The notes under the pieces: model-generated
What the model saw: only the letters and a program-made list of their open reading frames with translations
What the model was told of the DNA's origin: nothing
The model's database searches: none
Position numbers and translations under genes: made by a program
Shown here: one piece after another, positions 1 to 64,000 of the stretch
Position numbering within the stretch: the stretch's first letter is position 1
How the letters are laid out: every line of letters starts with the position of its first letter
Source: Bacteroidota bacterium
GTDB taxonomy: Bacteria > Bacteroidota > Ignavibacteria > Ignavibacteriales > Ignavibacteriaceae
Reading direction: 5' to 3'
Length of the DNA: 64,000 nucleotides
Assembly: GCA_021824565.1 (NCBI GenBank)
Contig: JAKAKL010000142.1
Location: forward strand, 1 to 64,000

Positions 1-402
1 AATATCCGGGTTTGTTTGGCTTTTAGCGTCTGCACTTCTAAATACAAAATCAAGAGCGGTAATTTTTTCTGTGGTATCAGTTATTCCATAAAACTTGCGA
101 AGATTACCGATAGTCAATTGATACAAATTTGCTCCCAGTCTTGTTAAAGCGGGCTGCGTGCTGTTAATTCCCCACGTTCCAATAACATGCTGCCAGGTTG
201 TACCGTTAGCGGTAACACCGGTATGAGTGTAAACAGTTCCGGTATAATTTAGCAGCGCCGACGCACCTGTTTGAGTTGCGTCAAAGTAAACGATAATTGA
301 GTCATTCACAGTCGGAAACTGCGGCACTGTAGTTACAATCTGCGCGTAAGAAAATTTAACGGCAAATATAAGCAGCACCAAAATTGTAAATCTATTTTTC
401 AT
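1..402 (-). CDS. Secreted protein, N-terminal part only (cut by window edge)
   Basis: The reading frame opens with ATG at 402 and runs off the left edge after 134 codons, so only the N terminus is seen. It starts with a clear signal peptide (MKNRFTILVLLIFAVKFSYA, then QIV). The mature part has an Ig-like beta-strand pattern containing 'DSIIVYFDAT', 'YTGTVYTHTGV', 'VIGTWG' and 'LTRLGANLYQLTI'. In Ignavibacteria-type genomes I associate this pattern with starch/carbohydrate-binding modules at the front of large secreted glycoside hydrolases or other T9SS cargo. That link is inference, because the catalytic part lies outside the window. It is encoded just downstream (20 bp) of the S1/P1-type nuclease on the same strand. 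Confidence 0.7.
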   Translation of the reverse strand, partial: MKNRFTILVLLIFAVKFSYAQIVTTVPQFPTVNDSIIVYFDATQTGASALLNYTGTVYTHTGVTANGTTWQHVIGTWGINSTQPALTRLGANLYQLTIGNLRKFYGITDTTEKITALDFVFRSADAKSQTNPDI

Positions 403-422
403 AAGTATCCTTGATTATAAAA

Positions 423-1286
423 TTATTTCATTTGATTAAAAGAAGGCTTGCCGGCATTCACCCATGCAGTATAGATTAACGAGGCAAGATCTTCAGCGGC
501 GCGGTTAAATTGGACTTCGGTAATATATCCCGTCCTAAACCACATAAGACGGTAGTATTCATTGCTTCTTCTTGACGAGCATTCTTTGAACGCGAGATTA
601 TCGGCGTCAAATAATACGCCGCAGACTGAATTTGCTGCGGATATATAATTAAAAATAAATTCCAGGGGATGATTTACAAATGGAGAGGCAACAGGCTCAA
701 AGCAGTTTTCAAGATCGGTTAAATGGTCGTCAACCATATTTATTTCATATCTTGCATGAACTCCTTTTTGATCTGTCAGCTGACCGTTATAATTTACGAC
801 AGTATGCATCGGCTGATGCCCGTCGGCGACATAATGCCCGAGATCAGCGGCGTATCTTAATGCGTCGTTTTTATTATGATCCTTAAACGCCTTCGTTAAG
901 TTGTTAAAAGTTTCCAGGGTAGCCCACGGAAGAAGACCATTCTTAACAACTTCACTTTTACCATATTCATTAAAAAGCGAATCTTCATTCTCAATCATAT
1001 TGCCGTCTAAAAACTCTTTATAAAAATCAATATCTATAAAATGCTTCGGCGCTTCGGTCTTATCGGTCTTCTTACGATAATCCGGATCGGGAGCATGCTC
1101 GCTAAGGTAATCGCACCATTGCGAAAAAGCTTTCATATCGGGCGGAAGAAAGTCGACCGCTTTTTTATTTATAAGCTTATGACCTTCATCTCCCCAGGCA
1201 AAAGCCTGCTGGAACGTCAAAAGAATTATCATTAAAAAAGATAGAACGACTTCGTTCCTAAATAGCCTAAATTTATTGTTATACAT
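423..1286 (-). CDS. Secreted S1/P1-type zinc nuclease family protein
   Basis: 287 residues from ATG at 1286; a TTG nine bases upstream (1295) is in frame but a weaker start. A signal peptide ends in 'QQAFA', so the mature protein would begin with Trp (WGDEGHKLI). That is the hallmark of the S1/P1 nuclease and phospholipase C fold, where the N-terminal Trp ligates zinc. The downstream block 'LGHYVADGHQPMHT' carries the His/Asp zinc ligands, followed by 'GVHARYEINMVDDHL'. Family members cleave single-stranded DNA/RNA and 3'-phosphates in the periplasm or outside the cell. The length fits the family (about 270-300). It is divergent from rocD, and the 1382-1397 motif lies between them. Family assignment is good; the substrate is not known. 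Confidence 0.85.
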   Translation of the reverse strand: MYNNKFRLFRNEVVLSFLMIILLTFQQAFAWGDEGHKLINKKAVDFLPPDMKAFSQWCDYLSEHAPDPDYRKKTDKTEAPKHFIDIDFYKEFLDGNMIENEDSLFNEYGKSEVVKNGLLPWATLETFNNLTKAFKDHNKNDALRYAADLGHYVADGHQPMHTVVNYNGQLTDQKGVHARYEINMVDDHLTDLENCFEPVASPFVNHPLEFIFNYISAANSVCGVLFDADNLAFKECSSRRSNEYYRLMWFRTGYITEVQFNRAAEDLASLIYTAWVNAGKPSFNQMK

Positions 1287-1381
1287 AAAGCTCAAAATCT
1301 ATAATAAACATTGATGAATATAGTACAATAACTTCTTAAAAATTAGCAAATAATTTCCTTAAAAACGCCTCAAATAAAAAC

Positions 1382-1397
1382 TACCCAAATAGAGTGT
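1382..1397 (+). promoter_or_regulatory. Recurrent 16-bp motif, possible operator
   Basis: TACCCAAATAGAGTGT followed by a run of eight T. A near copy (TACCTATTTAGAGTGT plus six T) lies at 45037 and a palindromic relative (TACCCGAATGAGGGTA plus T-run) at 12482. The motif starts 106 bp upstream of the rocD ATG, almost the same distance as the 45037 copy from its gene (109 bp). It also sits about 96 bp upstream of the divergent nuclease gene. The 7-2-7 layout with TAC/GTA-type ends resembles sites of NarL/LuxR-class regulators; that is inference only. Confidence 0.4.
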
Positions 1398-1487
1398 TTT
1401 TTTTATTTGCACTAAAGTTCTAAGTCATAAAAAATTTTGATAAATTTGTGCCGTGAAAATTCTTCGATAACAAATAAAAGGTTTTTT

Positions 1488-2690
1488 ATGCAGACCAAAG
1501 ACTTCATCGAAATAGAAGAAAAATTTGGAGCGCACAATTATCATCCGTTAGACGTTGTAATAAATAAGGCTCAAGGAGTATGGGTTTATGATGTCGACGG
1601 CAAAAAATATTTAGATTGTTTAGCCGCTTATTCGGCTGTAAACCAGGGACACTGCCACCCGCGAATATTGAAAGCATTGAAAGATCAAGCGGAAAAAGTG
1701 ACATTGACATCCCGGGCATTTAGGAACGACCAGCTTCCTATGCTGTACAAAGAGCTGTGCGAGTTAACGGGCTATCAAACAGTACTTCCTATGAACTCGG
1801 GCGCGGAAGCTGTTGAAACAGCTTTGAAAGCGGCAAGGAAATGGGGCTACAAGGTTAAAGGAATACCGGAAAATGCCGCAGAAATAATCGTATGCGAAAA
1901 CAATTTTGCCGGAAGGACTATTACTATTATAAGTTTTTCATCCACTGAACAGTACAAGGATGGATTTGGACCGATAACACCCGGCTTTAAGATAATACCT
2001 TACGGCGACACAATTGCACTTGAAAAGGCAATTACTAAAAACACAGCCGCATTCCTTGTCGAGCCTATCCAGGGCGAAGGCGGAGTAATCGTACCGCCTG
2101 ACGGCTATCTTAAAAAAGCTTATGACATTTGCAAAAAAAACAATGTATTATTTATTGCCGATGAAATTCAAAGCGGATTCGGCAGAAGCGGAAAATTATT
2201 TGCGTTTGAATACGAAGGAATAAAGCCTGACGCGGTAATTATCGGCAAAGCTTTGTCGGGAGGATTTTATCCTGTTTCAGCAGTACTTTCTAATCAAGAA
2301 GTACTTGGAGTATTTAATCCGGGAGATCACGGATCGACATTTGGCGGAAACCCGCTGGCAGCGGCAATTGCGCGCGAAAGCATTAAAGTATTGGTAGAAG
2401 AAAAGCTTGTTGAGAATTCATTTAAGCTCGGCGAGTATTTCAGAGAAAAACTGCGCGCTGTAATGTCGAAGCATGTAAAAGAAATCCGCGGCAAAGGTTT
2501 ATTTATTGGAGTAGAACTATATCCTGAAGCCAAAGGCGCAAGAAGATTCTGCGAAGCGCTTATGGCAAAAGGAGTACTTTGCAAGGAAACCCACGATGAT
2601 GTAATACGCTTCGCTCCCCCGCTCGTAATCAAAAAAGAAGAAATTGATTGGGCAATGGAACGCGTTGAACAAGTCCTTAAAATGGATTAA
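1488..2690 (+). CDS. rocD: Ornithine aminotransferase
   Basis: 400 residues from ATG at 1488, preceded by AAAGG; an upstream TTG at 1437 would add 17 residues with no family match. It is a class III PLP aminotransferase converting ornithine plus 2-oxoglutarate to glutamate semialdehyde and glutamate. The start 'FGAHNYHPLDVVI' and 'GVWVYDVDGKKYLDCLAAYSA' are typical of ornithine aminotransferases. The PLP-binding Asp is D225 in 'FIADEIQSGFG' and the Schiff-base lysine is K254 in 'IIGKALSGG'. The length equals the bacterial enzyme. It is a monocistronic unit with its own terminator at 2708-2752. It should act in cytoplasmic arginine/ornithine catabolism or proline interconversion. Confidence 0.95.
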   Translation: MQTKDFIEIEEKFGAHNYHPLDVVINKAQGVWVYDVDGKKYLDCLAAYSAVNQGHCHPRILKALKDQAEKVTLTSRAFRNDQLPMLYKELCELTGYQTVLPMNSGAEAVETALKAARKWGYKVKGIPENAAEIIVCENNFAGRTITIISFSSTEQYKDGFGPITPGFKIIPYGDTIALEKAITKNTAAFLVEPIQGEGGVIVPPDGYLKKAYDICKKNNVLFIADEIQSGFGRSGKLFAFEYEGIKPDAVIIGKALSGGFYPVSAVLSNQEVLGVFNPGDHGSTFGGNPLAAAIARESIKVLVEEKLVENSFKLGEYFREKLRAVMSKHVKEIRGKGLFIGVELYPEAKGARRFCEALMAKGVLCKETHDDVIRFAPPLVIKKEEIDWAMERVEQVLKMD

Positions 2691-2707
2691 AAGTTCAGCA
2701 AAACATT

Positions 2708-2752
2708 AAAGCGCCATTCTATATTGAATTTATTCTTTTCGGGTGGCGCTTT
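2708..2752 (+). terminator. Rho-independent-like hairpin after rocD
   Basis: Perfect 9-bp inverted repeat AAAGCGCCA / TGGCGCTTT with a long 27-nt loop and T-rich sequence following (TTTCTTTT). It lies 17 bp past the rocD stop codon. Confidence 0.65.
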
Positions 2753-3756
2753 TCTTTTACAATACTCTAACCAGAGTTACTATAATAGTTGCAGCATATT
2801 CTATATATCTGTTAAGTTTCGAAAATTTTCAAAAATAAATATAAATGCCTTTGTGGTGTTTCTATGACCATAAGATAAAAATTTCACTTCGCCGCAGTTG
2901 CAGTTTCTCTCAAACTTTACATATACCTTTGCTTTTTCAAATCTTTTGCTTTTTCCGTAAACCGATCCCCGATTCGCCTCTAATTCTACCCGGCTTGCCG
3001 TCGGGCAGGTGCTACGCAGTTTTATCATTTTTTCTCTACTATTTCCTTTACCTCTTCACCTTTTTACCATATATCCTTGTCACTCGTTACTCGTCACTTG
3101 TCACTTCTTGCATATATGCAAATTATTTTCTATATTGATAAGTATATCTAATTATTATATTGTAAGTTACTGCCATAGTTAATAAGTAGTATCTAATATT
3201 AAATCAAAGCCCTCTGAATCCCATTTGAATCCTCTCTGAAAGCCTTGTGAAAGCCCTTTAACTTACATGTAAATTCGCTTTTCTCCAGATACTTTCATGC
3301 TATAGACAGTCCAAAGCTAATCAGTACACCGCACTTTAAGAACTATGAATATCTCAGCTGTCAGAGTGCTGTGGAGTTTTATTTATGTTGATCTAACCAA
3401 AAAGTTAACTAGTATTGAAATACATAAACTTCATACAAATAAGATAAAAAAGTGAATTTGGCAGTGACAAGAATTCTTACCCGGCACGAAAAAACAAAAC
3501 TTTAGCGAGATTTTGAATTATAATTCACCAGACACATTCTTGAACTATCCGGAAAGACAGCTTTATATTCAATACTATATTTTATTTCCAAGTTTGTGGC
3601 TTCCCTTACAAACAAGAAACTTAATTCTAATTATGTTGTGTTAGGAGAAACAGTCTTAGGCTGCATTCTTTATTTAATAAAAAGTTAATATAAGGCAATT
3701 CCCTCTAAAGAAATAAATTTAATAATTTAGTACCTATACAAAAAAAAGGATTTACC
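2753..3756. other. About 1 kb without a convincing gene
   Basis: Open frames here (2801-3028 minus, 2845-3138 plus) overlap each other and lack ribosome sites and domain signatures. The stretch holds short imperfect repeats: TCACTCGTTACTCGTCACTTGTCACTT-like steps around 3077-3105 and GAATCC/GAAAGCC steps around 3218-3262. It also holds an imperfect palindrome near 2989-3007 (CCCGGCTTGCCGTCGGG). I see no tRNA cloverleaf or CRISPR array. It looks like decayed intergenic DNA; a small RNA cannot be excluded. Confidence 0.4.
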
Positions 3757-4614
3757 ATGCTTAATTATTTCCAGGTTCTAATACTCGCAATTATACAAGG
3801 CGCTTGTGAATTGCTTCCGGTATCAAGCTCAGCGCACGTAATAATCGCTGAAAAAATTATGGGCTTAAACGCGTCTTCGCCGGAGATGACAATGCTTCTC
3901 GTTATGCTTCATACAGGCACTATGTTCGCCGTATTAGTATATTACTGGAAAGGATGGAAGAGAGATTATTTTTCTTCAAAAGCAAATATTAGCGATTTTG
4001 TTAAACAGATTATTATAGCATCATTCTTTACGGCGGTGGTAGGATTCGGGTTAATAGAATTTATTGAAAAGGTTTTAATGCATGGCGTAAAGAATGCTCA
4101 AGTGGAAAGTTTATTCTCCAATCTGCTTATAATTATGATTGCGCTGGCGGCAGTTGGAATTCTTATAATCTATTCCGGCAGGCGCGAAGCAAAAATACAG
4201 CGCAAAGAAGAAATAAAATCAAAACAATCAATATGGATAGGAATAGTTCAGGGTCTTGCAATACCGTTCAGAGGCTTTTCACGCTCAGGATCAACAATAT
4301 CGACGGGACTTCTTTTCGGTCTGCCCAAGCAGAAACTTGAAGAGTTTAGTTTCGCGCTTGCGGTAGTTTTAACTCCGCCGGCGATTATTAGAGAAGCATA
4401 CCGCTTAATAAAAAGTCAAGCGCTCAACGGACATGGTTCTCTTCTTCATCTTTTCGTACCGGACATAGTTGGAATGGTCTTTAGCTTTATAGCAGGATTG
4501 TTTGCGCTAAAATTATTATCCCGTCTGCTTGAAGGCGGTCGCTGGCAATGGTTCGGTTATTACTGCCTCGTTGTGTCTGCCGTATTATTCGCTTTTTATG
4601 TTAAGATAATTTAA
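3757..4614 (+). CDS. uppP: Undecaprenyl-diphosphate phosphatase
   Basis: 285 residues from ATG after an AAAGGA ribosome site. This integral membrane enzyme (UppP/BacA family) dephosphorylates undecaprenyl pyrophosphate to recycle the lipid carrier of cell-wall synthesis; the family is also linked to bacitracin resistance. Both signature motifs are present: 'QGACELLPVSSSAH' near residue 14 (the usual form has E-F-L-P-V-S-S-S-G-H; here the Gly is Ala) and 'RGFSRSGSTISTG' near residue 172. About seven to eight hydrophobic segments follow the family topology, and the length is typical. It has no obvious operon partner; a 70-bp gap separates it from the next gene. Confidence 0.93.
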   Translation: MLNYFQVLILAIIQGACELLPVSSSAHVIIAEKIMGLNASSPEMTMLLVMLHTGTMFAVLVYYWKGWKRDYFSSKANISDFVKQIIIASFFTAVVGFGLIEFIEKVLMHGVKNAQVESLFSNLLIIMIALAAVGILIIYSGRREAKIQRKEEIKSKQSIWIGIVQGLAIPFRGFSRSGSTISTGLLFGLPKQKLEEFSFALAVVLTPPAIIREAYRLIKSQALNGHGSLLHLFVPDIVGMVFSFIAGLFALKLLSRLLEGGRWQWFGYYCLVVSAVLFAFYVKII

Positions 4615-4683
4615 CGATCTTAATCACATACTCGAATAAATACCTTTCTTTGAGCTATAGGATTAATTAAGTTTATAATAATT

Positions 4684-5010
4684 ATGAAGAGAAATTTCTC
4701 AAAATATTTAATCCTGATTCTTGCGGCTCTTTTTTTTGCATCTACGAATGAGATGGATGCAAAAGAAGCTGAACAAAATTATAAAACCGAAAGCCATTCG
4801 TTTATTGAATCGGATAATTTCAATCAAAATATTTTATCAGAGCAGAATGACAACGGCTATTCAAAAGCCAACTTATTTTCTTCTACAATCAGCTTTCAAA
4901 GTTATTATTTAAATCTTATTGTAAATTCTGCAAACAATAACCATCCTAAGTTACCAGCCAAATTCTTTTCTAAAGATATTTATTTAGATATTTCAGTCCT
5001 CCGGATTTAA
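4684..5010 (+). CDS. Small secreted protein of unknown function
   Basis: 108 residues. The N terminus (MKRNFSKYLILILAALFFAS) is a plausible signal sequence; the rest is polar, Asn/Ser-rich and has no domain I recognise. It lies 168 bp upstream of the efflux adaptor on the same strand. Small variable ORFs in front of Bacteroidota metal-efflux genes are common, so a link to the pump is possible but only inferred from position. It could also be a spurious ORF; the hydrophobic leader followed by a polar body argues mildly for a real gene. Confidence 0.5.
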   Translation: MKRNFSKYLILILAALFFASTNEMDAKEAEQNYKTESHSFIESDNFNQNILSEQNDNGYSKANLFSSTISFQSYYLNLIVNSANNNHPKLPAKFFSKDIYLDISVLRI

Positions 5011-5041
5011 AATTCATTACCTCAAATTGATTTATACATTT

Positions 5042-5069
5042 AATCAAACTGTATTGATTTTGTATTGAT
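5042..5069. promoter_or_regulatory. Palindromic TTGAT half-site cluster upstream of efflux genes
   Basis: AATCAAACTGTATTGATT (5042-5059) is an inverted repeat with 6-bp arms and 6-bp spacer. A further TTGAT at 5065-5069 makes a direct repeat TGTATTGAT at 11-bp spacing, and another TTGAT lies at 5027. The cluster sits 110-150 bp upstream of the adaptor gene. It is a candidate operator for a metal or stress regulator; no regulator gene is adjacent. Confidence 0.3.
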
Positions 5070-5178
5070 GAATTATCTACTTGCTTAATTGTTTGACAGT
5101 TGCGCGAAGTGAACATTTGAAGTTAAAGGTCAATTTACAATTAAACAATGTAAATGGAAAAACTGAAAGAATTTTAAA

Positions 5179-6255
5179 ATGGAAAATAAAAAGAGAATAA
5201 GTATTGCGTTAGCAGCCTCTATTGTTATCATACTATTAGCGGCGGGCTTAGTTTTTTTTCAAAATAAGAGCGATGAAAAAGATAAAACACATAATAATGA
5301 TGCAATAAAAACGGAATCACGGGTTCAAGTAATCAACGGCGTTACTACGATAGTATTAAGCCGCGAGGAACAAAACAACTCTGGTATAACTACTGTAAAA
5401 TTGGTCTCGGCTAAGCACCGGACGCAGCTTACTGCTTACGGCAGTGTTGTTGCAATTCAGGATTTATCAAAGGACTTTCAGAGCTTTGAGACAGACAAAG
5501 CACTGCTTGAAAAGACAAAAGAAAGCTTAATAATATCGAAGCGGAATTATGAGCGTACCAAAAGCCTTTTTGAAAAGGAACTTGCAAGCGAACAGGATTA
5601 CCAGTCGGCACAAGCATCTTATTTATCAGATGAAGCGGATGTTAACTCGGCTTCAGCTAACTTAAACAGCCTGAGAAGCTCGCTAACTGAACAGTGGGGA
5701 GATAAACTTGCGAAATGGATTTTTACAAACTCGCTGGAACTTCAAAGATTGCTATCGTTAAAGGACGTATTATTACAAATATTTCTTCCGCCTGGTGAAA
5801 TGAAAATTAAAGCTCCCGAAAGCATTTATATTCAGGCTTCAACAGAACAAAGTAAAAATACATTGTGCATGTACGTATCCGAAGGTCGAATTGCAAATTC
5901 ACAGTTCCAGACAAAGACACTTTATTATACGTCGCCCGGTCAATCGTTAAGCGGCGGTATAAATATAAAAGCTTACTTAACCGCCGGTAAAAAACAAACA
6001 GGAGTCATAGTTCCATCAGAAGCAATTATATGGTATCAAGGCAGCGCTTGGGTATATACAGAAGCTTTCCCAGGAAAATTTAGCCGTGTCAAAATTAAAA
6101 CTGATAATTCCACAGGAGATGGATTTTTTGTCCCTGCTGCAGGTGTATTAGATCCTGGAACAATTATAGTCAAAGACGGAGCACAGCTTTTACTGTCTGA
6201 AGAATTAAATTCGCAGACTAAAAATACAAGCCATGGAGAAGGTGATGATGACTGA
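5179..6255 (+). CDS. Efflux RND periplasmic adaptor (membrane-fusion protein)
   Basis: 358 residues. One N-terminal membrane anchor (about residues 8-27) is followed by a polar stretch and then an alpha-hairpin region of about residues 100-165 with coiled-coil character ('ETDKALLEKTKESLIISKRN', 'SEQDYQSAQASYLSDEADVN'). Beta-rich adaptor domains follow, with 'GVIVPSEAIIWYQGSAWVYT' and 'FSRVKIKT' strands typical of CusB/CzcB-type proteins. The C terminus ends in a His/Asp-rich tail (SHGEGDDD) that might bind metal. It links the inner-membrane pump to an outer-membrane channel. The stop codon overlaps the pump start, so the two are co-transcribed. The sequence is divergent and no metal specificity can be read from it. 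Confidence 0.82.
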   Translation: MENKKRISIALAASIVIILLAAGLVFFQNKSDEKDKTHNNDAIKTESRVQVINGVTTIVLSREEQNNSGITTVKLVSAKHRTQLTAYGSVVAIQDLSKDFQSFETDKALLEKTKESLIISKRNYERTKSLFEKELASEQDYQSAQASYLSDEADVNSASANLNSLRSSLTEQWGDKLAKWIFTNSLELQRLLSLKDVLLQIFLPPGEMKIKAPESIYIQASTEQSKNTLCMYVSEGRIANSQFQTKTLYYTSPGQSLSGGINIKAYLTAGKKQTGVIVPSEAIIWYQGSAWVYTEAFPGKFSRVKIKTDNSTGDGFFVPAAGVLDPGTIIVKDGAQLLLSEELNSQTKNTSHGEGDDD

Positions 6256-9200
6256 ACACGGCTTGATAAATTCTGTCGTCCGCTTTTCGCTCCGGTTCAG
6301 AGGCATTATAATTGCGTTAAGTATTTTATTTGCCGGTTACGGTGTTTACACTTTAACGCAGGCAAAGTATGGAGTCTTCCCTGAGTTTGCGCCGCCGCAG
6401 GCAGTTATTCAAACTGAGGCGCCGGGACTTTCTCCAGAGCAGGTTGAGGAGCTGATAACACAGCCGATTGAAAACGCTATTAATGGAATTGTAGGAATCG
6501 AAACTCTTCGATCAAAGTCAATTCAAGGAATCTCTGTTGTTACAGTTACATTCAAAGACGGCACAAATATTTTTATAGACCGCCAATTTGTAACGGAACG
6601 GCTTTCAACTTTAGCAGGGCAATTACCTTCCGGCGTTAAACAGCCTGAGATGACCCCGCTTGTTCCATCCACCGGACTCACCCTTGTAATCGGTCTTACG
6701 TCGAACATAAAAACTCCGATGCAGCTTAGAACTTATGCCGATTGGGTTTTACGAAGAAGACTGCTTTCCGTTTCCGGAGTTGCAAACGTAACAGTGTTCG
6801 GCGGAGACGTAAAGCAATTTCAAATACAAGTTAGCCCCGACAAACTTATTAAATATAATTTATCAATTGATGATGTATTGAACGCTGCAAAGAATGCAAC
6901 ATCGGTTCAAGGATCCGGTTTTATAGAAAACAACAACCAGCGCATTGTACTTCAAACCGAAGGACAATCTGTAAATGCCGACCAGCTTGCCAAGACAGTT
7001 GTACTTCACAAAGGCAGCATGAACATTACGCTCGGCGATGTAGCTAATGTAGCAGTTGCGGCAGAGCCGCCAATAGGCGGAGCTACTATTGAGGGCAAGT
7101 CAGGCGTTATGCTGATGATATACGGTCAATACGGAACTAATACTCTTGAAGTTACAAAAAATGTAGAAGCAGCATTAAAAGGAATGCAGCCAGCCTTAAT
7201 TTCAGAAAAGATTAATCTGATAACTTTATTCCGCCCCGCTGATTTTATCACTACCGCGCTTCACAACATCGCAGGCTCGTTGTTACTAGGGGCTCTCTTA
7301 GTTGTAATAGTATTGATTCTGTTTCTTTTTAATTTTAGAACAGCGGCTATATCATGCACGGCAATTCCGCTTTCATTATTAGCAGGAATAGTCGCGTTGC
7401 AGTCATTCGGATTAACATTGAACACAATGACGCTTGGAGGTTTGGCAATAGCAATCGGCGAAGTGGTTGACGATGCGGTAATTGATGTTGAAAATATATT
7501 AAGAAGGCTAAAGGAAAACAGCAGCAGTCAAAATAAAAAATCAATTTTCCGTGTTGTACTCGAAGCATCGCTTGAGGTTCGTTCCGCAGTTATTTACGCA
7601 ACGTTTGCAGTAGTGCTTGTATTTATCCCGATACTAACATTATCCGGAGTAGCAGGAAGACTTTTTTCGCCGCTTGGAATTGCTTACATCTTTTCTGTTC
7701 TTGCGTCGCTGCTTGTAGCACTTACGGTAACGCCAGCCTTAAGCCTGGTTCTGCTCGGCAATAAAAATATAATGGAAAGGAAAGAATCTCCTTTCGCTCA
7801 TTGGCTGAAAGAGAAATACAAAATAGTCTTAAATAAAGTTGAACAAAATTCGCGTTTGGTTATCAGCGCGGTAATAATTATTACCATAGCCGGATTCGCA
7901 TGTCTTCCCTTCTTCGGAAGCAGCTTTATACCGGAGCTTAAGGAAGGACATTTTATCGGGCATGTAGCATTAGCTCCGGGCACTTCACTTGAACAATCAA
8001 CAGCAATCAGCAAGAGAATTACTAAAGCGTTATTGAAACTTCCTTACATTAAAACTGTAGGGGCGCGTATAGGACGTGCAGAAAAAGGCGATGATACATG
8101 GGGAACTAACTACTCCGAATATGAAATAGAGCTTAAGCCTTTAAAAGATGAGTCTGCCTTAGGTGTACTGAAAACTCAAGCGGAAATTAGAAAGGTACTG
8201 GATTCATTTACCGGGGTTACTGCCGGAGTAAATACTTTTTTGATAGAGCGAATGGAAGAAACATTATCCGGCTATACGAGTTCGGTTGTGCTTAATATTT
8301 ACGGCAATAATTTAGATACTCTTGACGCTCTTGCGCAGGAAACTTCACAGGTACTATCCGGTGTTCCAGGCGCAGTTGATGTTCAGATACAGTCTTCGCC
8401 CGGCATGCCGCAGCTAGTAATCAGCCTTCGAAAAGATGATTTGCTGCGCTGGGGTTTCGATGCAAAGGACGTTCTTAATGATGTTCAAACAGCTTATCAA
8501 GGTACCGATGTTGGACAGATCTATGACGGAAACCGTGTGTTTACAGTTTCAACCATTCTCGATTCAAAAGACCGCGAATCGGTTGCTAACGTTTCAAATC
8601 TGCTCTTAAAGAATACCGATGGTGTTTATGTTAAGCTTAGTCAGCTAGCAAATGTTTATGAGGATTCCGGCAGATATATTATACTTCACGACGGAGCGAG
8701 ACGGGTGCAGACTATTACGTGCAATATTTCCGGCACCGATGTAGTCTCATTCGTAAAAAAGGCAGCTAAGAAAATTAATTCTTCTATTGATTTTCCGCCG
8801 GGAACGTATATAGAATTTGGCGGGACTGCAGAAGCGCAGGCAAAATCGAGAAATGAACTTCTTGTTTACTCAGTTATTGCCGCAGTTGGAATTATCATTC
8901 TTCTTTTTATTGCAATGAAAAATTTACGAAACTTGCTGCTGGTATTGTCTAATCTTCCCTTTGCATTTGTCGGAGGAATAATAACCGTACTTTTAACAGG
9001 CAGAGTTTTAAGTCTTGGCTCAATGGTGGGCTTTATAACATTGTTTGGAATAACAATGCGGAATTCAATAATGCTTATATCCCATTATGACCATCTTGTA
9101 AAATACGAGGACAAAGAGTGGAACCTTGAAACAGCGATACAGGGCGCTTCCGAAAGGCTCGTACCTATTTTGATGACTGCACTGGTTACCGGATTAGGAT

Positions 9201-9370
9201 TACTTCCGCTCGCTATCGGAAGCGGCTCGGCGGGAAAAGAAATTGAAGGACCGCTTGCAATCGTTATTCTTGGAGGACTAGCAACATCAACACTGCTGAA
9301 CCTTCTAGTGCTCCCGGCGCTGTCGCTAAAGTATGGAAGATTTAAGAAAGAAAAATTCCATGAAAGCTAA
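6248..9370 (+). CDS. RND efflux permease, heavy-metal (CzcA/CusA) type
   Basis: 1040 residues from ATG 6248. GGAGAAGG at 6235-6242 is well placed for this start, which overlaps the adaptor stop by 8 nt; in-frame ATGs at 6233 and 6245 are alternatives. It is an inner-membrane proton-driven pump with twelve TM helices and two large periplasmic loops. 'GVFPEFAPPQAVIQTEAPGL' and 'EQVEELITQPIENAINGI' near the start are classical HME-RND features. TM4 carries 'AIAIGEVVDDAVIDVEN' (about residue 405), with Asp/Glu proton-relay residues but neither the classic Zn (DFG...DGA) nor the Cu pattern. The substrate therefore stays open. No TolC-like outer-membrane channel gene lies next to it. Confidence 0.92.
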   Translation: MTEHGLINSVVRFSLRFRGIIIALSILFAGYGVYTLTQAKYGVFPEFAPPQAVIQTEAPGLSPEQVEELITQPIENAINGIVGIETLRSKSIQGISVVTVTFKDGTNIFIDRQFVTERLSTLAGQLPSGVKQPEMTPLVPSTGLTLVIGLTSNIKTPMQLRTYADWVLRRRLLSVSGVANVTVFGGDVKQFQIQVSPDKLIKYNLSIDDVLNAAKNATSVQGSGFIENNNQRIVLQTEGQSVNADQLAKTVVLHKGSMNITLGDVANVAVAAEPPIGGATIEGKSGVMLMIYGQYGTNTLEVTKNVEAALKGMQPALISEKINLITLFRPADFITTALHNIAGSLLLGALLVVIVLILFLFNFRTAAISCTAIPLSLLAGIVALQSFGLTLNTMTLGGLAIAIGEVVDDAVIDVENILRRLKENSSSQNKKSIFRVVLEASLEVRSAVIYATFAVVLVFIPILTLSGVAGRLFSPLGIAYIFSVLASLLVALTVTPALSLVLLGNKNIMERKESPFAHWLKEKYKIVLNKVEQNSRLVISAVIIITIAGFACLPFFGSSFIPELKEGHFIGHVALAPGTSLEQSTAISKRITKALLKLPYIKTVGARIGRAEKGDDTWGTNYSEYEIELKPLKDESALGVLKTQAEIRKVLDSFTGVTAGVNTFLIERMEETLSGYTSSVVLNIYGNNLDTLDALAQETSQVLSGVPGAVDVQIQSSPGMPQLVISLRKDDLLRWGFDAKDVLNDVQTAYQGTDVGQIYDGNRVFTVSTILDSKDRESVANVSNLLLKNTDGVYVKLSQLANVYEDSGRYIILHDGARRVQTITCNISGTDVVSFVKKAAKKINSSIDFPPGTYIEFGGTAEAQAKSRNELLVYSVIAAVGIIILLFIAMKNLRNLLLVLSNLPFAFVGGIITVLLTGRVLSLGSMVGFITLFGITMRNSIMLISHYDHLVKYEDKEWNLETAIQGASERLVPILMTALVTGLGLLPLAIGSGSAGKEIEGPLAIVILGGLATSTLLNLLVLPALSLKYGRFKKEKFHES

Positions 9371-9378
9371 TTTTAAAA

Positions 9379-9414
9379 AGCGTATCCCGCATGAAATATT
9401 TTACCGGATACGCT
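9379..9414 (-). terminator. Terminator between convergent RND and T9SS genes
   Basis: Perfect 9-bp stem AGCGTATCC / GGATACGCT with an 18-nt loop. On the minus strand it is followed directly by TTTTTAAAA, so it best serves the minus-strand gene ending at 9451. As a stem it can also stop the plus-strand pump transcript, but no T-run follows on that side. Confidence 0.7.
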
Positions 9415-9450
9415 AAGAATTAACGTTCAATGGAATTTATTATAGACGAT

Positions 9451-10704
9451 CTACTTGAGCAAAACCATTTTTCTTATTGCTGTATAATCACCGGCTTTTA
9501 ATTGGTAGAAATAAACACCGCTTGATAATTGTTCGTGGTCTGTAGTCTGTTGAATATTATCTACAGAGAACCGAACAGAGTGTTCTCCTTCTGTCTGAAA
9601 TTCATTTACGATTGCGGCGACTTCTCTTCCAAGAATATCATAAACTTTTAGCTGTACTAATCCGGATTTAGGGATCTGATATTTGATCATTGTTGATGGA
9701 TTAAACGGGTTAGGATAGTTTTGATATAGAGAATATTTATCCGGCACGTTATTCTTTTTGTCATTCACATCTGTAGTAAACATATTGGCAACTGTCCGGT
9801 ACCATAATAAGCCGTTGCTTGAACCCGCAATAATGTTACTGCCCGATAAAGCTAGAGCTGATATGTTATAACTTGTAAGGCTGTCCGCAATAGAAATCCA
9901 TTTGCCTCCGTAGTTAGTAGTAGCAAATATTCCGCCGTTGTTGGTTCCGGCAAATACGTAATTTGCAGCGCTTGCAAAGGAATAAACAGAGCTGTCAGTT
10001 AGACCGTTATTAACTTGTACCCAGTCTGCGCCGTTGTCAGAAGACAAGAATACACCGTTATCTGTGCCTGCAAGAATGTTACCGAAGCTGGAAATAAGAG
10101 TATGAACATCAAGATTAGTTAAACCATTATTGCTCTGTATCCAGTTCATTCCGTTGTTAGAGGAAAGATATATTCCGCTGCTGTTTGTACCGGCAAGTAC
10201 GTTTGTGCCGCTTATTAGAATTGTATTTACTTCGTTAGTTTTGTTTATACCGTTTGTATCATGTACAAAGCTTGCTCCGTTATCTGTTGACATCCATATG
10301 CCGTCAAAGAAAGTCCCTGCATAAATATTATCACCTTCTACAGCAAGAGAAGAAATGTCAAAGATAGAAGTATTTTTATTTAATACTGACCAGCTATTTC
10401 CAAAGTCAGTTGACAAAAGTATTGCGTTATTACCTCCATATAGATTATTGCCTTTAACTGCAAGCGCATTAAAATAAAAAGAAATAGGATTCCAGATAAA
10501 GCCTTTGTTAGAAGACATATATAGATTATCTAATTCTTTACTGGCAAAAATATTATTATCTATAACAGCAAAAGCTGTTATTTTAAGAGAGTCGCTGACA
10601 GTAAGATAATTACTAAAGTTAGATTTAATCCATTGCGCTTTAGAAGTTATAGACGCAAGAACAAAAAAAATAATAATTAAAACAATGCGTTGAAGTTGAT
10701 ACAT
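9451..10704 (-). CDS. Secreted beta-propeller protein with T9SS sorting tail
   Basis: 417 residues. Signal peptide at residues 1-24 (ends 'TSKAQ'). The body consists of repeated BNR/Ycf48-like blades with 'LSSDNGADWVQVNNGLTDSSV' and 'STDNGASFVHDTNGI' units, each containing an S/T-x-D/N-x-G-x-x-W Asp-box core. This is a six- to eight-bladed propeller of the sialidase/Ycf48/sortilin type. The last about 85 residues form a T9SS type A tail ('NYPNPFNPSTMIKYQIP', 'LKVYDILGREVAAIVNE', final 'KMVLLK'). The protein should be exported across the outer membrane and anchored or released at the cell surface. The function beyond binding is unknown. A duplicate of the tail lies at 10783-10860. Confidence 0.88.
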   Translation of the reverse strand: MYQLQRIVLIIIFFVLASITSKAQWIKSNFSNYLTVSDSLKITAFAVIDNNIFASKELDNLYMSSNKGFIWNPISFYFNALAVKGNNLYGGNNAILLSTDFGNSWSVLNKNTSIFDISSLAVEGDNIYAGTFFDGIWMSTDNGASFVHDTNGINKTNEVNTILISGTNVLAGTNSSGIYLSSNNGMNWIQSNNGLTNLDVHTLISSFGNILAGTDNGVFLSSDNGADWVQVNNGLTDSSVYSFASAANYVFAGTNNGGIFATTNYGGKWISIADSLTSYNISALALSGSNIIAGSSNGLLWYRTVANMFTTDVNDKKNNVPDKYSLYQNYPNPFNPSTMIKYQIPKSGLVQLKVYDILGREVAAIVNEFQTEGEHSVRFSVDNIQQTTDHEQLSSGVYFYQLKAGDYTAIRKMVLLK

Positions 10705-10735
10705 ATATTTATCCTAATTAATCCTTTTATAGAGA

Positions 10736-10764
10736 GATGTCACTCAGAAAATATGAGTGACATC
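10736..10764 (-). terminator. Strong hairpin between T9SS remnant and propeller gene
   Basis: Perfect 11-bp inverted repeat GATGTCACTCA / TGAGTGACATC with a 7-nt loop. It follows the T9SS-tail remnant on the minus strand and lies 32 bp upstream of the propeller gene. No long T-run follows, so it may be a terminator remnant or a 5'-UTR structure. Confidence 0.45.
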
Positions 10765-10782
10765 CCAATAATAACTATCTTT

Positions 10783-10860
10783 TTACTTTAATAAAACCAT
10801 TTTCCTAATAGCTGTATAATCACCGGATTTTAATTGGTAGAAATAAACACCGCTTAATGA
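10783..10860 (-). pseudogene. Orphan T9SS C-terminal tail fragment
   Basis: Reading the minus strand, 25 codons plus stop encode SLSGVYFYQLKSGDYTAIRK followed by MVLLK. This is almost identical in protein and DNA to the end of the propeller gene (9451-9530). The frame is closed by a TAA about nine codons upstream and has no start. It lies directly downstream of the lipoprotein gene stop. It is a leftover of a lost T9SS gene, or of recombination between T9SS tails. Confidence 0.75.
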
Positions 10861-10927
10861 ATTGCTTACTCCGATGCTGTTGTTAAATTAAAATCGGAGG
10901 CGGTTTATCATTTAAACTCATAAAAGA

Positions 10928-12298
10928 TTATCTTTTCATTATAACTATTACTGCTTTGCCGCTACTGCTTTCGCCTACAGCAGCCATTATATTATTCTTG
11001 TAATCCATTGAATAAAAGTTTGAAGACACTGCCGATTCATCATATACTTTCCATGTTACCCCGTTAAAATGCGCCACCATTCCAAAATCTCCGGCAACAA
11101 ACACATCATTCTTTGCCATACCTCTTATACGGTTCGTATTTACTGATGGCAACGACTGCTGCTTAACCCAATTACCACTGCTTGAGCTTATATATACTCC
11201 GCCGCCGCAGGTAAATATCTTTCTGCTGTCCTCAAACCATATTGACTGTACACGCTTACCCGTATTCCAGCTATAAGGCTGAGCAGTGTTGCTGTTGGTT
11301 ATAGATAATATTTTGTTATCACCAGCCGTAACCACATTTGAAACGGCACAAAGAATCATAGGATCAGTACCGCCGATACCATAAATATCATCTATATTTG
11401 TTGTTGTTCCACTTTGAATCTGTTGCCAGGTTCCATTATAGACAACTATTGTTCCGGCATCACCTACACCATACAATTGTGAAGATGTATTTCCATACAA
11501 CTTTTCAATAGTAGCCCTTGAATCAGAAAGATTAAGACGAGAATACACAAGCTGTGTTGAAGAAGAACTTCCATCCCAATGGAAAATGCTACCGGCGGCT
11601 AAATAAAAATCATTTGGGCTAAAAATGTATATACCATCAATTGTATTAATTATTGAACTGGTATTGTAAAATAGTTTTTTTACTTCCCATTTTTTTCCAT
11701 CCCAGTGAATCATGTTATAAGGATATGGATCAATTTGACCGGTAGAGTCGTATTCATATATTGTTCCTACCGCATAGATATTGTTTTCATCTATAATAGC
11801 TACATCCTTTAAATAGCTGCTTGCCGCTCCTCCAAACGTTTGTACCTGAACTACATTAAAATTATGGTCTGTTGTATCAAGCGTTGATGCCGTTGCGTTA
11901 TTGCTTTTAGGTCCATTTACTTTCTTGTTTATTTTAACAGCGCTGTAAACGTAAGACTGATTTGCAGATAGTGTGCTGTCGTATATTGCTGTATCCTTTG
12001 CGGCGAGAGTGAAATTAAACGCCTCGTTATTATTTCTGTTAATTAATATTTGGGCTGGTAAGGTCATTCCATTGGAAGATATATTAATCCAAGCCTCTGT
12101 GCAGGAGACTTCTGCAATAGATAATGAAATATTCCCGGCGGTATCAATTGCAGTTGAGTCAACAATAGTACTGTCATTCCCACCGCCTCCGCCTTTAGGC
12201 GCCGTCGGGCTTTTGCAGCTTTCAAAAAAGAAAAGAAATATCATGAGCAGTAACAAGGTTATTTGAAAAACTGAGCTGAGAAAAGAATTTCGTTTCAT
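10928..12298 (-). CDS. Surface lipoprotein with fibronectin-like and propeller regions
   Basis: 456 residues. A long hydrophobic leader ends in 'FFFESC' and is followed by KSPTAPKGGGGG, a good lipobox with a flexible Gly linker, so the mature protein should be lipid-anchored at Cys28. Residues about 50-140 look like a fibronectin type III-like beta domain. The rest has repeated blades with 'WDGKKWEVKKL', 'YNGTWQQIQSGT' and 'FNGVTWKVYDES' strands, i.e. another beta-propeller. It has no T9SS tail of its own, yet an orphan tail sits just past its stop codon. The function is unknown; placement beside two other surface proteins suggests a cell-envelope role. Confidence 0.8.
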   Translation of the reverse strand: MKRNSFLSSVFQITLLLLMIFLFFFESCKSPTAPKGGGGGNDSTIVDSTAIDTAGNISLSIAEVSCTEAWINISSNGMTLPAQILINRNNNEAFNFTLAAKDTAIYDSTLSANQSYVYSAVKINKKVNGPKSNNATASTLDTTDHNFNVVQVQTFGGAASSYLKDVAIIDENNIYAVGTIYEYDSTGQIDPYPYNMIHWDGKKWEVKKLFYNTSSIINTIDGIYIFSPNDFYLAAGSIFHWDGSSSSTQLVYSRLNLSDSRATIEKLYGNTSSQLYGVGDAGTIVVYNGTWQQIQSGTTTNIDDIYGIGGTDPMILCAVSNVVTAGDNKILSITNSNTAQPYSWNTGKRVQSIWFEDSRKIFTCGGGVYISSSSGNWVKQQSLPSVNTNRIRGMAKNDVFVAGDFGMVAHFNGVTWKVYDESAVSSNFYSMDYKNNIMAAVGESSSGKAVIVIMKR

Positions 12299-12481
12299 AT
12301 ATCTGCCGGAGATAATTTGGGAGAAGAGAAAAAGTCTTTATTAAGAGACGATGATGTAGGTAATAACATATAATCATCTCTGGGAAAAGTCAACAATACT
12401 ATTTTTAAAAGTTCCAATACTCACCCGTAATTTTTATAATAATTCAAATATTAAGTTATAGATTTTTAACTGTCAGACAAC

Positions 12482-12497
12482 TACCCGAATGAGGGTA
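12482..12497. promoter_or_regulatory. Palindromic TACCC-GGGTA motif, possible operator
   Basis: TACCCGAATGAGGGTA is an inverted repeat (TACCC / GGGTA) in 7-2-7 layout, preceded by ACAAC and followed by TTTTTATA. It is related to the motifs at 1382 and 45037. It lies 184 bp upstream of the lipoprotein gene start. Confidence 0.35.
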
Positions 12498-12560
12498 TTT
12501 TTATATACCTAATTATCATAAAACTATTATTACTATCTAATCATGGAGGGTTATAATAAA

Positions 12561-12586
12561 AAAGAGCCGCAATCAAGCGGCTCTTT
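12561..12586 (-). terminator. Rho-independent terminator of the cytochrome gene
   Basis: Perfect 10-bp stem AAAGAGCCGC / GCGGCTCTTT with a 6-nt loop. On the minus strand it runs into TTTTTTATTATAA, an excellent terminator 26 bp past the stop at 12612. Confidence 0.9.
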
Positions 12587-12611
12587 GTCATGAATACTTC
12601 TTCGAAACACG

Positions 12612-14291
12612 TTACTTCAACAAAACCATCTTTCTTGTTTGTACATATTTATCTTCCTTCAATTGATAAATATATATACCGCTTGATAATTGTTTGGTAA
12701 CCATATTTTCGCTGAAGCTTACAGAATAACTGCCCTCGTTCTTAAATCCATTTACTAACGTAGCAATCTCTCTACCAAGCATATCATAAACTTTGAGAGT
12801 AACATACCCTTGATGAGGAATTGAATAATCTATCTTCGTGCCAGGATTAAATGGGTTTGGATAATTCTGTGCTAAATTAAACGTCAACTGCTTGCTGAAT
12901 TTATTAGAAGCAATGCCGGTAACGATCAAATCTGCTTTACTTATTGCGTCGTTAAGCAGTGCAGCGCTGTATTGATGGTTGTGAATGCCGCCGCTTTCAT
13001 CTGATTCCGCATAAGTCATATTAAATAAAGCTTCATTATAATAACTGGAGTCCTGGCTCGTCTTTAAATGATTAGCAGCAGCAGTTACCTTTGATTCAGC
13101 AACAGAGTCAAGCGACTGAAAATCATTTTTCCATTTTGTAACTAAAGCCAAAGAAGAATCAGCAGACATTGTTGTATGGCATTTAGTACATGATGCATCA
13201 ACGCTTCCGTCGGATTCTTTAACAAAAACAGACCATGTATGACCTTTATACATTGCTGAGCTTGAGCCGTCAATGCCGGTATTATACATGTGGCAGTCAA
13301 CGCATTTTATTCCGTTCATAGAAGTAATGTTCGATACATTTTCTCCGCCCGTTCCGCTGTTGATATTATAGCTTAAATGATCGGTATGAGGAAAGCGTAA
13401 ATTGCCGTGGCACTGTCCGCATAACGAATCTGAATTAGTCATAACCTGGTAAGATTTGGTTGAAGAATTAAAGTACGATATTGCATCCGGCTGATGCGGG
13501 TTATGGCAAGCAATGCAGCTTACGTTAGGATAATCAATAGTATCAGCCGGGGCGGTTGAAGCAGAAAAACTTCCGCCGGTCGTAGAGAAGAACTTTCCTA
13601 AAGCTTGTGCTTCGGTCATACCGCCGTTAAGAGTAACTGAAGTAGGAGCGTGGCATCCAATGCAATCTTCACCGGCAATAACCTGATCAGGTGTTTCACC
13701 GATATGGCTCCCGGCTAACTCACCGGCAACGTCGTCCTGTCCTTTATGACCGTGCTTGCTCAACAGCCAGGCATCGTAGATCCTATGATCTGTATCGGGA
13801 TGTCTTACCGTTCCATGGCAGTTGCCGCATAGATCGTTTGCTGTTTTAACAGGATCATAAGATTTAGTAACCGAGTTGTAGACTCCGAAAGTCGTCATAT
13901 CGCTCTGATGACAGGTTTCGCAGGTTACGTTGGGCCAGGAAGAAGTATTTATTGCCTTAGTAGTATCAGTATATTTCCCATTAACGGTTGAGAAATAATA
14001 TCCCATTGTTTGAGTTTCTGTCATTCCGTTATTCGTTGTATCAGACAAAGGTGAATGGCAAGAAATGCAGTCTTCGGCTTGAGAACCTGAGATAACGGAG
14101 TCAGGCGTTTGTCCCGCCCAATTTGCCGCAAGCTCGGAAGCTATGTCAGCTTGAGTGTTAGCATGTTTGCTTACAGACCATAATGAGGCTTCGGTTGAAT
14201 GGCAGGATTGACATGTTTGCGCAACGCTAAATCCTTGAAGCGCCAACAACCCGATAGATAAAAATATAATAAAGTAATTTATTGTTTTCAT
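12612..14291 (-). CDS. Secreted nine-heme c-type cytochrome with T9SS tail
   Basis: 559 residues. Signal peptide ends near residue 24 (FSVAQ). Nine CXXCH heme sites start at C27, C75, C124, C155, C210, C259, C291, C330 and C368, with extra His residues for bis-His ligation. Residues about 37-159 and 174-295 are an internal duplication: 'SKHANTQADIASELAANW' matches 'SKHGHKGQDDVAGELAGSH', and 'GMTETQTMGYYFST' matches 'GMTEAQALGKFFST'. The C-terminal about 85 residues are a T9SS tail ('NYPNPFNPGTKIDYSIP', final 'KMVLLK'). Heme is attached in the periplasm and the protein would then cross the outer membrane, which suggests extracellular or cell-surface electron transfer. The tail family is known; the electron-transfer role is inferred. 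It is divergent from the two-component system at 14453. Confidence 0.9.
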   Translation of the reverse strand: MKTINYFIIFLSIGLLALQGFSVAQTCQSCHSTEASLWSVSKHANTQADIASELAANWAGQTPDSVISGSQAEDCISCHSPLSDTTNNGMTETQTMGYYFSTVNGKYTDTTKAINTSSWPNVTCETCHQSDMTTFGVYNSVTKSYDPVKTANDLCGNCHGTVRHPDTDHRIYDAWLLSKHGHKGQDDVAGELAGSHIGETPDQVIAGEDCIGCHAPTSVTLNGGMTEAQALGKFFSTTGGSFSASTAPADTIDYPNVSCIACHNPHQPDAISYFNSSTKSYQVMTNSDSLCGQCHGNLRFPHTDHLSYNINSGTGGENVSNITSMNGIKCVDCHMYNTGIDGSSSAMYKGHTWSVFVKESDGSVDASCTKCHTTMSADSSLALVTKWKNDFQSLDSVAESKVTAAANHLKTSQDSSYYNEALFNMTYAESDESGGIHNHQYSAALLNDAISKADLIVTGIASNKFSKQLTFNLAQNYPNPFNPGTKIDYSIPHQGYVTLKVYDMLGREIATLVNGFKNEGSYSVSFSENMVTKQLSSGIYIYQLKEDKYVQTRKMVLLK

Positions 14292-14409
14292 TGTAATACC
14301 TAATTTGTAATTCGATAAATTGTGCTATTCAAAACTATACAAGAAGCGGTTCAGAGGATAATTAACAATAATGAAAAATCGTTCATTTTTATTTTGATTA
14401 TTGTTTAAG

Positions 14410-14434
14410 AGGGAAATATTTCATTATTTACCCT
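14410..14434. promoter_or_regulatory. Imperfect inverted repeat upstream of response regulator
   Basis: AGGGAAATA / TATTTACCCT arms (one bulged base) with a 6-nt spacer, ending 18 bp before the response-regulator ATG in a divergent intergenic region. It could be an operator or a 5'-UTR hairpin. Confidence 0.3.
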
Positions 14435-14452
14435 TGTATAAATTACGGTACA

Positions 14453-15121
14453 ATGGAAATTTTAATAGCAGAAGACGATGAGCAGATAGCTGCATCGCTC
14501 AAAAAGAATTTTACGGAAGACGGCAATCATGTAATGATAGCCAAGGACGGTGAAGAAGCTATAAACTTTACTAATTCTATATTTTTCGATGTTGTGCTGC
14601 TTGACTGGCGGATGCCTAAGGTAAGCGGTATCGAGGTTTGCAGGCACATTAGAGGCTCAGGCAGCAAGGTGCCAATTATACTACTTACGGCTTTGAGCGA
14701 AATAAAAAATAAAGTTGAGGCTTTAAATCTCGGAGCCGATGACTATGTTACAAAACCTTTCTCGATAGAAGAGCTTAATGCAAGAATTACTGCGGTGGTA
14801 AGGCGGTATCAAAACAATTCCAATGAGCTGATCTTCAGCGATGTGTCGTTAGACCTAATTACAAGAAAGGCGCAAACACCACGCGGAGAAATTAATCTTA
14901 CGGCAAAGGAGTTTGATCTTCTAAGATATTTTATAATTCATAAAGGTTCGATTATGAGCAAGGAAGATATATGCAAGGCAGTTTGGAATCTTGAGTCCGT
15001 TCCTTCAACAAATATTATTGAAGCGACAGTTAAAAATTTGAGAAAGAAATTAGAAGACAATAACTGTAAAAGCATGATCAAGTCAATTTATGGAGAAGGA
15101 TATCTTTTCATTGTTGAATAA
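14453..15121 (+). CDS. OmpR-family response regulator
   Basis: 222 residues. The N-terminal receiver domain (1-115) has acidic pocket residues 'AEDDE' at 6-10, phosphoacceptor D51 in 'VVLLDWRMP', the 'LLTAL' switch Thr and 'TKPF' Lys. The C-terminal winged-helix DNA-binding domain (about 125-222) contains 'INLTAKEFDLLRYFI' and ends 'SIYGEGYLF', as in OmpR/PhoB. Length and architecture are typical. The kinase gene overlaps its 3' end by 32 nt, so the two form one unit. The adjacent divergent nine-heme cytochrome gene is a natural target candidate, on positional inference only. Confidence 0.93.
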   Translation: MEILIAEDDEQIAASLKKNFTEDGNHVMIAKDGEEAINFTNSIFFDVVLLDWRMPKVSGIEVCRHIRGSGSKVPIILLTALSEIKNKVEALNLGADDYVTKPFSIEELNARITAVVRRYQNNSNELIFSDVSLDLITRKAQTPRGEINLTAKEFDLLRYFIIHKGSIMSKEDICKAVWNLESVPSTNIIEATVKNLRKKLEDNNCKSMIKSIYGEGYLFIVE

Positions 15122-16523
15122 TAGAAGGAAACCGCTGTTCACTGAGACGGTAAGACGTATTGTTTTATGGGACATAATTATATTTTTCCTGCTGTTCCTT
15201 ACGTCGAATATTTTTACTATAGCTATTACAAATAAAATCCTCACAAATAATCTCGATGACCGGCTTACAAATGAAGTAGAAACTCTTCTTCCCTCTTTCC
15301 AGATACAGCAGGATACAATAAAGTTTGTCGGCTACAGTGAAATAAAGGAACCCGATTTTACTACGATTAACTCGGGAGCATTTTTCCTCCAGGTATATGA
15401 CATTAATAATCGACTTCTGCTTAACAGCGATAATATTAGAGCTTTCGGATCGATTCCGTTTAACAAGCCGGATATAAGCGAAGGTTATAAATTTGAAAAT
15501 ATTACTTCCGGCGAACATAAACTAAGAGTTGTTTATACGCCGATGTTTGACAAACATAACCATGTAGCGGCGTTCCTTCAGTTATCGGTCTTACGCACGG
15601 CGTACAGTTCCGTTATGACTAAGATCGTATACTTTAATCTACTTAATCTTCCATTTATTCTTTTGCTGATTATTTTTGTCAGCATTTTTCTTGCAAAGAA
15701 AAGCTATGAACCATTAAATAAAATAATAAGCATAGCAGAAAATATTTCGGCGGCTAATCTTAATGCCCGGATTCAATATACCGCGCATCCGCAGGATGAA
15801 TTAGGCAGGCTAAGGGACACGTTAAATAATCTGTTTACGCGGCTTGAAACACAGATAAATCAAATATCCCAGTTCACTGATAACGCTTCGCATCAATTGA
15901 TGACACCGCTAACCGCAATAAAGACCGAGCTTGAATACATACTTAAACGCGAGAGGACAACCGGGGAATATAAAGATACTTTGGTCATGCTGAATGCTCA
16001 GACAGATAAAATGATAAGCATAATTAAGTCGCTTTTAATAATAGCCAAATACAGCAGCGGTTCAGAAGCGGGTAAAAATGTATTTAAGGTTTCCCAGGTA
16101 ATAGAAGATTTCATAAAACCGGTTTTCAGGAATCAAAATATAAATTATGAAATTGCAGATAATTTATACTTGCGCGGCAGCAGTGAAGGCTTTCAGATTA
16201 TAATAGAAAATTTAATTGATAATGCGGTTAAGTACTCTCGCGACAATCCCACTGTAGCAGTAAATGCGCAAAGCTTTAATAATAATATTGTAATCAATGT
16301 TGAAGATAATGGACCTGGAATAAGTAATGAAGAAAAAGAAAAAATATTTGAAAGATTTTACCGGACTGCTTCATCAATAAAAGAAAATATTCCAGGGTAT
16401 GGATTAGGCTTATGCTTGGTGAAAACCATAGTGCAATCTATGGAAGGGTCTATAAAAGTTGAAGACAATTCTCCAGCCGGTACCAAATTTATTATCAGCT
16501 TCCCGGCAGTCAGGGTAATCTGA
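15090..16523 (+). CDS. Membrane sensor histidine kinase
   Basis: 477 residues from ATG 15090, inside the end of the regulator gene; a TTG at 15111 is an alternative start. TM1 at about 24-46, a periplasmic sensor loop of about 125 residues, TM2 at about 180-202, then HAMP. The dimerisation box is 'ASHQLMTPLTAIKTE' with phospho-His H268. The ATPase domain has N box 'IIENLIDNAVKYS', G1 'VEDNGPGIS' and G2 'GYGLGLCLVK'. This is the classical CusS/BaeS-type layout. It would phosphorylate the OmpR-type partner encoded upstream. The stimulus is unknown; the sensor loop has no recognised motif. Confidence 0.93.
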   Translation: MEKDIFSLLNNRRKPLFTETVRRIVLWDIIIFFLLFLTSNIFTIAITNKILTNNLDDRLTNEVETLLPSFQIQQDTIKFVGYSEIKEPDFTTINSGAFFLQVYDINNRLLLNSDNIRAFGSIPFNKPDISEGYKFENITSGEHKLRVVYTPMFDKHNHVAAFLQLSVLRTAYSSVMTKIVYFNLLNLPFILLLIIFVSIFLAKKSYEPLNKIISIAENISAANLNARIQYTAHPQDELGRLRDTLNNLFTRLETQINQISQFTDNASHQLMTPLTAIKTELEYILKRERTTGEYKDTLVMLNAQTDKMISIIKSLLIIAKYSSGSEAGKNVFKVSQVIEDFIKPVFRNQNINYEIADNLYLRGSSEGFQIIIENLIDNAVKYSRDNPTVAVNAQSFNNNIVINVEDNGPGISNEEKEKIFERFYRTASSIKENIPGYGLGLCLVKTIVQSMEGSIKVEDNSPAGTKFIISFPAVRVI

Positions 16524-16850
16524 AAAATAGTATACAGAATTAAGACGATAGAGCTTTTGCCCGGGCAGTTCTTTTATTTATGGAAATATCATTAACGAAA
16601 ATTTTTTGTTTACTTAGATAAAATAATTTGCTAATTTTTCCGCGAGAAAAGTTTGAATATGTAATTAGGCTTAGGGACAAGTATTTGATACAGGGCGACA
16701 CGCATGAATACCAACCGCACAGTTATTTTTTTTGTCAGCAATAAATACATACACTTGAATTGTCAAATACTTTTTATGATTCTTAAATTTCCATGCTCGG
16801 TCTAATAAAAAAGAATGAGGCGGGCAAAACGAAAGGAGTACTTGTAAAAT
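16524..16850. other. Intergenic region, nothing coding seen
   Basis: 327 bp. A GC-rich self-complementary core TGCCCGGGCA at 16558-16567 is flanked by AGAGC (16550-16554) and GTTCT (16568-16572) arms and followed by TTTT. It may be a weak terminator of the kinase gene. The rest is AT-rich. Confidence 0.4.
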
Positions 16851-18011
16851 ATGAAAACAAAATTATTAGCTCTCATTATTCTAATTTTTGAATTGACAGC
16901 ATACTGCCAGACTCTTCCAAAGATAAATTCTACTTTAGATTCCGTACTGACCAACTATTTAAACACTCATCGGCTAAGTCCCGAACAATACATATTGAGC
17001 AAGTTTGATGATCATGATGTAGTTTTTTTAGGAGAGTTTCACAAATTCAAGCAGAACCTTGAATTGCTTCAAAGGCTTATTCCCCTGCTATACAAGAAAG
17101 GTGTGCATATACTTGGTTATGAATTTGCCAGAAGAGAAGATCAGCGCCTAATTGATAGTTTGCTTACATCTCCTAAGTACGATGAAAGACTAGCCAGATT
17201 AATCATATTTAATCAATATGTCCTATGGCCTTTTAAAGAATATGTTGATGTATTCAAAGTAGCTTGGAAACTAAACCGCAGTCTTAAACCTAAGATGAAA
17301 CCGTTCCGTATTTTCGGTCTTAATAATTCTCCCGATTGGAGTTTAATTAAAAAACCAGCCGACTTGGATGATTGGCATGTATTAAGTAAAGTCTGGCGAG
17401 GTTCAACTGAAGCAGATTGGGGAAAACTTATATTAGATAGTGTCGTAGCGAAAGGAGAGAAAGCACTTATATATAGCGGCACGCACCATGCGTTTACTGA
17501 ATACCATCAACCAAGGGTGTCTAACGGCAAGTATGCTGGTCCCGGCGACGTTAGAATGGGAAATGTAGTATTTAATGCAATCGGTAAGCGCGCTATTACA
17601 ATTGCAATTCATTCACCATGGTATAGTTCTAAAGGATATGATTCATCCTTGGTATTCCCTGCCGATGGTTACATCGATGCATATTTTGAAAAGCACAAAG
17701 AATTTGCCCCAATAGGTTTCGATACAAAGGATAGTCCTTTTGGGAAATTGCCGGGAAAATCTAGTTTATATAAATATGGATATAAGAATTTTACTTTGGA
17801 TAAATTCTGCGACGGTTACATTTATCAATGCCCCTTTTCGCAGTACAAACCAGTGACGTTGATTAAAAATTTTATAAACAAAAACAATCTTAAGATAGCA
17901 AGATTACAATCGCCGGATCCTAGTTTAAGAAAAGCTTCTGCAGCAGAATTTCAAAAAGATGCAGGTGAAGATTTAAACTCACAGTTTAAAATGCTTCCTG
18001 AATATAAGTAA
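16851..18011 (+). CDS. Secreted ChaN/EreA-superfamily-like protein
   Basis: 386 residues after an AAAGGAG ribosome site. Signal peptide ends about residue 19 ('ELTAYCQ'). The early motif 'VVFLGEFHKFKQNLELLQ' (about residue 56) resembles the G-E-x-H block of the TIKI/ChaN/erythromycin-esterase superfamily. A second block 'KALIYSGTHHAFTEYHQP' supplies further His residues, consistent with a metal or heme site. No closer family could be recognised, so hydrolase, heme-binding and unknown roles all remain open. It sits 64 bp upstream of the TPR gene on the same strand and may belong to the same unit. Confidence 0.6.
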   Translation: MKTKLLALIILIFELTAYCQTLPKINSTLDSVLTNYLNTHRLSPEQYILSKFDDHDVVFLGEFHKFKQNLELLQRLIPLLYKKGVHILGYEFARREDQRLIDSLLTSPKYDERLARLIIFNQYVLWPFKEYVDVFKVAWKLNRSLKPKMKPFRIFGLNNSPDWSLIKKPADLDDWHVLSKVWRGSTEADWGKLILDSVVAKGEKALIYSGTHHAFTEYHQPRVSNGKYAGPGDVRMGNVVFNAIGKRAITIAIHSPWYSSKGYDSSLVFPADGYIDAYFEKHKEFAPIGFDTKDSPFGKLPGKSSLYKYGYKNFTLDKFCDGYIYQCPFSQYKPVTLIKNFINKNNLKIARLQSPDPSLRKASAAEFQKDAGEDLNSQFKMLPEYK

Positions 18012-18075
18012 AAAGAAAAATAATCAAGAGAAAGTATTACAAACTTTTCCTCTTCTTAAGCATCTTTATAGTTAA

Positions 18076-19362
18076 ATGAAAGAATATTTTATGAGACGTC
18101 TATACCTTTTAGTTTTACTGCCGACTGTTTTATTAACATTCAGAACTTACTGTCAACCCACAGAGGACAAAGGCATAAAGCAAGTTAAAGCAATGATGAT
18201 CGATGGTAAATACCGTCAGGCTATCGATGAACTCAATTCTATCATTAAAAAAGATTCTTCCGACAGCGAAGCGTTATTTTATCTCGGGCTGAATTATGAA
18301 GATATTTCAGATTATTATAAAGCGGCGGTAATTCTTCAAAAGGCTCTTGTAAATAAGCCAGATGATGTCAGCTTATTGTACTCTCTTGGAGATAGTTTTT
18401 TTTCTTCCGGCTTAATAAACCAGGCTGATACTATTTTAACAAAGACTTTCTCATTAGATTCGACAAGCACGCAGACTCAGATTTTGTTAGGAAAGGTTTT
18501 AATCAATGAACAAAACTGGGATAGAGCGGCAGCAATTTATATTAGACTTATTGACAGCGATTCGACCAACAGTTACTTTTATGAGCAAGAAGCAAAATGT
18601 CAATCTGAGCTTGGCAACACAGAAAAGGCAATAAATTTTTATTCCGTGGCAAATCTTCTAAATCCAAAGAATATAAAAACTACGCTTGAGCTTAGCTATC
18701 TGCTTTATCTGCAGAATGAATATAAGGAAGCTATAAAGGTTGTTGATACCAGCTTGAAATATTATCGTTTTAATGCGAGCCTGTATGAACGCAAGGCAGA
18801 TATTTATATGAAGATGGAAGATTATCTTAAAGCTGTTATAAATTATCACGCAGCCCTTGCGTATGGGGATACAAGCGCCGAAAATCTTAAGAACATCGGA
18901 ATTAGTCTTTACTGGAAAGGACAGAAAGAAAATACTTCAAATGATTTTCGTTCAGCGATAAACTTCCTGGAACATTCCGCTGAGGGAAATTCTGAAGATG
19001 CGATTACATATTTCTATCTTGGCGCTTTATACAAAGATTTAAAGAATTATAATAAGTCGCTGGATTATTATCTCCAGGCTTCAAACCTGTTAAAGAATAA
19101 ATTTCTTGCAAATACGTATGTTCAAATCGGCGCGGTATGTCAGCTTGAAGCCAAATACAAAGACGCACTGGCTTATTACGAGGATGCATTTCGGGAAAAT
19201 CCTTCTGATAAAATTGATTTGTTTTACATCGGAAGCTCTTACGATAAGTTGAACGACAAATCGCTGGCTTTGAACTATTTCAAAAAATTTATTAAAGAAT
19301 CTCCTGACGCAGATAAGAAACTGCTTGATTATGCGAACGACAGGATTAAAGCATTGCGATGA
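18076..19362 (+). CDS. Exported TPR-repeat protein
   Basis: 428 residues; an internal ATG at 18091 gives the same signal peptide with a cleaner N terminus (MRRLYLLVLLPTVLLTFRTYC). After the leader the protein is almost entirely tetratricopeptide repeats of about 34 residues, e.g. 'SEALFYLGLNYEDISDYYKA', 'VSLLYSLGDSFFSSGLINQA', 'DAITYFYLGALYKDLKNYNK' and 'LANTYVQIGAVCQLEAKYKD', about ten units. TPRs form helical scaffolds for protein binding. The stop overlaps the ECF sigma start (ATGA), so translation is probably coupled. As a periplasmic scaffold it may serve the receptor encoded downstream; this is inference. Confidence 0.85.
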   Translation: MKEYFMRRLYLLVLLPTVLLTFRTYCQPTEDKGIKQVKAMMIDGKYRQAIDELNSIIKKDSSDSEALFYLGLNYEDISDYYKAAVILQKALVNKPDDVSLLYSLGDSFFSSGLINQADTILTKTFSLDSTSTQTQILLGKVLINEQNWDRAAAIYIRLIDSDSTNSYFYEQEAKCQSELGNTEKAINFYSVANLLNPKNIKTTLELSYLLYLQNEYKEAIKVVDTSLKYYRFNASLYERKADIYMKMEDYLKAVINYHAALAYGDTSAENLKNIGISLYWKGQKENTSNDFRSAINFLEHSAEGNSEDAITYFYLGALYKDLKNYNKSLDYYLQASNLLKNKFLANTYVQIGAVCQLEAKYKDALAYYEDAFRENPSDKIDLFYIGSSYDKLNDKSLALNYFKKFIKESPDADKKLLDYANDRIKALR

Positions 19363-19871
19363 ATAAAACGATTACAATCATCGATTTTACTTTGATCTAT
19401 AATCTTTACAAGAAGCCGTTATACAATTATGTGTGGAAGATGCTGAGCGATAAATCTATTACCGAAGATATTGTACAGAATGTATTCCTGAAGTTCTACG
19501 AAAACTTTGCCGTCATAAAGCAAAGCAGCAAGCCTTCTGCATGGCTTTTTACAACTGCGAGAAATGAGGTCTACGGTTTCCTAAGGAAGAAAAAGATAAG
19601 GAACGAAAATTTAATTGACGATGAAATAGATTTTAGTTCTTCCGAAAGTATAAATGATGAACTTGAGGAAACTGAGATTAAAGAATTAATCGAAAAAGAA
19701 ATAGAAGGCATGAACGAAGAAACAAAAGAAATATTTGTACTTCGGCATTATTCGGAACTGAGCTATAAAGAGATTTCAAATATACTCGGACTTGATGAAA
19801 GCATAGTTAAAGGAAGATTATTTAGAGCAAGACAAGCAATGGTTGACAAGATTTCAAAATTAGTGAGGTAG
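19359..19871 (+). CDS. ECF-type sigma factor
   Basis: 170 residues. Region 2 ('LYKKPLYNYVWKMLSDKSIT', 'EDIVQNVFLKFYE') and region 4 ('ETKEIFVLRHYSELSYKEIS', 'LGLDESIVKGRLFRARQAM') with a helix-turn-helix are clear, joined by an acidic linker as in group IV sigma factors. It overlaps the TPR gene by 4 nt and lies 3 nt before the anti-sigma gene. It most likely transcribes this cassette under control of the next gene product. Confidence 0.92.
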   Translation: MNKTITIIDFTLIYNLYKKPLYNYVWKMLSDKSITEDIVQNVFLKFYENFAVIKQSSKPSAWLFTTARNEVYGFLRKKKIRNENLIDDEIDFSSSESINDELEETEIKELIEKEIEGMNEETKEIFVLRHYSELSYKEISNILGLDESIVKGRLFRARQAMVDKISKLVR

Positions 19872-19874
19872 AAA

Positions 19875-20336
19875 ATGAACTGCGATAAGAACAAAGAGAT
19901 AATACAGCTTTATTCGGACGGTGAGCTTGATAAAAACAAAGAGGCAATACTTTTCTCGCATTTGTCTGAATGTGAAGGATGCCGGTTATTCTTCAGAACG
20001 TTAAACACAGTAAGCACGGGAATTCAGAAAGAAGAATTCCCGCATGAACTCGAAACGAGGATATTCGATTCGATCTCTTCAAAAGAACTGAAGAAAGGAA
20101 GCATGCTGGTTAGAAATATATTTGTCCGCGCAGTTTCATTTGCGGCGGCGCTGTTCCTTTTAGCCGCGAGTATTTTCCTTTATATGCAGACAAATGATTA
20201 TAAAACGGAAATGACAAACATGGACAGGCAGATTCAGACTCAAGCGCAGACAATCGAGCTTCTATATAATACTCTGCCCCCTACTGTTGTGCATGCAAAT
20301 TATGAAAACGAAGTAATAGTTAGAGCAAAAATGTAA
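19875..20336 (+). CDS. Membrane anti-sigma factor with zinc finger
   Basis: 153 residues after a GAGGTAG ribosome site. The N-terminal 'LFSHLSECEGCRLFF' carries the H-x3-C-x2-C zinc-binding anti-sigma (zf-HC2) motif, near residues 36-43. One TM helix at about 76-98 is followed by a short periplasmic tail with coiled-coil propensity ('NMDRQIQTQAQTIELLYN'). It should hold the upstream ECF sigma at the membrane until a signal arrives. Its periplasmic part is short, so the sensing partner may be another product of the operon. Confidence 0.88.
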   Translation: MNCDKNKEIIQLYSDGELDKNKEAILFSHLSECEGCRLFFRTLNTVSTGIQKEEFPHELETRIFDSISSKELKKGSMLVRNIFVRAVSFAAALFLLAASIFLYMQTNDYKTEMTNMDRQIQTQAQTIELLYNTLPPTVVHANYENEVIVRAKM

Positions 20337-20346
20337 GGTGAAAAAT

Positions 20347-21183
20347 ATGAAAGCATTTAAAATAATTTTTGTAATCACTCTCGCCGGAATTTTATTTTCC
20401 GGCTGCAAAGAAAAACATAAAATTGAAATAGTTCCGAACCTGGATGCAATTTATTTACCTATTGACAAGGTTGACGTACCTCCAAAAGAATTAAATGGGC
20501 TCGATACATTATATAAAAATGATATAACTAATATTATTAAATCATATTCAATTGCAAATCCGAAATATCCTGTCGAATATAAAATTGATTTAAGATTATA
20601 TATAAATGAAAATGGCACTATACAAATGATTAAGAATATCGGAAGTGAAATTAGATATACAAATTCATCAGAGCAGATTGATTATGGCACTATGAACAAA
20701 ATATTAGTGGCACTGTCTGACGGTATGGAAAATTGGAAATTACAACCGGCACTTAAAAACGGTAAACCTGTTAAGTCACGTACAGACTTTAATGTTAGAA
20801 TGATAGACAGTGCTGACGGCAAGTACTATGTTAAAGTTGGGGCATTATTCAATAATACTATGGTTTTAGATCATTTTCTCCCAGTAGATAAAGAACCTCA
20901 AGTAAAAATGGGATGGATGCCTAATTATCCTGAAACAGCAAAACGAAACGGTATTGAGGGAACAGCATTTGTAAAAATTTTAGTTGGCGCAGATGGAATA
21001 CCTGAAAAAGCCATTGTTATAAAAAGTGATAATGAGATTTTTAATCAGACTTCAATCGATGCAGCTATGCATTTTATATTTAGTCCAGCTGTAAAAGATA
21101 ACGATCCGCTTGCTGTTTGGGTAGTAATTCCGTTCAAATACAAATTGAGTGACAGTGAAGGTAAACAAATGCCGCATAAATAA
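20347..21183 (+). CDS. Lipoprotein with TonB C-terminal-like domain
   Basis: 278 residues from ATG 20347, placed by AAGGTG at 20335; a GTG at 20338 is also in frame. The leader ends in 'LAGILFSGC' then KEK, a lipobox, so the protein is predicted to be lipidated rather than TM-anchored. The C-terminal about 90 residues match the TonB_C fold: 'NYPETAKRNGIEGTAFVKIL', 'GADGIPEKAIVIKSDN', 'FNQTSIDAAMHFIFSPA', 'VVIPFKYKL'. A second weaker copy of the same pattern ('YKIDLRLYINENGTIQMIKN', 'NWKLQPALKNGKPVKSRTDF') lies in the N-terminal half. There is no Pro-rich spacer or ExbB/D contact helix, so it is unlikely to energise a receptor like classical TonB. It may instead bind the neighbouring barrel. 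Confidence 0.8.
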   Translation: MKAFKIIFVITLAGILFSGCKEKHKIEIVPNLDAIYLPIDKVDVPPKELNGLDTLYKNDITNIIKSYSIANPKYPVEYKIDLRLYINENGTIQMIKNIGSEIRYTNSSEQIDYGTMNKILVALSDGMENWKLQPALKNGKPVKSRTDFNVRMIDSADGKYYVKVGALFNNTMVLDHFLPVDKEPQVKMGWMPNYPETAKRNGIEGTAFVKILVGADGIPEKAIVIKSDNEIFNQTSIDAAMHFIFSPAVKDNDPLAVWVVIPFKYKLSDSEGKQMPHK

Positions 21184-21308
21184 TTTTCTAAGATAAAATC
21201 TAAAAAATAATTCTTAATGGGCAGGTTCATTAAAATTGCTTGATAGAAATTTATAAGATATTTTGTAAGTGATATTTTTCAATACATCTTCAAAGGAAGG
21301 GCGAAGGG

Positions 21309-23741
21309 ATGAAAAATCTAGCAGTAATTATTTTAGGTTTGGTGTTTATATCAATCCAGAATTTTGCACAAGTAAAAAACTACAGTGTAAGCGGCATGGT
21401 TGCAGACTCTGTTTTAGGAACGGGACTTGCCAACGCTAATGTGACAATCATTTCAAGAACTGACGGGAGAACACTTACCGGCTCTACTACAAACGCGAAA
21501 GGATATTTTACAATTGATAAAATCCCGGAGAAAGTTATCCGCGCAAAGTTCTCAATGCTCGGCTATCAAACAAAAGTTATTGATTCATTGTCTCTTGAAA
21601 ATACTTCAAGGATAGGTTTGATAAAGCTTCGCGCAACAAACATCTTAATGCCGGAGGTAGTTGTAAAGACAATAAAGCCGATGATCGAGTTCAAGGTGGA
21701 TAAACAGGTAATAAATATGGATCAAGTTCCGGGAAGCAGCGGCTCTTTAACAGATGCATTGAAAAATACAGGTCTTGTCGACGTTGATCCGCAGTCAAAC
21801 TCAATCTCAGTAAGAGGACAAGCAGTTAGATTAGAAATGGATGGGCATCCTTATGAAATGCCTGATAATATGCTTTCACAGCTTCCGGCATCTATGATCG
21901 ACCAGGTCGAGGTAATTCTATCGCCCGGCGCAAGGGAAAGCGCTGAGGGCGGCACCTATATTCTAAATATTATTACCAAGAAAAATACATTCGATAATTT
22001 CAGCGGCTCGATCAGTCTTAATACATCTTCAAACAATAGAAATAACGGCGGACTTAATTTTAACTACAAGGTTAATAAGCTGAATGTTTTCGCTTCGAGC
22101 TTCGGATATTTCGGCAATTTCAGCAACAACGCAGCTTCGCAGCAAAATAATTATAACAGCACTAGCTTTCATTATCTAAATTCAAATTCCAACAGCAGCG
22201 GAAACGGCTTCTTTGGAAATATGAAATTAGGTTTTGATTATGATTTTGATGCGAACAACTCTTTTACTTTTTACGGTTCTTATAATAAAAATAAATATGA
22301 CTTTAACAGTACAAGCAGCAGCCTTGTTGAAAATTATCTTACTGCACCAGAGTACAGCTATGGCAACAACAATACATCTGAATATAATTGGAATGACTTT
22401 ACCCTTTACGCTTTTTACAAAAAGAAGTTTGATAAGTCGCCCCGGCAATCGGCGCTTCCGGCAAGTGAGCTGACAATCGACGCATATTTTTCCAATATTA
22501 ATAGTCCTACATCGACAAATCTCAATACCGTTTACAGCTATCAAACGGGCGAACCGCAATTGCACAACAGCGGTACGATGGGAAACGCAAATACTTTTAT
22601 CTTTAAAGCCGAATATGTTCACCCGGCAGATATTGGAAGATTTGAAACAGGTTACAATTTAACCTATCGTTATAGAGAGAATGAAAATAACGCGCTGGAT
22701 TTTTCATACCTAACTAACCGCTGGGCTGACAGTCTGAAGCTAAGCAATGTTTTTAATTACAGAGAGACCATTCATGCGGGCTACATTACTTATTCAAAGG
22801 ATCTAGGAAAGTTCGGAGTAAAAACAGGCTTAAGGATGGAAGATCTTAACGCCGTGGGAAATCAAATTACGTCTGACGAAAGCTTTAGCCATAATTTTCT
22901 AAACTTTTTTCCTAATATGAATCTTTCATACAAACTAAGCGAGTTGTTCCAGCTAACTTTTAATGCGTTTAGAAGAGTAAGGTATCCGGAACTATATTAT
23001 ATAAATCCATATAAAAATTATAATGGTCCCAACAGCTATTCTTCAGGGAACCCGGATATTCATCCTTATTATACAAATTCGTATGCGATTGGTTTGTCGC
23101 AATATATTAATGTTTATTATAATACTTCAGCGGGATTATACCAGTATGTTACCGCAAATCTGCAGGACAGCATATCCTACAGCAGCCCGATAAACTTAAG
23201 CTCAAATAAAGTCTACGGCGTAGATTTAACTTTTCCATATTACAACAGCCCGATGGCTTTGTTTCATCTGCCGGATTTTATCACAATGTTCAATTTTCGT
23301 TTTACTTACAGATACAGCAAGACTACCGGCAGTTATCTGAATGAAGATTTATCTGATTGGGGATACTCAAAATCATTAAATGCTTCAGTCGGTCTGAAAC
23401 TCTGGTATGATATAGAGGCAAGTATGTATTTGTATTTCACGCCTAAAACAGAAAGCAAAAGATACATAAGCAATCAAACTTCTTATTTTTCAGTTTTCTT
23501 TAGTAAGTCGTTCTTAAATAAAAATCTGAAAATAAATTTATACATAACCGACATTCTTAACAGCAATAAATATAACCGGCAGGTATTCGGTACCGATTAT
23601 TATATGCAGAGCAACTATACTATTTTAAACAGCCGGAGCATTTCTATAGGCTTCACCTATATGCTGAACAATTATAAAGAAAGACATGATAGAAATGTAG
23701 ACGATGGCAGAGACGCGAGCGGAGAATCGGTAAGTCATTAA
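21309..23741 (+). CDS. TonB-dependent-receptor-like outer-membrane barrel
   Basis: 810 residues after a strong AAGGAAGGGCGAAGGG ribosome region. Signal peptide to about residue 20 (NFAQ). A carboxypeptidase-regulatory-like beta domain follows (25-110, 'VSGMVADSVLGTGLANANVT', 'GYFTIDKIPEKVIRAKFSML'). Then comes a plug domain ('LKNTGLVDVDPQSNSISVRG', 'ASMIDQVEVILSPGARES', 'GGTYILNIITKK'). The rest is a large beta-barrel with alternating aromatic strands, of the OMP_b-brl_3 kind common in Bacteroidota. It ends the sigma/anti-sigma cassette 125 bp after the TonB_C lipoprotein. The ligand is unknown. The C terminus (HDRNVDDGRDASGESVSH) extends beyond the last strand, which is unusual. Confidence 0.88.
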   Translation: MKNLAVIILGLVFISIQNFAQVKNYSVSGMVADSVLGTGLANANVTIISRTDGRTLTGSTTNAKGYFTIDKIPEKVIRAKFSMLGYQTKVIDSLSLENTSRIGLIKLRATNILMPEVVVKTIKPMIEFKVDKQVINMDQVPGSSGSLTDALKNTGLVDVDPQSNSISVRGQAVRLEMDGHPYEMPDNMLSQLPASMIDQVEVILSPGARESAEGGTYILNIITKKNTFDNFSGSISLNTSSNNRNNGGLNFNYKVNKLNVFASSFGYFGNFSNNAASQQNNYNSTSFHYLNSNSNSSGNGFFGNMKLGFDYDFDANNSFTFYGSYNKNKYDFNSTSSSLVENYLTAPEYSYGNNNTSEYNWNDFTLYAFYKKKFDKSPRQSALPASELTIDAYFSNINSPTSTNLNTVYSYQTGEPQLHNSGTMGNANTFIFKAEYVHPADIGRFETGYNLTYRYRENENNALDFSYLTNRWADSLKLSNVFNYRETIHAGYITYSKDLGKFGVKTGLRMEDLNAVGNQITSDESFSHNFLNFFPNMNLSYKLSELFQLTFNAFRRVRYPELYYINPYKNYNGPNSYSSGNPDIHPYYTNSYAIGLSQYINVYYNTSAGLYQYVTANLQDSISYSSPINLSSNKVYGVDLTFPYYNSPMALFHLPDFITMFNFRFTYRYSKTTGSYLNEDLSDWGYSKSLNASVGLKLWYDIEASMYLYFTPKTESKRYISNQTSYFSVFFSKSFLNKNLKINLYITDILNSNKYNRQVFGTDYYMQSNYTILNSRSISIGFTYMLNNYKERHDRNVDDGRDASGESVSH

Positions 23742-24065
23742 TGAATATATTTTGCTGAAATATTTAATAACTGAAATTACGCAAAGAGGTCGTAGGTGTA
23801 ATTACATTTAATAAGATATGGTTTATAGGTGCATAAGTGTTACTAACGTTATAACAAAAAATAAAGTTCATTCCCAAATTAAATCCTTATAGTATGACAA
23901 ACCTTAGTAACAGACAAAATACCAGGTGAAATTAACCTTATTACCTTATCCCAAATTTGCATAAACATTTTTTTAGACCCAATATCAATTTTGCGTAACT
24001 TCTGTTATGAGCAAACTTGGTTCATTACATGGATAAATAATTACATATATAGATAGGAAACCTTA
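23742..24065. other. Intergenic region, nothing recognised
   Basis: 324 bp of AT-rich sequence between the receptor gene and the next unit; no clear hairpin terminator, tRNA or ORF. Confidence 0.5.
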
Positions 24066-24611
24066 ATGAATGCTTTTAAAACAAATATAGTAAAATCAAT
24101 AAAACTTGATAGAACAACTCCTTCATTTATTTTATTTGCAGTAGTATATATAATTGCTACTCTCTTTGTTTTTACTCCGGGTGTTTTCGGCTTTGATAGA
24201 AATTCTGAGCCTCTCTGGATAAAAGTATTTTCTTTAATCGTATATCTTCTTGGTCTATTCCTGATGATGCGCAAAAGTTTTTATAAACCAAATGTTGCCG
24301 GGGAAATTATTATTGATTCTAGTTCTATCAATATTGTATATAATAAAAATCACGATATTATCCCGATCAAAGAAGTAAAAAAAGTAAGCATAGATTATTA
24401 CGGCACTCCGAATTTCTTGACCACATTCTTTGGGAATAATAATTTTATTTTGATCGGGTTCAACGATTCAAAAAAAGATTTAGAATATGAAATAATAATA
24501 AAATCAAAATCAGAAAAGAATAATTTAAAAGAGATTTTGCAGTCAATAGAAAATCAAGGAATAGAAGTCGATATAAATATAATAGGCATGCCATTATTTA
24601 AGAGATTTTAG
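24066..24611 (+). CDS. Membrane protein of unknown function, PH-like C-terminal region
   Basis: 181 residues with an AGGAAA ribosome site. Two TM helices (about 19-41 and 52-70) are followed by a cytoplasmic beta-rich region of about 105 residues ('GEIIIDSSSINIVYNKNHDI', 'FILIGFNDSKKDLEYEIIIK'). Its layout resembles bacterial pleckstrin-homology-like domains in small two-TM proteins. I do not recognise a named family. It opens a run of small plus-strand accessory genes without clear partners. Confidence 0.6.
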   Translation: MNAFKTNIVKSIKLDRTTPSFILFAVVYIIATLFVFTPGVFGFDRNSEPLWIKVFSLIVYLLGLFLMMRKSFYKPNVAGEIIIDSSSINIVYNKNHDIIPIKEVKKVSIDYYGTPNFLTTFFGNNNFILIGFNDSKKDLEYEIIIKSKSEKNNLKEILQSIENQGIEVDINIIGMPLFKRF

Positions 24612-24729
24612 TTATGAAAAAGATAGCACCTCTTAATTGGATCATTGATAAGCGTAAAATATAATTTTCAACTCCGGACTAAAAAAAGTATTTTATAATA
24701 AATAATTTCAAATATCAGCGGAGCACTAA

Positions 24730-25206
24730 GTGGAACAAACAAAATTTACCGCGGAGAAGATCTCAAGGACTGCGGAAATTATTTTGAATGGAAATATTGA
24801 AAAAGTCTTCCCTCTTTTTGGCGCATTTGAAGAAAGGAAGTGGGCGGAAGGCTGGGATCCTGTCCTTATATTTCCTTCTAAAGAAATAATTGAAGAGGGA
24901 ACATCATTTAAAACCCAAGGTCATGAGAACATTGAAGAGGAATACTTCTGGATAATAACAAAGTTTGATCCGCAAGAATATCTTATTCAATATTTAGTAA
25001 GTGCGGAAAATCGGTACTGGACAATAACCATAAAGTGCGAACCTTCAGGCGATAACCAAGCATTAAGTACTATTACGTATTCTTACTACGGATTAAACGA
25101 ACATGGCAAAATGCTTAATGAACATTCATTAAACAGTATGTTCCGGCACAACCTAAAAGACTGGGAAGAAGGAATAAACAATTATCTTGGAAATTTAAAT
25201 TTATAA
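24730..25206 (+). CDS. SRPBCC (START-like) domain protein
   Basis: 158 residues from GTG 24730 (GCGGAG upstream). The order 'ISRTAEIILNGNIEKVFPLF', 'WAEGWDPVLIFPSK', 'GTSFKTQ', 'EEYFWIITKFDPQEYLIQYL', 'YWTITIKCEP', then a long C-terminal helix is the helix-grip fold of SRPBCC proteins, which bind hydrophobic ligands. No catalytic residues can be assigned. It precedes a cupin gene by 74 bp. Confidence 0.7.
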   Translation: MEQTKFTAEKISRTAEIILNGNIEKVFPLFGAFEERKWAEGWDPVLIFPSKEIIEEGTSFKTQGHENIEEEYFWIITKFDPQEYLIQYLVSAENRYWTITIKCEPSGDNQALSTITYSYYGLNEHGKMLNEHSLNSMFRHNLKDWEEGINNYLGNLNL

Positions 25207-25280
25207 ATAATATTTTTATTACTATTTTGGAGAACTTATAATTAGATGCATACTTACTTACCACAATTTGAGTCATTAAT

Positions 25281-25640
25281 ATGGACAAAGTAAATATTGA
25301 GCAGAAGCTGTCACTATTTTCAGACCATTGGTCGCCAAAAATTGTCGGCGAGCTTAACGGGCAGCAAGTGAAGCTGGTTAAGCTGAAGGGAGAATTTGTC
25401 TGGCACAAACACGATAACGAAGACGAATTATTTTTTGTTATCAAAGGCTCACTCAAAATGGAATTTAGAGATAGGACGGAAATAATAAAAGAAGATGAGT
25501 TTATCATAGTTCCGCACGGAGTTGAACATAAGCCGTCGGCGGATGAAGAAGTTTCCATTATGCTGTTTGAACCGGCAGCAACATTAAATACCGGGAATAT
25601 TATAAATGAGTTTACAAAGGATGTACTTGATAGAATATAG
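25281..25640 (+). CDS. Small cupin-domain protein
   Basis: 119 residues, single cupin beta-barrel. Motif 1 is 'FVWHKHDNEDELFFVIKG' with metal ligands H42, H44 and E49; motif 2 is 'IIVPHGVEHKP' with H83. The full 3-His/1-Glu set is present, so it can bind a divalent metal. Small cupins range from isomerases to dioxygenases and sensors, so the activity cannot be assigned. Its closest-looking relatives are 'cupin_2' proteins of unknown role. Confidence 0.85.
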   Translation: MDKVNIEQKLSLFSDHWSPKIVGELNGQQVKLVKLKGEFVWHKHDNEDELFFVIKGSLKMEFRDRTEIIKEDEFIIVPHGVEHKPSADEEVSIMLFEPAATLNTGNIINEFTKDVLDRI

Positions 25641-25764
25641 AAAACTATACTGACGGAATTATGAACTTACAGGCATCGACATATTCCGGCAAGCTTTTAT
25701 CAATAACGGTTGTCCATATTGAATTAGATGAAGACACATAACAATTAAAATCAATGGCAATAAA

Positions 25765-26181
25765 ATGAAAAAGTTGATAATTATTTCTGCAATTATTATC
25801 GGCATCTTCTTTCCTTCTCCTTCCTATCTTCTTGGCTTCTTATTCCCTTCTTATTCCTATTCTACAAAACTAATTTTAATTATGCTTATTGTATCATTAG
25901 GATTGGGGCTAATTTTCCCGGACATGATGAATGCAAATTCACTCAGCACGATGGATGATAAAGAAAAAGTTAGCTTTAAAAGCAGGATTTCGATTTTGAA
26001 AAATAACAGCATCTCCTTATGGGTAGGAGTTTTTGTTTTCTTCGCGGCACTGACGAGCATTCTAAAAAGCTTAGTAATAAGATCAGAAATTAATCAAATA
26101 GGAATTGTAATTCTATTTTTCAGTTTTGGTATATTTATACGGATCATTCATATTCATTTGCCGGAAAAATCATTAGATTAA
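25765..26181 (+). CDS. Small membrane protein of unknown function
   Basis: 138 residues with about four hydrophobic segments (3-28, 34-52, 83-105, 112-132) and a polar loop (57-80). No motif was recognised. It lies between a cupin and a methyltransferase gene, with gaps above 75 bp on both sides, so probably not tightly co-transcribed. Confidence 0.55.
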   Translation: MKKLIIISAIIIGIFFPSPSYLLGFLFPSYSYSTKLILIMLIVSLGLGLIFPDMMNANSLSTMDDKEKVSFKSRISILKNNSISLWVGVFVFFAALTSILKSLVIRSEINQIGIVILFFSFGIFIRIIHIHLPEKSLD

Positions 26182-26268
26182 TAGCCTTGAAGATTGAGCA
26201 AAGATTTTAGAAATTTAATAAGCTAACTGCTTATAAAGCACTAAAAATATTATTAATTGAGAATTAAT

Positions 26269-27243
26269 ATGACACCGCAAGAATTTAGAGATATTGTATA
26301 CGGATTTCAAACAAGCCGGATAATATTAACATCTTTGGAGTTAAATCTCTTTAATGAACTTGAAGACGGAGCTAAAACTTCGGGGGAAATCTCCCGCGCT
26401 CTGTCGACCGATGAAAAGGCTTTGGACAGATTACTGAACGCTCTCTGCTCACTTGATATACTTGAAAAGAAAGATGGTAAATTTTCCAATACAAGCTTTG
26501 CATCAAAATATCTTGTTAAAGGCAAGCCCGATTACATTTCCAATATGATGCACGCATCAAACCTATGGCGGTCATGGAGCAGTCTTACCGATATTGTACG
26601 AAGCGGAAAATCTCAAGGAAGAATTGGAGATGGAAGCGACAGTAATTGGCTGGAGAATTTCATTGAGGCTATGCATTATAGAGCAATCAGACAGGCTCCG
26701 GCGGATATTAAAATGATCGATCTTACAAACGTTAAAACAGTACTCGACTTAGGCGGAGGATCAGCGGCTTATGCAATGGCTTTCGTAAAAGCAAAGCCCG
26801 AAATAAAAGCCGTTGTGTTCGATCTTCCGGATGTTATTCCTTTAACTGAAAAATATATTTCTGATGCCGGGCTTTCAGATAAGGTTAAAACAATCAAAGG
26901 AAATTATTTGCATGATAATATTGGTTCCGGGTACGATCTAATATTCTTATCTGCAATAGTTCACAGCAACTCCTATGAAGAGAATAAAAATTTAATTAGG
27001 AAATGCGCCGAAGCTTTGAATAAGAATGGGCAAATTGTTATCCAGGATTACGCAATGAACGAAGAAAGAACAGTTCCGGCTGGAGGAGCATTCTTTGCTC
27101 TAAATATGCTTGTAAATACCCAGGCAGGCGATACATATACAAAGCGGGAAATATTTTCGTGGCTTGAAAGTGCGGGCATACAAAAAATATCAATGAAAGA
27201 AACAAATCATATTACCGCTCAGATTGCGGGAAGAAAGGATTAA
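26269..27243 (+). CDS. SAM-dependent O-methyltransferase-like protein
   Basis: 324 residues from ATG 26269 (TTG at 26257 also possible). The N-terminal winged-helix dimerisation region (1-90, 'RALSTDEKALDRLLNALCSL', 'DGKFSNTSFASKYLV') resembles the dimerisation2 domain of plant/bacterial O-methyltransferases. The C-terminal Rossmann domain has SAM motif I 'VLDLGGGSAAYAMAF' (about 163), 'VVFDLPDVIP' and 'YDLIFLSAIVHSNSYEENKN'. The relatives include hydroxyneurosporene and acetylserotonin methyltransferases, whose usual catalytic His lies near 'IVHSNS' here. The substrate is unknown. Confidence 0.85.
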   Translation: MTPQEFRDIVYGFQTSRIILTSLELNLFNELEDGAKTSGEISRALSTDEKALDRLLNALCSLDILEKKDGKFSNTSFASKYLVKGKPDYISNMMHASNLWRSWSSLTDIVRSGKSQGRIGDGSDSNWLENFIEAMHYRAIRQAPADIKMIDLTNVKTVLDLGGGSAAYAMAFVKAKPEIKAVVFDLPDVIPLTEKYISDAGLSDKVKTIKGNYLHDNIGSGYDLIFLSAIVHSNSYEENKNLIRKCAEALNKNGQIVIQDYAMNEERTVPAGGAFFALNMLVNTQAGDTYTKREIFSWLESAGIQKISMKETNHITAQIAGRKD

Positions 27244-27459
27244 GCACATTCGTATACTTTACTTATAATCATACAAAGAGTGCAATATTCGCTTTTTACT
27301 TCCATTCTAATAAAATAGTTAACCAACTTAGTGTTTATCACCTTTCACTTTTTTCAGATAGCAAACAGTTTTTCCAATAATTATTTTTATCACACAATAA
27401 TTTAAAATATTTTTCGACTTCATTCGTCTTTATATATATAAGAATTAGAAAACCGGTTA

Positions 27460-28002
27460 ATGACAGAACAAGCAAAGACAATAGAAAAAGCTTTGACTAA
27501 GGAAAGAAAAGGGCTGCTAAGCTTTATCATGAGGTTTGTTTCTTCTAAGGAAGAAGCTGAAGATATTTTGCAGGATGTTTTCTACCAGTTTATCGGCTAT
27601 GCGAATATTGATGTAATTGAGAAAATTGACAGCTGGCTTTTTAAGACTGCTAAGAATAAAATAATAGATAACAGCAGGAAGAAAAGAAGCGAAAGGTTTT
27701 CGGAAATAATAAGCAAATATATTAGCGAGGATGAAGATTTTTCAATAGAAGATATTTTGCCTTCAATCGATTTAACGCCGGAAGATTTATTGCTCCGTAA
27801 TGAATTCAACGAAGTATTTGAATCTGCTCTGGCAGAACTTCCGGCAGAACAGCGGGATGTTTTTCTAATGAACGAAATTGACGGCTTGTCTTTCAATGAG
27901 ATTTCAGAATTGACCGGCTCTAACATAAATACACTTTTATCGCGCAAGCATTACGCGGTTAAGGAATTAAAGAAAAAATTAACTAAATATTTTAACGGGT
28001 AA
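27460..28002 (+). CDS. ECF-type sigma factor
   Basis: 180 residues. Region 2 has 'LLSFIMRFVSSKEEAEDILQ' and 'DVFYQFIGY', followed by a highly charged linker. Region 4 has 'LPAEQRDVFLMNEIDGLSFN' and 'EISELTGSNINTLLSRKHYA'. Unlike the 19359 sigma factor it has no zinc-finger anti-sigma gene beside it. Instead a 100-residue two-TM protein starts 4 bp downstream and a methyltransferase follows directly, so the three are one transcription unit. How it is held inactive is unclear. Confidence 0.92.
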   Translation: MTEQAKTIEKALTKERKGLLSFIMRFVSSKEEAEDILQDVFYQFIGYANIDVIEKIDSWLFKTAKNKIIDNSRKKRSERFSEIISKYISEDEDFSIEDILPSIDLTPEDLLLRNEFNEVFESALAELPAEQRDVFLMNEIDGLSFNEISELTGSNINTLLSRKHYAVKELKKKLTKYFNG

Positions 28003-28006
28003 CAAT

Positions 28007-28309
28007 ATGCATCGCACACATAATAAAAAATTTATCGGCAGAGCAATCGGATTTGTAATTGTATTTACTGCCGTACTTACTACGCTTGTTTTCCTATTAT
28101 GGAACTGGCTTATGCCTGTAATCTTCAAACTTCCGGAGATAAGTTTTCTGCAGGCATTTGGAATATTAGTATTATCAAAAATATTATTCTTAGGATTTCA
28201 TAAACGACCGGGAACGCAACATGACTTTAGATCAAGAGAATACTGGAAGAAAAGATTTGAAGAAGAACATAAAACTGCATCGACAAGTCCTGAAGGGGGC
28301 AATGTTTAA
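28007..28309 (+). CDS. Small two-TM protein coupled to ECF sigma
   Basis: 100 residues. TM helices lie at about 11-35 and 43-62, followed by a charged cytoplasmic-type tail with 'HDFRSREYWKKRFEEEH'. It lies 4 bp after the sigma gene and 0 bp before the methyltransferase gene. The position and membrane-plus-helix design make it a candidate unconventional anti-sigma factor; this is inference, no known anti-sigma motif is visible. Confidence 0.7.
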   Translation: MHRTHNKKFIGRAIGFVIVFTAVLTTLVFLLWNWLMPVIFKLPEISFLQAFGILVLSKILFLGFHKRPGTQHDFRSREYWKKRFEEEHKTASTSPEGGNV

Positions 28310-28903
28310 ATGCTTAAATATATTTCAAATCAGTTTGGTAATCCTCGCGGCATAGCCGGAGAACTTGTCGGCTATATTTTAGCAAAGAATAATATCAATA
28401 GAATCAATTGGCTTATTACTGAAATGAATATTAAACCTGATGACAGTATTCTTGAAATAGGTTTTGGTCCGGGTGTGGCAGTGGAGATTATTTCTTCGCT
28501 GCTGACAACCGGCACGATTACCGGCATAGACATTTCTGGTGTAATGCTAAAGCAGGCGCGAAAGAGGAATGCCGCTTCTATAAAAAGCGGGAAGATAAGT
28601 TTAATAAAAGGCACTATTGACAATTTACGCCCGGATGAAAAGTTTGATAAAATTTTCGGAATGAATGTTCACATTTTTTGGAAGAATCCGGTCGGAGAAA
28701 TCATAAGGCTTAAACATTTATTAAATGAAAACGGAATATTTGTGCTCGCTCTCCAGCCGAGGACTGCAAAGAGTAATGAAATGGTTGAAAAGGAAGTAGA
28801 AAAGACAAAAGGATATTTTAATAAAGCTGGTTTGAAAATTATAGATTTTAAAATGCTCCAAATTAAACCGCAGTCAGTGTTTTATGTCGCAGGTAAGCTT
28901 TAA
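28310..28903 (+). CDS. Class I SAM methyltransferase
   Basis: 197 residues; the ATG directly abuts the previous stop. It contains 'DSILEIGFGPGVAVEIISSL' (SAM motif I), 'TGIDISGVMLKQARKRN' (acidic motif II region) and 'FDKIFGMNVHIFWKNP' (motif IV), a standard small Rossmann methyltransferase of the UbiE/Methyltransf_11 kind. The substrate is unknown. Co-expression with an ECF sigma factor suggests a stress or envelope function. Confidence 0.88.
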   Translation: MLKYISNQFGNPRGIAGELVGYILAKNNINRINWLITEMNIKPDDSILEIGFGPGVAVEIISSLLTTGTITGIDISGVMLKQARKRNAASIKSGKISLIKGTIDNLRPDEKFDKIFGMNVHIFWKNPVGEIIRLKHLLNENGIFVLALQPRTAKSNEMVEKEVEKTKGYFNKAGLKIIDFKMLQIKPQSVFYVAGKL

Positions 28904-28935
28904 AAATAAAACAAGCATCTAATTATTTTATTGAC

Positions 28936-29160
28936 ATGAAAAAGAAGATGGACGTAATAATTTTAAAAACTAATATTAATTCTAAAAGAGAGTTTGCAAC
29001 AGTTAAGAAAGCTCTAAGATATATTTACGATATAAAAGAGTGTACTGTTGATCTTGAAGACATAGATAAAGTTTTGCGTGTTATAGGAATTAATATAGAC
29101 GAAACTGAAATAGCAGCAAAAGTAAGCAGCCTTGGCTTCAAGTGCGAAGAATTATTATAA
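28936..29160 (+). CDS. HMA-like small protein lacking the metal-binding cysteines
   Basis: 74 residues. The pattern 'VIILKTNINSKREFATVKKA', 'YIYDIKECTVDLEDIDKVLR' and 'TEIAAKVSSLGFKCEELL' follows the beta-alpha-beta-beta-alpha-beta heavy-metal-associated fold of copper chaperones. The C-x-x-C normally found after 'TN' is replaced (INSKRE). It ends the sigma/methyltransferase unit 32 bp downstream. It probably binds something other than copper, or acts as a protein-interaction module. Confidence 0.65.
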   Translation: MKKKMDVIILKTNINSKREFATVKKALRYIYDIKECTVDLEDIDKVLRVIGINIDETEIAAKVSSLGFKCEELL

Positions 29161-29178
29161 ATTTTCCCGGATCGAAAA

Positions 29179-31815
29179 TTAAGAAAGCAAATCCTTCAGA
29201 ATGAATTTTGTTTCTTCTATTGCCTTTTGAAGCGGCTCTAATCTTTCAGAAGCGCTTATGATATCATTATGTTTACCGGAAATTTCAATTCCGTAAGCTT
29301 CGTCTCCGATCTTAGTTGCACCCACTGAATAGCTTGCTCCTTTGATTGTATGGGCTTCGGCGATAATTTTTTGAAAATCTTTTGCATCTATATTTTCGCC
29401 GAGTTTTTTCGTTCTATCCTCGACATCGACAAAATAGCTTTTGATCAGATCGCTCTGAAATTCTTTATCTCCCGAACTCATATTTTCAAAATGAGCAAAG
29501 TCAAAGACAGGTTTGGAATCTTTTATTTCAGTAGTCTTTTCTTTAATAGCAGGTTCCTTCTTCAGCACCCAGCGGTCTATCATGCCTATCATTTGATCCG
29601 CTATGATCGGCTTTGACAAATAGTCGTTCATGCCGGCTTCAATACATTTTTCTTTATCACCGGAAAGCGCATGAGCAGTAATTGCAAGTATAGGCACTTT
29701 GCATTTTTCATTTTCAATACCGCGGATCATTTTAGTCCCGGTAAAACCATCGTACTCCGGCATTTGAATATCCATAAGCACGAGGCTGTAATCATTGCTG
29801 CTGACAGCTTCATAAGCAGCTTTGCCATTGGTTACTGCATCAGTAAGATATCCGGCATCGCTTAAAATACGCAAAGCGACTTTCTGATTAATAAAATTAT
29901 CTTCAGCAAGTAAAAGTTTATATTTTGCTCTTTGTTTTTTGATTAGAGCTAAATCTCCGGCAGCCGCAATCTTTGGTTCTTCTTTTGTTCTGATCGCCGG
30001 CTTGCCTGCGCTGGCAAGAAGAGATTTATCTGCAGGAGGTTTTAATCTAAGAGTAAAGAAGAAGCGGCTTCCCTTTCCTTCTTCACTTTCGACGTTAATA
30101 TCTCCATTCATCAAATTAATAAATTGCTTAGAGATCGCAAGTCCCAGCCCTGTGCCTCCGAATTTTCTAGTGTAAGAGCCGTCAATTTGAGAGAATGGCT
30201 GGAATAAATATGATATTTTTTCCTTCGCTATACCTATGCCTTCATCCGTAATGGAGGCATCGATTAAGAATGAGTCGTTAGCGGAAGGCTGAACAGAAAT
30301 ATCAATTGTAATTTTGCCTTTGTCTGTAAACTTTACTGCATTGCCGAGAAGGTTTATAAAGATTTGTCTAATTCTAACCGGATCGCCGCGGAAGTTTGTT
30401 TGTGCATTCGCTGAATAATTATTAACAATTGTAAGATCTTTTTCTTTAGCTCGCATTGAAAGAATAGAAATAGACTCTTCGACAACCTGCGGCAGATTAA
30501 AATCTACATCAGCAAGATGCATTTTGCCGGATTCAATTTTAGACAGATCGAGAATATCATTCAATATTTCGAGCAGAGACTCGGCAGACTGCCGAGCGGT
30601 TAAAGCGAACTGCTTCATCTCTTCTTTGCTTGTATACGCTTCTTTCTCAATCAACGTTAGGAAACCCAGAATTCCGTTCATGGGAGTTCTAATTTCGTGG
30701 CTCATGTTTGCAAGGAACTGGCTTTTCATCATTGTAGATTGCGTAGCTTCTTTTGCGAGCCTATCCGATTTTAATTTTTCAGTGCGGAGTTCTTCTTCGG
30801 CTTTTCTTCTTTGCTCCTCGGCAATCGTTTGATCGGTAATATCAATTATAGTTCCTTCAAAATAAAATTGATTATGTTCATCATCCGAGCGAATTGTAGC
30901 ATTCATGCTTACAATAACATCCGAACCGTCCTTTTTCTTAAAATACAATTTATAATTTTTTACCGCTCCTTTTTCTTTGAGTTCATTAATCATTACGTCG
31001 CGGTCTTCAGACCATTTATAAATATCTTCAGGAATATTGACTCGCAGTAAATCTTTTTCGCTGTCGTAACCTAGAATATTAACAAGCGCCGGATTTACAG
31101 TCAAAAATCTTCCCGATATGCTCGACTGGAAAATTCCTTCGACTGAGTTTTCAAATATCGCGTGATATTTCCGCTCCGATAATTCCATTTTATAAGAACG
31201 CTCGGCAAGCTGCATGCGAAGCTTAAAGTTTACCGCGCTTCCAACAACAGAAATCATGCTTAAGAATAGAACAAAGATCACCGACTCGTACATGTGGGGC
31301 AGGAAATAAATTGAATGGTCATTAAATAATATTGCCGCCGCAAAAACGAGGTTATAATAAATAGCAACGATTATTTGATGCTTAACATCCCAGCTCAAAA
31401 ATAAAGCTGAGGTAAAGATCATCAACCCGACTATCTGTGAATTTGGAACTAATGTTTTGGGAAGAAGGAATATCATGAAAGCTGAAGAGAGAATAATATT
31501 TGCGAGCAAGGTATGAACGAGAATAATCGGCTTATTCATTCCCCATTTTGTATAAAGAGAGACAAGAATTAGGAAAGCAACTAAAGTAGCGCTGAGCCGT
31601 GTAAAATATACCTGGAATGCAAATGATGAGAAATATCTGACTTCAAATATCATTGCGAAAAGCCCCGAGATGGCGATAAGCAGAGCCATAACTTTTAACG
31701 GCGGGATTAAAAGTTCTTTGGTTTCCCTTCTTACCTGCTCATATTCGTTTGCGGAAAAAACAACATCCCCGTGATAAATATAATCAACTATTGTTTTGCT
31801 GCTGATGCTAGACAT
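29179..31815 (-). CDS. Membrane hybrid histidine kinase with REC and HPt domains
   Basis: 878 residues, AGAGG ribosome site. The order is six TM helices (about 35-205, MASE-like), a PAS domain (215-330), a short coiled coil, and HisKA with phospho-His H373 in 'NMSHEIRTPMNG'. HATPase_c follows (475-590, 'NLLGNAVKFT', 'DEGIGI', 'GTGLGLAIS'), then a receiver domain with D682 in 'LVLMDIQMPEYDGF' and an HPt domain with H822 in 'AEAHTIKGAS'. It is a complete His-Asp-His relay ending in HPt, so it must pass phosphate to an unlinked regulator. Convergent with the small HMA-like gene; the ligand is unknown. Confidence 0.93.
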   Translation of the reverse strand: MSSISSKTIVDYIYHGDVVFSANEYEQVRRETKELLIPPLKVMALLIAISGLFAMIFEVRYFSSFAFQVYFTRLSATLVAFLILVSLYTKWGMNKPIILVHTLLANIILSSAFMIFLLPKTLVPNSQIVGLMIFTSALFLSWDVKHQIIVAIYYNLVFAAAILFNDHSIYFLPHMYESVIFVLFLSMISVVGSAVNFKLRMQLAERSYKMELSERKYHAIFENSVEGIFQSSISGRFLTVNPALVNILGYDSEKDLLRVNIPEDIYKWSEDRDVMINELKEKGAVKNYKLYFKKKDGSDVIVSMNATIRSDDEHNQFYFEGTIIDITDQTIAEEQRRKAEEELRTEKLKSDRLAKEATQSTMMKSQFLANMSHEIRTPMNGILGFLTLIEKEAYTSKEEMKQFALTARQSAESLLEILNDILDLSKIESGKMHLADVDFNLPQVVEESISILSMRAKEKDLTIVNNYSANAQTNFRGDPVRIRQIFINLLGNAVKFTDKGKITIDISVQPSANDSFLIDASITDEGIGIAKEKISYLFQPFSQIDGSYTRKFGGTGLGLAISKQFINLMNGDINVESEEGKGSRFFFTLRLKPPADKSLLASAGKPAIRTKEEPKIAAAGDLALIKKQRAKYKLLLAEDNFINQKVALRILSDAGYLTDAVTNGKAAYEAVSSNDYSLVLMDIQMPEYDGFTGTKMIRGIENEKCKVPILAITAHALSGDKEKCIEAGMNDYLSKPIIADQMIGMIDRWVLKKEPAIKEKTTEIKDSKPVFDFAHFENMSSGDKEFQSDLIKSYFVDVEDRTKKLGENIDAKDFQKIIAEAHTIKGASYSVGATKIGDEAYGIEISGKHNDIISASERLEPLQKAIEETKFILKDLLS

Positions 31816-32016
31816 TTTGCCTCTGGATTTTTGTCTTAAAAGTAATAAAATATTAATTCAAATAATATTAAACAAGAACATTTAGAAAATTGATTTTAAG
31901 CAAAATTCCCTGCCCTAAATATAAGCGAAAATTTTATAATAATTTAAAAATGAAGACTGTGCGTTTAATTTATTTTTACATAAATTGCTTCCCATTACAA
32001 TAATATTTTGGAATTT

Positions 32017-32595
32017 ATGGAAAATTTTTTCTATTCAATAGACGTAGCCGTTTTTTATTTTTTTAACCATACAATTGTCAACGGCGCTTTTGATAAGTTC
32101 TTTACAATAATAACAAATGTAAACAACTGGTATATCGCTTATATAATTTTACTCGGAATTAGTATAGCAAAAGGCGGAAGGCGCGGCAGAATAGCAGCGA
32201 TAGGCGTGCTGCTTTTAATTCTCGTGACGGACCAATTTGCTGCTAAGGTATTAAAAGAAATTTTCCAAAGGATTAGACCATGCAACGCGCTGCCGGATGT
32301 TAGAACTCCTCTTGGCTGCAACGGCACTTTTTCTTTTCCGTCTAACCATGCAGTTAATAATTTTGCCGCGGCATTTTTTTTCTATCTGCTTTTCCCAAGA
32401 TTAAAATGGGCATTGTTCATCGCAGCTTCTCTCGTTGCCATCTCAAGATTATATGTCGGAGTGCATTATCCTTCAGATATATTGGGAGGGGCGATAATCG
32501 GCTCTGCTTTCGGTTATCTATTTGGAAAAGCTGCGCTAAAAATAGACGAGTCATTAAAAAATTATTATGAAAATAAAAAATTAAAACAGAATTGA
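32017..32595 (+). CDS. PAP2-family membrane phosphatase
   Basis: 192 residues from ATG 32017 (TTG at 32008 is alternative). All three acid-phosphatase motifs are present: K-x6-R-P in 'KEIFQRIRP', P-S-x-H in 'PSNHAVNNFA', and S-R-x5-H-x3-D in 'SRLYVGVHYPSDILGG'. Five to six TM helices. Members dephosphorylate lipid phosphates such as undecaprenyl-PP or phosphatidylglycerol-P. Four bp precede the GNAT gene, so they are co-transcribed. Confidence 0.92.
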   Translation: MENFFYSIDVAVFYFFNHTIVNGAFDKFFTIITNVNNWYIAYIILLGISIAKGGRRGRIAAIGVLLLILVTDQFAAKVLKEIFQRIRPCNALPDVRTPLGCNGTFSFPSNHAVNNFAAAFFFYLLFPRLKWALFIAASLVAISRLYVGVHYPSDILGGAIIGSAFGYLFGKAALKIDESLKNYYENKKLKQN

Positions 32596-32599
32596 AAAT

Positions 32600-33100
32600 A
32601 TGGAATTTATTTTAACTGATAAGCTTGCAATCCGTAGGGCAAAAGTTACGGACGTACCTTTAATTTTATCGCTGATAAAAGAATTAGCCGAATATGAAAA
32701 ATTATCAAAGGATGTTCATGCCACTGAAAAAATGCTGAAAGAAAGTCTGTTCGGCAAAAAGAAATATGCAGAAGTTTTAATTGCGGAATATAATGGCGAA
32801 GACGCCGGGTTTGCTTTATTCTTTCATAACTTTTCTACATTTGTTGGAAAACCGGGAATTTACCTTGAAGATATTTTTGTCCGTCCTCAATTCCGCGGCA
32901 AAGGAATTGGGAAATCCTTGTTGCTCGAATTAGTTAAGCTCGCTAATGAAAGAAATTGCGGAAGAATCGAATGGGCGGTTCTTGATTGGAATGAGCCGTC
33001 AATTAACTTTTATAAAAAGTTAGGTGCTGTTCCAATGAATGACTGGACAGTGTTCAGACTGACTGAAGCACAGATTGATAAGCTGTCGGCTAAAGAATAA
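32600..33100 (+). CDS. GNAT N-acetyltransferase, diamine-acetyltransferase-like
   Basis: 166 residues. The acetyl-CoA motif is 'RPQFRGKGIGKSLLLELVKL', preceded by 'GIYLEDIFV' and followed by 'RIEWAVLDWNEPSINFYKKL' and a W-x-x-x-R-L ending. This combination is characteristic of spermidine/diamine (SSAT-like) and thialysine acetyltransferases. Polyamine or lysine-analogue acetylation is likely but the substrate is not proven. It runs convergent to the gene at 33110. Confidence 0.87.
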   Translation: MEFILTDKLAIRRAKVTDVPLILSLIKELAEYEKLSKDVHATEKMLKESLFGKKKYAEVLIAEYNGEDAGFALFFHNFSTFVGKPGIYLEDIFVRPQFRGKGIGKSLLLELVKLANERNCGRIEWAVLDWNEPSINFYKKLGAVPMNDWTVFRLTEAQIDKLSAKE

Positions 33101-33109
33101 TTTTATAAC

Positions 33110-34117
33110 TTATTGCTGTAATCCGGTTTTTACCGGACTGACAAATTTATATCCAACTTTTATTAAAGCATTAATATCTTGTTTAACCGAAAAATAATCT
33201 TCGGCAGGCAATTCAATCGTAATTTTTTTCCCTCCTTTTATTTCAAAAGCTGCTGCACGAAAATTATCCTTAACATTACCGGAAACAGAAATGAAAGAAC
33301 TTTCTGTTATAATCTTGATGCTGCTTCTGTTCAATAAATTTTTAATAAACGTAAAAGCCTTCGATTTATAAAGCCTCGAATTATCATCAACCACGAAAAA
33401 TAATGCGTTTGGAAAACCTCCGATAATGGCTCTAACAGCATTGTTCAAGCGGTCTTCAGGAAAGTTTGGCTGAAGTTTAAAATTCATTTCTTGTATATCG
33501 TCATTTAAAAGGACCACATACTGCTTTCTGTTTGAGAAAAGAGAATCCGCAAGTTGAATTGTTTTCTTTGACGGCACAAGTTCGGCAGTAAAATTTTCCG
33601 GAGCTAAAATTATGTTGGAAATTTTGTTTTCGTTCAGATTTTCGAGACCGGAAATTATAAGTGCAATATCTCCGGCGTTTCTTTTAACATCATCTCGATA
33701 TTCAAACAAAGCCTTTAGTTTTGCTCTATCGTTGGAATAAATTGTTATGCTGTTAATTCCTCCGATAGTTTTTTCGTGGCAGACCATCTGCACGTTTTCG
33801 TTGTAGAATGTACTGAATATTTCCTGTAGTATTTCAGCGATCGGTAAATCTTTAGGAACATCGACCGAGTATAAATTTATTAGAGAATCAGCAGAATTAT
33901 CTTCGATTTTTTTTACATGCACCCATTGTTTTTCAATTCCGAAATCATATACAGAGGTAAGAAATTTTTGATTTATCTCTGCAACATTAATTTTATCCTC
34001 ATTGTGCACGTAATTTTTCTTCAACACTTTTGAAATAATTAAGTTTGCTGCCAATAGAAAAATAGCCGCGCCAAAAAGGACGTTTACAAATTTCTTTTTA
34101 TCGAGTGAAAAATTCAT
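33110..34117 (-). CDS. Membrane-anchored protein, possible divergent deacetylase (YibQ-like)
   Basis: 335 residues from ATG 34117 (TTG 34120 precedes it). One N-terminal TM helix (about 10-30) is followed by an extracytoplasmic region. The second half has an order resembling YibQ-type divergent polysaccharide deacetylases: 'GDIALIISGL', then 'SNIILAPENFTAELVP', 'RKQYVVLLNDDI', 'RLNNAVRAIIGGFPNALFFV', 'FTFIKNLL', 'IKIITESSF'. The usual 'DDxG' metal motif is changed to 'ISGLE', so catalytic activity is doubtful. It follows the crotonase gene on the same strand (23 bp). The fold call is tentative. Confidence 0.45.
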   Translation of the reverse strand: MNFSLDKKKFVNVLFGAAIFLLAANLIISKVLKKNYVHNEDKINVAEINQKFLTSVYDFGIEKQWVHVKKIEDNSADSLINLYSVDVPKDLPIAEILQEIFSTFYNENVQMVCHEKTIGGINSITIYSNDRAKLKALFEYRDDVKRNAGDIALIISGLENLNENKISNIILAPENFTAELVPSKKTIQLADSLFSNRKQYVVLLNDDIQEMNFKLQPNFPEDRLNNAVRAIIGGFPNALFFVVDDNSRLYKSKAFTFIKNLLNRSSIKIITESSFISVSGNVKDNFRAAAFEIKGGKKITIELPAEDYFSVKQDINALIKVGYKFVSPVKTGLQQ

Positions 34118-34140
34118 CAAAGAAGTATTCTGAAGACGGC

Positions 34141-34920
34141 TTATTTGTTTATAAAAACTGGTTTTCTTTTTTCAAGGAAGGCATTTGTACCTTCTTTCGC
34201 ATCCTCCGTGCCGCAGCAAAGCGCAAACAAACTTGCCTCAAATTTTAATCCTTCATGAAGAGAAACTTCATTAGCGCTCTGAACGGCTTTTAATGAATGT
34301 CGAACTGCAGTCTGTCCTTTTGAAGCTATAGCTGATGCCATTGCCTCAGCATTTTTCATAAGCTCATTTTGCGGATAAACTTTATTAGCGAGTCCAATTC
34401 TGTATGCTTCGCTTGCGTCAATCGTAGTGCCGGTTAAAATCATCTCTGCTGCGCGTCCCGTATTTATTAATCTTGCTAATCTTTGAGTACCGCCGTAGCC
34501 GGGAATTATTCCCAAATTAATTTCAGGCTGGGCAAACTTAGCATTTTCCGAAGCCAATCTAATATGGCATGCAAGAGCAAGTTCACAGCCTCCACCGAGC
34601 GCATAGCCGTTTACTGCGGCTATTACCGGCTTGTTCAAGTTTTCTATTAAATTAAAAATTTCCTGTCCTTTTTCTGAAAACTCTTTTGCGCCTAGAACGT
34701 CAAGCTTATTTATTTCACTTATATCTGCCCCCGCGACAAATGCTTTCTCACCGCTTCCGGTTATAATTGCGCAAAAAACATTTTGATCGTTTTTAATATT
34801 TAGAAAAGCATCTTTTATATCGTTAAGAGTGTCTGCGTTCAAAGCGTTTAATTTATCAGGTCGATTGATTGTAACTATTGCGATATTCCCTTTTGCCTCG
34901 AACAATAAATTTTTATACAT
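34141..34920 (-). CDS. Enoyl-CoA hydratase/isomerase (crotonase family)
   Basis: 259 residues, GAGGAAA ribosome site. Typical crotonase: 'ITGSGEKAFVAGADISEI' (oxyanion hole region), 'NGYALGGGCELALACHIRLA' with the first catalytic Glu, and 'QPEINLGIIPGYGGTQRLAR' with the second. The length is exactly family-like. It closely resembles short-chain enoyl-CoA hydratases (Crt, 3-hydroxybutyryl-CoA dehydratase), which hydrate crotonyl-CoA in beta-oxidation or butyrate metabolism. No other beta-oxidation gene lies nearby. Confidence 0.93.
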   Translation of the reverse strand: MYKNLLFEAKGNIAIVTINRPDKLNALNADTLNDIKDAFLNIKNDQNVFCAIITGSGEKAFVAGADISEINKLDVLGAKEFSEKGQEIFNLIENLNKPVIAAVNGYALGGGCELALACHIRLASENAKFAQPEINLGIIPGYGGTQRLARLINTGRAAEMILTGTTIDASEAYRIGLANKVYPQNELMKNAEAMASAIASKGQTAVRHSLKAVQSANEVSLHEGLKFEASLFALCCGTEDAKEGTNAFLEKRKPVFINK

Positions 34921-34929
34921 AAAATTTCC

Positions 34930-35517
34930 TCAAAGATTAATATACAATGGAAGCCGCACTCTCAAATCAAGAGAGACGTACTGATTCGACTGAAAGTAAT
35001 TATAGGATGCCAGCGCTTCAAGCATAAACATCGAAACTCCCGCACCGGCGCTGAAACCAAATTTCGAAATATCTTCAAGATAATTACTCTTGCCGGATGA
35101 TAATTTAAATTGATGCAGCTTCTGATAATAAGTATAATCTGCAGAAGCCTCTACAACCGGCATCAAAAGCACTATGCTGTTTATGAGCGGAGGAAAATAA
35201 TATCTTGCTCCAATACTAACCGGCAATGCATTAGTAGAATAATTAGAATAATCAGTTGTTTCATAAAAAGATTGCGCTCCTGGAAATTGATCAAACCCTA
35301 TACGAGCGTAAAGGAACGCCGGAAGGTATTCGTTATCGGTATAAGAAAGCTCCACGTTAAAGCCGTAACCCAAATCAGTTGAGTTTGCAAAATAGCTTAA
35401 TGGCAGGCGCGGACCTACTCCGAACGCAAGAAAGAAACCGCGGGCTTTATCGACTGGCTCTCTCTGGGCAATCAAAATTGATGGTGCAAGTAATAACAAT
35501 AAAAATATTTTTTTCAT
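34930..35517 (-). CDS. Outer-membrane beta-barrel-like protein
   Basis: 195 residues. Signal peptide (MKKIFLLLLLAPSILIA) then alternating-hydrophobic strands ('GFFLAFGVGPRLPLSYF', 'YGFNVELSYTD', 'FLYARIGFDQF', 'LPVSIGARYYFPP', 'VEASADYTYYQKL'), ending 'SLDLRVRLPLYINL'. It looks like a small eight- to ten-strand barrel of the OmpW/PorT-like kind. Nine bp upstream of the crotonase gene on the same strand, so probably co-transcribed. The function is unknown. Confidence 0.7.
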   Translation of the reverse strand: MKKIFLLLLLAPSILIAQREPVDKARGFFLAFGVGPRLPLSYFANSTDLGYGFNVELSYTDNEYLPAFLYARIGFDQFPGAQSFYETTDYSNYSTNALPVSIGARYYFPPLINSIVLLMPVVEASADYTYYQKLHQFKLSSGKSNYLEDISKFGFSAGAGVSMFMLEALASYNYFQSNQYVSLDLRVRLPLYINL

Positions 35518-35571
35518 TTAAGTTTTTTTTGGTCAATTGAAACTTACAAATTTTTGCCGACTGCTAAAAAG

Positions 35572-36369
35572 CTAAACTTTGTTCTTCACAGCAAAAGATG
35601 AAACTGAGATCAGCAATACCGTTATTAAAACTTGTGCCGGAAGCAAATACGGAATTATTTTATCGGTAACAGAAAAGAATCCATCCCACGAATGATAGCG
35701 GGCAGCAAAAAGAATATTGATCATCATTTTTGAATTGCTTCCAAAAGCTAGAAGACATTCCCAAAATAATGTAAATATAATAATGCTAAGCCAATAAATA
35801 TTCTGAAAATATTTTACAATAAGTACGGATGAAAAAATTGATAGAATAATTGTTACAGCATTTATCAATTCAATTTTTTCTTTACCTAGCGGCACAAATT
35901 CAAAAACAAAAAAGGACAATACCATTGAGGCTGTCTTCCAAAAACTTTTTCTTTGCTCTGAAAAAGTTATAATTATAAAAGCAGAGAAAAGAAGAAGCTG
36001 CGGAAGATTCCATACTAAATAAATAGGATAATCTACAATAGAAGAAAGACCAAATTCATAAAAATAATCCGGGTCATTTATATCAATATTATGCGTAAAG
36101 AAAAGCACGACAATAATTATTATCAGCGGTACAAATATCCACATAAGCTGCCGCCAAACTTTGTTGTACTCGGGATGAGAAAACACGTTTTTTAAAAGTT
36201 TTATATGTTTTTTTCTAAACATTACTAACAAAGGGAGTACCATAATTAAATGGAAACGGAATCCAACTAAGATAATATATGTATCAAGCTTAAGAACTCT
36301 TAGCAGCATGCCGGCTGAGTTTGTTAATATAACAGCAATTATGATCCTGAATAAATTCTTCTTATCCAC
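35572..36369 (-). CDS. Polytopic membrane protein of unknown function
   Basis: 265 residues from GTG 36369. About eight hydrophobic segments spread over the whole length, with few conserved polar residues. No family recognised. It follows the DUF2231-like gene by 5 bp and probably shares its transcript. Confidence 0.6.
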   Translation of the reverse strand: MDKKNLFRIIIAVILTNSAGMLLRVLKLDTYIILVGFRFHLIMVLPLLVMFRKKHIKLLKNVFSHPEYNKVWRQLMWIFVPLIIIIVVLFFTHNIDINDPDYFYEFGLSSIVDYPIYLVWNLPQLLLFSAFIIITFSEQRKSFWKTASMVLSFFVFEFVPLGKEKIELINAVTIILSIFSSVLIVKYFQNIYWLSIIIFTLFWECLLAFGSNSKMMINILFAARYHSWDGFFSVTDKIIPYLLPAQVLITVLLISVSSFAVKNKV

Positions 36370-36374
36370 AATAA

Positions 36375-36848
36375 TTATTTTTTAATTTCCATTTTTTTTA
36401 ATTGAGTGCCAATGCCGTAATCATAAACAAGCTTACCGCCGTATAAACCCGTCTGAAAAATAAAGAAAAATCCGACAATAGATAAAACCGCAATTAAATA
36501 TTTCACAGTTCCCAAAAACTTCTTCTTGAGGACTAAATAAGTTCGTAGTACAAGAAGCCCGGCAAAATACCAGAGAGTTAAGTTAGCATAAGTACTATGC
36601 GTATCGATGGCATCGAGATTAATGTTGGCTCCCAATTTTGCCCATTGATGTGCAACATCTTCTGCTTGATTGCCAGTAAGAACTGCAGCTAACGCTGCAA
36701 GCACTCCGAGCAATAAAATAAGATGAGCAGTTTTAGAAAAAAACTCCTTCTTGAAAAGCACGCCGATTAATTCTAATAAAACATAGACTGACAAAAGCGC
36801 CACCGGGAAATGAACAATTTTGGGATGAAGTTGTGCTAAGAAATCCAT
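36375..36848 (-). CDS. DUF2231-like membrane protein
   Basis: 157 residues, AAAGGAAAG ribosome site. 'LHPKIVHFPVALLSVYVLLE' at the start, followed by four TM helices, 'LTGNQAEDVAHQW' and 'DTHSTYANLTLWYF', is the pattern of DUF2231 proteins. Their conserved His residues (here in LHPKIVHFP and DTHS) suggest heme or metal binding in the membrane. Function unknown. In a run of minus-strand genes from truA down to the gene at 35572. Confidence 0.8.
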   Translation of the reverse strand: MDFLAQLHPKIVHFPVALLSVYVLLELIGVLFKKEFFSKTAHLILLLGVLAALAAVLTGNQAEDVAHQWAKLGANINLDAIDTHSTYANLTLWYFAGLLVLRTYLVLKKKFLGTVKYLIAVLSIVGFFFIFQTGLYGGKLVYDYGIGTQLKKMEIKK

Positions 36849-36870
36849 TTACTTTCCTTTCATAATTAAT

Positions 36871-37626
36871 TTAACCGCATAAAATTGAGCCGCCGTTTAC
36901 ATTTAAAATCTCACCGTTAATATGCCGGGCTAAATCAGAAGCAAGAAATAAAACAGGCCCAGCAATATCTTCGGCATCGGCAATTCTTTTAATCGGAATT
37001 TCGTTTCTAACTTTTTCTTTGTAGATGCTGTCTTCAAATACTCCGGCGGACATATCAGTTATAACCCAGCCGGGAGCAACGCAATTAACATTTATATTAA
37101 ACTCACCAAGCTCGGCTGCGAGCGATTTAGTAAAAGAAATTATTCCTCCTTTTGATGAGGCGTAATGTGAATAAAAAGGCTCTCCTCTTTGTCCGGCTGT
37201 TGAGCTTATATTAATTATTTTCCCGAATCTCTTATTCTTCATCAAAGGAATTAGTGTTTTTGAAAAAAGGAAAGCGCTAGTTAAATTTATTCTGATTGTC
37301 TCTTCCCATTCCTCAAGGCTCATTTCGTCAACCATACCGTATTTCCAAACGCCGGCATTATTAATAAGAATATCTATGCCGTCAAAATCAGAAATAATCT
37401 CTTCGGCAGTTTCAATTATTTCTTTAGAAATATTCAAATCAACTTTGTATGATTTTATTTTTATAAGAGATGAAAAGCTTTCTGCTAATTTTTTAGCATC
37501 TGCACCGCTCTTATTATATGTGAAAGCAACTTCCGCTTTTGATTGAGCAAATATTTTTACGCATGCAGCACCGATGCCGCGTGAGCCTCCGGTGATTAAA
37601 ACTTTTTTGCCAGCCATGTTTATCAT
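36871..37626 (-). CDS. Short-chain dehydrogenase/reductase, FabG-like
   Basis: 251 residues; a second ATG nine bases in (37617) gives 'MAGKKVLITGG'. The NAD(P) motif is 'TGGSRGIGAA', with 'LINNAGVW' and the catalytic 'INISSTAGQRG' Ser and 'YSHYASSKGG' Tyr/Lys. The length and the C-terminal 'LASDLARHINGEILNVNGGS' are typical of 3-oxoacyl-ACP reductase-like classical SDRs. The role in fatty-acid synthesis is possible, but many SDRs look alike. It starts 2 bp after truA. Confidence 0.88.
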   Translation of the reverse strand: MINMAGKKVLITGGSRGIGAACVKIFAQSKAEVAFTYNKSGADAKKLAESFSSLIKIKSYKVDLNISKEIIETAEEIISDFDGIDILINNAGVWKYGMVDEMSLEEWEETIRINLTSAFLFSKTLIPLMKNKRFGKIINISSTAGQRGEPFYSHYASSKGGIISFTKSLAAELGEFNINVNCVAPGWVITDMSAGVFEDSIYKEKVRNEIPIKRIADAEDIAGPVLFLASDLARHINGEILNVNGGSILCG

Positions 37627-37628
37627 AA

Positions 37629-38357
37629 TTAATATTCAACCTTAAATAAGAATAGACCGTTTGCTGGAACTGATTCTCCAGCCGCTTCCCTGTTTCTTTC
37701 AGCGATAATTTTCATAATATATTTTTCATCATATTTTTTTTCAAAAGTGTAAAGAAGCGTTCCGATAATGGTGCGAACCATTCCATGCAGATATCTATCC
37801 GCTGCAATTTTAAATATTATTAAGTCCTTTGAATTCTTCCAAATAATATCATACACAGTACATATTTTATTTTCGGTTTCGCTGTTCTTTATTGAAAATG
37901 ACGTAAAGTCATTTTGTCCTATTAAGATTTTACTCAGTGAATTTAATGCATCGCAATTGATTTTATTGTGATAAAAAAAAGAATATCGAAATAAAAAAGG
38001 AGACTTGAACTGAGATATAAAATAAATATAAGTTCGTTTCTTAGCATCAAACCTTGCGTGAAAATTTTCATTAACCTCTTCAATCTTAATTATAGAAATT
38101 TCCTTTGGTAAGATTGAATTTAATTGATGATTGAATCTATATATATCAATCTTGGCTTTAGTTTTAAAATTCGCAGCCTGACCAAGAGCGTGAACACCAG
38201 CATCAGTTCTGCCGGATCCTATTAGGTTCACTTCTTCCTTTAAAATAGTTTTTATCGAATTAGAAATTTCCTCTTGAACGGTATGCGCATTTTTTTGAAT
38301 TTGCCAGCCCGCGTAATTTGTGCCGTCGTATTGAATTAAAAGTTTATAATTGTACAC
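37629..38357 (-). CDS. truA: tRNA pseudouridine(38-40) synthase
   Basis: 242 residues from GTG 38357. 'LLIQYDGTNYAGWQIQ' at the N terminus and the catalytic 'GSGRTDAGVHALGQ' with D52 define TruA, which isomerises uridines 38-40 in the tRNA anticodon arm. The later 'ADRYLHGMVRTIIGTLL' block is also present. The length is normal. It heads the run truA-SDR-DUF2231 on the minus strand. Confidence 0.96.
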   Translation of the reverse strand: MYNYKLLIQYDGTNYAGWQIQKNAHTVQEEISNSIKTILKEEVNLIGSGRTDAGVHALGQAANFKTKAKIDIYRFNHQLNSILPKEISIIKIEEVNENFHARFDAKKRTYIYFISQFKSPFLFRYSFFYHNKINCDALNSLSKILIGQNDFTSFSIKNSETENKICTVYDIIWKNSKDLIIFKIAADRYLHGMVRTIIGTLLYTFEKKYDEKYIMKIIAERNREAAGESVPANGLFLFKVEY

Positions 38358-38374
38358 TTATTAATTCGCCGAAA

Positions 38375-39739
38375 TTATTTAACGTATACTGTTTTTATAT
38401 TCACAAATTCTTTAATTCCAAAAGACGAAAGCTCCCGTCCGTAACCGGATTCTTTAATCCCTCCGAAAGGCAAACGCGGATCTGATTTAACAAATTCGTT
38501 TACAAAACATGAACCCGCATCTATTTTTTCTCTTGCAATTTTTTCGCCTCTAATTTTATCGGAGGTAAAAACAGCGGCTCCTAAGCCAAACACCGAATCA
38601 TTTGCAGCTTCGACGGCTTCTTTTTCATTTTTAACTTTTATTAAAGCCGCAACCGGACCAAATAATTCCTCATCGTAAGCAGGCATTCCAGGACGAACCT
38701 CGCTAAGAATTGTCGGAGGATAATATGCTCCTGCTGTTTCTGGAATAAATCCGCCAAGCAAAAGCTTCGCACCAAGCTTAATACTTTTTTTAACTTGAAT
38801 ATGGAGTTCATCTCTTAAATCTACTCTTGCCTGCGGACCTAAATCATTTCTTTCATCCAGCGGATCACCCATTTTTTTCATCTTCATATTTTCTAAAAAT
38901 AATTTTTCAAACTCGTCATAAATTTTTTCAACGACGATAAACCTTTTAGCAGCAATGCAGCTTTGTCCGCCGTTGATCAATCTGGAATTTACACAAGTTT
39001 GAGCCGCTAAATTTAAATCAGCGTCTTCAAGCACCAGGTACGGATCGCTGCCGCCTAATTCTAAAACTGTTTTTTTCAATGATGCACCGGCAAGCGCTGC
39101 TACTGACTTTCCCGCCGTAACACTTCCTGTCAAAGTTACTGCTTTAATATATCTGTTTACGATTATCTCTGTAATTCTTTTGGAAGAGACAACTAACGTT
39201 CTAAAAAGATTTTCAACAAAGCCAGCTTCTTTAAAAATATTTTCAATTGCTAAAGCACAACCCGTAACATTGGATGAATGCTTAAGAACCGCTGCGTTAC
39301 CAGCCATCAAACATGGCGCCGCAAAGCGAAATACCTGCCAGAAAGGGAAATTCCACGGCATCACGGCAAGAACTACTCCAAGCGGCTGATATGAAACGAA
39401 ACTTTTCGAAGCGTCAGTTTCTACTATTTGATCGATTAAAAATTTCTCAGCATTTTCAGCATAATAATCGCAAACCCAAGCGCATTTTTCAATTTCTGAT
39501 TTTGATTGAAGAATTGGTTTGCCCATTTCTAATGTCATTAACCTGCCGAGTTCCTCCTTTTTGCTGCGTAAAATTTCTGCTGCCATTTTCATCTTCAACG
39601 ATCTTAGAGCAAAATCTGTTTCCCGCCATACAAGAAACGCTTCATGTGAAAAAGAGATAATTTCTTCTATCTCCTTTTTGTTCATCTCAATGTATGATTT
39701 AATGTCCTCACCTGTTGCCGGATTTATAGAACTGATCAT
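38375..39739 (-). CDS. Aldehyde dehydrogenase, succinate-semialdehyde type
   Basis: 454 residues from ATG 39739, placed by AGAAGGTGG; an in-frame TTG at 39769 is unlikely. It is a NAD(P)-dependent ALDH: 'PWNFPFWQVFRFAAPCLMAG', Gly motif 'LTGSVTAGKSVA', Glu in 'VLELGGSDP', and nucleophile C261 in 'NGGQSCIAAKRF'. The start 'MISSINPATGE' and length match the Sad/YneI group of succinate-semialdehyde dehydrogenases. The reaction is oxidation of succinate semialdehyde to succinate; other aldehydes are possible. It precedes truA by 17 bp on the same strand. Confidence 0.88.
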   Translation of the reverse strand: MISSINPATGEDIKSYIEMNKKEIEEIISFSHEAFLVWRETDFALRSLKMKMAAEILRSKKEELGRLMTLEMGKPILQSKSEIEKCAWVCDYYAENAEKFLIDQIVETDASKSFVSYQPLGVVLAVMPWNFPFWQVFRFAAPCLMAGNAAVLKHSSNVTGCALAIENIFKEAGFVENLFRTLVVSSKRITEIIVNRYIKAVTLTGSVTAGKSVAALAGASLKKTVLELGGSDPYLVLEDADLNLAAQTCVNSRLINGGQSCIAAKRFIVVEKIYDEFEKLFLENMKMKKMGDPLDERNDLGPQARVDLRDELHIQVKKSIKLGAKLLLGGFIPETAGAYYPPTILSEVRPGMPAYDEELFGPVAALIKVKNEKEAVEAANDSVFGLGAAVFTSDKIRGEKIAREKIDAGSCFVNEFVKSDPRLPFGGIKESGYGRELSSFGIKEFVNIKTVYVK

Positions 39740-39783
39740 CTTCCACCTTCTAATATTATTATCACTCAAAAAATAAACTTTAT

Positions 39784-41016
39784 TTAGCTAATGCGCTTTA
39801 TGGCAACTAAAGTTTTATCATCGGAATAACTTCCATTCTTAGAAAAAATAATTAGCGCATCCAAGATTTTATAAACAATTTCTTTCGGCGTTAAGTGTTT
39901 ATTTTCTTTTAAAATATTACTTATTCTTTCCTCTCCGAAGTTCTCAAAATCGGCATTAGCAGAATCTACAACTCCGTCTGAAAAAATCAGCAGCACGTCA
40001 TTAACATCAAAATTAATATTTTCAATAATATACTTAGCATTCGGCGTAGGTCCCAGCACCGGTCCTGTCGGATAAAGATATTTTATTTCGTCGGAATCAT
40101 TTTTTATAAACATCGGCGGATTATGTCCCGCGTTCGCATATAAAAATAATCCTCCTTGATCCTGAGAAAGTTCGCCGTAAAATAATGAAGCAAATTTATC
40201 ATCTTCAAATATTTTATTCACAAGTGAATTCATCCGCCTCATCAAGACAGCCATTTTTATTTCAAAGTTGCAAGCCATTCTTAATGCGCCGGAGATATAC
40301 ATTGCTTCGGCGGCGGCGCTAACGCCCTTACTGGCTGCATCGCCAACGGTTACTCCTAAAATATTGGACTCTCCGCCGATTTCCAGATAATCAAAAAAAT
40401 CTCCTCCAACTATTTCTGCCGGATCGGTTAGACCGAATAAAATATAATTATTAAATCTATACTCATGTTCCGGTAAAATACTTTTTTGCAGTTGACGGGC
40501 TTTATCGATATCAGCTTTTAATGAATTAGCCCGGAATGAATATCTGAATTGATTTATTTGCGAAGTCAATGCAGTTGCAATGATATTCAAGGTTAATCTT
40601 AAATCTTCATCTATGCTTTCTGAATTAAGTGCAAGCAAGTATTCGTAATAAAGTTTTCCGTTTACTCTTATTTTAGAGCCAACGCCGGAAGCTGAGTAAT
40701 GCATAATCCCGATACCTCGTAAAAATTCGTTAGTCTCATTACCAAGCACAGTTCTTTCTTTTGCGATCAAATCAAATAAAGGATAGTCAGAAATTTGAAC
40801 GCGGAAATATTTCTCTATTTTATCAAGGCTTCCTGTTTGATACATCAATTCATATTCGCTTTTCAATGGATCAAGCTGCCAGATTCTGCCGCCGGTTACT
40901 TTTATATCTTCTAGTTCAATAATCTGGTTAAGCACCTTTTCAAGCATCTCTGCTTCATCTGTAAATTTTTGCGAAGCAATAGCTTCTACAGTTTTGTGTA
41001 ATTTCCTTTGATCCAT
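39784..41016 (-). CDS. RsbU-like PP2C phosphatase with N-terminal GAF-like region
   Basis: 410 residues. The N-terminal half (about 15-165) has GAF-like alternation and no TM helix. 'KADIDKARQLQKSILPE' is the linker motif always found before SpoIIE-type phosphatases. The phosphatase domain has metal-binding 'EIVGGDFFDYLEIG', 'GVTVGDAASKGVSAA', 'LYANAGHNPPMF' and 'LLIFSDGVVDS'. Such enzymes dephosphorylate anti-anti-sigma factors in partner-switching pathways. No anti-sigma/antagonist gene lies beside it, so partners must be elsewhere. Confidence 0.92.
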   Translation of the reverse strand: MDQRKLHKTVEAIASQKFTDEAEMLEKVLNQIIELEDIKVTGGRIWQLDPLKSEYELMYQTGSLDKIEKYFRVQISDYPLFDLIAKERTVLGNETNEFLRGIGIMHYSASGVGSKIRVNGKLYYEYLLALNSESIDEDLRLTLNIIATALTSQINQFRYSFRANSLKADIDKARQLQKSILPEHEYRFNNYILFGLTDPAEIVGGDFFDYLEIGGESNILGVTVGDAASKGVSAAAEAMYISGALRMACNFEIKMAVLMRRMNSLVNKIFEDDKFASLFYGELSQDQGGLFLYANAGHNPPMFIKNDSDEIKYLYPTGPVLGPTPNAKYIIENINFDVNDVLLIFSDGVVDSANADFENFGEERISNILKENKHLTPKEIVYKILDALIIFSKNGSYSDDKTLVAIKRIS

Positions 41017-41033
41017 AAATAATGCTTAATATA

Positions 41034-41618
41034 TTATTTAAATATTTTTTTAGAACCTGGTTTTACAAGAGGTAAATTATTTTTACAAAGCTCGCATGCT
41101 TCCGCTGCGAAAGACACGGCATCGATTTTCATCGCACTCATTTGCGGAAACCCGAAGTTGACTTTCCCGTTGCTGCGGTCAACTATAAAACCAACGCCTT
41201 GTACAACAGCGCCGGCATTTTTTACAATATCAATAACCTCAAAAACCGATCCGCCGGTTGTTACTACATCTTCACAAACTAAAACTTTTTCATCCTCTCT
41301 TAAAGAAAAACCTCTGCGCAGTGAAAGCGATTTATCTTCTCTTTCAGCAAAAATAAATTTTTTATTTAATTGTCTCGCCACCTCCTGACCTACAACAATA
41401 CCGCCGATTGCGGGCGCAATTACGGTATCGACTTTATATAACTTAAAAAAGTCCGCAATCTTTTCACTCAAAAGTTTGTTGTACTCCGGATATTGTAAAA
41501 CTTTAGCGCACTGGAAATAAATATTGCTGTGTCTTCCTGAAGTAAGTAAAAAATGACCTTCTAAAAGTGCTTCAGTCTTTTTAAATATTTCAAGAATTTC
41601 TTTTTCATTCAAGCTCAT
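41034..41618 (-). CDS. pyrE: Orotate phosphoribosyltransferase
   Basis: 194 residues, GGAGGA ribosome site inside the upstream TPR gene, which it overlaps by 14 nt. The PRPP-binding motif is 'VLVCEDVVTTGGSVFEVIDI'. 'LLTSGRHSNIYFQCAKVLQY' and 'KFIFAEREDKSLSLRRGF' are typical of PyrE. It forms OMP from orotate and PRPP in pyrimidine synthesis. The C-terminal extension with 'CELCKNNLPLVKPGSKK' matches the shorter PyrE subgroup that often carries Cys pairs. Confidence 0.94.
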   Translation of the reverse strand: MSLNEKEILEIFKKTEALLEGHFLLTSGRHSNIYFQCAKVLQYPEYNKLLSEKIADFFKLYKVDTVIAPAIGGIVVGQEVARQLNKKFIFAEREDKSLSLRRGFSLREDEKVLVCEDVVTTGGSVFEVIDIVKNAGAVVQGVGFIVDRSNGKVNFGFPQMSAMKIDAVSFAAEACELCKNNLPLVKPGSKKIFK

Positions 41619-41916
41619 TTAGGAAATCCTCCATTTCCGCGGCGGCTCGCTTATCGCCTGCCTCTTTTGCTTTCATTATACCGTTAATAAATAATTGTTT
41701 AGCTTCTTCAACTTTATTTAAATTTGATTTAAGCAGTGCAAGCTGCATATAAGCAGGAATATAGTTTTCATCTTGTGCTAAAACTTTCTTCAAATATTCT
41801 TCCGCATCCAAAAATTTTTTTTGAGAAAGATGTTCAAGAGCGATCCCGTACAGGACAAAGGAATCCTCTGGTTCTTTTTCCAAAAGCTTCAGCAGCGCTT
41901 CAAGTCGATCATTCAT
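41605..41916 (-). CDS. Small TPR protein
   Basis: 103 residues containing about three TPR units ('SFVLYGIALEHLSQKKFLDA', 'YIPAYMQLALLKSNLNKVEE', 'FINGIMKAKEAGDKRAAAEM'). No signal peptide, so cytoplasmic. It is squeezed between the pterin dehydratase gene (8-nt overlap) and pyrE (14-nt overlap), so the three genes are translated from one message. Function unknown; it probably binds a partner protein. Confidence 0.82.
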   Translation of the reverse strand: MNDRLEALLKLLEKEPEDSFVLYGIALEHLSQKKFLDAEEYLKKVLAQDENYIPAYMQLALLKSNLNKVEEAKQLFINGIMKAKEAGDKRAAAEMEDFLNELE

Positions 41917-42196
41917 TTATAATTGTTTCTATTTTTTCCGCCAATTTGAAATCATTTTCCGTAACACCGCCGGCACTGTGCGTCGAAATAAATATTCTTA
42001 CTTTATTCCATGAGTGAAGCAAAATATCCGGGTGATGGTCCATCTTTTCGGCTTCAATTCCGACTTTAATAATAAAACTGAGTGAATCGGAAAAACTATT
42101 TAGCTGAAATTCTCTTTCAACTTTGTTATTAGAAAAATTCCAACCGTTCAAACTTTTTAGTCTCTCCAAAATTTCATCGTTATTCAGAACCTTCAT
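41909..42196 (-). CDS. Pterin-4a-carbinolamine dehydratase
   Basis: 95 residues, GGAGG ribosome site. The catalytic motif 'EKMDHHPDILLHSWNKVRIF' followed by 'STHSAGGVTENDFKLAEKIE' is the PCD/PhhB signature with three His residues. It dehydrates 4a-hydroxytetrahydrobiopterin. Its usual partner, an aromatic amino acid hydroxylase, is not in the window. The family also has transcription-coactivator and molybdopterin-linked members. Heads the PCD-TPR-pyrE message. Confidence 0.92.
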   Translation of the reverse strand: MKVLNNDEILERLKSLNGWNFSNNKVEREFQLNSFSDSLSFIIKVGIEAEKMDHHPDILLHSWNKVRIFISTHSAGGVTENDFKLAEKIETIINE

Positions 42197-42225
42197 AAAA
42201 CCTCCGTAATATTTTGTTACGAAAA

Positions 42226-42254
42226 AAAAGCGTATTAAAAAATAATACGCTTTT
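42226..42254 (-). terminator. Terminator of clpC
   Basis: Perfect 11-bp stem AAAAGCGTATT / AATACGCTTTT with a 7-nt loop. On the minus strand it is followed by TTTTCGT, extending the T-run to eight. It lies 36 bp past the clpC stop. Confidence 0.85.
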
Positions 42255-42289
42255 AATTTTTGATTATTGAAATGACATCTTTGTTATAA

Positions 42290-44797
42290 TCATGATTCCG
42301 GTGTATCGCTTTTTTCTTTTTCTTCATGAGGCGAACTAAACGAGCCGTCATCTTCAACAAAAATTACTTCATCGGTATTTTCAAAATGCTTTGCAATAAT
42401 TTTTGCGCCTTCCTTGAACGAACCGCGCAGTATTTCTTCAGCAATCGTATCTTCTACATATTTCTGTATTGCCCGCTTCAAAGGTCGTGCACCGTATTTC
42501 TCATCATAACCTTTATCTACAAGAAAACTCTTTGCAGTATCATCAAGCGATAGTTCCATTTTATTTTCGTGCATGTTGGAATAAAGATCTTTCAGTTCTA
42601 TATCTATAATCTTAAGAATATCGTCTTTATTCAAATTTCTAAATACAATAGTTTCATCAACGCGGTTCAAAAATTCAGGATTGAACAATTTCCGCATCGC
42701 ATCTTCAACCGTGTTTTTAAGATTTGAATATTTATCAGCACTCGATTCGTCGCCGAATCCGAAAGAACTTATATTTTTAATATCCCTTGCGCCGACATTT
42801 GTAGTCATAATAATTATCGTGTTTCTAAAATCGACCTTACGCCCAAGACTGTCCGTCAAAACACCGTCATCAAGTACTTGAAGCAATATACTAAAAATAT
42901 CCGGATGAGCTTTTTCAATTTCATCAAAAAGAACAACGGCATAAGGACGGCGTCTAACTTTTTCTGTCAACTGTCCTCCTTCTTCGTAACCAACATATCC
43001 AGGAGGCGCTCCGACCAATCGTGACAGCGAAAATTTCTCCATGTACTCGCTCATATCAATTCTAATTAGCGCATCGTCAGAATCGAAAAGATAATGTGCA
43101 AGAACTTTGCACAATTCCGTTTTCCCAACTCCCGTCGGTCCCAAAAAGATAAAGCTTCCAATCGGTCTATTCGCTCTCTTTAAACCTGCCCTAGTTCTTC
43201 TAATAGCTTTTGTAAGCTTTGTTACGGCTTCGTCCTGACCAACTATTCTCTGTTTTAGAGCCTCATCCATTTTCAATAATTTTTCTGATTCAGTTTGAGC
43301 GACTCTGTTTACCGGAATACCCGTCATCATAGCAACCACAGTAGCAACGTCCTCTTCGCTGACATCGTGAATTATATCCCGCGTCTTTGCTTCCCATTCA
43401 CGCTTTGCTATTTCAAGGTCAGACTGAAGATTTCTTTCTTTGTCGCGAAGTCTTGCAGCTTCTTCATAATCTTGTTTTTTAACTACCGAGGCTTTTTCCT
43501 GCCTAACTTTTTCAATTTCTTCTTCGAGAGTTAAAATATCCTGAGGTACTTCAAAATTTCCCATGTGAACGCGTGAGCCGGCTTCATCAATTACATCGAT
43601 TGCTTTATCCGGTAGATGGCGATCAGTAATATAGCGGTTACTAAGTTTTACAGCTGCATCAATAGCATCTTTAGAATACCTTACATGATGATGTTCTTCA
43701 TATTTGAATTTTATGTTATTCAAAATTTGAATTGTCTCGTCGTAGCTTGGCGGCTCAACCATGACTTTTTGGAATCGTCTGTCAAGCGCACCGTCGGTCT
43801 CAATATATTTTCTATATTCATCAAGCGTAGTTGCGCCTATGCACTGGATGTCTCCGCGCGCTAATGCAGGCTTAAACATATTTGACGCATCCAGTGATCC
43901 CGAAGCGCCTCCCGCACCAACTATCGTATGAAGTTCATCAATAAACAGGATAACATCTTTAGCTTTTTCAAGCTCGTTCATTAGAGCCTTCATTCGTTCT
44001 TCAAACTGACCGCGGTATTTTGTTCCGGCAACCAGTCCGGCAAGATCAAGAGTAACGACCCGTTTATCCTGCAAAATTCGTGGAACCTTTCTTTGAACAA
44101 TTCGCAGAGCTAAACCTTCGGCTATTGCAGTCTTTCCAACGCCAGGTTCACCAATCAACACGGGATTATTCTTTTTGCGGCGACTTAAAATTTGCGCCAC
44201 TCTTTCAATTTCCTTTTCTCTGCCGACTACAGGATCAAGTTTATCTTCAAGAGCAAGTTTGGTAAGATCTCTTCCGAAATTATCAAGCACCGGTGTTTTG
44301 GTACGTTCGATTTTTTTATCAGGCGGCGGAACTGTAGCTCCTCCGGCATCTTTAGGATTCTTATTAGTAAGCATAGCGTTCAATTCCGAACGAGCAGCAT
44401 CATAAGTTACATTAAACTGATGAAGAATTTGAGTTGCGATATTATCTTCATCTCTTAAAAGAGAAAGTAACAAGTGCTCAGTACCTATAACATCAGCTTT
44501 ATATATTTTTGATTCAATTTGAGTGATCTTTAAAACTTTTTCGGCTTGTTTTGTTAGAGGTATATTGCCGATAGTCAGCGTTCCACCGGAAGTACGCACG
44601 GTATCCTCGATGGCTTTTTTTAGCTTCATAAGATCGCAATCAAGATTTCTAAGAATCCTTACTGCGACTCCTTGTCCTTCTCTAATAATTCCTAATAAAA
44701 GATGTTCGGTCCCGATATAATCGTGACCCAATCTTAAAGCCTCTTCTCGGCTTAATCTAATAACATCTTGTAGTCTATCTGAAAAATTTCCTTCCAT
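42290..44797 (-). CDS. clpC: ClpC-type AAA+ protease ATPase
   Basis: 835 residues from ATG 44797; the upstream open frame to 44923 adds 42 residues with no family match. Two Clp N repeats (about 1-150, '[20 protein letters not shown]') are followed by AAA1 with Walker A K222 ('GEPGVGKT') and Walker B '[16 protein letters not shown]'. A UVR coiled region follows ('[18 protein letters not shown]', about 425-460), then AAA2 with K559 ('[10 protein letters not shown]') and '[14 protein letters not shown]', and the ClpB_D2-small C-terminal domain. The UVR motif and 835-residue size separate ClpC from ClpA/ClpB. It unfolds substrates for ClpP in the cytoplasm. Its own terminator follows at 42226. 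Confidence 0.96.
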
Positions 44798-45036
44798 AAT
44801 AGTACCCAATTTTTGTTTATAACAGAAACAATTTTCAAAGCAATTGTTTGAACTAAATATAAAGATTGATTTCCCAGCAATCAAGCCGGGCAATGCAACC
44901 TTTCTTTTCTTTGATTTATACAAATATAGAAATTTTTTCTTTCCAAATGTATGATTTTATTTTTGTGCATGAAAATTATGATTTACGGCATAAATATAAC
45001 TGTTTAACAGCATTTTGCTGTCTAATGTCTACAACC

Positions 45037-45052
45037 TACCTATTTAGAGTGT
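45037..45052 (+). promoter_or_regulatory. Recurrent 16-bp motif, possible operator
   Basis: TACCTATTTAGAGTGT followed by a T-run, 109 bp upstream of the sugar transporter ATG. It differs from the 1382-1397 motif at only three of 16 positions, and the spacing to the gene start is almost the same. Confidence 0.4.
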
Positions 45053-45145
45053 TTTTTGTAATTAGTTTAAAATAATTAGGAGTTATATAATCATTTAATA
45101 TATTTTTGACGTTATTAAGAATTACATCAAGTATAGGATTTATCA

Positions 45146-46651
45146 ATGAGTAAACCCCGTCTAAGTTTCTGGCAAATCTGGAATATGAGTTTTGGCTTTT
45201 TAGGGATTCAGTTTGGATTTGCTCTTCAAAATGCAAATGTAAGTCGAATCTTTGAGACACTCGGCGCAAAAATAGATGCAATTCCGATTCTCTGGATCGC
45301 AGCGCCTATTACCGGACTGATCGTTCAGCCGATTATCGGACACATGAGTGATAATACCTGGGGCAGACTTGGAAGACGCCGACCGTATTTTTTATCCGGA
45401 GCAGTTCTTGCCTCACTTGCATTGATTATTATTCCTAATTCTTTTGTACTTTGGATGGCTGCGGGGATGTTATGGATAATGGATGCTTCTATTAATATTT
45501 CGATGGAACCTTTCAGAGCTTTTGTCGGCGATATGCTTCCATCCGAACAACGCACAGTTGGATTTTCCATGCAGAGTTTTTTTATTGGTATCGGCGCAGT
45601 CGTTGCTTCTGCACTTCCCTACATAATGACTAATTGGTTTGGCGTCAGCAATACTGCAGCGGAAGGTGTAATCCCGCAATCCGTAAAGTTGTCTTTTTAT
45701 ATTGGCGGCGTCGTTTTTTTCCTCGCAGTGCTATGGACAGTTGCAAGCACAAAAGAATATAATCCGGAAGAATTGAAAAAATTCAGCGAAGAGAATAAAG
45801 CAGAGCTTTCTAATGCTCAAAACGAAGAGAACTTTATTCCGTCTAAAAAATTTTATTCTAGGGGATTGGCCTGGGCTATAACAGGGGTTGTACTCTTTCT
45901 TACTTTTTATTTTTTCATTTATATGGATTATGGATTAGGAGTATTCTTTTTAGGCATAACCGCTTTTGGCGTACTTCAGATAATAGTAGCATTTCTTACT
46001 TTACAAAAGAAGACTTTTAATGGATTTGTTATCGTAATGAATGATCTTTTCAAAATGCCAAAGACTATGGTTCAGCTTTCTTATGTGCAGTTTTTTTCAT
46101 GGTTCGCTCTTTTTGCAATGTGGATATACACTACTCCGGCAGTAACGCACCATATTTATCATGCGAGTGATACTTCTTCTGCATTATACAATGAAGGCGC
46201 AGACTGGGTTGGTGTTTTAATGTCAGTTTATAACGGCTTTGCTGCAGTGACGGCATTTTTATTAGTTTATCTTGCGAAGAAAACCAGCAGAAAAGGAGTT
46301 CACGCAATCAGCTTAATAATTGGCGGAATAAGCTTAGCTTCATTTTATGTAATTCAGAATCCGCATTTATTATTAATCTCCGAACTTGGAATCGGATTAG
46401 CCTGGGCTTCTATTCTTGCAATGCCTTACGCAATCCTAACCGGTTCTCTGCCTGCAAATAAAATGGGAGTTTACATGGGAATTTTTAATTTCTTCATCGT
46501 TATCCCGCAAATAACGGCAGCAGCAATACTGGGCTTTTTTGTAAAGCATCTTTTCGGTGACGAAGCAATTTATGCGCTTCTTCTGGGTGGAGTTTCTTTT
46601 ATAGTTGCAGCGCTTCTTGTTTTAAGAGTTGATGACGTTGATGAAAAATAA
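45146..46651 (+). CDS. MFS sugar transporter (SUC/GPH-like)
   Basis: 501 residues with AGGA ribosome site. Twelve TM helices. The opening 'FWQIWNMSFGFLGIQFGFAL' and 'PITGLIVQPIIGHMSDNTWG' followed by 'RLGRRRPYFLSGAV' match the sucrose/maltose transporter group (SLC45/SUT, glycoside-pentoside-hexuronide symporters). The duplicated R-x-G-R-R-x-[PR] loop is present once. Likely a proton-coupled disaccharide importer; the sugar is unknown. It is alone, with the operator-like motif upstream and the clpC gene divergent. Confidence 0.87.
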   Translation: MSKPRLSFWQIWNMSFGFLGIQFGFALQNANVSRIFETLGAKIDAIPILWIAAPITGLIVQPIIGHMSDNTWGRLGRRRPYFLSGAVLASLALIIIPNSFVLWMAAGMLWIMDASINISMEPFRAFVGDMLPSEQRTVGFSMQSFFIGIGAVVASALPYIMTNWFGVSNTAAEGVIPQSVKLSFYIGGVVFFLAVLWTVASTKEYNPEELKKFSEENKAELSNAQNEENFIPSKKFYSRGLAWAITGVVLFLTFYFFIYMDYGLGVFFLGITAFGVLQIIVAFLTLQKKTFNGFVIVMNDLFKMPKTMVQLSYVQFFSWFALFAMWIYTTPAVTHHIYHASDTSSALYNEGADWVGVLMSVYNGFAAVTAFLLVYLAKKTSRKGVHAISLIIGGISLASFYVIQNPHLLLISELGIGLAWASILAMPYAILTGSLPANKMGVYMGIFNFFIVIPQITAAAILGFFVKHLFGDEAIYALLLGGVSFIVAALLVLRVDDVDEK

Positions 46652-46655
46652 AAAT

Positions 46656-47204
46656 TCATTTTAATTTTTCGCTAAATACTTTTTCAAACTTCTCAACCTT
46701 TGGCGCGATAACAAACGAGCAATAACCTTGGTACGGGTTCTTTTCAAAATAGTGTTGATGATAAGCTTCCGCTGGATAGAACTTTTTAAATTCTGAAATT
46801 TCTGTTACTATTTTGTGGTTATATGCACCGGAGTTATCAAGCTCTTCCTTATAAAATTCTGCTGATTTTTTTTGTTCTTCATTATGATAAAGAATTATTG
46901 AACGGTATTGTGTCCCAACGTCTGCTCCCTGCCGGTTTAAAGTAGTAGGATCATGCGTCTTCCAGAATATTTTTAATAATTCTTCATAAGATATTTCATC
47001 CGGATCAAATTGCATCTGGCAGACTTCCGCATGCCCGGTCTTCCCCGTGCACACCGATTCATAGCTTGGAGATGTAATATCGCCGCCGGAATATCCGCTT
47101 ACAACCGTTAGAACTCCTTTTACTCTTTCGAAGATAGCTTCGGTGCACCAAAAACATCCGCTGCCAAAAGTAGCAGTTTCAAACTTGCTCTTATTACTTG
47201 TCAT
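46656..47204 (-). CDS. msrA: Peptide-methionine (S)-S-oxide reductase
   Basis: 182 residues. The catalytic 'FGSGCFWCTEAIFERVKGV' places nucleophile C17 in the usual G-C-F-W motif. 'GYSGGDITSPSYESVCTGKT', 'GHAEVCQMQFDP' and 'FFWK'-type downstream blocks follow the MsrA family, which repairs methionine sulfoxide. No signal peptide, so cytoplasmic. Convergent with the transporter gene, 4 bp apart. Confidence 0.96.
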   Translation of the reverse strand: MTSNKSKFETATFGSGCFWCTEAIFERVKGVLTVVSGYSGGDITSPSYESVCTGKTGHAEVCQMQFDPDEISYEELLKIFWKTHDPTTLNRQGADVGTQYRSIILYHNEEQKKSAEFYKEELDNSGAYNHKIVTEISEFKKFYPAEAYHQHYFEKNPYQGYCSFVIAPKVEKFEKVFSEKLK

Positions 47205-47354
47205 TTTTTATTTCTATGTAATTTTTAAAAATAACATTGATTTTTAATTCCACAATAGATGTATAACACAGATTAAATCTGATTTTACCCGCAGCAGCAT
47301 CTTTACTTTATTAAATAATTATTTTAGCTTCGTCAATAAGAAATCCGCGAGACC

Positions 47355-50300
47355 ATGATGGAAATGAATGTTAGCACAAAAAGAAATAGCTGGAACTTAG
47401 CAGTAATTTTTGCACTGCTGACAGCAATTATACTTTTGGGCGGTTTGCTCTTTTATAATAAAATAAAAAATGAGAGCAAGAAGGAAGCTTATAAAAATTT
47501 AAAAGAAATCAGCAAGCTAAAGACCGAACAAATAGAAGAATATCTTACTGAGATTAATAATAACGCAAAATTCCTTCAGAATAATTCTTCGCTGAAGAAT
47601 TTGGTAAAAAAGTATTCTTCCGCGCAGCGCCTAAAATTTGAAAAAGATATGACCTCTTTCCTGCAGACAATGAAGTCAAATCACGATTATTCATGTATAG
47701 CAATTTTATCAAGACAGGGGAAAATTATTTTTTCTCTTAAGGATGCACGAGTAAAAATTAATGCTGAAGATATTTCTGACGCCTTGTCATCATTATCTTC
47801 AAAAAAAATAATACTTACCGATTTCAGAAGTGAAAGTCTTGCTGAAGAAAATTATATAGACAATTACGTTCCTGTCTTTACAAATAAAGGTAAAACTGCG
47901 CTTTGTGTAATATTGTTAAGAATAGACCCGGCAAAAATATTTTATAAGATGGTAGAATCCAGCGGCGGAATATTTAGTACTCTCGACTTTGTGTTAATAA
48001 AAAAGAATAAAGACTCAGTCTTATTTTTAAATAATGTCCGCTTTAAGAAAAATACCGCGCTTAGATATGCTGTTAGTTTGTCCGACACTAATGTTGTAGT
48101 TGCCAAGGCAGGGCTTGGAAGAACAGGTATCCAGGAAGGGTTAGATTACAGGGGACAAGATGTTCTCGCTTATATAGACAAAATTCCGTCAAGTAATTGG
48201 CGCTTGATAGTGAAAGTCGATTCGGATGAAATTTTTGCTGATCTAACGCAGCGAACTATTTTTATTTCCACTATCGTCGCCTTCTTAATACTGCTCGCCG
48301 CGCTCAGCATTTTTTTAATCTGGAAATTTCAACAGACAAAATACTACCGCCAATTATATAATGCCGAAGTTGAGTTAAAAGCTCTTAGCAAGCATTTTGA
48401 GTACTTGATAGAACATGCTAACGACATAATTTTGCTGATGGACGAGAACCTAAGAATAATTGAGGCGAATAATAAAGCTTTGGAAGAGTACGGTTACACT
48501 AAAGATGAAATACTTAAGCTTAGGATAATGGACATCAGAGCGGAAGGGACAACGCATTCATTCAGCGAAATAATTAAAGACTATGAAATTAAAAACGGAT
48601 TATTATTTGAAACCACTCATAAAAAGAAAGACGGCAGTACATTCCACGTAGAAGTAAGCGCAAGAGAAATTGAAATTGATGGGAAAAAATTTTATCAAAA
48701 TATAAATAGAGATATAACTGAACGAAAAAATGCCGAGCTAAAGATAAACCATTTGAACAGAGTTTATTCCGTGTTGAGCAATATTAACCAGGCGATAGTT
48801 CGTGTGCATAATAAACAAAAGCTGCTTGATATGGCTTGCCAAATTGCTGTTGAAAACGGACAGTTTAATCTTGCATGGATAGGCTTGTATAATGACGACA
48901 ATGAATTAATAATAGCTGCTAAAAGCGCAGAACATAAAAAATATCTGGATAATTTAGAGGGCTTACTAAAAGAAAATAAATCGGATAAAGGAATGGCGAG
49001 TACTGCCGTCAAAAACGGCAAATATTTTGTAAGCAACGATATTTCCAAAGATACCGCGCTGGAGTATTGGTTAAGCGGACGTTTAAATTATAACCTCCTT
49101 TCTGTTGGAGTTTTTCCTCTAACTTATTTTAACAAAACTGCAGGTTTATTTATTTTCTATTCCGACGAAAAAAATTATTTTGACAATGAACAGGTAAATC
49201 TGCTCGAAGAATTATCAAAAGATATTTCTTTTGCTTTGGAATTTATAGAAATAGAAAAAGAAAGAAGACAAAATGAAACTGCGCTTTCAAACAGCGAAAG
49301 GCGTTATAAAAATCTTTTTGAAAGTAATCCGAATCCAATGTGGGTTTATGATGTAGATACATTAAGAATTGTAGACGTCAACGATACGGCAGTAAATCAT
49401 TACGGCTACTCAAGAGAAGAATTTCTTTCTTTTACGTTAAAAGATATAAGACCGGATACCGAAGTTCAAAAGCTTATGGATAACGTGCAAAGCAACGATG
49501 AGAGAATTCAGCGTTCCGGATTATGGGAGCATAAGAAGAAAGACGGCTCTATTATATATGCTGAAGTCAACTCGCACTCGCTGCCTTATGAAAATGGAAA
49601 ACATTTGCGAATAGTTATTGCAAATGACCTTACCGAAAAAGTAATGGCTGAAAAAGCTCTCAAAGAAACGGAAATGAAATATCAAACGTTGGTTGAACAA
49701 GCTGCTGACGGAATATTCATTTCGGATGCCAAAGGAAACTTTGTCGATGTTAATTCAAGCGGCTGCAAAATGTTAGGCTATGAGAAAAATGAATTATTAA
49801 AATTAAATATAAGGAATACTAACTATATCAATTCCTCTTCTCTACCCCAAAATATATTAGACGTATTAAACAGCAAGCAAATTTTGTTTGAAACAGCTTT
49901 GATAAAAAAAGACGGAACGGTGGTGCCAGTTGAAATCAGCTCAAAAAAAATGTCTGATAATCTTGTTCTTGGTGTCGTTAGAGATATTACCGACAGGAAA
50001 AGACATGAAGAAGAAATCAAGAAACTAAATGAACAGCTTGAACTCCGCGTGGAGGAAAGAACAGCGCAGCTATCGGCATCGAACAAAGAGCTTGAAGCTT
50101 TCTCCTATTCTGTCTCCCACGATTTGCGCGCGCCGCTCCGCGCTATCGACGGTTTCTCAAAAATTATTCAAGAAGATTATATCGATAAACTGGATGAGAA
50201 TGGTAAAAGACTTTTAGATGTTATTAGAAATAATTCTCAAAAAATGGGACAGCTAATTGACGACCTTTTGGCTTTCTCGCGAACCGGCAGAAAAGAAGTG

Positions 50301-50753
50301 GTGCTCTCTCAAATAGATATGAACAATTTATTTAATTCAATTTATTATGAGCTGAAAAATAATTTAGCAGGCAGAGATATAAAATTTATTCTTAACGATC
50401 TTCCTCAGGCAGAAGGCGATTTAGCGCTGCTAAAACAAGCAATTATTAATCTTCTTTCAAACGCGATAAAGTTTACGCGAATCCGGCAGCAGGCTGTAAT
50501 CGAGATCGGATCCGTTAGGATTAATAATGAAAATGTTTATTACGTTAAAGACAACGGTGTCGGCTTTGATATGAAATATAAAGATAAGTTGTTCGGGGTT
50601 TTTCAAAGGCTTCATACCGATGAAGAATTTGAAGGAACCGGTGTCGGACTGGCTATTGTCCAGCGAGTTTTCCACAAGCATAACGGGAAAATATGGGCGG
50701 AGAGCACTTTGAATGAAGGAACAACTTTTTATTTTACTATTCCGGAATCATAA
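47355..50753 (+). CDS. Large PAS/GAF sensor histidine kinase
   Basis: 1132 residues. TM1 (13-34), periplasmic Cache-like sensor region (35-295, 'SCIAILSRQGKIIFSLKDAR'), and TM2 (about 300-322). A PAS domain follows (345-460, 'FEYLIEHANDIILLMDENLR'), then a GAF domain (about 470-625) and two more PAS domains (about 645-765, 770-890). A coiled-coil HisKA has H922 in 'SYSVSHDLRAPLRAIDGFSK', and HATPase_c ends 'EGTGVGLAIVQRVFHKHNGK'. This HisKA variant is the phytochrome/Cph1-like subgroup, which pairs with Rcp1-type single-domain regulators, and such a regulator is the next gene 61 bp downstream. Ligands are unknown. Confidence 0.93.
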   Translation: MMEMNVSTKRNSWNLAVIFALLTAIILLGGLLFYNKIKNESKKEAYKNLKEISKLKTEQIEEYLTEINNNAKFLQNNSSLKNLVKKYSSAQRLKFEKDMTSFLQTMKSNHDYSCIAILSRQGKIIFSLKDARVKINAEDISDALSSLSSKKIILTDFRSESLAEENYIDNYVPVFTNKGKTALCVILLRIDPAKIFYKMVESSGGIFSTLDFVLIKKNKDSVLFLNNVRFKKNTALRYAVSLSDTNVVVAKAGLGRTGIQEGLDYRGQDVLAYIDKIPSSNWRLIVKVDSDEIFADLTQRTIFISTIVAFLILLAALSIFLIWKFQQTKYYRQLYNAEVELKALSKHFEYLIEHANDIILLMDENLRIIEANNKALEEYGYTKDEILKLRIMDIRAEGTTHSFSEIIKDYEIKNGLLFETTHKKKDGSTFHVEVSAREIEIDGKKFYQNINRDITERKNAELKINHLNRVYSVLSNINQAIVRVHNKQKLLDMACQIAVENGQFNLAWIGLYNDDNELIIAAKSAEHKKYLDNLEGLLKENKSDKGMASTAVKNGKYFVSNDISKDTALEYWLSGRLNYNLLSVGVFPLTYFNKTAGLFIFYSDEKNYFDNEQVNLLEELSKDISFALEFIEIEKERRQNETALSNSERRYKNLFESNPNPMWVYDVDTLRIVDVNDTAVNHYGYSREEFLSFTLKDIRPDTEVQKLMDNVQSNDERIQRSGLWEHKKKDGSIIYAEVNSHSLPYENGKHLRIVIANDLTEKVMAEKALKETEMKYQTLVEQAADGIFISDAKGNFVDVNSSGCKMLGYEKNELLKLNIRNTNYINSSSLPQNILDVLNSKQILFETALIKKDGTVVPVEISSKKMSDNLVLGVVRDITDRKRHEEEIKKLNEQLELRVEERTAQLSASNKELEAFSYSVSHDLRAPLRAIDGFSKIIQEDYIDKLDENGKRLLDVIRNNSQKMGQLIDDLLAFSRTGRKEVVLSQIDMNNLFNSIYYELKNNLAGRDIKFILNDLPQAEGDLALLKQAIINLLSNAIKFTRIRQQAVIEIGSVRINNENVYYVKDNGVGFDMKYKDKLFGVFQRLHTDEEFEGTGVGLAIVQRVFHKHNGKIWAESTLNEGTTFYFTIPES

Positions 50754-50814
50754 AACTTATGAACTTGAATAAAATTAGATTTAACTTCTTAAAACAAAAT
50801 TAAGGAAAAAGTAT

Positions 50815-51252
50815 ATGTCAGCAGAGATAGAAATTCTTTTAGTCGAAGATAATCCCTACGATGCCGAGATGACTTTGCGTGCATTAAAACAAAATAAGAT
50901 TTCCAACAATATCTCGCATGTTAAAGACGGCGAAGAAGCACTCGAATTTATTTTTGCTACCGGAAAGTTCATGAACAGAGATAAACACACGCTTCCAAAA
51001 GTCGTTTTGCTTGATTTGAAACTTCCCAAGGTAAGCGGCATGGAAGTTTTACGGAAACTTAAAAATAATGAAGAAACAAAATCTATCCCGGTAGTCGTAT
51101 TAACTTCTTCGCAGGAGGAGCCGGATATCAAAGAATGTTATTCGCTTGGAGTAAACAGCTATATTGTTAAGCCAGTAGAATTTGAAAAGTTTATTAGATC
51201 CGTCTCAGACATTGGACTCTACTGGCTTTTATTAAATAAGCCTCCTGTTTAG
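50815..51252 (+). CDS. Rcp1-like single-domain response regulator
   Basis: 145 residues, AAGGAAAAAG ribosome site. Receiver domain only: '[20 protein letters not shown]', phospho-site D67 in '[13 protein letters not shown]', '[10 protein letters not shown]' and '[13 protein letters not shown]'. The long beta4-alpha4 region and 'EDNPYDAEM' start mark the Rcp1 subgroup that partners bacteriophytochrome-type kinases. It lacks an output domain, so it shuttles phosphate or binds a partner. Confidence 0.93.
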
Positions 51253-51381
51253 ACAGCTTAATGAATAATTATTCAAAGCACGCCTTCTTGCTTTTTGAAT
51301 TTTTATTTTGGAACTTTGAATCAGCTACAGCATATAGCTATTACATCTTTTAAATAGTAAAAACTAACTACAATAAAATTT

Positions 51382-54300
51382 ATGAACGATAAATATAAAA
51401 TCTTATTTCTGGAAGATAATATTAATGATTATGACCTTGCCGTAAGAGAAATAAGAAAATCAAAAATTGAATTTGATACAAAATTAGTTTCTACTAAAGA
51501 GGATTATGAAAGCGCGCTTACTGCTTTCAACCCGGATATTATAATTTCAGATTATATGCTGCCCGCATTTAATGGAATGGCTGCTCTTGAAATAAAGAAA
51601 AAAATATCGCCGTTTATTCCTTTCATAATTCTAACCGGCTCTATGAATGAAGAGACAGCTGTAACTTGCATGAAAGCCGGCGCCGACGATTATGTTATTA
51701 AAGAACATCTTGCAAGACTCAGCTCTGCTATTATATCTTCAATTGATAAATCAAAGATACACATACAGAAAGAACTGGCGGAAAAAAAACATCGTGAAAG
51801 TGAAGCCAGGTTCCGCATCCTTACTGAAACCACTGCCTCCGCAATCTTTATAAACCAGGAATATTTTATCTATGCTAACAGAGCCGCGCAGGATTTATGT
51901 GGTTATTCATTTGATGAAATTCTTAAAATGAAGCCGTGGGAATTTGTTCACCCGGACTATTTAGAAATTGCTCAATCCAGAGACGTTGCGCGAAGAAAAG
52001 GCGATGACGTTCCAAACAAATATGAGCTAAAAATTATTCGAAAAGATAAAGAAGAAAGGTGGATCGAAATTACTGCCGGAACCATCGATTATGACGGTCA
52101 AAAGTCTGTCATAGTTACTGCCTTCGATATTACCGCAAGAAAAGTGGATGAAGATGCTCTGCGGGAAAGCGAAGAAAGATATAGAAGCTCATTTGAGAAC
52201 GCGGTGATCGGCAAAACTATAATTAATGCTGAAGGAAAATTCTTAAAGGTTAATAAATCCTTTTGTAAAATGATCGGCTACTCCGAAGAAGAGCTTTACA
52301 AAATGTCCTTCCCGGGGATTACTCATCCGCATGATATCGAAAGAAGCTGGGAACACGGCAACAAATTAATCAGCGGCGAGGTAACCAGTGATTCTTTTGA
52401 AAAAAGATACATAAGAAAAGACGGCTCCTCTATATGCGTTATCATGAGTTTCATAGTGTATTCAAAATTAAACGGCGTTCCCCACACATTTGCATCTGAT
52501 ATTATTGACATCACGGAAAGAAAAAAAGCAGAGTCTGCTTTAAAAGAAAGCGAAAGCCTTTTCCGCATTTTACTTGATACAACTACTACTTCTATTTTCA
52601 TATACAAAAACGAAAACTTCATTGATGTTAATGAAGCCACTCTTAACTTAACAGGTTATACTAAAGAAGAATTTTTGAAGATGAAAATCTGGGATATAGT
52701 CCATTCCGATCACAAAGAATTAATAAAGCAGAGAATGCAGGACAGGATGCAGGGCAAAGACGTCCCTACTCGTTACGAATTTAAAGTAGTAGGAAAAGAT
52801 GGAAGAATTATCTGGGTTGATTTTACTGCCGCAAGAGTTATTTACAAAGAAGAAAATTGTGTTATCGGAACCGCGTTCAATATAACCGGGCTTAAATACG
52901 CTTTTGAAGAGCTTCGCAAACTTAACCGCGCAGTTGAACAAAGCCCGACATCGATAATTATTACAAATGTTGAAGGCAATATTGAATACGTAAATCCGAA
53001 GTTTACTCAAGTGTCCGGCTATACTTTTGAAGAAATGAAGGGTAGGAATCCAAGAGCCATACAATCAGGTTTAACTCCTTTGAAAACTTATCAGGAAATG
53101 TGGCAGACTATTTTGAACGGAGGTGAATGGCGGGGCGAAATTCTTAATAAGAAAAAAAATGGAGAGCTTTATTGGGAATTAATGATCATATCCGGCATAA
53201 AAAATATACATGGTGAAATTACTCACTATCTTGCCATCAAAGAAGATATAACTGAAAAGAAACAAGCGCATGAATTACTATTGCGTTCCGAAACTCAGTT
53301 CCGTTCTGTCTGGGAAAATTCTTTCGATGCTATGAGGCTAATAGATGAAAACGGATTAATACTTGAAGTGAACGCCGCATACTGCAAGCTTGTCGGTAAA
53401 ACTAAAAGTGAATTGGAAACAAAGCCTTACAACGTAGTTTATTCTGAAGCCGATCCTAATCTAATTGAAGATTTCAAAAGAGATTTTAAAACGCGTTCGT
53501 TAAGGTCTAATTATGAAGGACAGGTTACTTATTGGGATGAAAGAAAAATTTGGCTGGAAGTTTCTCATTCTTTTATCGAAATAGAAAATCAGCCGGCTAA
53601 GCTTCTCACTATTTTTAGAGATATTACAGCGCGTAAAGAAACTGAGCAGCAGTTAATTATTGCGAAAGAAAAAGCCGAGGAAGTAAGCAAATTAAAATCT
53701 AATTTCCTTGCTAACATGAGCCACGAGCTTAGGACGCCGATGATTGGCATTCTTGGTTTTGCCGAAATTCTACGCTCGGAGCTTGAAACCGATTCTCATA
53801 AAGAAATGGCTTCAACAATTTATGTAAGCGGCAACAGACTGCTTCAAACTCTCAACCAGCTGCTTGATCTTTCCAGGATTGAGTCTAACCGGCTTGACTT
53901 AAAGATGACCGCTGTAAATCTTGATCATTTTATTTCCGAACATATTAAGCTGTATCAAAGCGTAGCTTTAAATAAGAACCTGCGGCTTGAAGAAAAGATT
54001 CTTAAGAAAAATATTACCGCCCTTTTGGACGAAAGATTCCTTATTCAAATACTCGATAACCTTATTAACAACGCGTTGAAATTTACCAAGATGGGCAGCG
54101 TAACAATTGAAGTTGGTGAGGAAGTTTATGATGATAAAAACTGGGCTGTCGTTAAAATAATTGATACAGGCATTGGAATATCGGAAGAAAATATTAAAAT
54201 TATTTTTGAAGAATTCAGACAGGCGAGCGAAGGCTTAGGAAGAAATTACGAAGGCACCGGGCTTGGTCTTACTATTACAAAAAAGGCTACTGAAATTATG

Positions 54301-54810
54301 GGCGGCAGAATTGTTGTTGAAAGCAAACTCGATATCGGTTCAACTTTTAAGATCTGTTTTCCATCTGTAAGCATTTCAACCGACATTCCGGTAACTGCAG
54401 CAGAGTCGGTGCATAAACATAAAAATTTTGAAGCTGAACCGGGAGGAAAACCTAAAATTCTTTTTGTTGATAACGATAAGTTCAGCAGAGATTTTGTTAA
54501 GCTCTCTCTTAAGAATTTTTACGACGTCGAGCTCGTTGATGACGGCGAGTCAGCAATTAAAAAAGTCGGCGAATCTTTGTTTGACGCTATTTTAATGGAC
54601 ATCGGCTTGGGCAATGGAATGGACGGCATAAAAACAACTCATGAGATAAGGAAAATTCAATTCTATAAAGATGTCCCCATTATCGCCGTAACTGCATTTG
54701 CGATGAAAGGCGATAAAGAAAAAATACTTTCGGAAGGGCTTACAGATTATATCTCCAAGCCTTTTACAAGAAAGGAAATCATCGATATCCTTAAAAAGAA
54801 TCTTTCTTAA
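51382..54810 (+). CDS. Large multi-PAS hybrid histidine kinase, REC at both ends
   Basis: 1142 residues, no TM helix or signal peptide, so cytoplasmic. An N-terminal receiver (1-120) has D57 in 'IISDYMLPAFNG'. Five PAS domains occupy about 140-260, 265-385, 388-505, 510-635 and 640-760, several with PAC motifs ('VIVTAFDITARK'). HisKA has H781 in 'NMSHELRTPMIGILGF', HATPase_c has 'NLINNALKFT', 'DTGIGI' and 'GTGLGLTIT', and the C-terminal receiver has D1073 in 'AILMDIGLGNG'. The N-terminal receiver suggests it is fed by another kinase, plausibly the one at 47355 through the regulator at 50815. The third and first PAS look like duplicates ('TETTASAIFINQEYF' versus 'LDTTTTSIFIYKNENF'). Confidence 0.93.
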   Translation: MNDKYKILFLEDNINDYDLAVREIRKSKIEFDTKLVSTKEDYESALTAFNPDIIISDYMLPAFNGMAALEIKKKISPFIPFIILTGSMNEETAVTCMKAGADDYVIKEHLARLSSAIISSIDKSKIHIQKELAEKKHRESEARFRILTETTASAIFINQEYFIYANRAAQDLCGYSFDEILKMKPWEFVHPDYLEIAQSRDVARRKGDDVPNKYELKIIRKDKEERWIEITAGTIDYDGQKSVIVTAFDITARKVDEDALRESEERYRSSFENAVIGKTIINAEGKFLKVNKSFCKMIGYSEEELYKMSFPGITHPHDIERSWEHGNKLISGEVTSDSFEKRYIRKDGSSICVIMSFIVYSKLNGVPHTFASDIIDITERKKAESALKESESLFRILLDTTTTSIFIYKNENFIDVNEATLNLTGYTKEEFLKMKIWDIVHSDHKELIKQRMQDRMQGKDVPTRYEFKVVGKDGRIIWVDFTAARVIYKEENCVIGTAFNITGLKYAFEELRKLNRAVEQSPTSIIITNVEGNIEYVNPKFTQVSGYTFEEMKGRNPRAIQSGLTPLKTYQEMWQTILNGGEWRGEILNKKKNGELYWELMIISGIKNIHGEITHYLAIKEDITEKKQAHELLLRSETQFRSVWENSFDAMRLIDENGLILEVNAAYCKLVGKTKSELETKPYNVVYSEADPNLIEDFKRDFKTRSLRSNYEGQVTYWDERKIWLEVSHSFIEIENQPAKLLTIFRDITARKETEQQLIIAKEKAEEVSKLKSNFLANMSHELRTPMIGILGFAEILRSELETDSHKEMASTIYVSGNRLLQTLNQLLDLSRIESNRLDLKMTAVNLDHFISEHIKLYQSVALNKNLRLEEKILKKNITALLDERFLIQILDNLINNALKFTKMGSVTIEVGEEVYDDKNWAVVKIIDTGIGISEENIKIIFEEFRQASEGLGRNYEGTGLGLTITKKATEIMGGRIVVESKLDIGSTFKICFPSVSISTDIPVTAAESVHKHKNFEAEPGGKPKILFVDNDKFSRDFVKLSLKNFYDVELVDDGESAIKKVGESLFDAILMDIGLGNGMDGIKTTHEIRKIQFYKDVPIIAVTAFAMKGDKEKILSEGLTDYISKPFTRKEIIDILKKNLS

Positions 54811-54910
54811 CAATTTCATAATAAAAAATTTTCGGAATTTGTTTCATTTATATACTGAAACGTTTTATTTTTAAATGGTTGAATTTTAGCATCATTAAGT
54901 CTTTAAGGAA

Positions 54911-55285
54911 ATGAAGCGGAAGGTCCTTCTGGTTGAAGATGATGAATCTTCACGTGACATAATAAAATATCTTCTCAAAGAATCCTTTGATCTTGTAATC
55001 ACTTTCAGAGGCGAAGACGCAATTGCTTTGGCTAAGCAAAAGCAGTTCGACCTTATCCTCATGGATATAAAGCTTAATTATGGAATGAACGGAATCCAGG
55101 CGACTAAAGAAATCAGAAAGATTAATGGGTATGAAAACTGTCCTATCATTGCTATTACAGCTTACGCCATGAGAGGCGATGAAGAATATTTTCTTTCTCA
55201 GGGCATGTCAAAATATATTTCCAAACCTTTCGACTTCAAAGATTTTTTAAATACCATTAACACTACCCTTACGTCAAATAATTAG
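54911..55285 (+). CDS. Single-domain response regulator
   Basis: 124 residues, receiver domain only, phospho-site D52 in 'LILMDIKLNYGMNG'. It is a clear relative of the C-terminal receiver of the preceding hybrid kinase: both share 'MNGIQATKEIRKI'/'MDGIKTTHEIRKI' and the 'G...YISKPF' end. A local duplication of the hybrid's receiver is the simplest origin. It is probably an alternative phosphate acceptor for that kinase, encoded 100 bp downstream. Confidence 0.92.
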   Translation: MKRKVLLVEDDESSRDIIKYLLKESFDLVITFRGEDAIALAKQKQFDLILMDIKLNYGMNGIQATKEIRKINGYENCPIIAITAYAMRGDEEYFLSQGMSKYISKPFDFKDFLNTINTTLTSNN

Positions 55286-55409
55286 AAACCGCTTGCATCC
55301 TGCTAATAATTTTTTTTTATCCTTATATCAAATCAGTGTTTATTATCAAAATGGTTTCTTCAATAAACTTCTATCTTAGCTGGGAATAATTTTTAAATTA
55401 GACTTTAAC

Positions 55410-56360
55410 GTGAAAAATAATCTCAATATTCTCCCGTACAATAATGCAGTTTCATACCAGCTAGGCTTAAATACTAGTCAAGACGCCTTTATTCTGAAAA
55501 GCCGCCGCAATGTTCTCTTTGGGAGAAAAATCTCAGAGTTAAAAGAGAAGAAATTAATTTGGATAAATAACCCGCGTTCCAAATCAGAAGTGGAGGCACT
55601 TAGCTCATACAACAATATTTTCTTAAACAATGTTCCGATTTTCATAACAGGCTGCAGCCGCTCCTTAATTCCCTTTCTCGAAAAAAATAATTTTGAGATA
55701 ATGAAGACGGGCAAAGAAGCAATTTTAAATCTAAGCCATCCGCATTTCAAAAAAAGATCATTGAAGGAAATTATCAGAACAGGTTTTAGGAAAGGAAATG
55801 TAACCGAGTTCCCTTATTCAGAGGAAACCGCGGCAAGATTGGAAAAATTTAAAGCTACGTGCGTTCATGGTAATGAGCCGCAGTTAAAATATTTGTACAA
55901 CGATGTTTTGCTTCCATCAAACAGACTTTTTGTCTTTGAGGCTAAAAACGGCAAGTGGCTCGGCGCGATAACGATAAACATAAAAGATCAGCGCAAGGTA
56001 GAAACCGGGTTGATCTTAAGATCAAATAACGCTGCTAAAGGAATTATGGAAGCTTTGATATATTCAATCTTCACAAAATTAAAAGACGAGGGGTTTGCTA
56101 CATGGAGCCTCGGCGAAGTTCCGTATATAATTTATGACAGCCCGAAACTCTCCAAAGAATTTTTAATTAATTTTACGGGAAGAAGACTAAAATTTGCCTA
56201 TAACTACCTTGGGCTTTACAACTTCAAAAATAAGTTTGAGCCGATATGGCAGGAAATCTATACCTGCGGAAAACCGAAATTAAACTTAACAACATTCTTA
56301 AAAGCCGCGTACATTAGCAACCTGTCGGCGCTGATTATAAATAAAATCATCAGCGGCTGA
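55410..56360 (+). CDS. Lone phosphatidylglycerol lysyltransferase C-terminal (DUF2156-like) protein
   Basis: 316 residues from GTG 55410. It resembles the soluble C-terminal catalytic domain of MprF (tandem GNAT fold, LPG_synthase_C): 'FITGCSRSLIPFLEKNNFEI', 'LKEIIRTGFRKGNVTEFPYS', 'FEAKNGKWLGAITINIKDQR', 'GIMEALIYSIFTKLKDEGFA', 'TWSLGEVPYIIYD' and 'YNYLGLYNFKNKFEPIWQEI'. The usual N-terminal flippase with many TM helices is absent. Such stand-alone proteins may aminoacylate lipids or other acceptors using aminoacyl-tRNA. No operon partner is evident; 124 bp separate it from the response regulator. Confidence 0.65.
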   Translation: MKNNLNILPYNNAVSYQLGLNTSQDAFILKSRRNVLFGRKISELKEKKLIWINNPRSKSEVEALSSYNNIFLNNVPIFITGCSRSLIPFLEKNNFEIMKTGKEAILNLSHPHFKKRSLKEIIRTGFRKGNVTEFPYSEETAARLEKFKATCVHGNEPQLKYLYNDVLLPSNRLFVFEAKNGKWLGAITINIKDQRKVETGLILRSNNAAKGIMEALIYSIFTKLKDEGFATWSLGEVPYIIYDSPKLSKEFLINFTGRRLKFAYNYLGLYNFKNKFEPIWQEIYTCGKPKLNLTTFLKAAYISNLSALIINKIISG

Positions 56361-56782
56361 TCTAATAAAATCCTTCCGAAAAATAATTCTTTTTAATTAA
56401 GATTTTCTCTTTGTTTTTTATGAAATAGCCTATTTCCGCTCATATTAAGCTCTTTAAAACCAAAAATCAGTCATTTGCAAAGTGAGTTCAGTCATTTGCA
56501 AAGTGAGTTCAGTCATTTGCAAAGGCAAATCGGTCACTTGCAAAGTGAGTTCAGTCATTTGCAAAGGCAAATCGGTCACTTGCAAAGTGAGTTCAGTCAT
56601 TTGCAAAGTCAAATTGGTCATTTGCACAGCGCGCTTGACAATGTACGTGTTTTTGAATTTTAACTTTCAATGAATTCGGATTTTCGCTGCCGCTAAGAAC
56701 AAGTTTAATCAGCAAAGTAATTCAAGCTGTTTTTTTCGAATGCCTGATGCGGGCTTCGATTTAAGGATTCCTATTGCCGCTG
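56361..56782. other. Non-coding region containing a minisatellite
   Basis: 422 bp between the MprF-like gene and the 3' end of the dnaE N-terminal half. It holds the 21-bp repeat array described at 56468-56635. The remaining flanks show no promoter or RNA gene that I can recognise. Confidence 0.6.
56468..56635. repeat. 21-bp tandem repeat array (about 8 units), heptad-coding
   Basis: Seven units of 21 bp plus a degenerate eighth. Type A unit CAGTCATTTGCAAAGTGAGTT occurs first twice (56468, 56489); units 3-4 are repeated exactly as 5-6, a 42-bp higher-order repeat. The period is a multiple of three, so reading frames stay open. One frame reads SEFSHLQ / RQIGHLQ heptads with hydrophobic residues at 3-4 spacing (coiled-coil pattern). 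A short frame (TTG 56475 to 56663) would encode 62 residues but has no ribosome site. Confidence 0.85.
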
Positions 56783-58474
56783 TTATTTGGTTAAAACTGA
56801 TTTCGGCAATTCAAAAATATTTGAAGGTTCTGCTCCCTTCTCTTTGATTTGTCCAATGCTTTCAAAGTTAGTGTTTATTAGTTTCATAACGTCCTTTATA
56901 ACGCCAAGCGAGCGCTGACTGAGTAAGTCGATTTTTACAAGCCCTAAATCTTCTATGGGATACATATCAGGCTGGGTAATAATAAGACCAAGACCTTTGT
57001 TCTTTGCATATTCTAATGCAACATAGTCTGTCATTGGTGCCGGCGTTATTACGATCCCGGAAGGATGTATGCTAAGGTGGCGCGGATAGTCCGCGATTTT
57101 TGAAGCAACGGAGATAATAGATTTCCATGGTTCTGAATTAAAGTTAAGCGATTTAGTCTCGGGGAATTTTTCTGAGATGCCTGGTAAGTTTTTCGCGCTG
57201 GTCCATGGAATAAATTTACTAAACTTTGATATCTCGCTTTCAGGTATGCCAAATACTTTTGCAACTTCTCTGAATGCTGAACGTGCTCGAAAAGTAACCG
57301 TAGTTGAGATCATTGCTACCCTGTCGTAACCGTATTTTTCAAAAACATATTTTATTATTTCATCTCGTTCTTTCCAGCTAAAGTCAAGATCAACGTCGGG
57401 CGGAGATGTTCTGCCGCGGTTTAAAAACCGCTCGAAGTATAAGTTGTATTTTAAGGGATCTACTTCTGTAAAGTTAAGGCAATATGATACAAGGCTGTTT
57501 GCCGCAGAGCCTCTGCCTATATGCATCATGCCTCGCTTCTTTGCCTCGTTTATTATGTCCCACACTATTAAAAAATAATCTGCGTAGCCAAGCTCATCAA
57601 TTACCTCAAGTTCGTACTGCAATCGCTTCACGGCAGCTTCCGTGATCGGCTGGTATCTTTCAGATAAACCGTTAAATGATATTTTCCATAAAAAAGAAAA
57701 TGCGGTTTCTTTGTTAGGCAAAGGAAATGTAGGAAACTTCAGCCTGCCCAGCTGCATGTCAACGTTGCATGACTGGGCTATCTTTTCAGCGTTCCAAACC
57801 GCTTCGGGTATCGCGCGCCAGTCATTTCTTAATTCTTCGGGTGTCTTGAGATAGAATTCTTCATCGGCAAGTTCTTCTTCCGAGATGTTGTCAATTGTTG
57901 TGTTTAGCCTTATTGCAGATACTGCCTTGTGAAGCAGAAAATCTTTTTGATGAACGAAGTATGAAGGGTGGGAAGCCGCAATCTGCATGTTGTTGGCTCT
58001 TGCATATTCATAAAGCGCGCGGGTCTTCTTTTTATGCTTCTCTGTAATTATTAGCTCAACGAACAGGTATGTACGGATCTCATTTGTAAGTTCAATTTGT
58101 TTGAGGAGTGCTATTGAAGAAGTAAGTATAAAAATATTATCTGCAGGCTGCGAGAGAGCTCTCACGAGAGAAAAATCTTCTTTCAGTTTCCTTGATGTAA
58201 TTAACTTGCATAGATATGAATACCCTGCGTTATTCTTTGCGAGGAAGACTGCGTGCAGCTCTTTGTCTTTGGGATCGTCAATATATGCCCCGATAATCGG
58301 TTTGATATTTTGCTCAGCCGCTGCTTTAGTAAATTGAATCAACCCGTACATTGCGTTTGTATCTGTAAGCGCGGCGTAACGGCTGCCGGACTTTTTTGCG
58401 AATGATACGAGATCAGGAATAGGTATTGTGCCTTCTAGTAAAGAATAATTTGAGTGCGCGTGTAATGTGAACAT
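56783..58474 (-). CDS. dnaE: DnaE-type polymerase III alpha, N-terminal half (PHP, palm, thumb)
   Basis: 563 residues, about half of a normal DnaE. PHP domain (1 to about 200) starts 'FTLHAHSNYSLLEG'. Then comes 'HIGRGSAANSLVSYCL' and palm motif 'SPPDVDLDFSWKERD' with catalytic D360 and D362, 'DRVAMISTTVTFRARSAFRE', 'YPRHLSIHPSGIVI', and the third catalytic Asp D516 in 'GLVKIDLLSQRSLG'. The protein stops about 45 residues later, at the palm-fingers boundary. The fingers, clamp-binding and OB parts are encoded at 59745-61427 on the other strand. No frameshift or internal stop is present. It follows dinB by 45 bp on the same strand, like an error-prone dinB-dnaE2 unit. Both halves together could form a functional polymerase, but this is untested. 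Confidence 0.9.
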   Translation of the reverse strand: MFTLHAHSNYSLLEGTIPIPDLVSFAKKSGSRYAALTDTNAMYGLIQFTKAAAEQNIKPIIGAYIDDPKDKELHAVFLAKNNAGYSYLCKLITSRKLKEDFSLVRALSQPADNIFILTSSIALLKQIELTNEIRTYLFVELIITEKHKKKTRALYEYARANNMQIAASHPSYFVHQKDFLLHKAVSAIRLNTTIDNISEEELADEEFYLKTPEELRNDWRAIPEAVWNAEKIAQSCNVDMQLGRLKFPTFPLPNKETAFSFLWKISFNGLSERYQPITEAAVKRLQYELEVIDELGYADYFLIVWDIINEAKKRGMMHIGRGSAANSLVSYCLNFTEVDPLKYNLYFERFLNRGRTSPPDVDLDFSWKERDEIIKYVFEKYGYDRVAMISTTVTFRARSAFREVAKVFGIPESEISKFSKFIPWTSAKNLPGISEKFPETKSLNFNSEPWKSIISVASKIADYPRHLSIHPSGIVITPAPMTDYVALEYAKNKGLGLIITQPDMYPIEDLGLVKIDLLSQRSLGVIKDVMKLINTNFESIGQIKEKGAEPSNIFELPKSVLTK

Positions 58475-58519
58475 GTTCTTTTCAATTTTTGATACCGGTT
58501 ATAAAAAGCCGGGTAATTT

Positions 58520-59662
58520 TCAATTCTTCCCTATGTGAATAGAGTTGTAACCATACTTGCCGCGGATTTTCATTACGGCGCGAAGCATCCGTTTCCTTAT
58601 AACATTTTCATCTGCAAACAAAACTTCCTGCTCGCCAAAGCTGCTCAATTTGCTTAAATGAATTCCTATGAGCCGTACTCCGACTCTCCGTGTATATGCT
58701 TTTCGGAAGAGATCGACCGCGGTGTCGTAAACAACTTTATCATCATCAGTATTTTTAACTGTCTTAGCTCTTGTAATAGTAACAAAGTCTGAATAGCGCA
58801 GCTTAATAGATATCGTAGAAGATTGGAAATTTTCATCCCTTAAAAGCTGGCACGCTTTCGCAGTCAGATCAAAGAGAATAGATTCGATTTTTGCTTTATC
58901 AACTAAGTCGGTATCGAATGTAGTCTCTTTAGATATGCTTTTTCTTTCGTGCTCTACAACTACCAGATCATTCCCGCGACCGTTTGCTTTTTCCCAGAGG
59001 TCTAAACCGAATTTACCCAGTATAGCGGCAAGATAATCCGGTGATGTATCTGCTATATCGCTTACAATCCGGAAGCCCCGTGTACGAAGCAGCGGCAGCA
59101 GCTTTTTACCTATGCCTGGGATCTTCTCGATCGGAAGCGGAGCTAAAAATTCTTTCTCTTTTCCGGCGGGAACATACGTAACTCCCATCGGCTTGTTAAA
59201 GTCCGAAGCTATCTTAGCAAGCGTCTTGTTGGAAGCTATACCAATAGAACAAGGCAGCTTAAATAGATTGAAGATTTCAGACTGAATCCTTTTAGCGAAT
59301 GAAAGAGCGTCGCCGTAAATAGTCTCGCAGCCTGTAAAGTCAAGGCTGAACTCATCTATTGAAGCCTGCTGGACAACCGAGAAATAACCATCGAGAAATT
59401 TTTTCACTAACTTGGAATAACGACCATACTCTTTACCGTGACCGTGTATAAATAATGCGTTTGGGCAGAGACGGTATGCAGTACGCGCCGGCATCCCGGA
59501 CTGCACTCCATACTTTCGTGTTTCATAACTGCATGCCGCTGCAATTCCCCGCCCGTTTGGGTCCCCCCCAACAATAACCGGCTTCCCCATTAGGGAAGGA
59601 TCAAGTATACGTTCCACTGATACAAAAAACGCATCCATATCCAGGTGAAAGATTGTTTTCAT
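58520..59662 (-). CDS. dinB: DNA polymerase IV (Y family)
   Basis: 380 residues. Y-family catalytic motif 1 'FHLDMDAFFVSVE' (D8 in 'LDMD') and motif 'ASIDEFSLDFTG', with 'SCSYETRKYGVQSGMP'-type and 'LPCSIGIASNKTLAKIASDF' blocks. The helix-hairpin-helix is 'KIPGIGKKLLPLLRTRGF', followed by the little-finger domain. Near the C terminus 'GEQEVLFAD' matches the Q-x-x-L-F sliding-clamp motif, though another 'EQEVLF' reading is equivalent. It performs low-fidelity bypass of DNA lesions. It lies between the two dnaE halves and probably shares a transcript with the N half. Confidence 0.95.
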   Translation of the reverse strand: MKTIFHLDMDAFFVSVERILDPSLMGKPVIVGGDPNGRGIAAACSYETRKYGVQSGMPARTAYRLCPNALFIHGHGKEYGRYSKLVKKFLDGYFSVVQQASIDEFSLDFTGCETIYGDALSFAKRIQSEIFNLFKLPCSIGIASNKTLAKIASDFNKPMGVTYVPAGKEKEFLAPLPIEKIPGIGKKLLPLLRTRGFRIVSDIADTSPDYLAAILGKFGLDLWEKANGRGNDLVVVEHERKSISKETTFDTDLVDKAKIESILFDLTAKACQLLRDENFQSSTISIKLRYSDFVTITRAKTVKNTDDDKVVYDTAVDLFRKAYTRRVGVRLIGIHLSKLSSFGEQEVLFADENVIRKRMLRAVMKIRGKYGYNSIHIGKN

Positions 59663-59692
59663 TATTAATTGTCAATTCGCTTGTTTTTAATA

Positions 59693-59721
59693 TTGACTAT
59701 TATGCTTATAGTTAGTAATAT
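59693..59721 (+). promoter_or_regulatory. Promoter-like element with inverted repeat upstream of dnaE C half
   Basis: TTGACT (59693) and TAATAT (59716) are separated by exactly 17 bp, with the ATG 24 bp downstream. Within it, TGACTAT (59694) and ATAGTTA (59708) form an imperfect inverted repeat with a 7-bp spacer, a possible operator. It lies between divergent dinB and the C half and could act on both. Confidence 0.4.
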
Positions 59722-59744
59722 AGTGAACAAATATACACCTAAAT

Positions 59745-61427
59745 ATGGAAAAAGAACCAGACATAAGCAATACCGTTTTGATTGATATGGCAAAATATAA
59801 CCTGCCGAACAGCGGACTATTGCGGATATTCGACAGCATCCCTAAGCTTATCCCCGGGACGGGATTTAACATATTTGAATACCAAAAAGTTTTTAATGAT
59901 GAGATAACAAAAAAACTAATTAGGGAAGGCAGAACAATCGGATGCTTTTACATCGAGTCGCCTGGAATGCGCTCGCTGCTTAAAAGAACAAACTGCGATA
60001 CGTTTGAACTGCTTACCGCAGTCTCTTCTGTAATTCGACCGGGAGTAGCTGAATCCGGAATGATGAAAGAATTTATTGTACGGCATAAAAATTCAAAGCT
60101 TCGAAAATATCTTGTCCCTGAGATGGAAGCTATACTCGGTGAAACATACGGTGTTATGATATATCAGGAAGACGTACTGAAAGTGGCTCATCATATCGCG
60201 GGCTTAAGTTTAGAAGAAGCCGATTTGCTTAGAAGAGCAATGAGCGGAAAGATGCGCTCGCATGCCGCGATGCAATTGATAGTAGATAAATTTTTTCATA
60301 ACTGCAGGGCGAAAGGATACTCGGAAGAGATCACAAATAAGCTTTGGAAACAGATCGAGAGTTTTGCAGGCTATGCTTTTTGCAAGGCTCACAGCGCCTC
60401 ATTTGCGGTGTTCTCTTTCCAGGTGGCTTACCTTAAAGCGCACTACCCGGCTGAGTTTATGGCTGGCGTTCTATCAAACGGCGGCGGGTATTATTCTCCT
60501 GCCGTATATATTAGCGAGTGCAGAAGGTTAGGACTAAAAGTGATGCTTCCTTCTATCAACAAAAGTAATTTTGAATATTCGGCGTACAAAGACACTGTTA
60601 GGATCGGCTTTGCTGCTATTAAGAATTTTGAAAAGGAATCTGCCGGCAGAATAATAAACGAAAGAAATAAGAACGGGAAATTCAAATCACTGAAAGATTT
60701 TTTAAATAGAACCGGCTTGAGCATCACTCAAACCGAGATGCTTATTAAATGCGGCGCTATGGACTGTCTCCATGAAACAAGACCGGCTCTGCTTCGCCTT
60801 TCCGATGTGTATTTCAGAAATAAAAAGATGAATGAGTGCATTGAGGGAAATCTCTTTGCAAACGAACAGACTAACTTAGAAAAGGAAGCATGGACAATGA
60901 AACAATTCAGCATTGAGGAAATATGTGTAAGCGAATACGAAGCCTTTGGCTATATGGTAACAAAGCATCCTTTAGAATTTTTTGCCGGTGAGTTAAAAAC
61001 TGCGGGATTGTCTAATGCGATTGATATTCCAGGGCTTAACGGGCGCAGTGTTAAAATGATCGGCTGGTATATGACGTCTAAGAGAATAACTACCGGCAAA
61101 GGCGAAGTAATGAAGTTCCTTTCCCTTGAGGACTTAACCGGCACTTTTGAAGCTGTCCTTTTCCCTAAGGCATACAGCGCGTTTGCCGAACAAACTATGT
61201 CAATGGGACCCTTCCTGGTTGTAGGCAAAGTTGATGCTGAGAACGGAAATAATATCATCGTTGAAAAGCTTACCGTATTGAGCGTTGAAAAAGCTAAAGC
61301 AGTAACTCAAAAAGATAGAACGAATAATGATTTCTTCGGAGATTCTGAAAAGCCTGCATCGTATGAAGATGTACTTGTAGTCAGCTCTCTGGATAAAGAA
61401 AAGCTTCTGAGGGCGTATACGGGATAA
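59745..61427 (+). CDS. dnaE: DnaE-type polymerase III alpha, C-terminal half (fingers, clamp-binding, OB)
   Basis: 560 residues from ATG 59745. Family similarity begins at about residue 40: 'FNDEITKKLIREGRTIGCFY', 'IESPGMRSLLKRTNCDTFEL', 'SSVIRPGVAESGMMKEFI', 'YGVMIYQEDVLKVAHHIAGL', 'EADLLRRAMSGKMRSHAAM', 'FAGYAFCKAHSASFAVFSFQ', 'AYLKAHYPAEFMAGVLSNGG'. These are the fingers of bacterial DnaE. A helix-hairpin-helix region follows (about 310-345), a degenerate clamp-motif-like 'EGNLFAN' near 370, then an OB-fold (about 440-520). It lacks the PHP and palm, so it has no catalytic Asp. Its first 40 residues do not match DnaE and may derive from the break. It is divergent from dinB. Confidence 0.88.
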   Translation: MEKEPDISNTVLIDMAKYNLPNSGLLRIFDSIPKLIPGTGFNIFEYQKVFNDEITKKLIREGRTIGCFYIESPGMRSLLKRTNCDTFELLTAVSSVIRPGVAESGMMKEFIVRHKNSKLRKYLVPEMEAILGETYGVMIYQEDVLKVAHHIAGLSLEEADLLRRAMSGKMRSHAAMQLIVDKFFHNCRAKGYSEEITNKLWKQIESFAGYAFCKAHSASFAVFSFQVAYLKAHYPAEFMAGVLSNGGGYYSPAVYISECRRLGLKVMLPSINKSNFEYSAYKDTVRIGFAAIKNFEKESAGRIINERNKNGKFKSLKDFLNRTGLSITQTEMLIKCGAMDCLHETRPALLRLSDVYFRNKKMNECIEGNLFANEQTNLEKEAWTMKQFSIEEICVSEYEAFGYMVTKHPLEFFAGELKTAGLSNAIDIPGLNGRSVKMIGWYMTSKRITTGKGEVMKFLSLEDLTGTFEAVLFPKAYSAFAEQTMSMGPFLVVGKVDAENGNNIIVEKLTVLSVEKAKAVTQKDRTNNDFFGDSEKPASYEDVLVVSSLDKEKLLRAYTG

Positions 61428-61451
61428 TAGTTATTAAACAATAGTCGTTGG

Positions 61452-62339
61452 TCATTTATTTTTATTAGATAAACGCGGGAAAGCTTTTAATATCGTTTCA
61501 GGTATTTTTATTACATCGCTGCCTATCAAAAAATTGATAAGCTCAAAAGCGTTTGCCGCCGCGTTACCCTTCGGATGATTGTTATAATAAATTAAAACCT
61601 TTTTTACAGCATTCAATATTTCTTTTATCCTTAAGCCCGCATCGATTATTTCCGCAGGCGTGTACAGATAATTATAACGCTCGCTTCTCTGTTCGTAGGT
61701 CTGCTCCTGCCCGGAACTTTTTATCGAGTTTGTCCACGCTTCTTCATTCCTTCCGTGAAATCTTATATATGCGGTATCGCCTGCAATTACCGGGTTAAAG
61801 CTTACTGCCTGCCCTATTTCCGGCTGATCTATTGTGCATAATGCGCTTCTATTTTCTTTTAAGAAATTAAAGAACCTCTCGATGTACCATGATTTGTGGC
61901 GGACTTCAATATACTTTTCGTATTCCGGGAAGGTATCTATTAACGCTTTTATATGATTCGCGTTTTCCTTGTTCAGCATGAACGAATATGGAAATTGAAT
62001 CAGCAGTCCGCTTAGTCTCTCGGCATTGCTAAGTTTGTCCAGTATTAATTTTACGGACTTTATGTTATCCTTATTGTATTTGCGTTTATGAGTAAAGTCC
62101 TGATGGAGCTTAATTGTAAAAAGAAATTCGTCCTTCTCCTCAACTTTATTTATCCAGCCTTCAACAATTTGAGGATTGATGTATGTATAATAAGTGGAAT
62201 TAACTTCAACGGTATTGAAATACCCGGAGTAATATTTAAGGAAATCAAATGTGCTTGATTGCTGGCAAGGGTAGAAGTTTGGAACCCAGTCCTTATAAGA
62301 CCAGCCGGAAGTGCCGATGTATATTTTAGGCGGAATCAT
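61452..62339 (-). CDS. DUF72 family protein
   Basis: 295 residues. 'IYIGTSGWSYKDWVPNFYP', 'YYSGYFNTVEVNSTYYTYIN', 'LFTIKLHQDFTHKRKY', 'LLIQFPYSFM', 'YIEVRHKSWY' and 'AYIRFHGRNEEAWT' are the conserved blocks of DUF72, a TIM-barrel family of unknown function that often neighbours DNA-repair or nuclease genes. It starts 2 bp after the helicase stop, so it is co-transcribed with it. Length normal. Confidence 0.93.
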   Translation of the reverse strand: MIPPKIYIGTSGWSYKDWVPNFYPCQQSSTFDFLKYYSGYFNTVEVNSTYYTYINPQIVEGWINKVEEKDEFLFTIKLHQDFTHKRKYNKDNIKSVKLILDKLSNAERLSGLLIQFPYSFMLNKENANHIKALIDTFPEYEKYIEVRHKSWYIERFFNFLKENRSALCTIDQPEIGQAVSFNPVIAGDTAYIRFHGRNEEAWTNSIKSSGQEQTYEQRSERYNYLYTPAEIIDAGLRIKEILNAVKKVLIYYNNHPKGNAAANAFELINFLIGSDVIKIPETILKAFPRLSNKNK

Positions 62340-62341
62340 AA

Positions 62342-64000
62342 TCAGCTTTCTTCATCAAGCAGCCAGCCTTCGGCTGAGTCCGGCTCTATATCCGATATGA
62401 ACCGCGACGGCTTGGATAATGTTATCCCTTCTTCCCTGCTGTACATATTCATCGGGTATGTTAAAAATAAATTTTGCTTCGCTCTTGTCGATGCAACGTA
62501 CATCAGGCGGCGTTCTTCTTCAAGCGAATCAATGTTGTCCGCCGACCTGCTTGACGGGAAAAAACCTTCCACCAGATGTATGATGAAAACTGTATGCCAC
62601 TCTAATCCTTTTGCCGAGTGAATGGTTGAGAGCGTTACAAACTCGTTCTCCTTGTCCTCTGCTCCTATATCAATTACACTGTCTATTACCGGCTCAATTG
62701 CCATGTCCGCAAGCAGGCTGTCCAGCGATTTATAATTCTCGGTTATGTTCAAAAAAATATCGAGGTCTTTTTTCCGCTTGTTGAAATCGTCGTATTTATC
62801 TTTGAACAAAGGATAATAATACTCCATAACAACTTGCGCTTTTTCGGAAGGCAAAGATTTCTCCGTATGTATTTTATATAAAACATGGAACAGCGCCGAC
62901 AGCTTGTCTCCGTATTTAAATGAAGTAATATGCTCCGGGTTGGCTTTGATAGTAAGCCGCGCTGTCGCGAGTTCGTCAAGTATCTTTTGTGCTGTCTTCG
63001 GTCCGATGCCTTCGTGCAGAAGCAGAACTCGGTACCAGCTTACAACGTCCCTTGGATTAGCCGCTATCCTAAGGAAAGCCAGTACGTCTTTAACGTGCGA
63101 TGTCTCAATGAATTTCATACCGCCGAATTTTTGAAATGGTATGTTTGCCTTCGCCAGCTCTATTTCCAGGTCGAATGAAAAGAATGATGACCGGAATAAT
63201 ACCGCTATGTCACGCAGCGGCACGCCTTCTTCTCGTAGGTCAAGTATCTTTTCTACTATAAACTTCGATTGCAAATTTTCTTTTGCCGCCGCTATGATTA
63301 CCGGCAGTTCGCCGCCTGTTTTACGAGTGTAAAGGTTCTTTGGATATTTCTCAATTGCTCTTTCAATTATCAGGTTTGTAAAATTCAATACCGGCTGTAC
63401 GCTTCGGTAATTTTCTTCAAGCTTGATTATTTTAACATCCTTAAACTGTTTCGGGAAGTCCATTATGTTCTTGAAGTTTGCGCCCCGGAAAGAATATATT
63501 GACTGCGAATCGTCGCCTACAACCATTAAGTTGTTATTCAACTGCGTCAGTCCCGCGACTATTTCCGATTGGAGCTTGTTCGTGTCCTGGTATTCGTCAA
63601 CCATAACAAACTTGATTGAAGAAAGCATTGACTTAGCCGCCGCTCCAAAATCCAGAAGAAAATTCTTAAGATGCACAAGCAGATCGTCATAATCCAGCAG
63701 GTTATTTTTCGATTTGTAATTTGCGTACACTTTCTGAATGTCTAATATTTTATCAAGCTGCTCGGCAAAATGAGGATAATCAGCTTCTATAATTTCCTCT
63801 ATCTTTCTGCCCGTATTAACGCTTAGACTAAAAACCTTCTCAAGCGTCTGCTTGTTGGGGAATCTTTTTTCTTTGCTTATAAAGCCTGCCTGCGAGCGGA
63901 TTAAATTTATTACGTCTTCACAATCTGTTTGATCTAATATTGTAAAAGAAGAATCCAGCCCGGCTGCCTTTGCATATTTCCGCAGTGTCAAGTTCGCGAA
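62342..64000 (-). CDS. UvrD/PcrA-family helicase, C-terminal part (cut by window edge)
   Basis: About 550 codons visible; the 5' end continues past the right edge (the frame is open to 64000, reading FAN-LTLRKYAK at the edge). Superfamily 1A helicase: motif II 'FVMVDEYQDTNKLQ', motif III 'LMVVGDDSQSIYSFRGANF', motif IV 'IIKLEENYRS', motif V 'TLSTIHSAKGLEWHTVFII' and motif VI 'EEERRLMYVASTRAKQNLFL'. Walker A and motif Ia would lie outside. It unwinds DNA 3' to 5' in repair. It ends with 'DEES' after a short acidic tail. DUF72 follows directly. Confidence 0.93.
   Translation of the reverse strand, partial: FANLTLRKYAKAAGLDSSFTILDQTDCEDVINLIRSQAGFISKEKRFPNKQTLEKVFSLSVNTGRKIEEIIEADYPHFAEQLDKILDIQKVYANYKSKNNLLDYDDLLVHLKNFLLDFGAAAKSMLSSIKFVMVDEYQDTNKLQSEIVAGLTQLNNNLMVVGDDSQSIYSFRGANFKNIMDFPKQFKDVKIIKLEENYRSVQPVLNFTNLIIERAIEKYPKNLYTRKTGGELPVIIAAAKENLQSKFIVEKILDLREEGVPLRDIAVLFRSSFFSFDLEIELAKANIPFQKFGGMKFIETSHVKDVLAFLRIAANPRDVVSWYRVLLLHEGIGPKTAQKILDELATARLTIKANPEHITSFKYGDKLSALFHVLYKIHTEKSLPSEKAQVVMEYYYPLFKDKYDDFNKRKKDLDIFLNITENYKSLDSLLADMAIEPVIDSVIDIGAEDKENEFVTLSTIHSAKGLEWHTVFIIHLVEGFFPSSRSADNIDSLEEERRLMYVASTRAKQNLFLTYPMNMYSREEGITLSKPSRFISDIEPDSAEGWLLDEES

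What the first reader, a model, noticed from the sequence alone, without database searches (positions are those of the whole stretch)
56783..61427. DnaE polymerase encoded as two complementary halves on opposite strands around dinB
The minus-strand N half holds PHP, palm and thumb with D360, D362 and D516; the plus-strand C half holds fingers, clamp-binding and OB regions. The break falls on the palm-fingers boundary and the sum (1123 residues) fits one DnaE-type enzyme. Both frames are open and each has its own start. One inversion of a dinB-dnaE(N) segment from an ancestral dinB-dnaE order gives exactly the observed N(-), dinB(-), C(+). Cyanobacterial split DnaE is joined by a trans-splicing intein; none is visible here. 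If real and expressed, this would be a two-chain translesion polymerase without an intein, possibly partnered by Pol IV.
Basis: partly seen in the sequence, partly recalled or inferred. Interest (0 to 1): 0.9.

Follow-up and report, generated by a model that had tools for sequence, protein, structure and literature searches.

The report
Conserved two-gene error-prone DNA polymerase
In a bacterial order (Ignavibacteriales) the damage-tolerance DNA polymerase DnaE2 is made as two separate proteins from two genes, with no recognisable intein to join them, and the DNA-damage repressor LexA appears to control one half, so the cell may build this mutagenic enzyme only by bringing two halves together.

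Summary
The window's N half (563 aa: PHP, palm, thumb, catalytic D360/D362/D516) and C half (560 aa: fingers, HhH, OB) are complementary parts of one DnaE2-type polymerase; the genome has a separate full DnaE1. The split is old: in a 391-genome class sample, 60 genomes of the window's order (Ignavibacteriales by named relatives) carry the C half, none in a frame above 628 aa, and a sister family is split too, while other families encode an unsplit DnaE2. N and C each form one clade, co-occur (55 of these 60), co-vary in rate, are under purifying selection, and lie divergent, convergent, in either tandem order, or 0.5-0.8 Mb apart in single-contig genomes. No intein was found. A palindrome, TAGTGnnCAnnTGnnCACTA, that also precedes lexA lies before the C half in 40 of 43 fetched loci, so C looks SOS-controlled. 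In the window it lies between dinB-N and C; in eight relatives N instead follows purD without a box. Best reading: a two-chain DnaE2 translesion polymerase, probably partnered by DinB, assembled without splicing. Assembly and activity are untested. The parts read of two C-family surveys mention no such split.

The parts
56783..58474 (-). dnaE2 N half (563 aa): PHP, palm, thumb; catalytic D360, D362, D516
58520..59662 (-). dinB / Pol IV (380 aa), 45 nt upstream of the N half on the same strand; D8, D103, E104 and a QxxLF-type motif invariant in 16 aligned sequences
59745..61427 (+). dnaE2 C half (560 aa): fingers, HhH, OB; N-terminal extension of about 35-40 aa not alignable to unsplit DnaE2; Pfam lists nothing after the OB fold
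59721..59740 (.). LexA-box-like palindrome TAGTGAACAAATATACACCT (11 of 14 specified positions), just before the C-half ATG, inside the dinB/C intergenic region
59693..59721 (+). promoter-like site for the C half (TTGACT-N17-TAATAT) whose expected start point falls in the palindrome; consensus match only (3 such sites in the region, 1.1 expected)
59699..59727 (-). promoter-like site for dinB-N (TTCACT-N17-CATAAT) whose -35 box overlaps the palindrome; consensus match only
61452..62339 (-). DUF72 (PF01904) protein, 295 aa; its family recurs beside the cassette, also in unsplit f12 DnaE2 cassettes

Best explanation
This is an old, fixed gene fission of a DnaE2-type error-prone polymerase. The N chain supplies PHP, palm and thumb with all three catalytic aspartates; the C chain supplies fingers, HhH/clamp-binding region and OB fold. 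Neither should be a polymerase alone (inference from known Pol III alpha structures), so the two chains most likely associate non-covalently across the palm-fingers interface, without trans-splicing, and work as a translesion polymerase with the neighbouring active Pol IV, comparable to the DnaE2B-PolY-RecA module proposed for Bacteroidetes. Transcription of the C half is under LexA (SOS) control; in the window one LexA-type box could serve both the C-half promoter and the divergent dinB-N promoter. Shown by sequence: complementarity, conservation, grouping as one clade, joint inheritance, selection, absence of a recognised intein domain, the box shared with lexA. Inferred: heterodimer formation, catalysis, SOS induction, mutagenic role, partnership with DinB.
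For: Domains complementary and non-overlapping. Class sample of 391: 60 order genomes with a C-half match, longest open frame 628 aa, and 58 with N, both in 55 (recounted); 5 genomes of family f13 also short-framed. N frames about 530-590 aa where intact. Unsplit relatives: 15 class genomes of f4/f12/f23 with frames of 1037-1111 aa and 54 genomes of other classes of the phylum, frames 871-1056 aa. Trees: split N one clade (SH-aLRT 99), split C one clade (100), unsplit DnaE2 outside, DnaE1 further out. Co-occurrence in 59 genomes: both 36, C only 2, N only 4, neither 17, Fisher p = 3e-9 (with the two short N fragments counted as absent 3e-11). dN/dS for the unsaturated pair G020-G249: N 0.025, C 0.039. 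N and C distances correlate after removing DnaE1 distance: partial r 0.535, 0 of 5000 permutations as high, 25 genomes. Palindrome before C in 40 of 43 fetched order loci at >=11/14, against 0.1% of 19,154 background stretches, and at lexA in the own genome and in 8 of 10 relatives searched. Both single-chain models match Pol III alpha best.
Against: No expression, binding or activity data. The complex could not be modelled here; the N chain alone gave pLDDT 65.7, with most of residues 398-563 under 50, from a shallow 19-row alignment. N without C occurs in G005, G035 and G371 (and as fragments in G007, G016), C without N in G014, G053, G227, G341 and G349, several of them rated nearly complete; gaps in MAGs may explain these, or one half may have a use alone. 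The window's LexA box is the weakest class (11 of 14), and at <=2 mismatches the pattern found no more sites in the own genome than its reversed control (3 against 4 per strand); one of the three lies before a gene with no evident SOS link. The best score before the 14 unlinked N genes is 10 of 14. The 4 f13 C loci lack the box. N-C correlation could partly reflect joint horizontal transfer rather than contact.
Confidence: 0.82

Rival explanations
1. The two halves are joined after translation by protein trans-splicing through a diverged split intein, as in cyanobacterial DnaE.
For: Cyanobacterial DnaE shows that a split C-family polymerase can be joined this way (passages of PMC6390638 and PMC3901139). 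The C half has a poorly modelled N-terminal extension and N halves have variable tails.
Against: Pfam lists no intein domain in either window half. N halves of several genomes end directly after the last palm helix (G020 ends ...LRETMGKVL) and the C extension is about 10-50 aa, too short for intein halves as I recall them (some C rows were cut from that output). Tails differ in length and letters between relatives, unlike a catalytic splicing block.
Confidence: 0.03
2. Only one half is a working protein: N (PHP/palm/thumb) or C (fingers/OB) has been kept for another role, and the other is a relic or an independent factor; no two-chain polymerase exists.
For: N-only and C-only genomes exist. 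N follows unrelated housekeeping genes in eight genomes.
Against: Catalytic Asp invariant in 43 of 43 N halves; 49 C-half residues (43 C halves) and 32 N-half residues (42 of 43 N halves, truncated G077 left out) are identical in the split forms, the 10 unsplit DnaE2s and E. coli. Both halves have low dN/dS, co-occur and co-vary in rate.
Confidence: 0.12
3. MAG misassembly or a recent pseudogene produced an apparent split.
For: The window comes from a 148-contig assembly with 3.6% contamination.
Against: Same split in 60 order genomes of the class sample, among them single-contig genomes with the genes 0.48-0.79 Mb apart (G030, G018, G164); same local order in same-genus G001 and G009; open frames and purifying selection.
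Confidence: 0.01
4. The palindrome before the C half is not a LexA site but the target of another regulator or an RNA hairpin.
For: No binding data; the box is absent before the unlinked N and dinB genes scored, and in the own genome the pattern is no commoner than its control.
Against: In the own genome it ends 2 nt before the called lexA start; in 8 of 10 relatives searched it lies within about 60 nt of the called lexA start (in some overlapping it), each time as two copies 26 bp apart at >=12/14; it also precedes a second Y-family polymerase in the own genome. The NN positions of the two arms are often not complementary (e.g. TAGTGTGCAAATGTTCACTA), which fits a DNA site better than an RNA stem.
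Confidence: 0.1

Closest known systems
DnaE2 (ImuC) error-prone polymerases, in particular the DnaE2B-PolY-RecA module described for Bacteroidetes (PMC12926913, sections 14, 20, 22 read)
   Same: Same lineage in the trees; second C-family polymerase beside a full DnaE1; neighbouring Y-family polymerase with catalytic residues; LexA-type box; no CTD listed by Pfam.
   Different: Two genes and two chains instead of one; the genes are often unlinked and differently controlled; DUF72 and sometimes a second lexA in the cassette. The passages and sections read of that survey mention no split DnaE2, and its main text does not contain 'Ignavibacter'.
Cyanobacterial split DnaE (passages of PMC6390638 and PMC3901139; details recalled)
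   Same: C-family alpha subunit encoded by two genes.
   Different: That is the replicative subunit, split inside the fingers and rejoined by a split intein (positions recalled); here an accessory DnaE2, split at the palm-fingers linker, no intein seen, LexA-type box.
Split family-B polymerase of Methanobacterium thermoautotrophicum (Kelman 1999; only the title seen, in the reference list of PMC3984812)
   Same: A polymerase encoded in pieces and reported as a split enzyme.
   Different: Different polymerase family, archaeal; not tied to damage control as far as I recall.
ImuA-ImuB-DnaE2 mutasome
   Same: Damage-linked cassette of a Y-family protein and DnaE2.
   Different: The Y-family partner here keeps its catalytic residues; no recurring ImuA-like cluster was recognised in the fetched neighbourhoods, but most clusters there were not annotated and ImuA was not searched for.

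Membership tests
DnaE2 error-prone polymerase | Falls with DnaE2 and not with DnaE1 in a C-family tree | tested here: met
   Both halves group with DnaE2 of other classes and families, with three ImuB-linked DnaE2 next and DnaE1 outside (SH-aLRT 99 at the fork from DnaE1; method quick)
DnaE2 error-prone polymerase | Co-occurs with a complete DnaE1 | tested here: met
   Full DnaE1 in the own genome and DnaE1-sized frames (about 1,150 aa) in most of the 59 genomes
DnaE2 error-prone polymerase | Catalytic Asp triad of C-family polymerases | tested here: met
   43 of 43 N halves
DnaE2 error-prone polymerase | No C-terminal domain after the OB fold | tested here: met
   Pfam lists nothing beyond the OB match at C 437-512; chain ends at 560, the last part is modelled poorly
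DnaE2 error-prone polymerase | LexA-regulated, near a Y-family gene | tested here: met
   Box shared with lexA, 40 of 43 C loci; a dinB-family gene in the fetched neighbourhood in 27 genomes, 3 of them unsplit f12. Sequence evidence only
DnaE2 error-prone polymerase | Single chain of about 1,000-1,150 aa | tested here: not met
   Two chains of 563 and 560 aa; no frame above 628 aa at the C half in 60 order genomes
DnaE2 error-prone polymerase | Error-prone / translesion activity | not testable with these tools
   needs biochemistry or genetics
Split-intein DnaE | Intein halves at the break | tested here: not met
   No intein domain in Pfam, tails too short
ImuA-ImuB-DnaE2 cassette | Catalytically dead Y-family ImuB | tested here: not met
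   DinB D8, D103, E104 invariant in 16 of 16 aligned
SOS (LexA) regulon | Operator shared with lexA | tested here: met
SOS (LexA) regulon | Derepressed by DNA damage | not testable with these tools
   no expression data

The most novel reading that the evidence does not exclude
The split is kept because it gates assembly. In part of the order the catalytic N chain is made constitutively (behind guaB and purD, no LexA box) and only the fingers/OB chain is SOS-induced; in others N sits behind a second LexA with its own operator while C answers to the main LexA. The mutagenic polymerase would then exist only when damage supplies the missing half: a natural two-input split polymerase.
Probability: 0.4. 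Interest if true: 0.88.

Novelty: new variant of a known kind. Interest (0 to 1): 0.78.

Why it matters
Splitting a large DNA polymerase beside its active site and keeping the halves as separate, freely moving genes over a whole bacterial order would show that the palm-fingers interface of C-family polymerases can be held together without a peptide bond. It gives a natural way to switch a mutagenic polymerase on by making only one half, a ready test bed (two small chains instead of one of about 1,100 aa) for DnaE2 biochemistry, and a caution for surveys that count DnaE by its active-site domain alone: the C half could be overlooked and the N half filed as an ordinary or truncated DnaE2.

Tried and rejected
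Considered and rejected: misassembly (same split across the order, single-contig genomes); recent pseudogene (dN/dS); intein; DnaE1 or DnaE3 assignment suggested by the higher NCBIfam scores for Pol III alpha models (no model reaches its cut-off for either window half, and the unsplit relatives L119 and L191 also score higher with Pol III alpha models than with the error-prone model, so the ranking does not discriminate); RNA hairpin instead of operator.

The plasmid and phage searches gave only matches below 60% identity, and no split pair of this kind among the rows listed (40 of 1,996 and 15 of 1,328 records). I looked for the LexA pattern before N and dinB in unlinked loci and did not find it. 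Literature searches listed no paper on a split DnaE2 as far as titles and abstract starts show; 'split' passages of PMC3901139, PMC3919608 and PMC12926913 concern cyanobacterial inteins, gene cassettes, ImuB or tree splits. Subscription journals and preprints are largely not held, and supplements could not be opened.

Rows dropped or simplified: in the 59-genome co-occurrence table I counted fragments (N of G003, G007, G008, G016; C of G040, G048 in pieces; C of G014 with one stop) as present, and a 70-residue 45% C-like match in G034 as absent. Trees used 35 genomes out of the 43 N and 43 C sequences (G086 has C only, so the N tree holds 34 split rows) and method 'quick'. The mirror test used the 25 genomes for which I had DnaE1. 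Of 38 named loci, 4 truncated ones (L065, L067, L068, L069) were left out of the box count. Of the 15 class matches with frames of 1037-1111 aa, 7 are flagged with stops inside the match; in the 3 of these that I extracted (G069, G087, G159) the ORF is complete at 1028-1040 aa, so the stops lie past its end; G059, G113, G125, G154 were not examined. Of six shorter class matches G130 and G165 were looked at; G111, G119, G141, G142 were not.
Full report
WHAT IS THERE. The window (G000:C81, a 148-contig genome of 4.59 Mb) holds three open genes in the stated places: N half 56783-58474 (-), dinB 58520-59662 (-), C half 59745-61427 (+). Pfam gives PHP and DNA_pol3_alpha for N, and DNA_pol3_finger, HHH_6 and an OB fold for C. 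Against solved structures N matches E. coli alpha up to residue 575-577 and C from residue 595; my alignment puts window N534 at E. coli 573 and window C44 at 585. The catalytic residues D360, D362 and D516 align with E. coli D401, D403, D555 in 43 of 43 N halves. The only other Pol III alpha core found in the genome is a full DnaE1 on contig C83.

THE SPLIT IS CONSERVED. Named relatives carrying the C half are Ignavibacteria, Ignavibacteriales, Melioribacter and Ignavibacterium records, Bacteroidetes MAGs and a few records named only as bacterium (38 loci). Among 59 genomes (own plus 58 relatives) the C half was found in 38 and the N half in 40, fragments included: both 36, C only 2, N only 4, neither 17 (Fisher p = 3e-9; recount and a version without the two short N fragments, 3e-11). 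Among 391 genomes drawn from the class, 87 have a C-half match at E <= 1e-75: 60 in the window's order, with no open frame longer than 628 aa, and 27 in other families. Of these 27, five are in family f13 (four with frames of 587-606 aa, one short and near a contig end), 15 in f4/f12/f23 have frames of 1037-1111 aa, six have shorter frames or fragments, and one (36% identity, 1156 aa) looks like DnaE1. With the N half, 58 order genomes match, 55 of them among the 60. In 395 phylum genomes, 54 genomes of other classes matched and all listed frames were 871-1056 aa; I call these Bacteroidia because they cluster with a named Persicobacter sequence. So, within these samples, the split is a property of this order and of one family of the class, and the unsplit form is the state around it.

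ONE CLADE. In separate trees of N and C, split sequences form one clade (SH-aLRT 99 and 100), with f13 as sister of the order (94 and 93 for the order); unsplit class DnaE2, Bacteroidia DnaE2, three ImuB-linked DnaE2 from plasmids and then DnaE1 lie outside (method quick, SH-aLRT only; one long Streptomyces row is unsure). This makes the enzyme a DnaE2 lineage and suggests one old fission. In f13 the halves lie on the same strand 2.8 kb (L114) or 6 kb (L113) apart, with an ABC-transporter gene pair in opposite orientation (and in L113 further ORFs) between them, which looks closer to the founding event than the window's inversion-like order. In the unsplit family f22, genome G130 carries a single in-frame stop in the very same linker, where its congener G165 reads through: either a nascent parallel fission, a dying gene, or an assembly error.

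TWO FREE GENES. N and C occur divergent with dinB between (window, G001, G009, G058, G054, G041, G257, G309, G046), divergent without dinB (G019, G028), convergent (G057, G242, G360), in tandem N then C (G050, G249, and G020 with an ORF between) or C then N (G235, G029, G006), or on separate contigs or far apart. In single-contig genomes they lie 0.48 Mb (G030), 0.79 Mb (G018) and 0.66 Mb (G164) apart, and in G013 far apart as well. C-before-N order and distance exclude read-through or frameshifting as a general way to a single chain. Both halves are under strong purifying selection: for the pair G020-G249 dN/dS is 0.025 for N and 0.039 for C; the other pairs are more diverged, some saturated, with pN/pS of 0.11-0.22. 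N and C tree distances stay correlated after regressing out DnaE1 distance (partial r 0.535; 0 of 5000 label permutations as high; 25 genomes), which fits partners inherited together, though joint transfer would also do it.

NO INTEIN SEEN. N halves end within about 0-40 residues after the last palm helix; several stop at once (G020...LRETMGKVL). C halves begin about 10-50 residues before the first block shared with unsplit DnaE2 (part of the C rows was cut from the output), and Pfam finds no intein domain. The C extension has a recurring pattern (Y18 nearly invariant, IYDxIPK in the consensus of 34 rows) that is not in the unsplit linker shown; I suggest, as inference, that it helps docking.

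LEXA CONTROL. Upstream regions of C share a 20-bp palindrome, TAGTGnnCAnnTGnnCACTA. It matches at >=11 of 14 positions in 40 of 43 fetched order loci and 31 of 34 named loci (the two sets overlap), in 0 of 4 f13 loci, and in 0.1% of 19,154 background stretches of equal length (none at >=12). Within the neighbourhoods scanned, all 35 sites at >=12/14 lie before C. In the own genome one of three sites at <=2 mismatches lies just before lexA, another before a second Y-family polymerase, and the third before a gene with no evident SOS link; the reversed control pattern gave four sites, so the count proves nothing and the placement is the evidence. In ten relatives at <=1 mismatch, sites occur in nine, before the C half, at lexA, or both; eight of the ten have lexA at such a site, each with a second copy 26 bp away at >=12/14, in some overlapping the called lexA start; one further site (G004:C35) was not examined. 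The window copy (59721-59740) scores 11 of 14. A promoter-like site for C would start within it, and the -35 box of a promoter-like site for dinB-N overlaps it (consensus matches, 3 found against 1.1 expected). Three of 43 order loci lack the box: G020, G249 and G014. In G249 C lies in an operon-like row behind a second lexA, and in G020 C itself is preceded by that repressor's palindrome TACCATACAnATGTATGGTA, which is found before 6 of 7 such lexA genes at >=16/19 (the seventh, G323, shows one intact arm). The named exceptions L062 and L066 also have such a lexA with its box upstream; the named exception L035 scores 10 of 14.

N IS OFTEN CONTROLLED DIFFERENTLY. In eight genomes (G004, G013, G017, G018, G024, G026, G030, G032) N follows purD in a same-strand row that also holds guaB (clusters f3 and f5, identified by Pfam on the G030 copies). 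In others it follows lexA2-DUF72-dinB (G042, G044, G040, G035). None of 14 unlinked N genes nor 6 unlinked dinB-N heads scores above 10 of 14 for the C-type box. From this comes the bold reading that SOS supplies one half of the enzyme.

PARTNERS. DinB next to N keeps D8, D103, E104, a Q345-x-x-L348-F349 motif of the beta-clamp type, and a conserved C-terminal block (RKRMLRAVMKIRxKYG...IG) in 16 aligned sequences. I recall that block as resembling the RecA-NT motif of mutasome polymerases; this was not tested. In the C half L370 and F371 are invariant in 34 rows near where E. coli alpha has its clamp motif, without the leading Gln, as described for DnaE2 (PMC3919608, section 17 read). DUF72 occurs in the fetched neighbourhood of 21 genomes, including unsplit f12 cassettes; a DUF72 gene is also reported near archaeal and bacterial polB2 (PMC11791011, passages read).

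STRUCTURE. The C chain alone models at pLDDT 76.8, pTM 0.71, and matches Pol III alpha (best 7pu7_A, E 4.9e-30); the N chain models at 65.7 with most of residues 398-563 low, best match 3e0d_A (E 1.4e-26). No complex was modelled.

KNOWN OR NEW. Of the 2013 survey (PMC3919608) I saw the outline, passages and sections 14 and 17; of the 2026 survey (PMC12926913) the outline, passages and sections 14, 20 and 22; no supplements. Where these speak of splits they mean cyanobacterial inteins, gene cassettes, ImuB or tree branches; the 2013 Table 1 lists one Ignavibacteria genome as DnaE1 + DnaE2. Ten searches listed no paper on a split DnaE2. A split archaeal PolB is a precedent for a polymerase in pieces (title only). 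I therefore call this a new variant of a known kind: a DnaE2 that works as two chains, if the inference of assembly holds.

Noticed in passing
G000:C134:21240 (L167): A second, apparently active Y-family polymerase (about 448 aa) in the own genome begins 27 nt after a LexA-type box (12 of 14).
   Followed up: partly
L084, L087, L102, L104, L108, L144, L203, L062, L066: A second lexA, often followed by DUF72, dinB and N (ogt in some), has its own operator-like palindrome TACCATACAnATGTATGGTA, distinct from the main LexA box.
   Followed up: partly
window 61452-62339: DUF72 protein recurs near split and unsplit (f12) DnaE2 cassettes; possible damage-response protein of unknown function.
   Followed up: partly
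G130:C70 (L125): Unsplit-family DnaE2 with one in-frame stop in the same palm-fingers linker where the order's split lies; congener G165 reads through.
   Followed up: partly
window 59745-59860 and relatives: N-terminal extension of the C half with a recurring IYDxIPK pattern and Y18, not seen in the unsplit linker; candidate docking segment.
   Followed up: no
plasmid hits H22-H25 and H28-H30: Enterobacterial and Acinetobacter plasmid dnaE matches come in two pieces with a NUMOD4/HNH endonuclease gene annotated under the match; another, different way of breaking a dnaE gene.
   Followed up: no
phage hits H41-H50, H52, H54, H55: Unannotated phage contigs from human faeces encode a DnaE-like protein whose N region is 33-36% identical to the window N half.
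   Followed up: no
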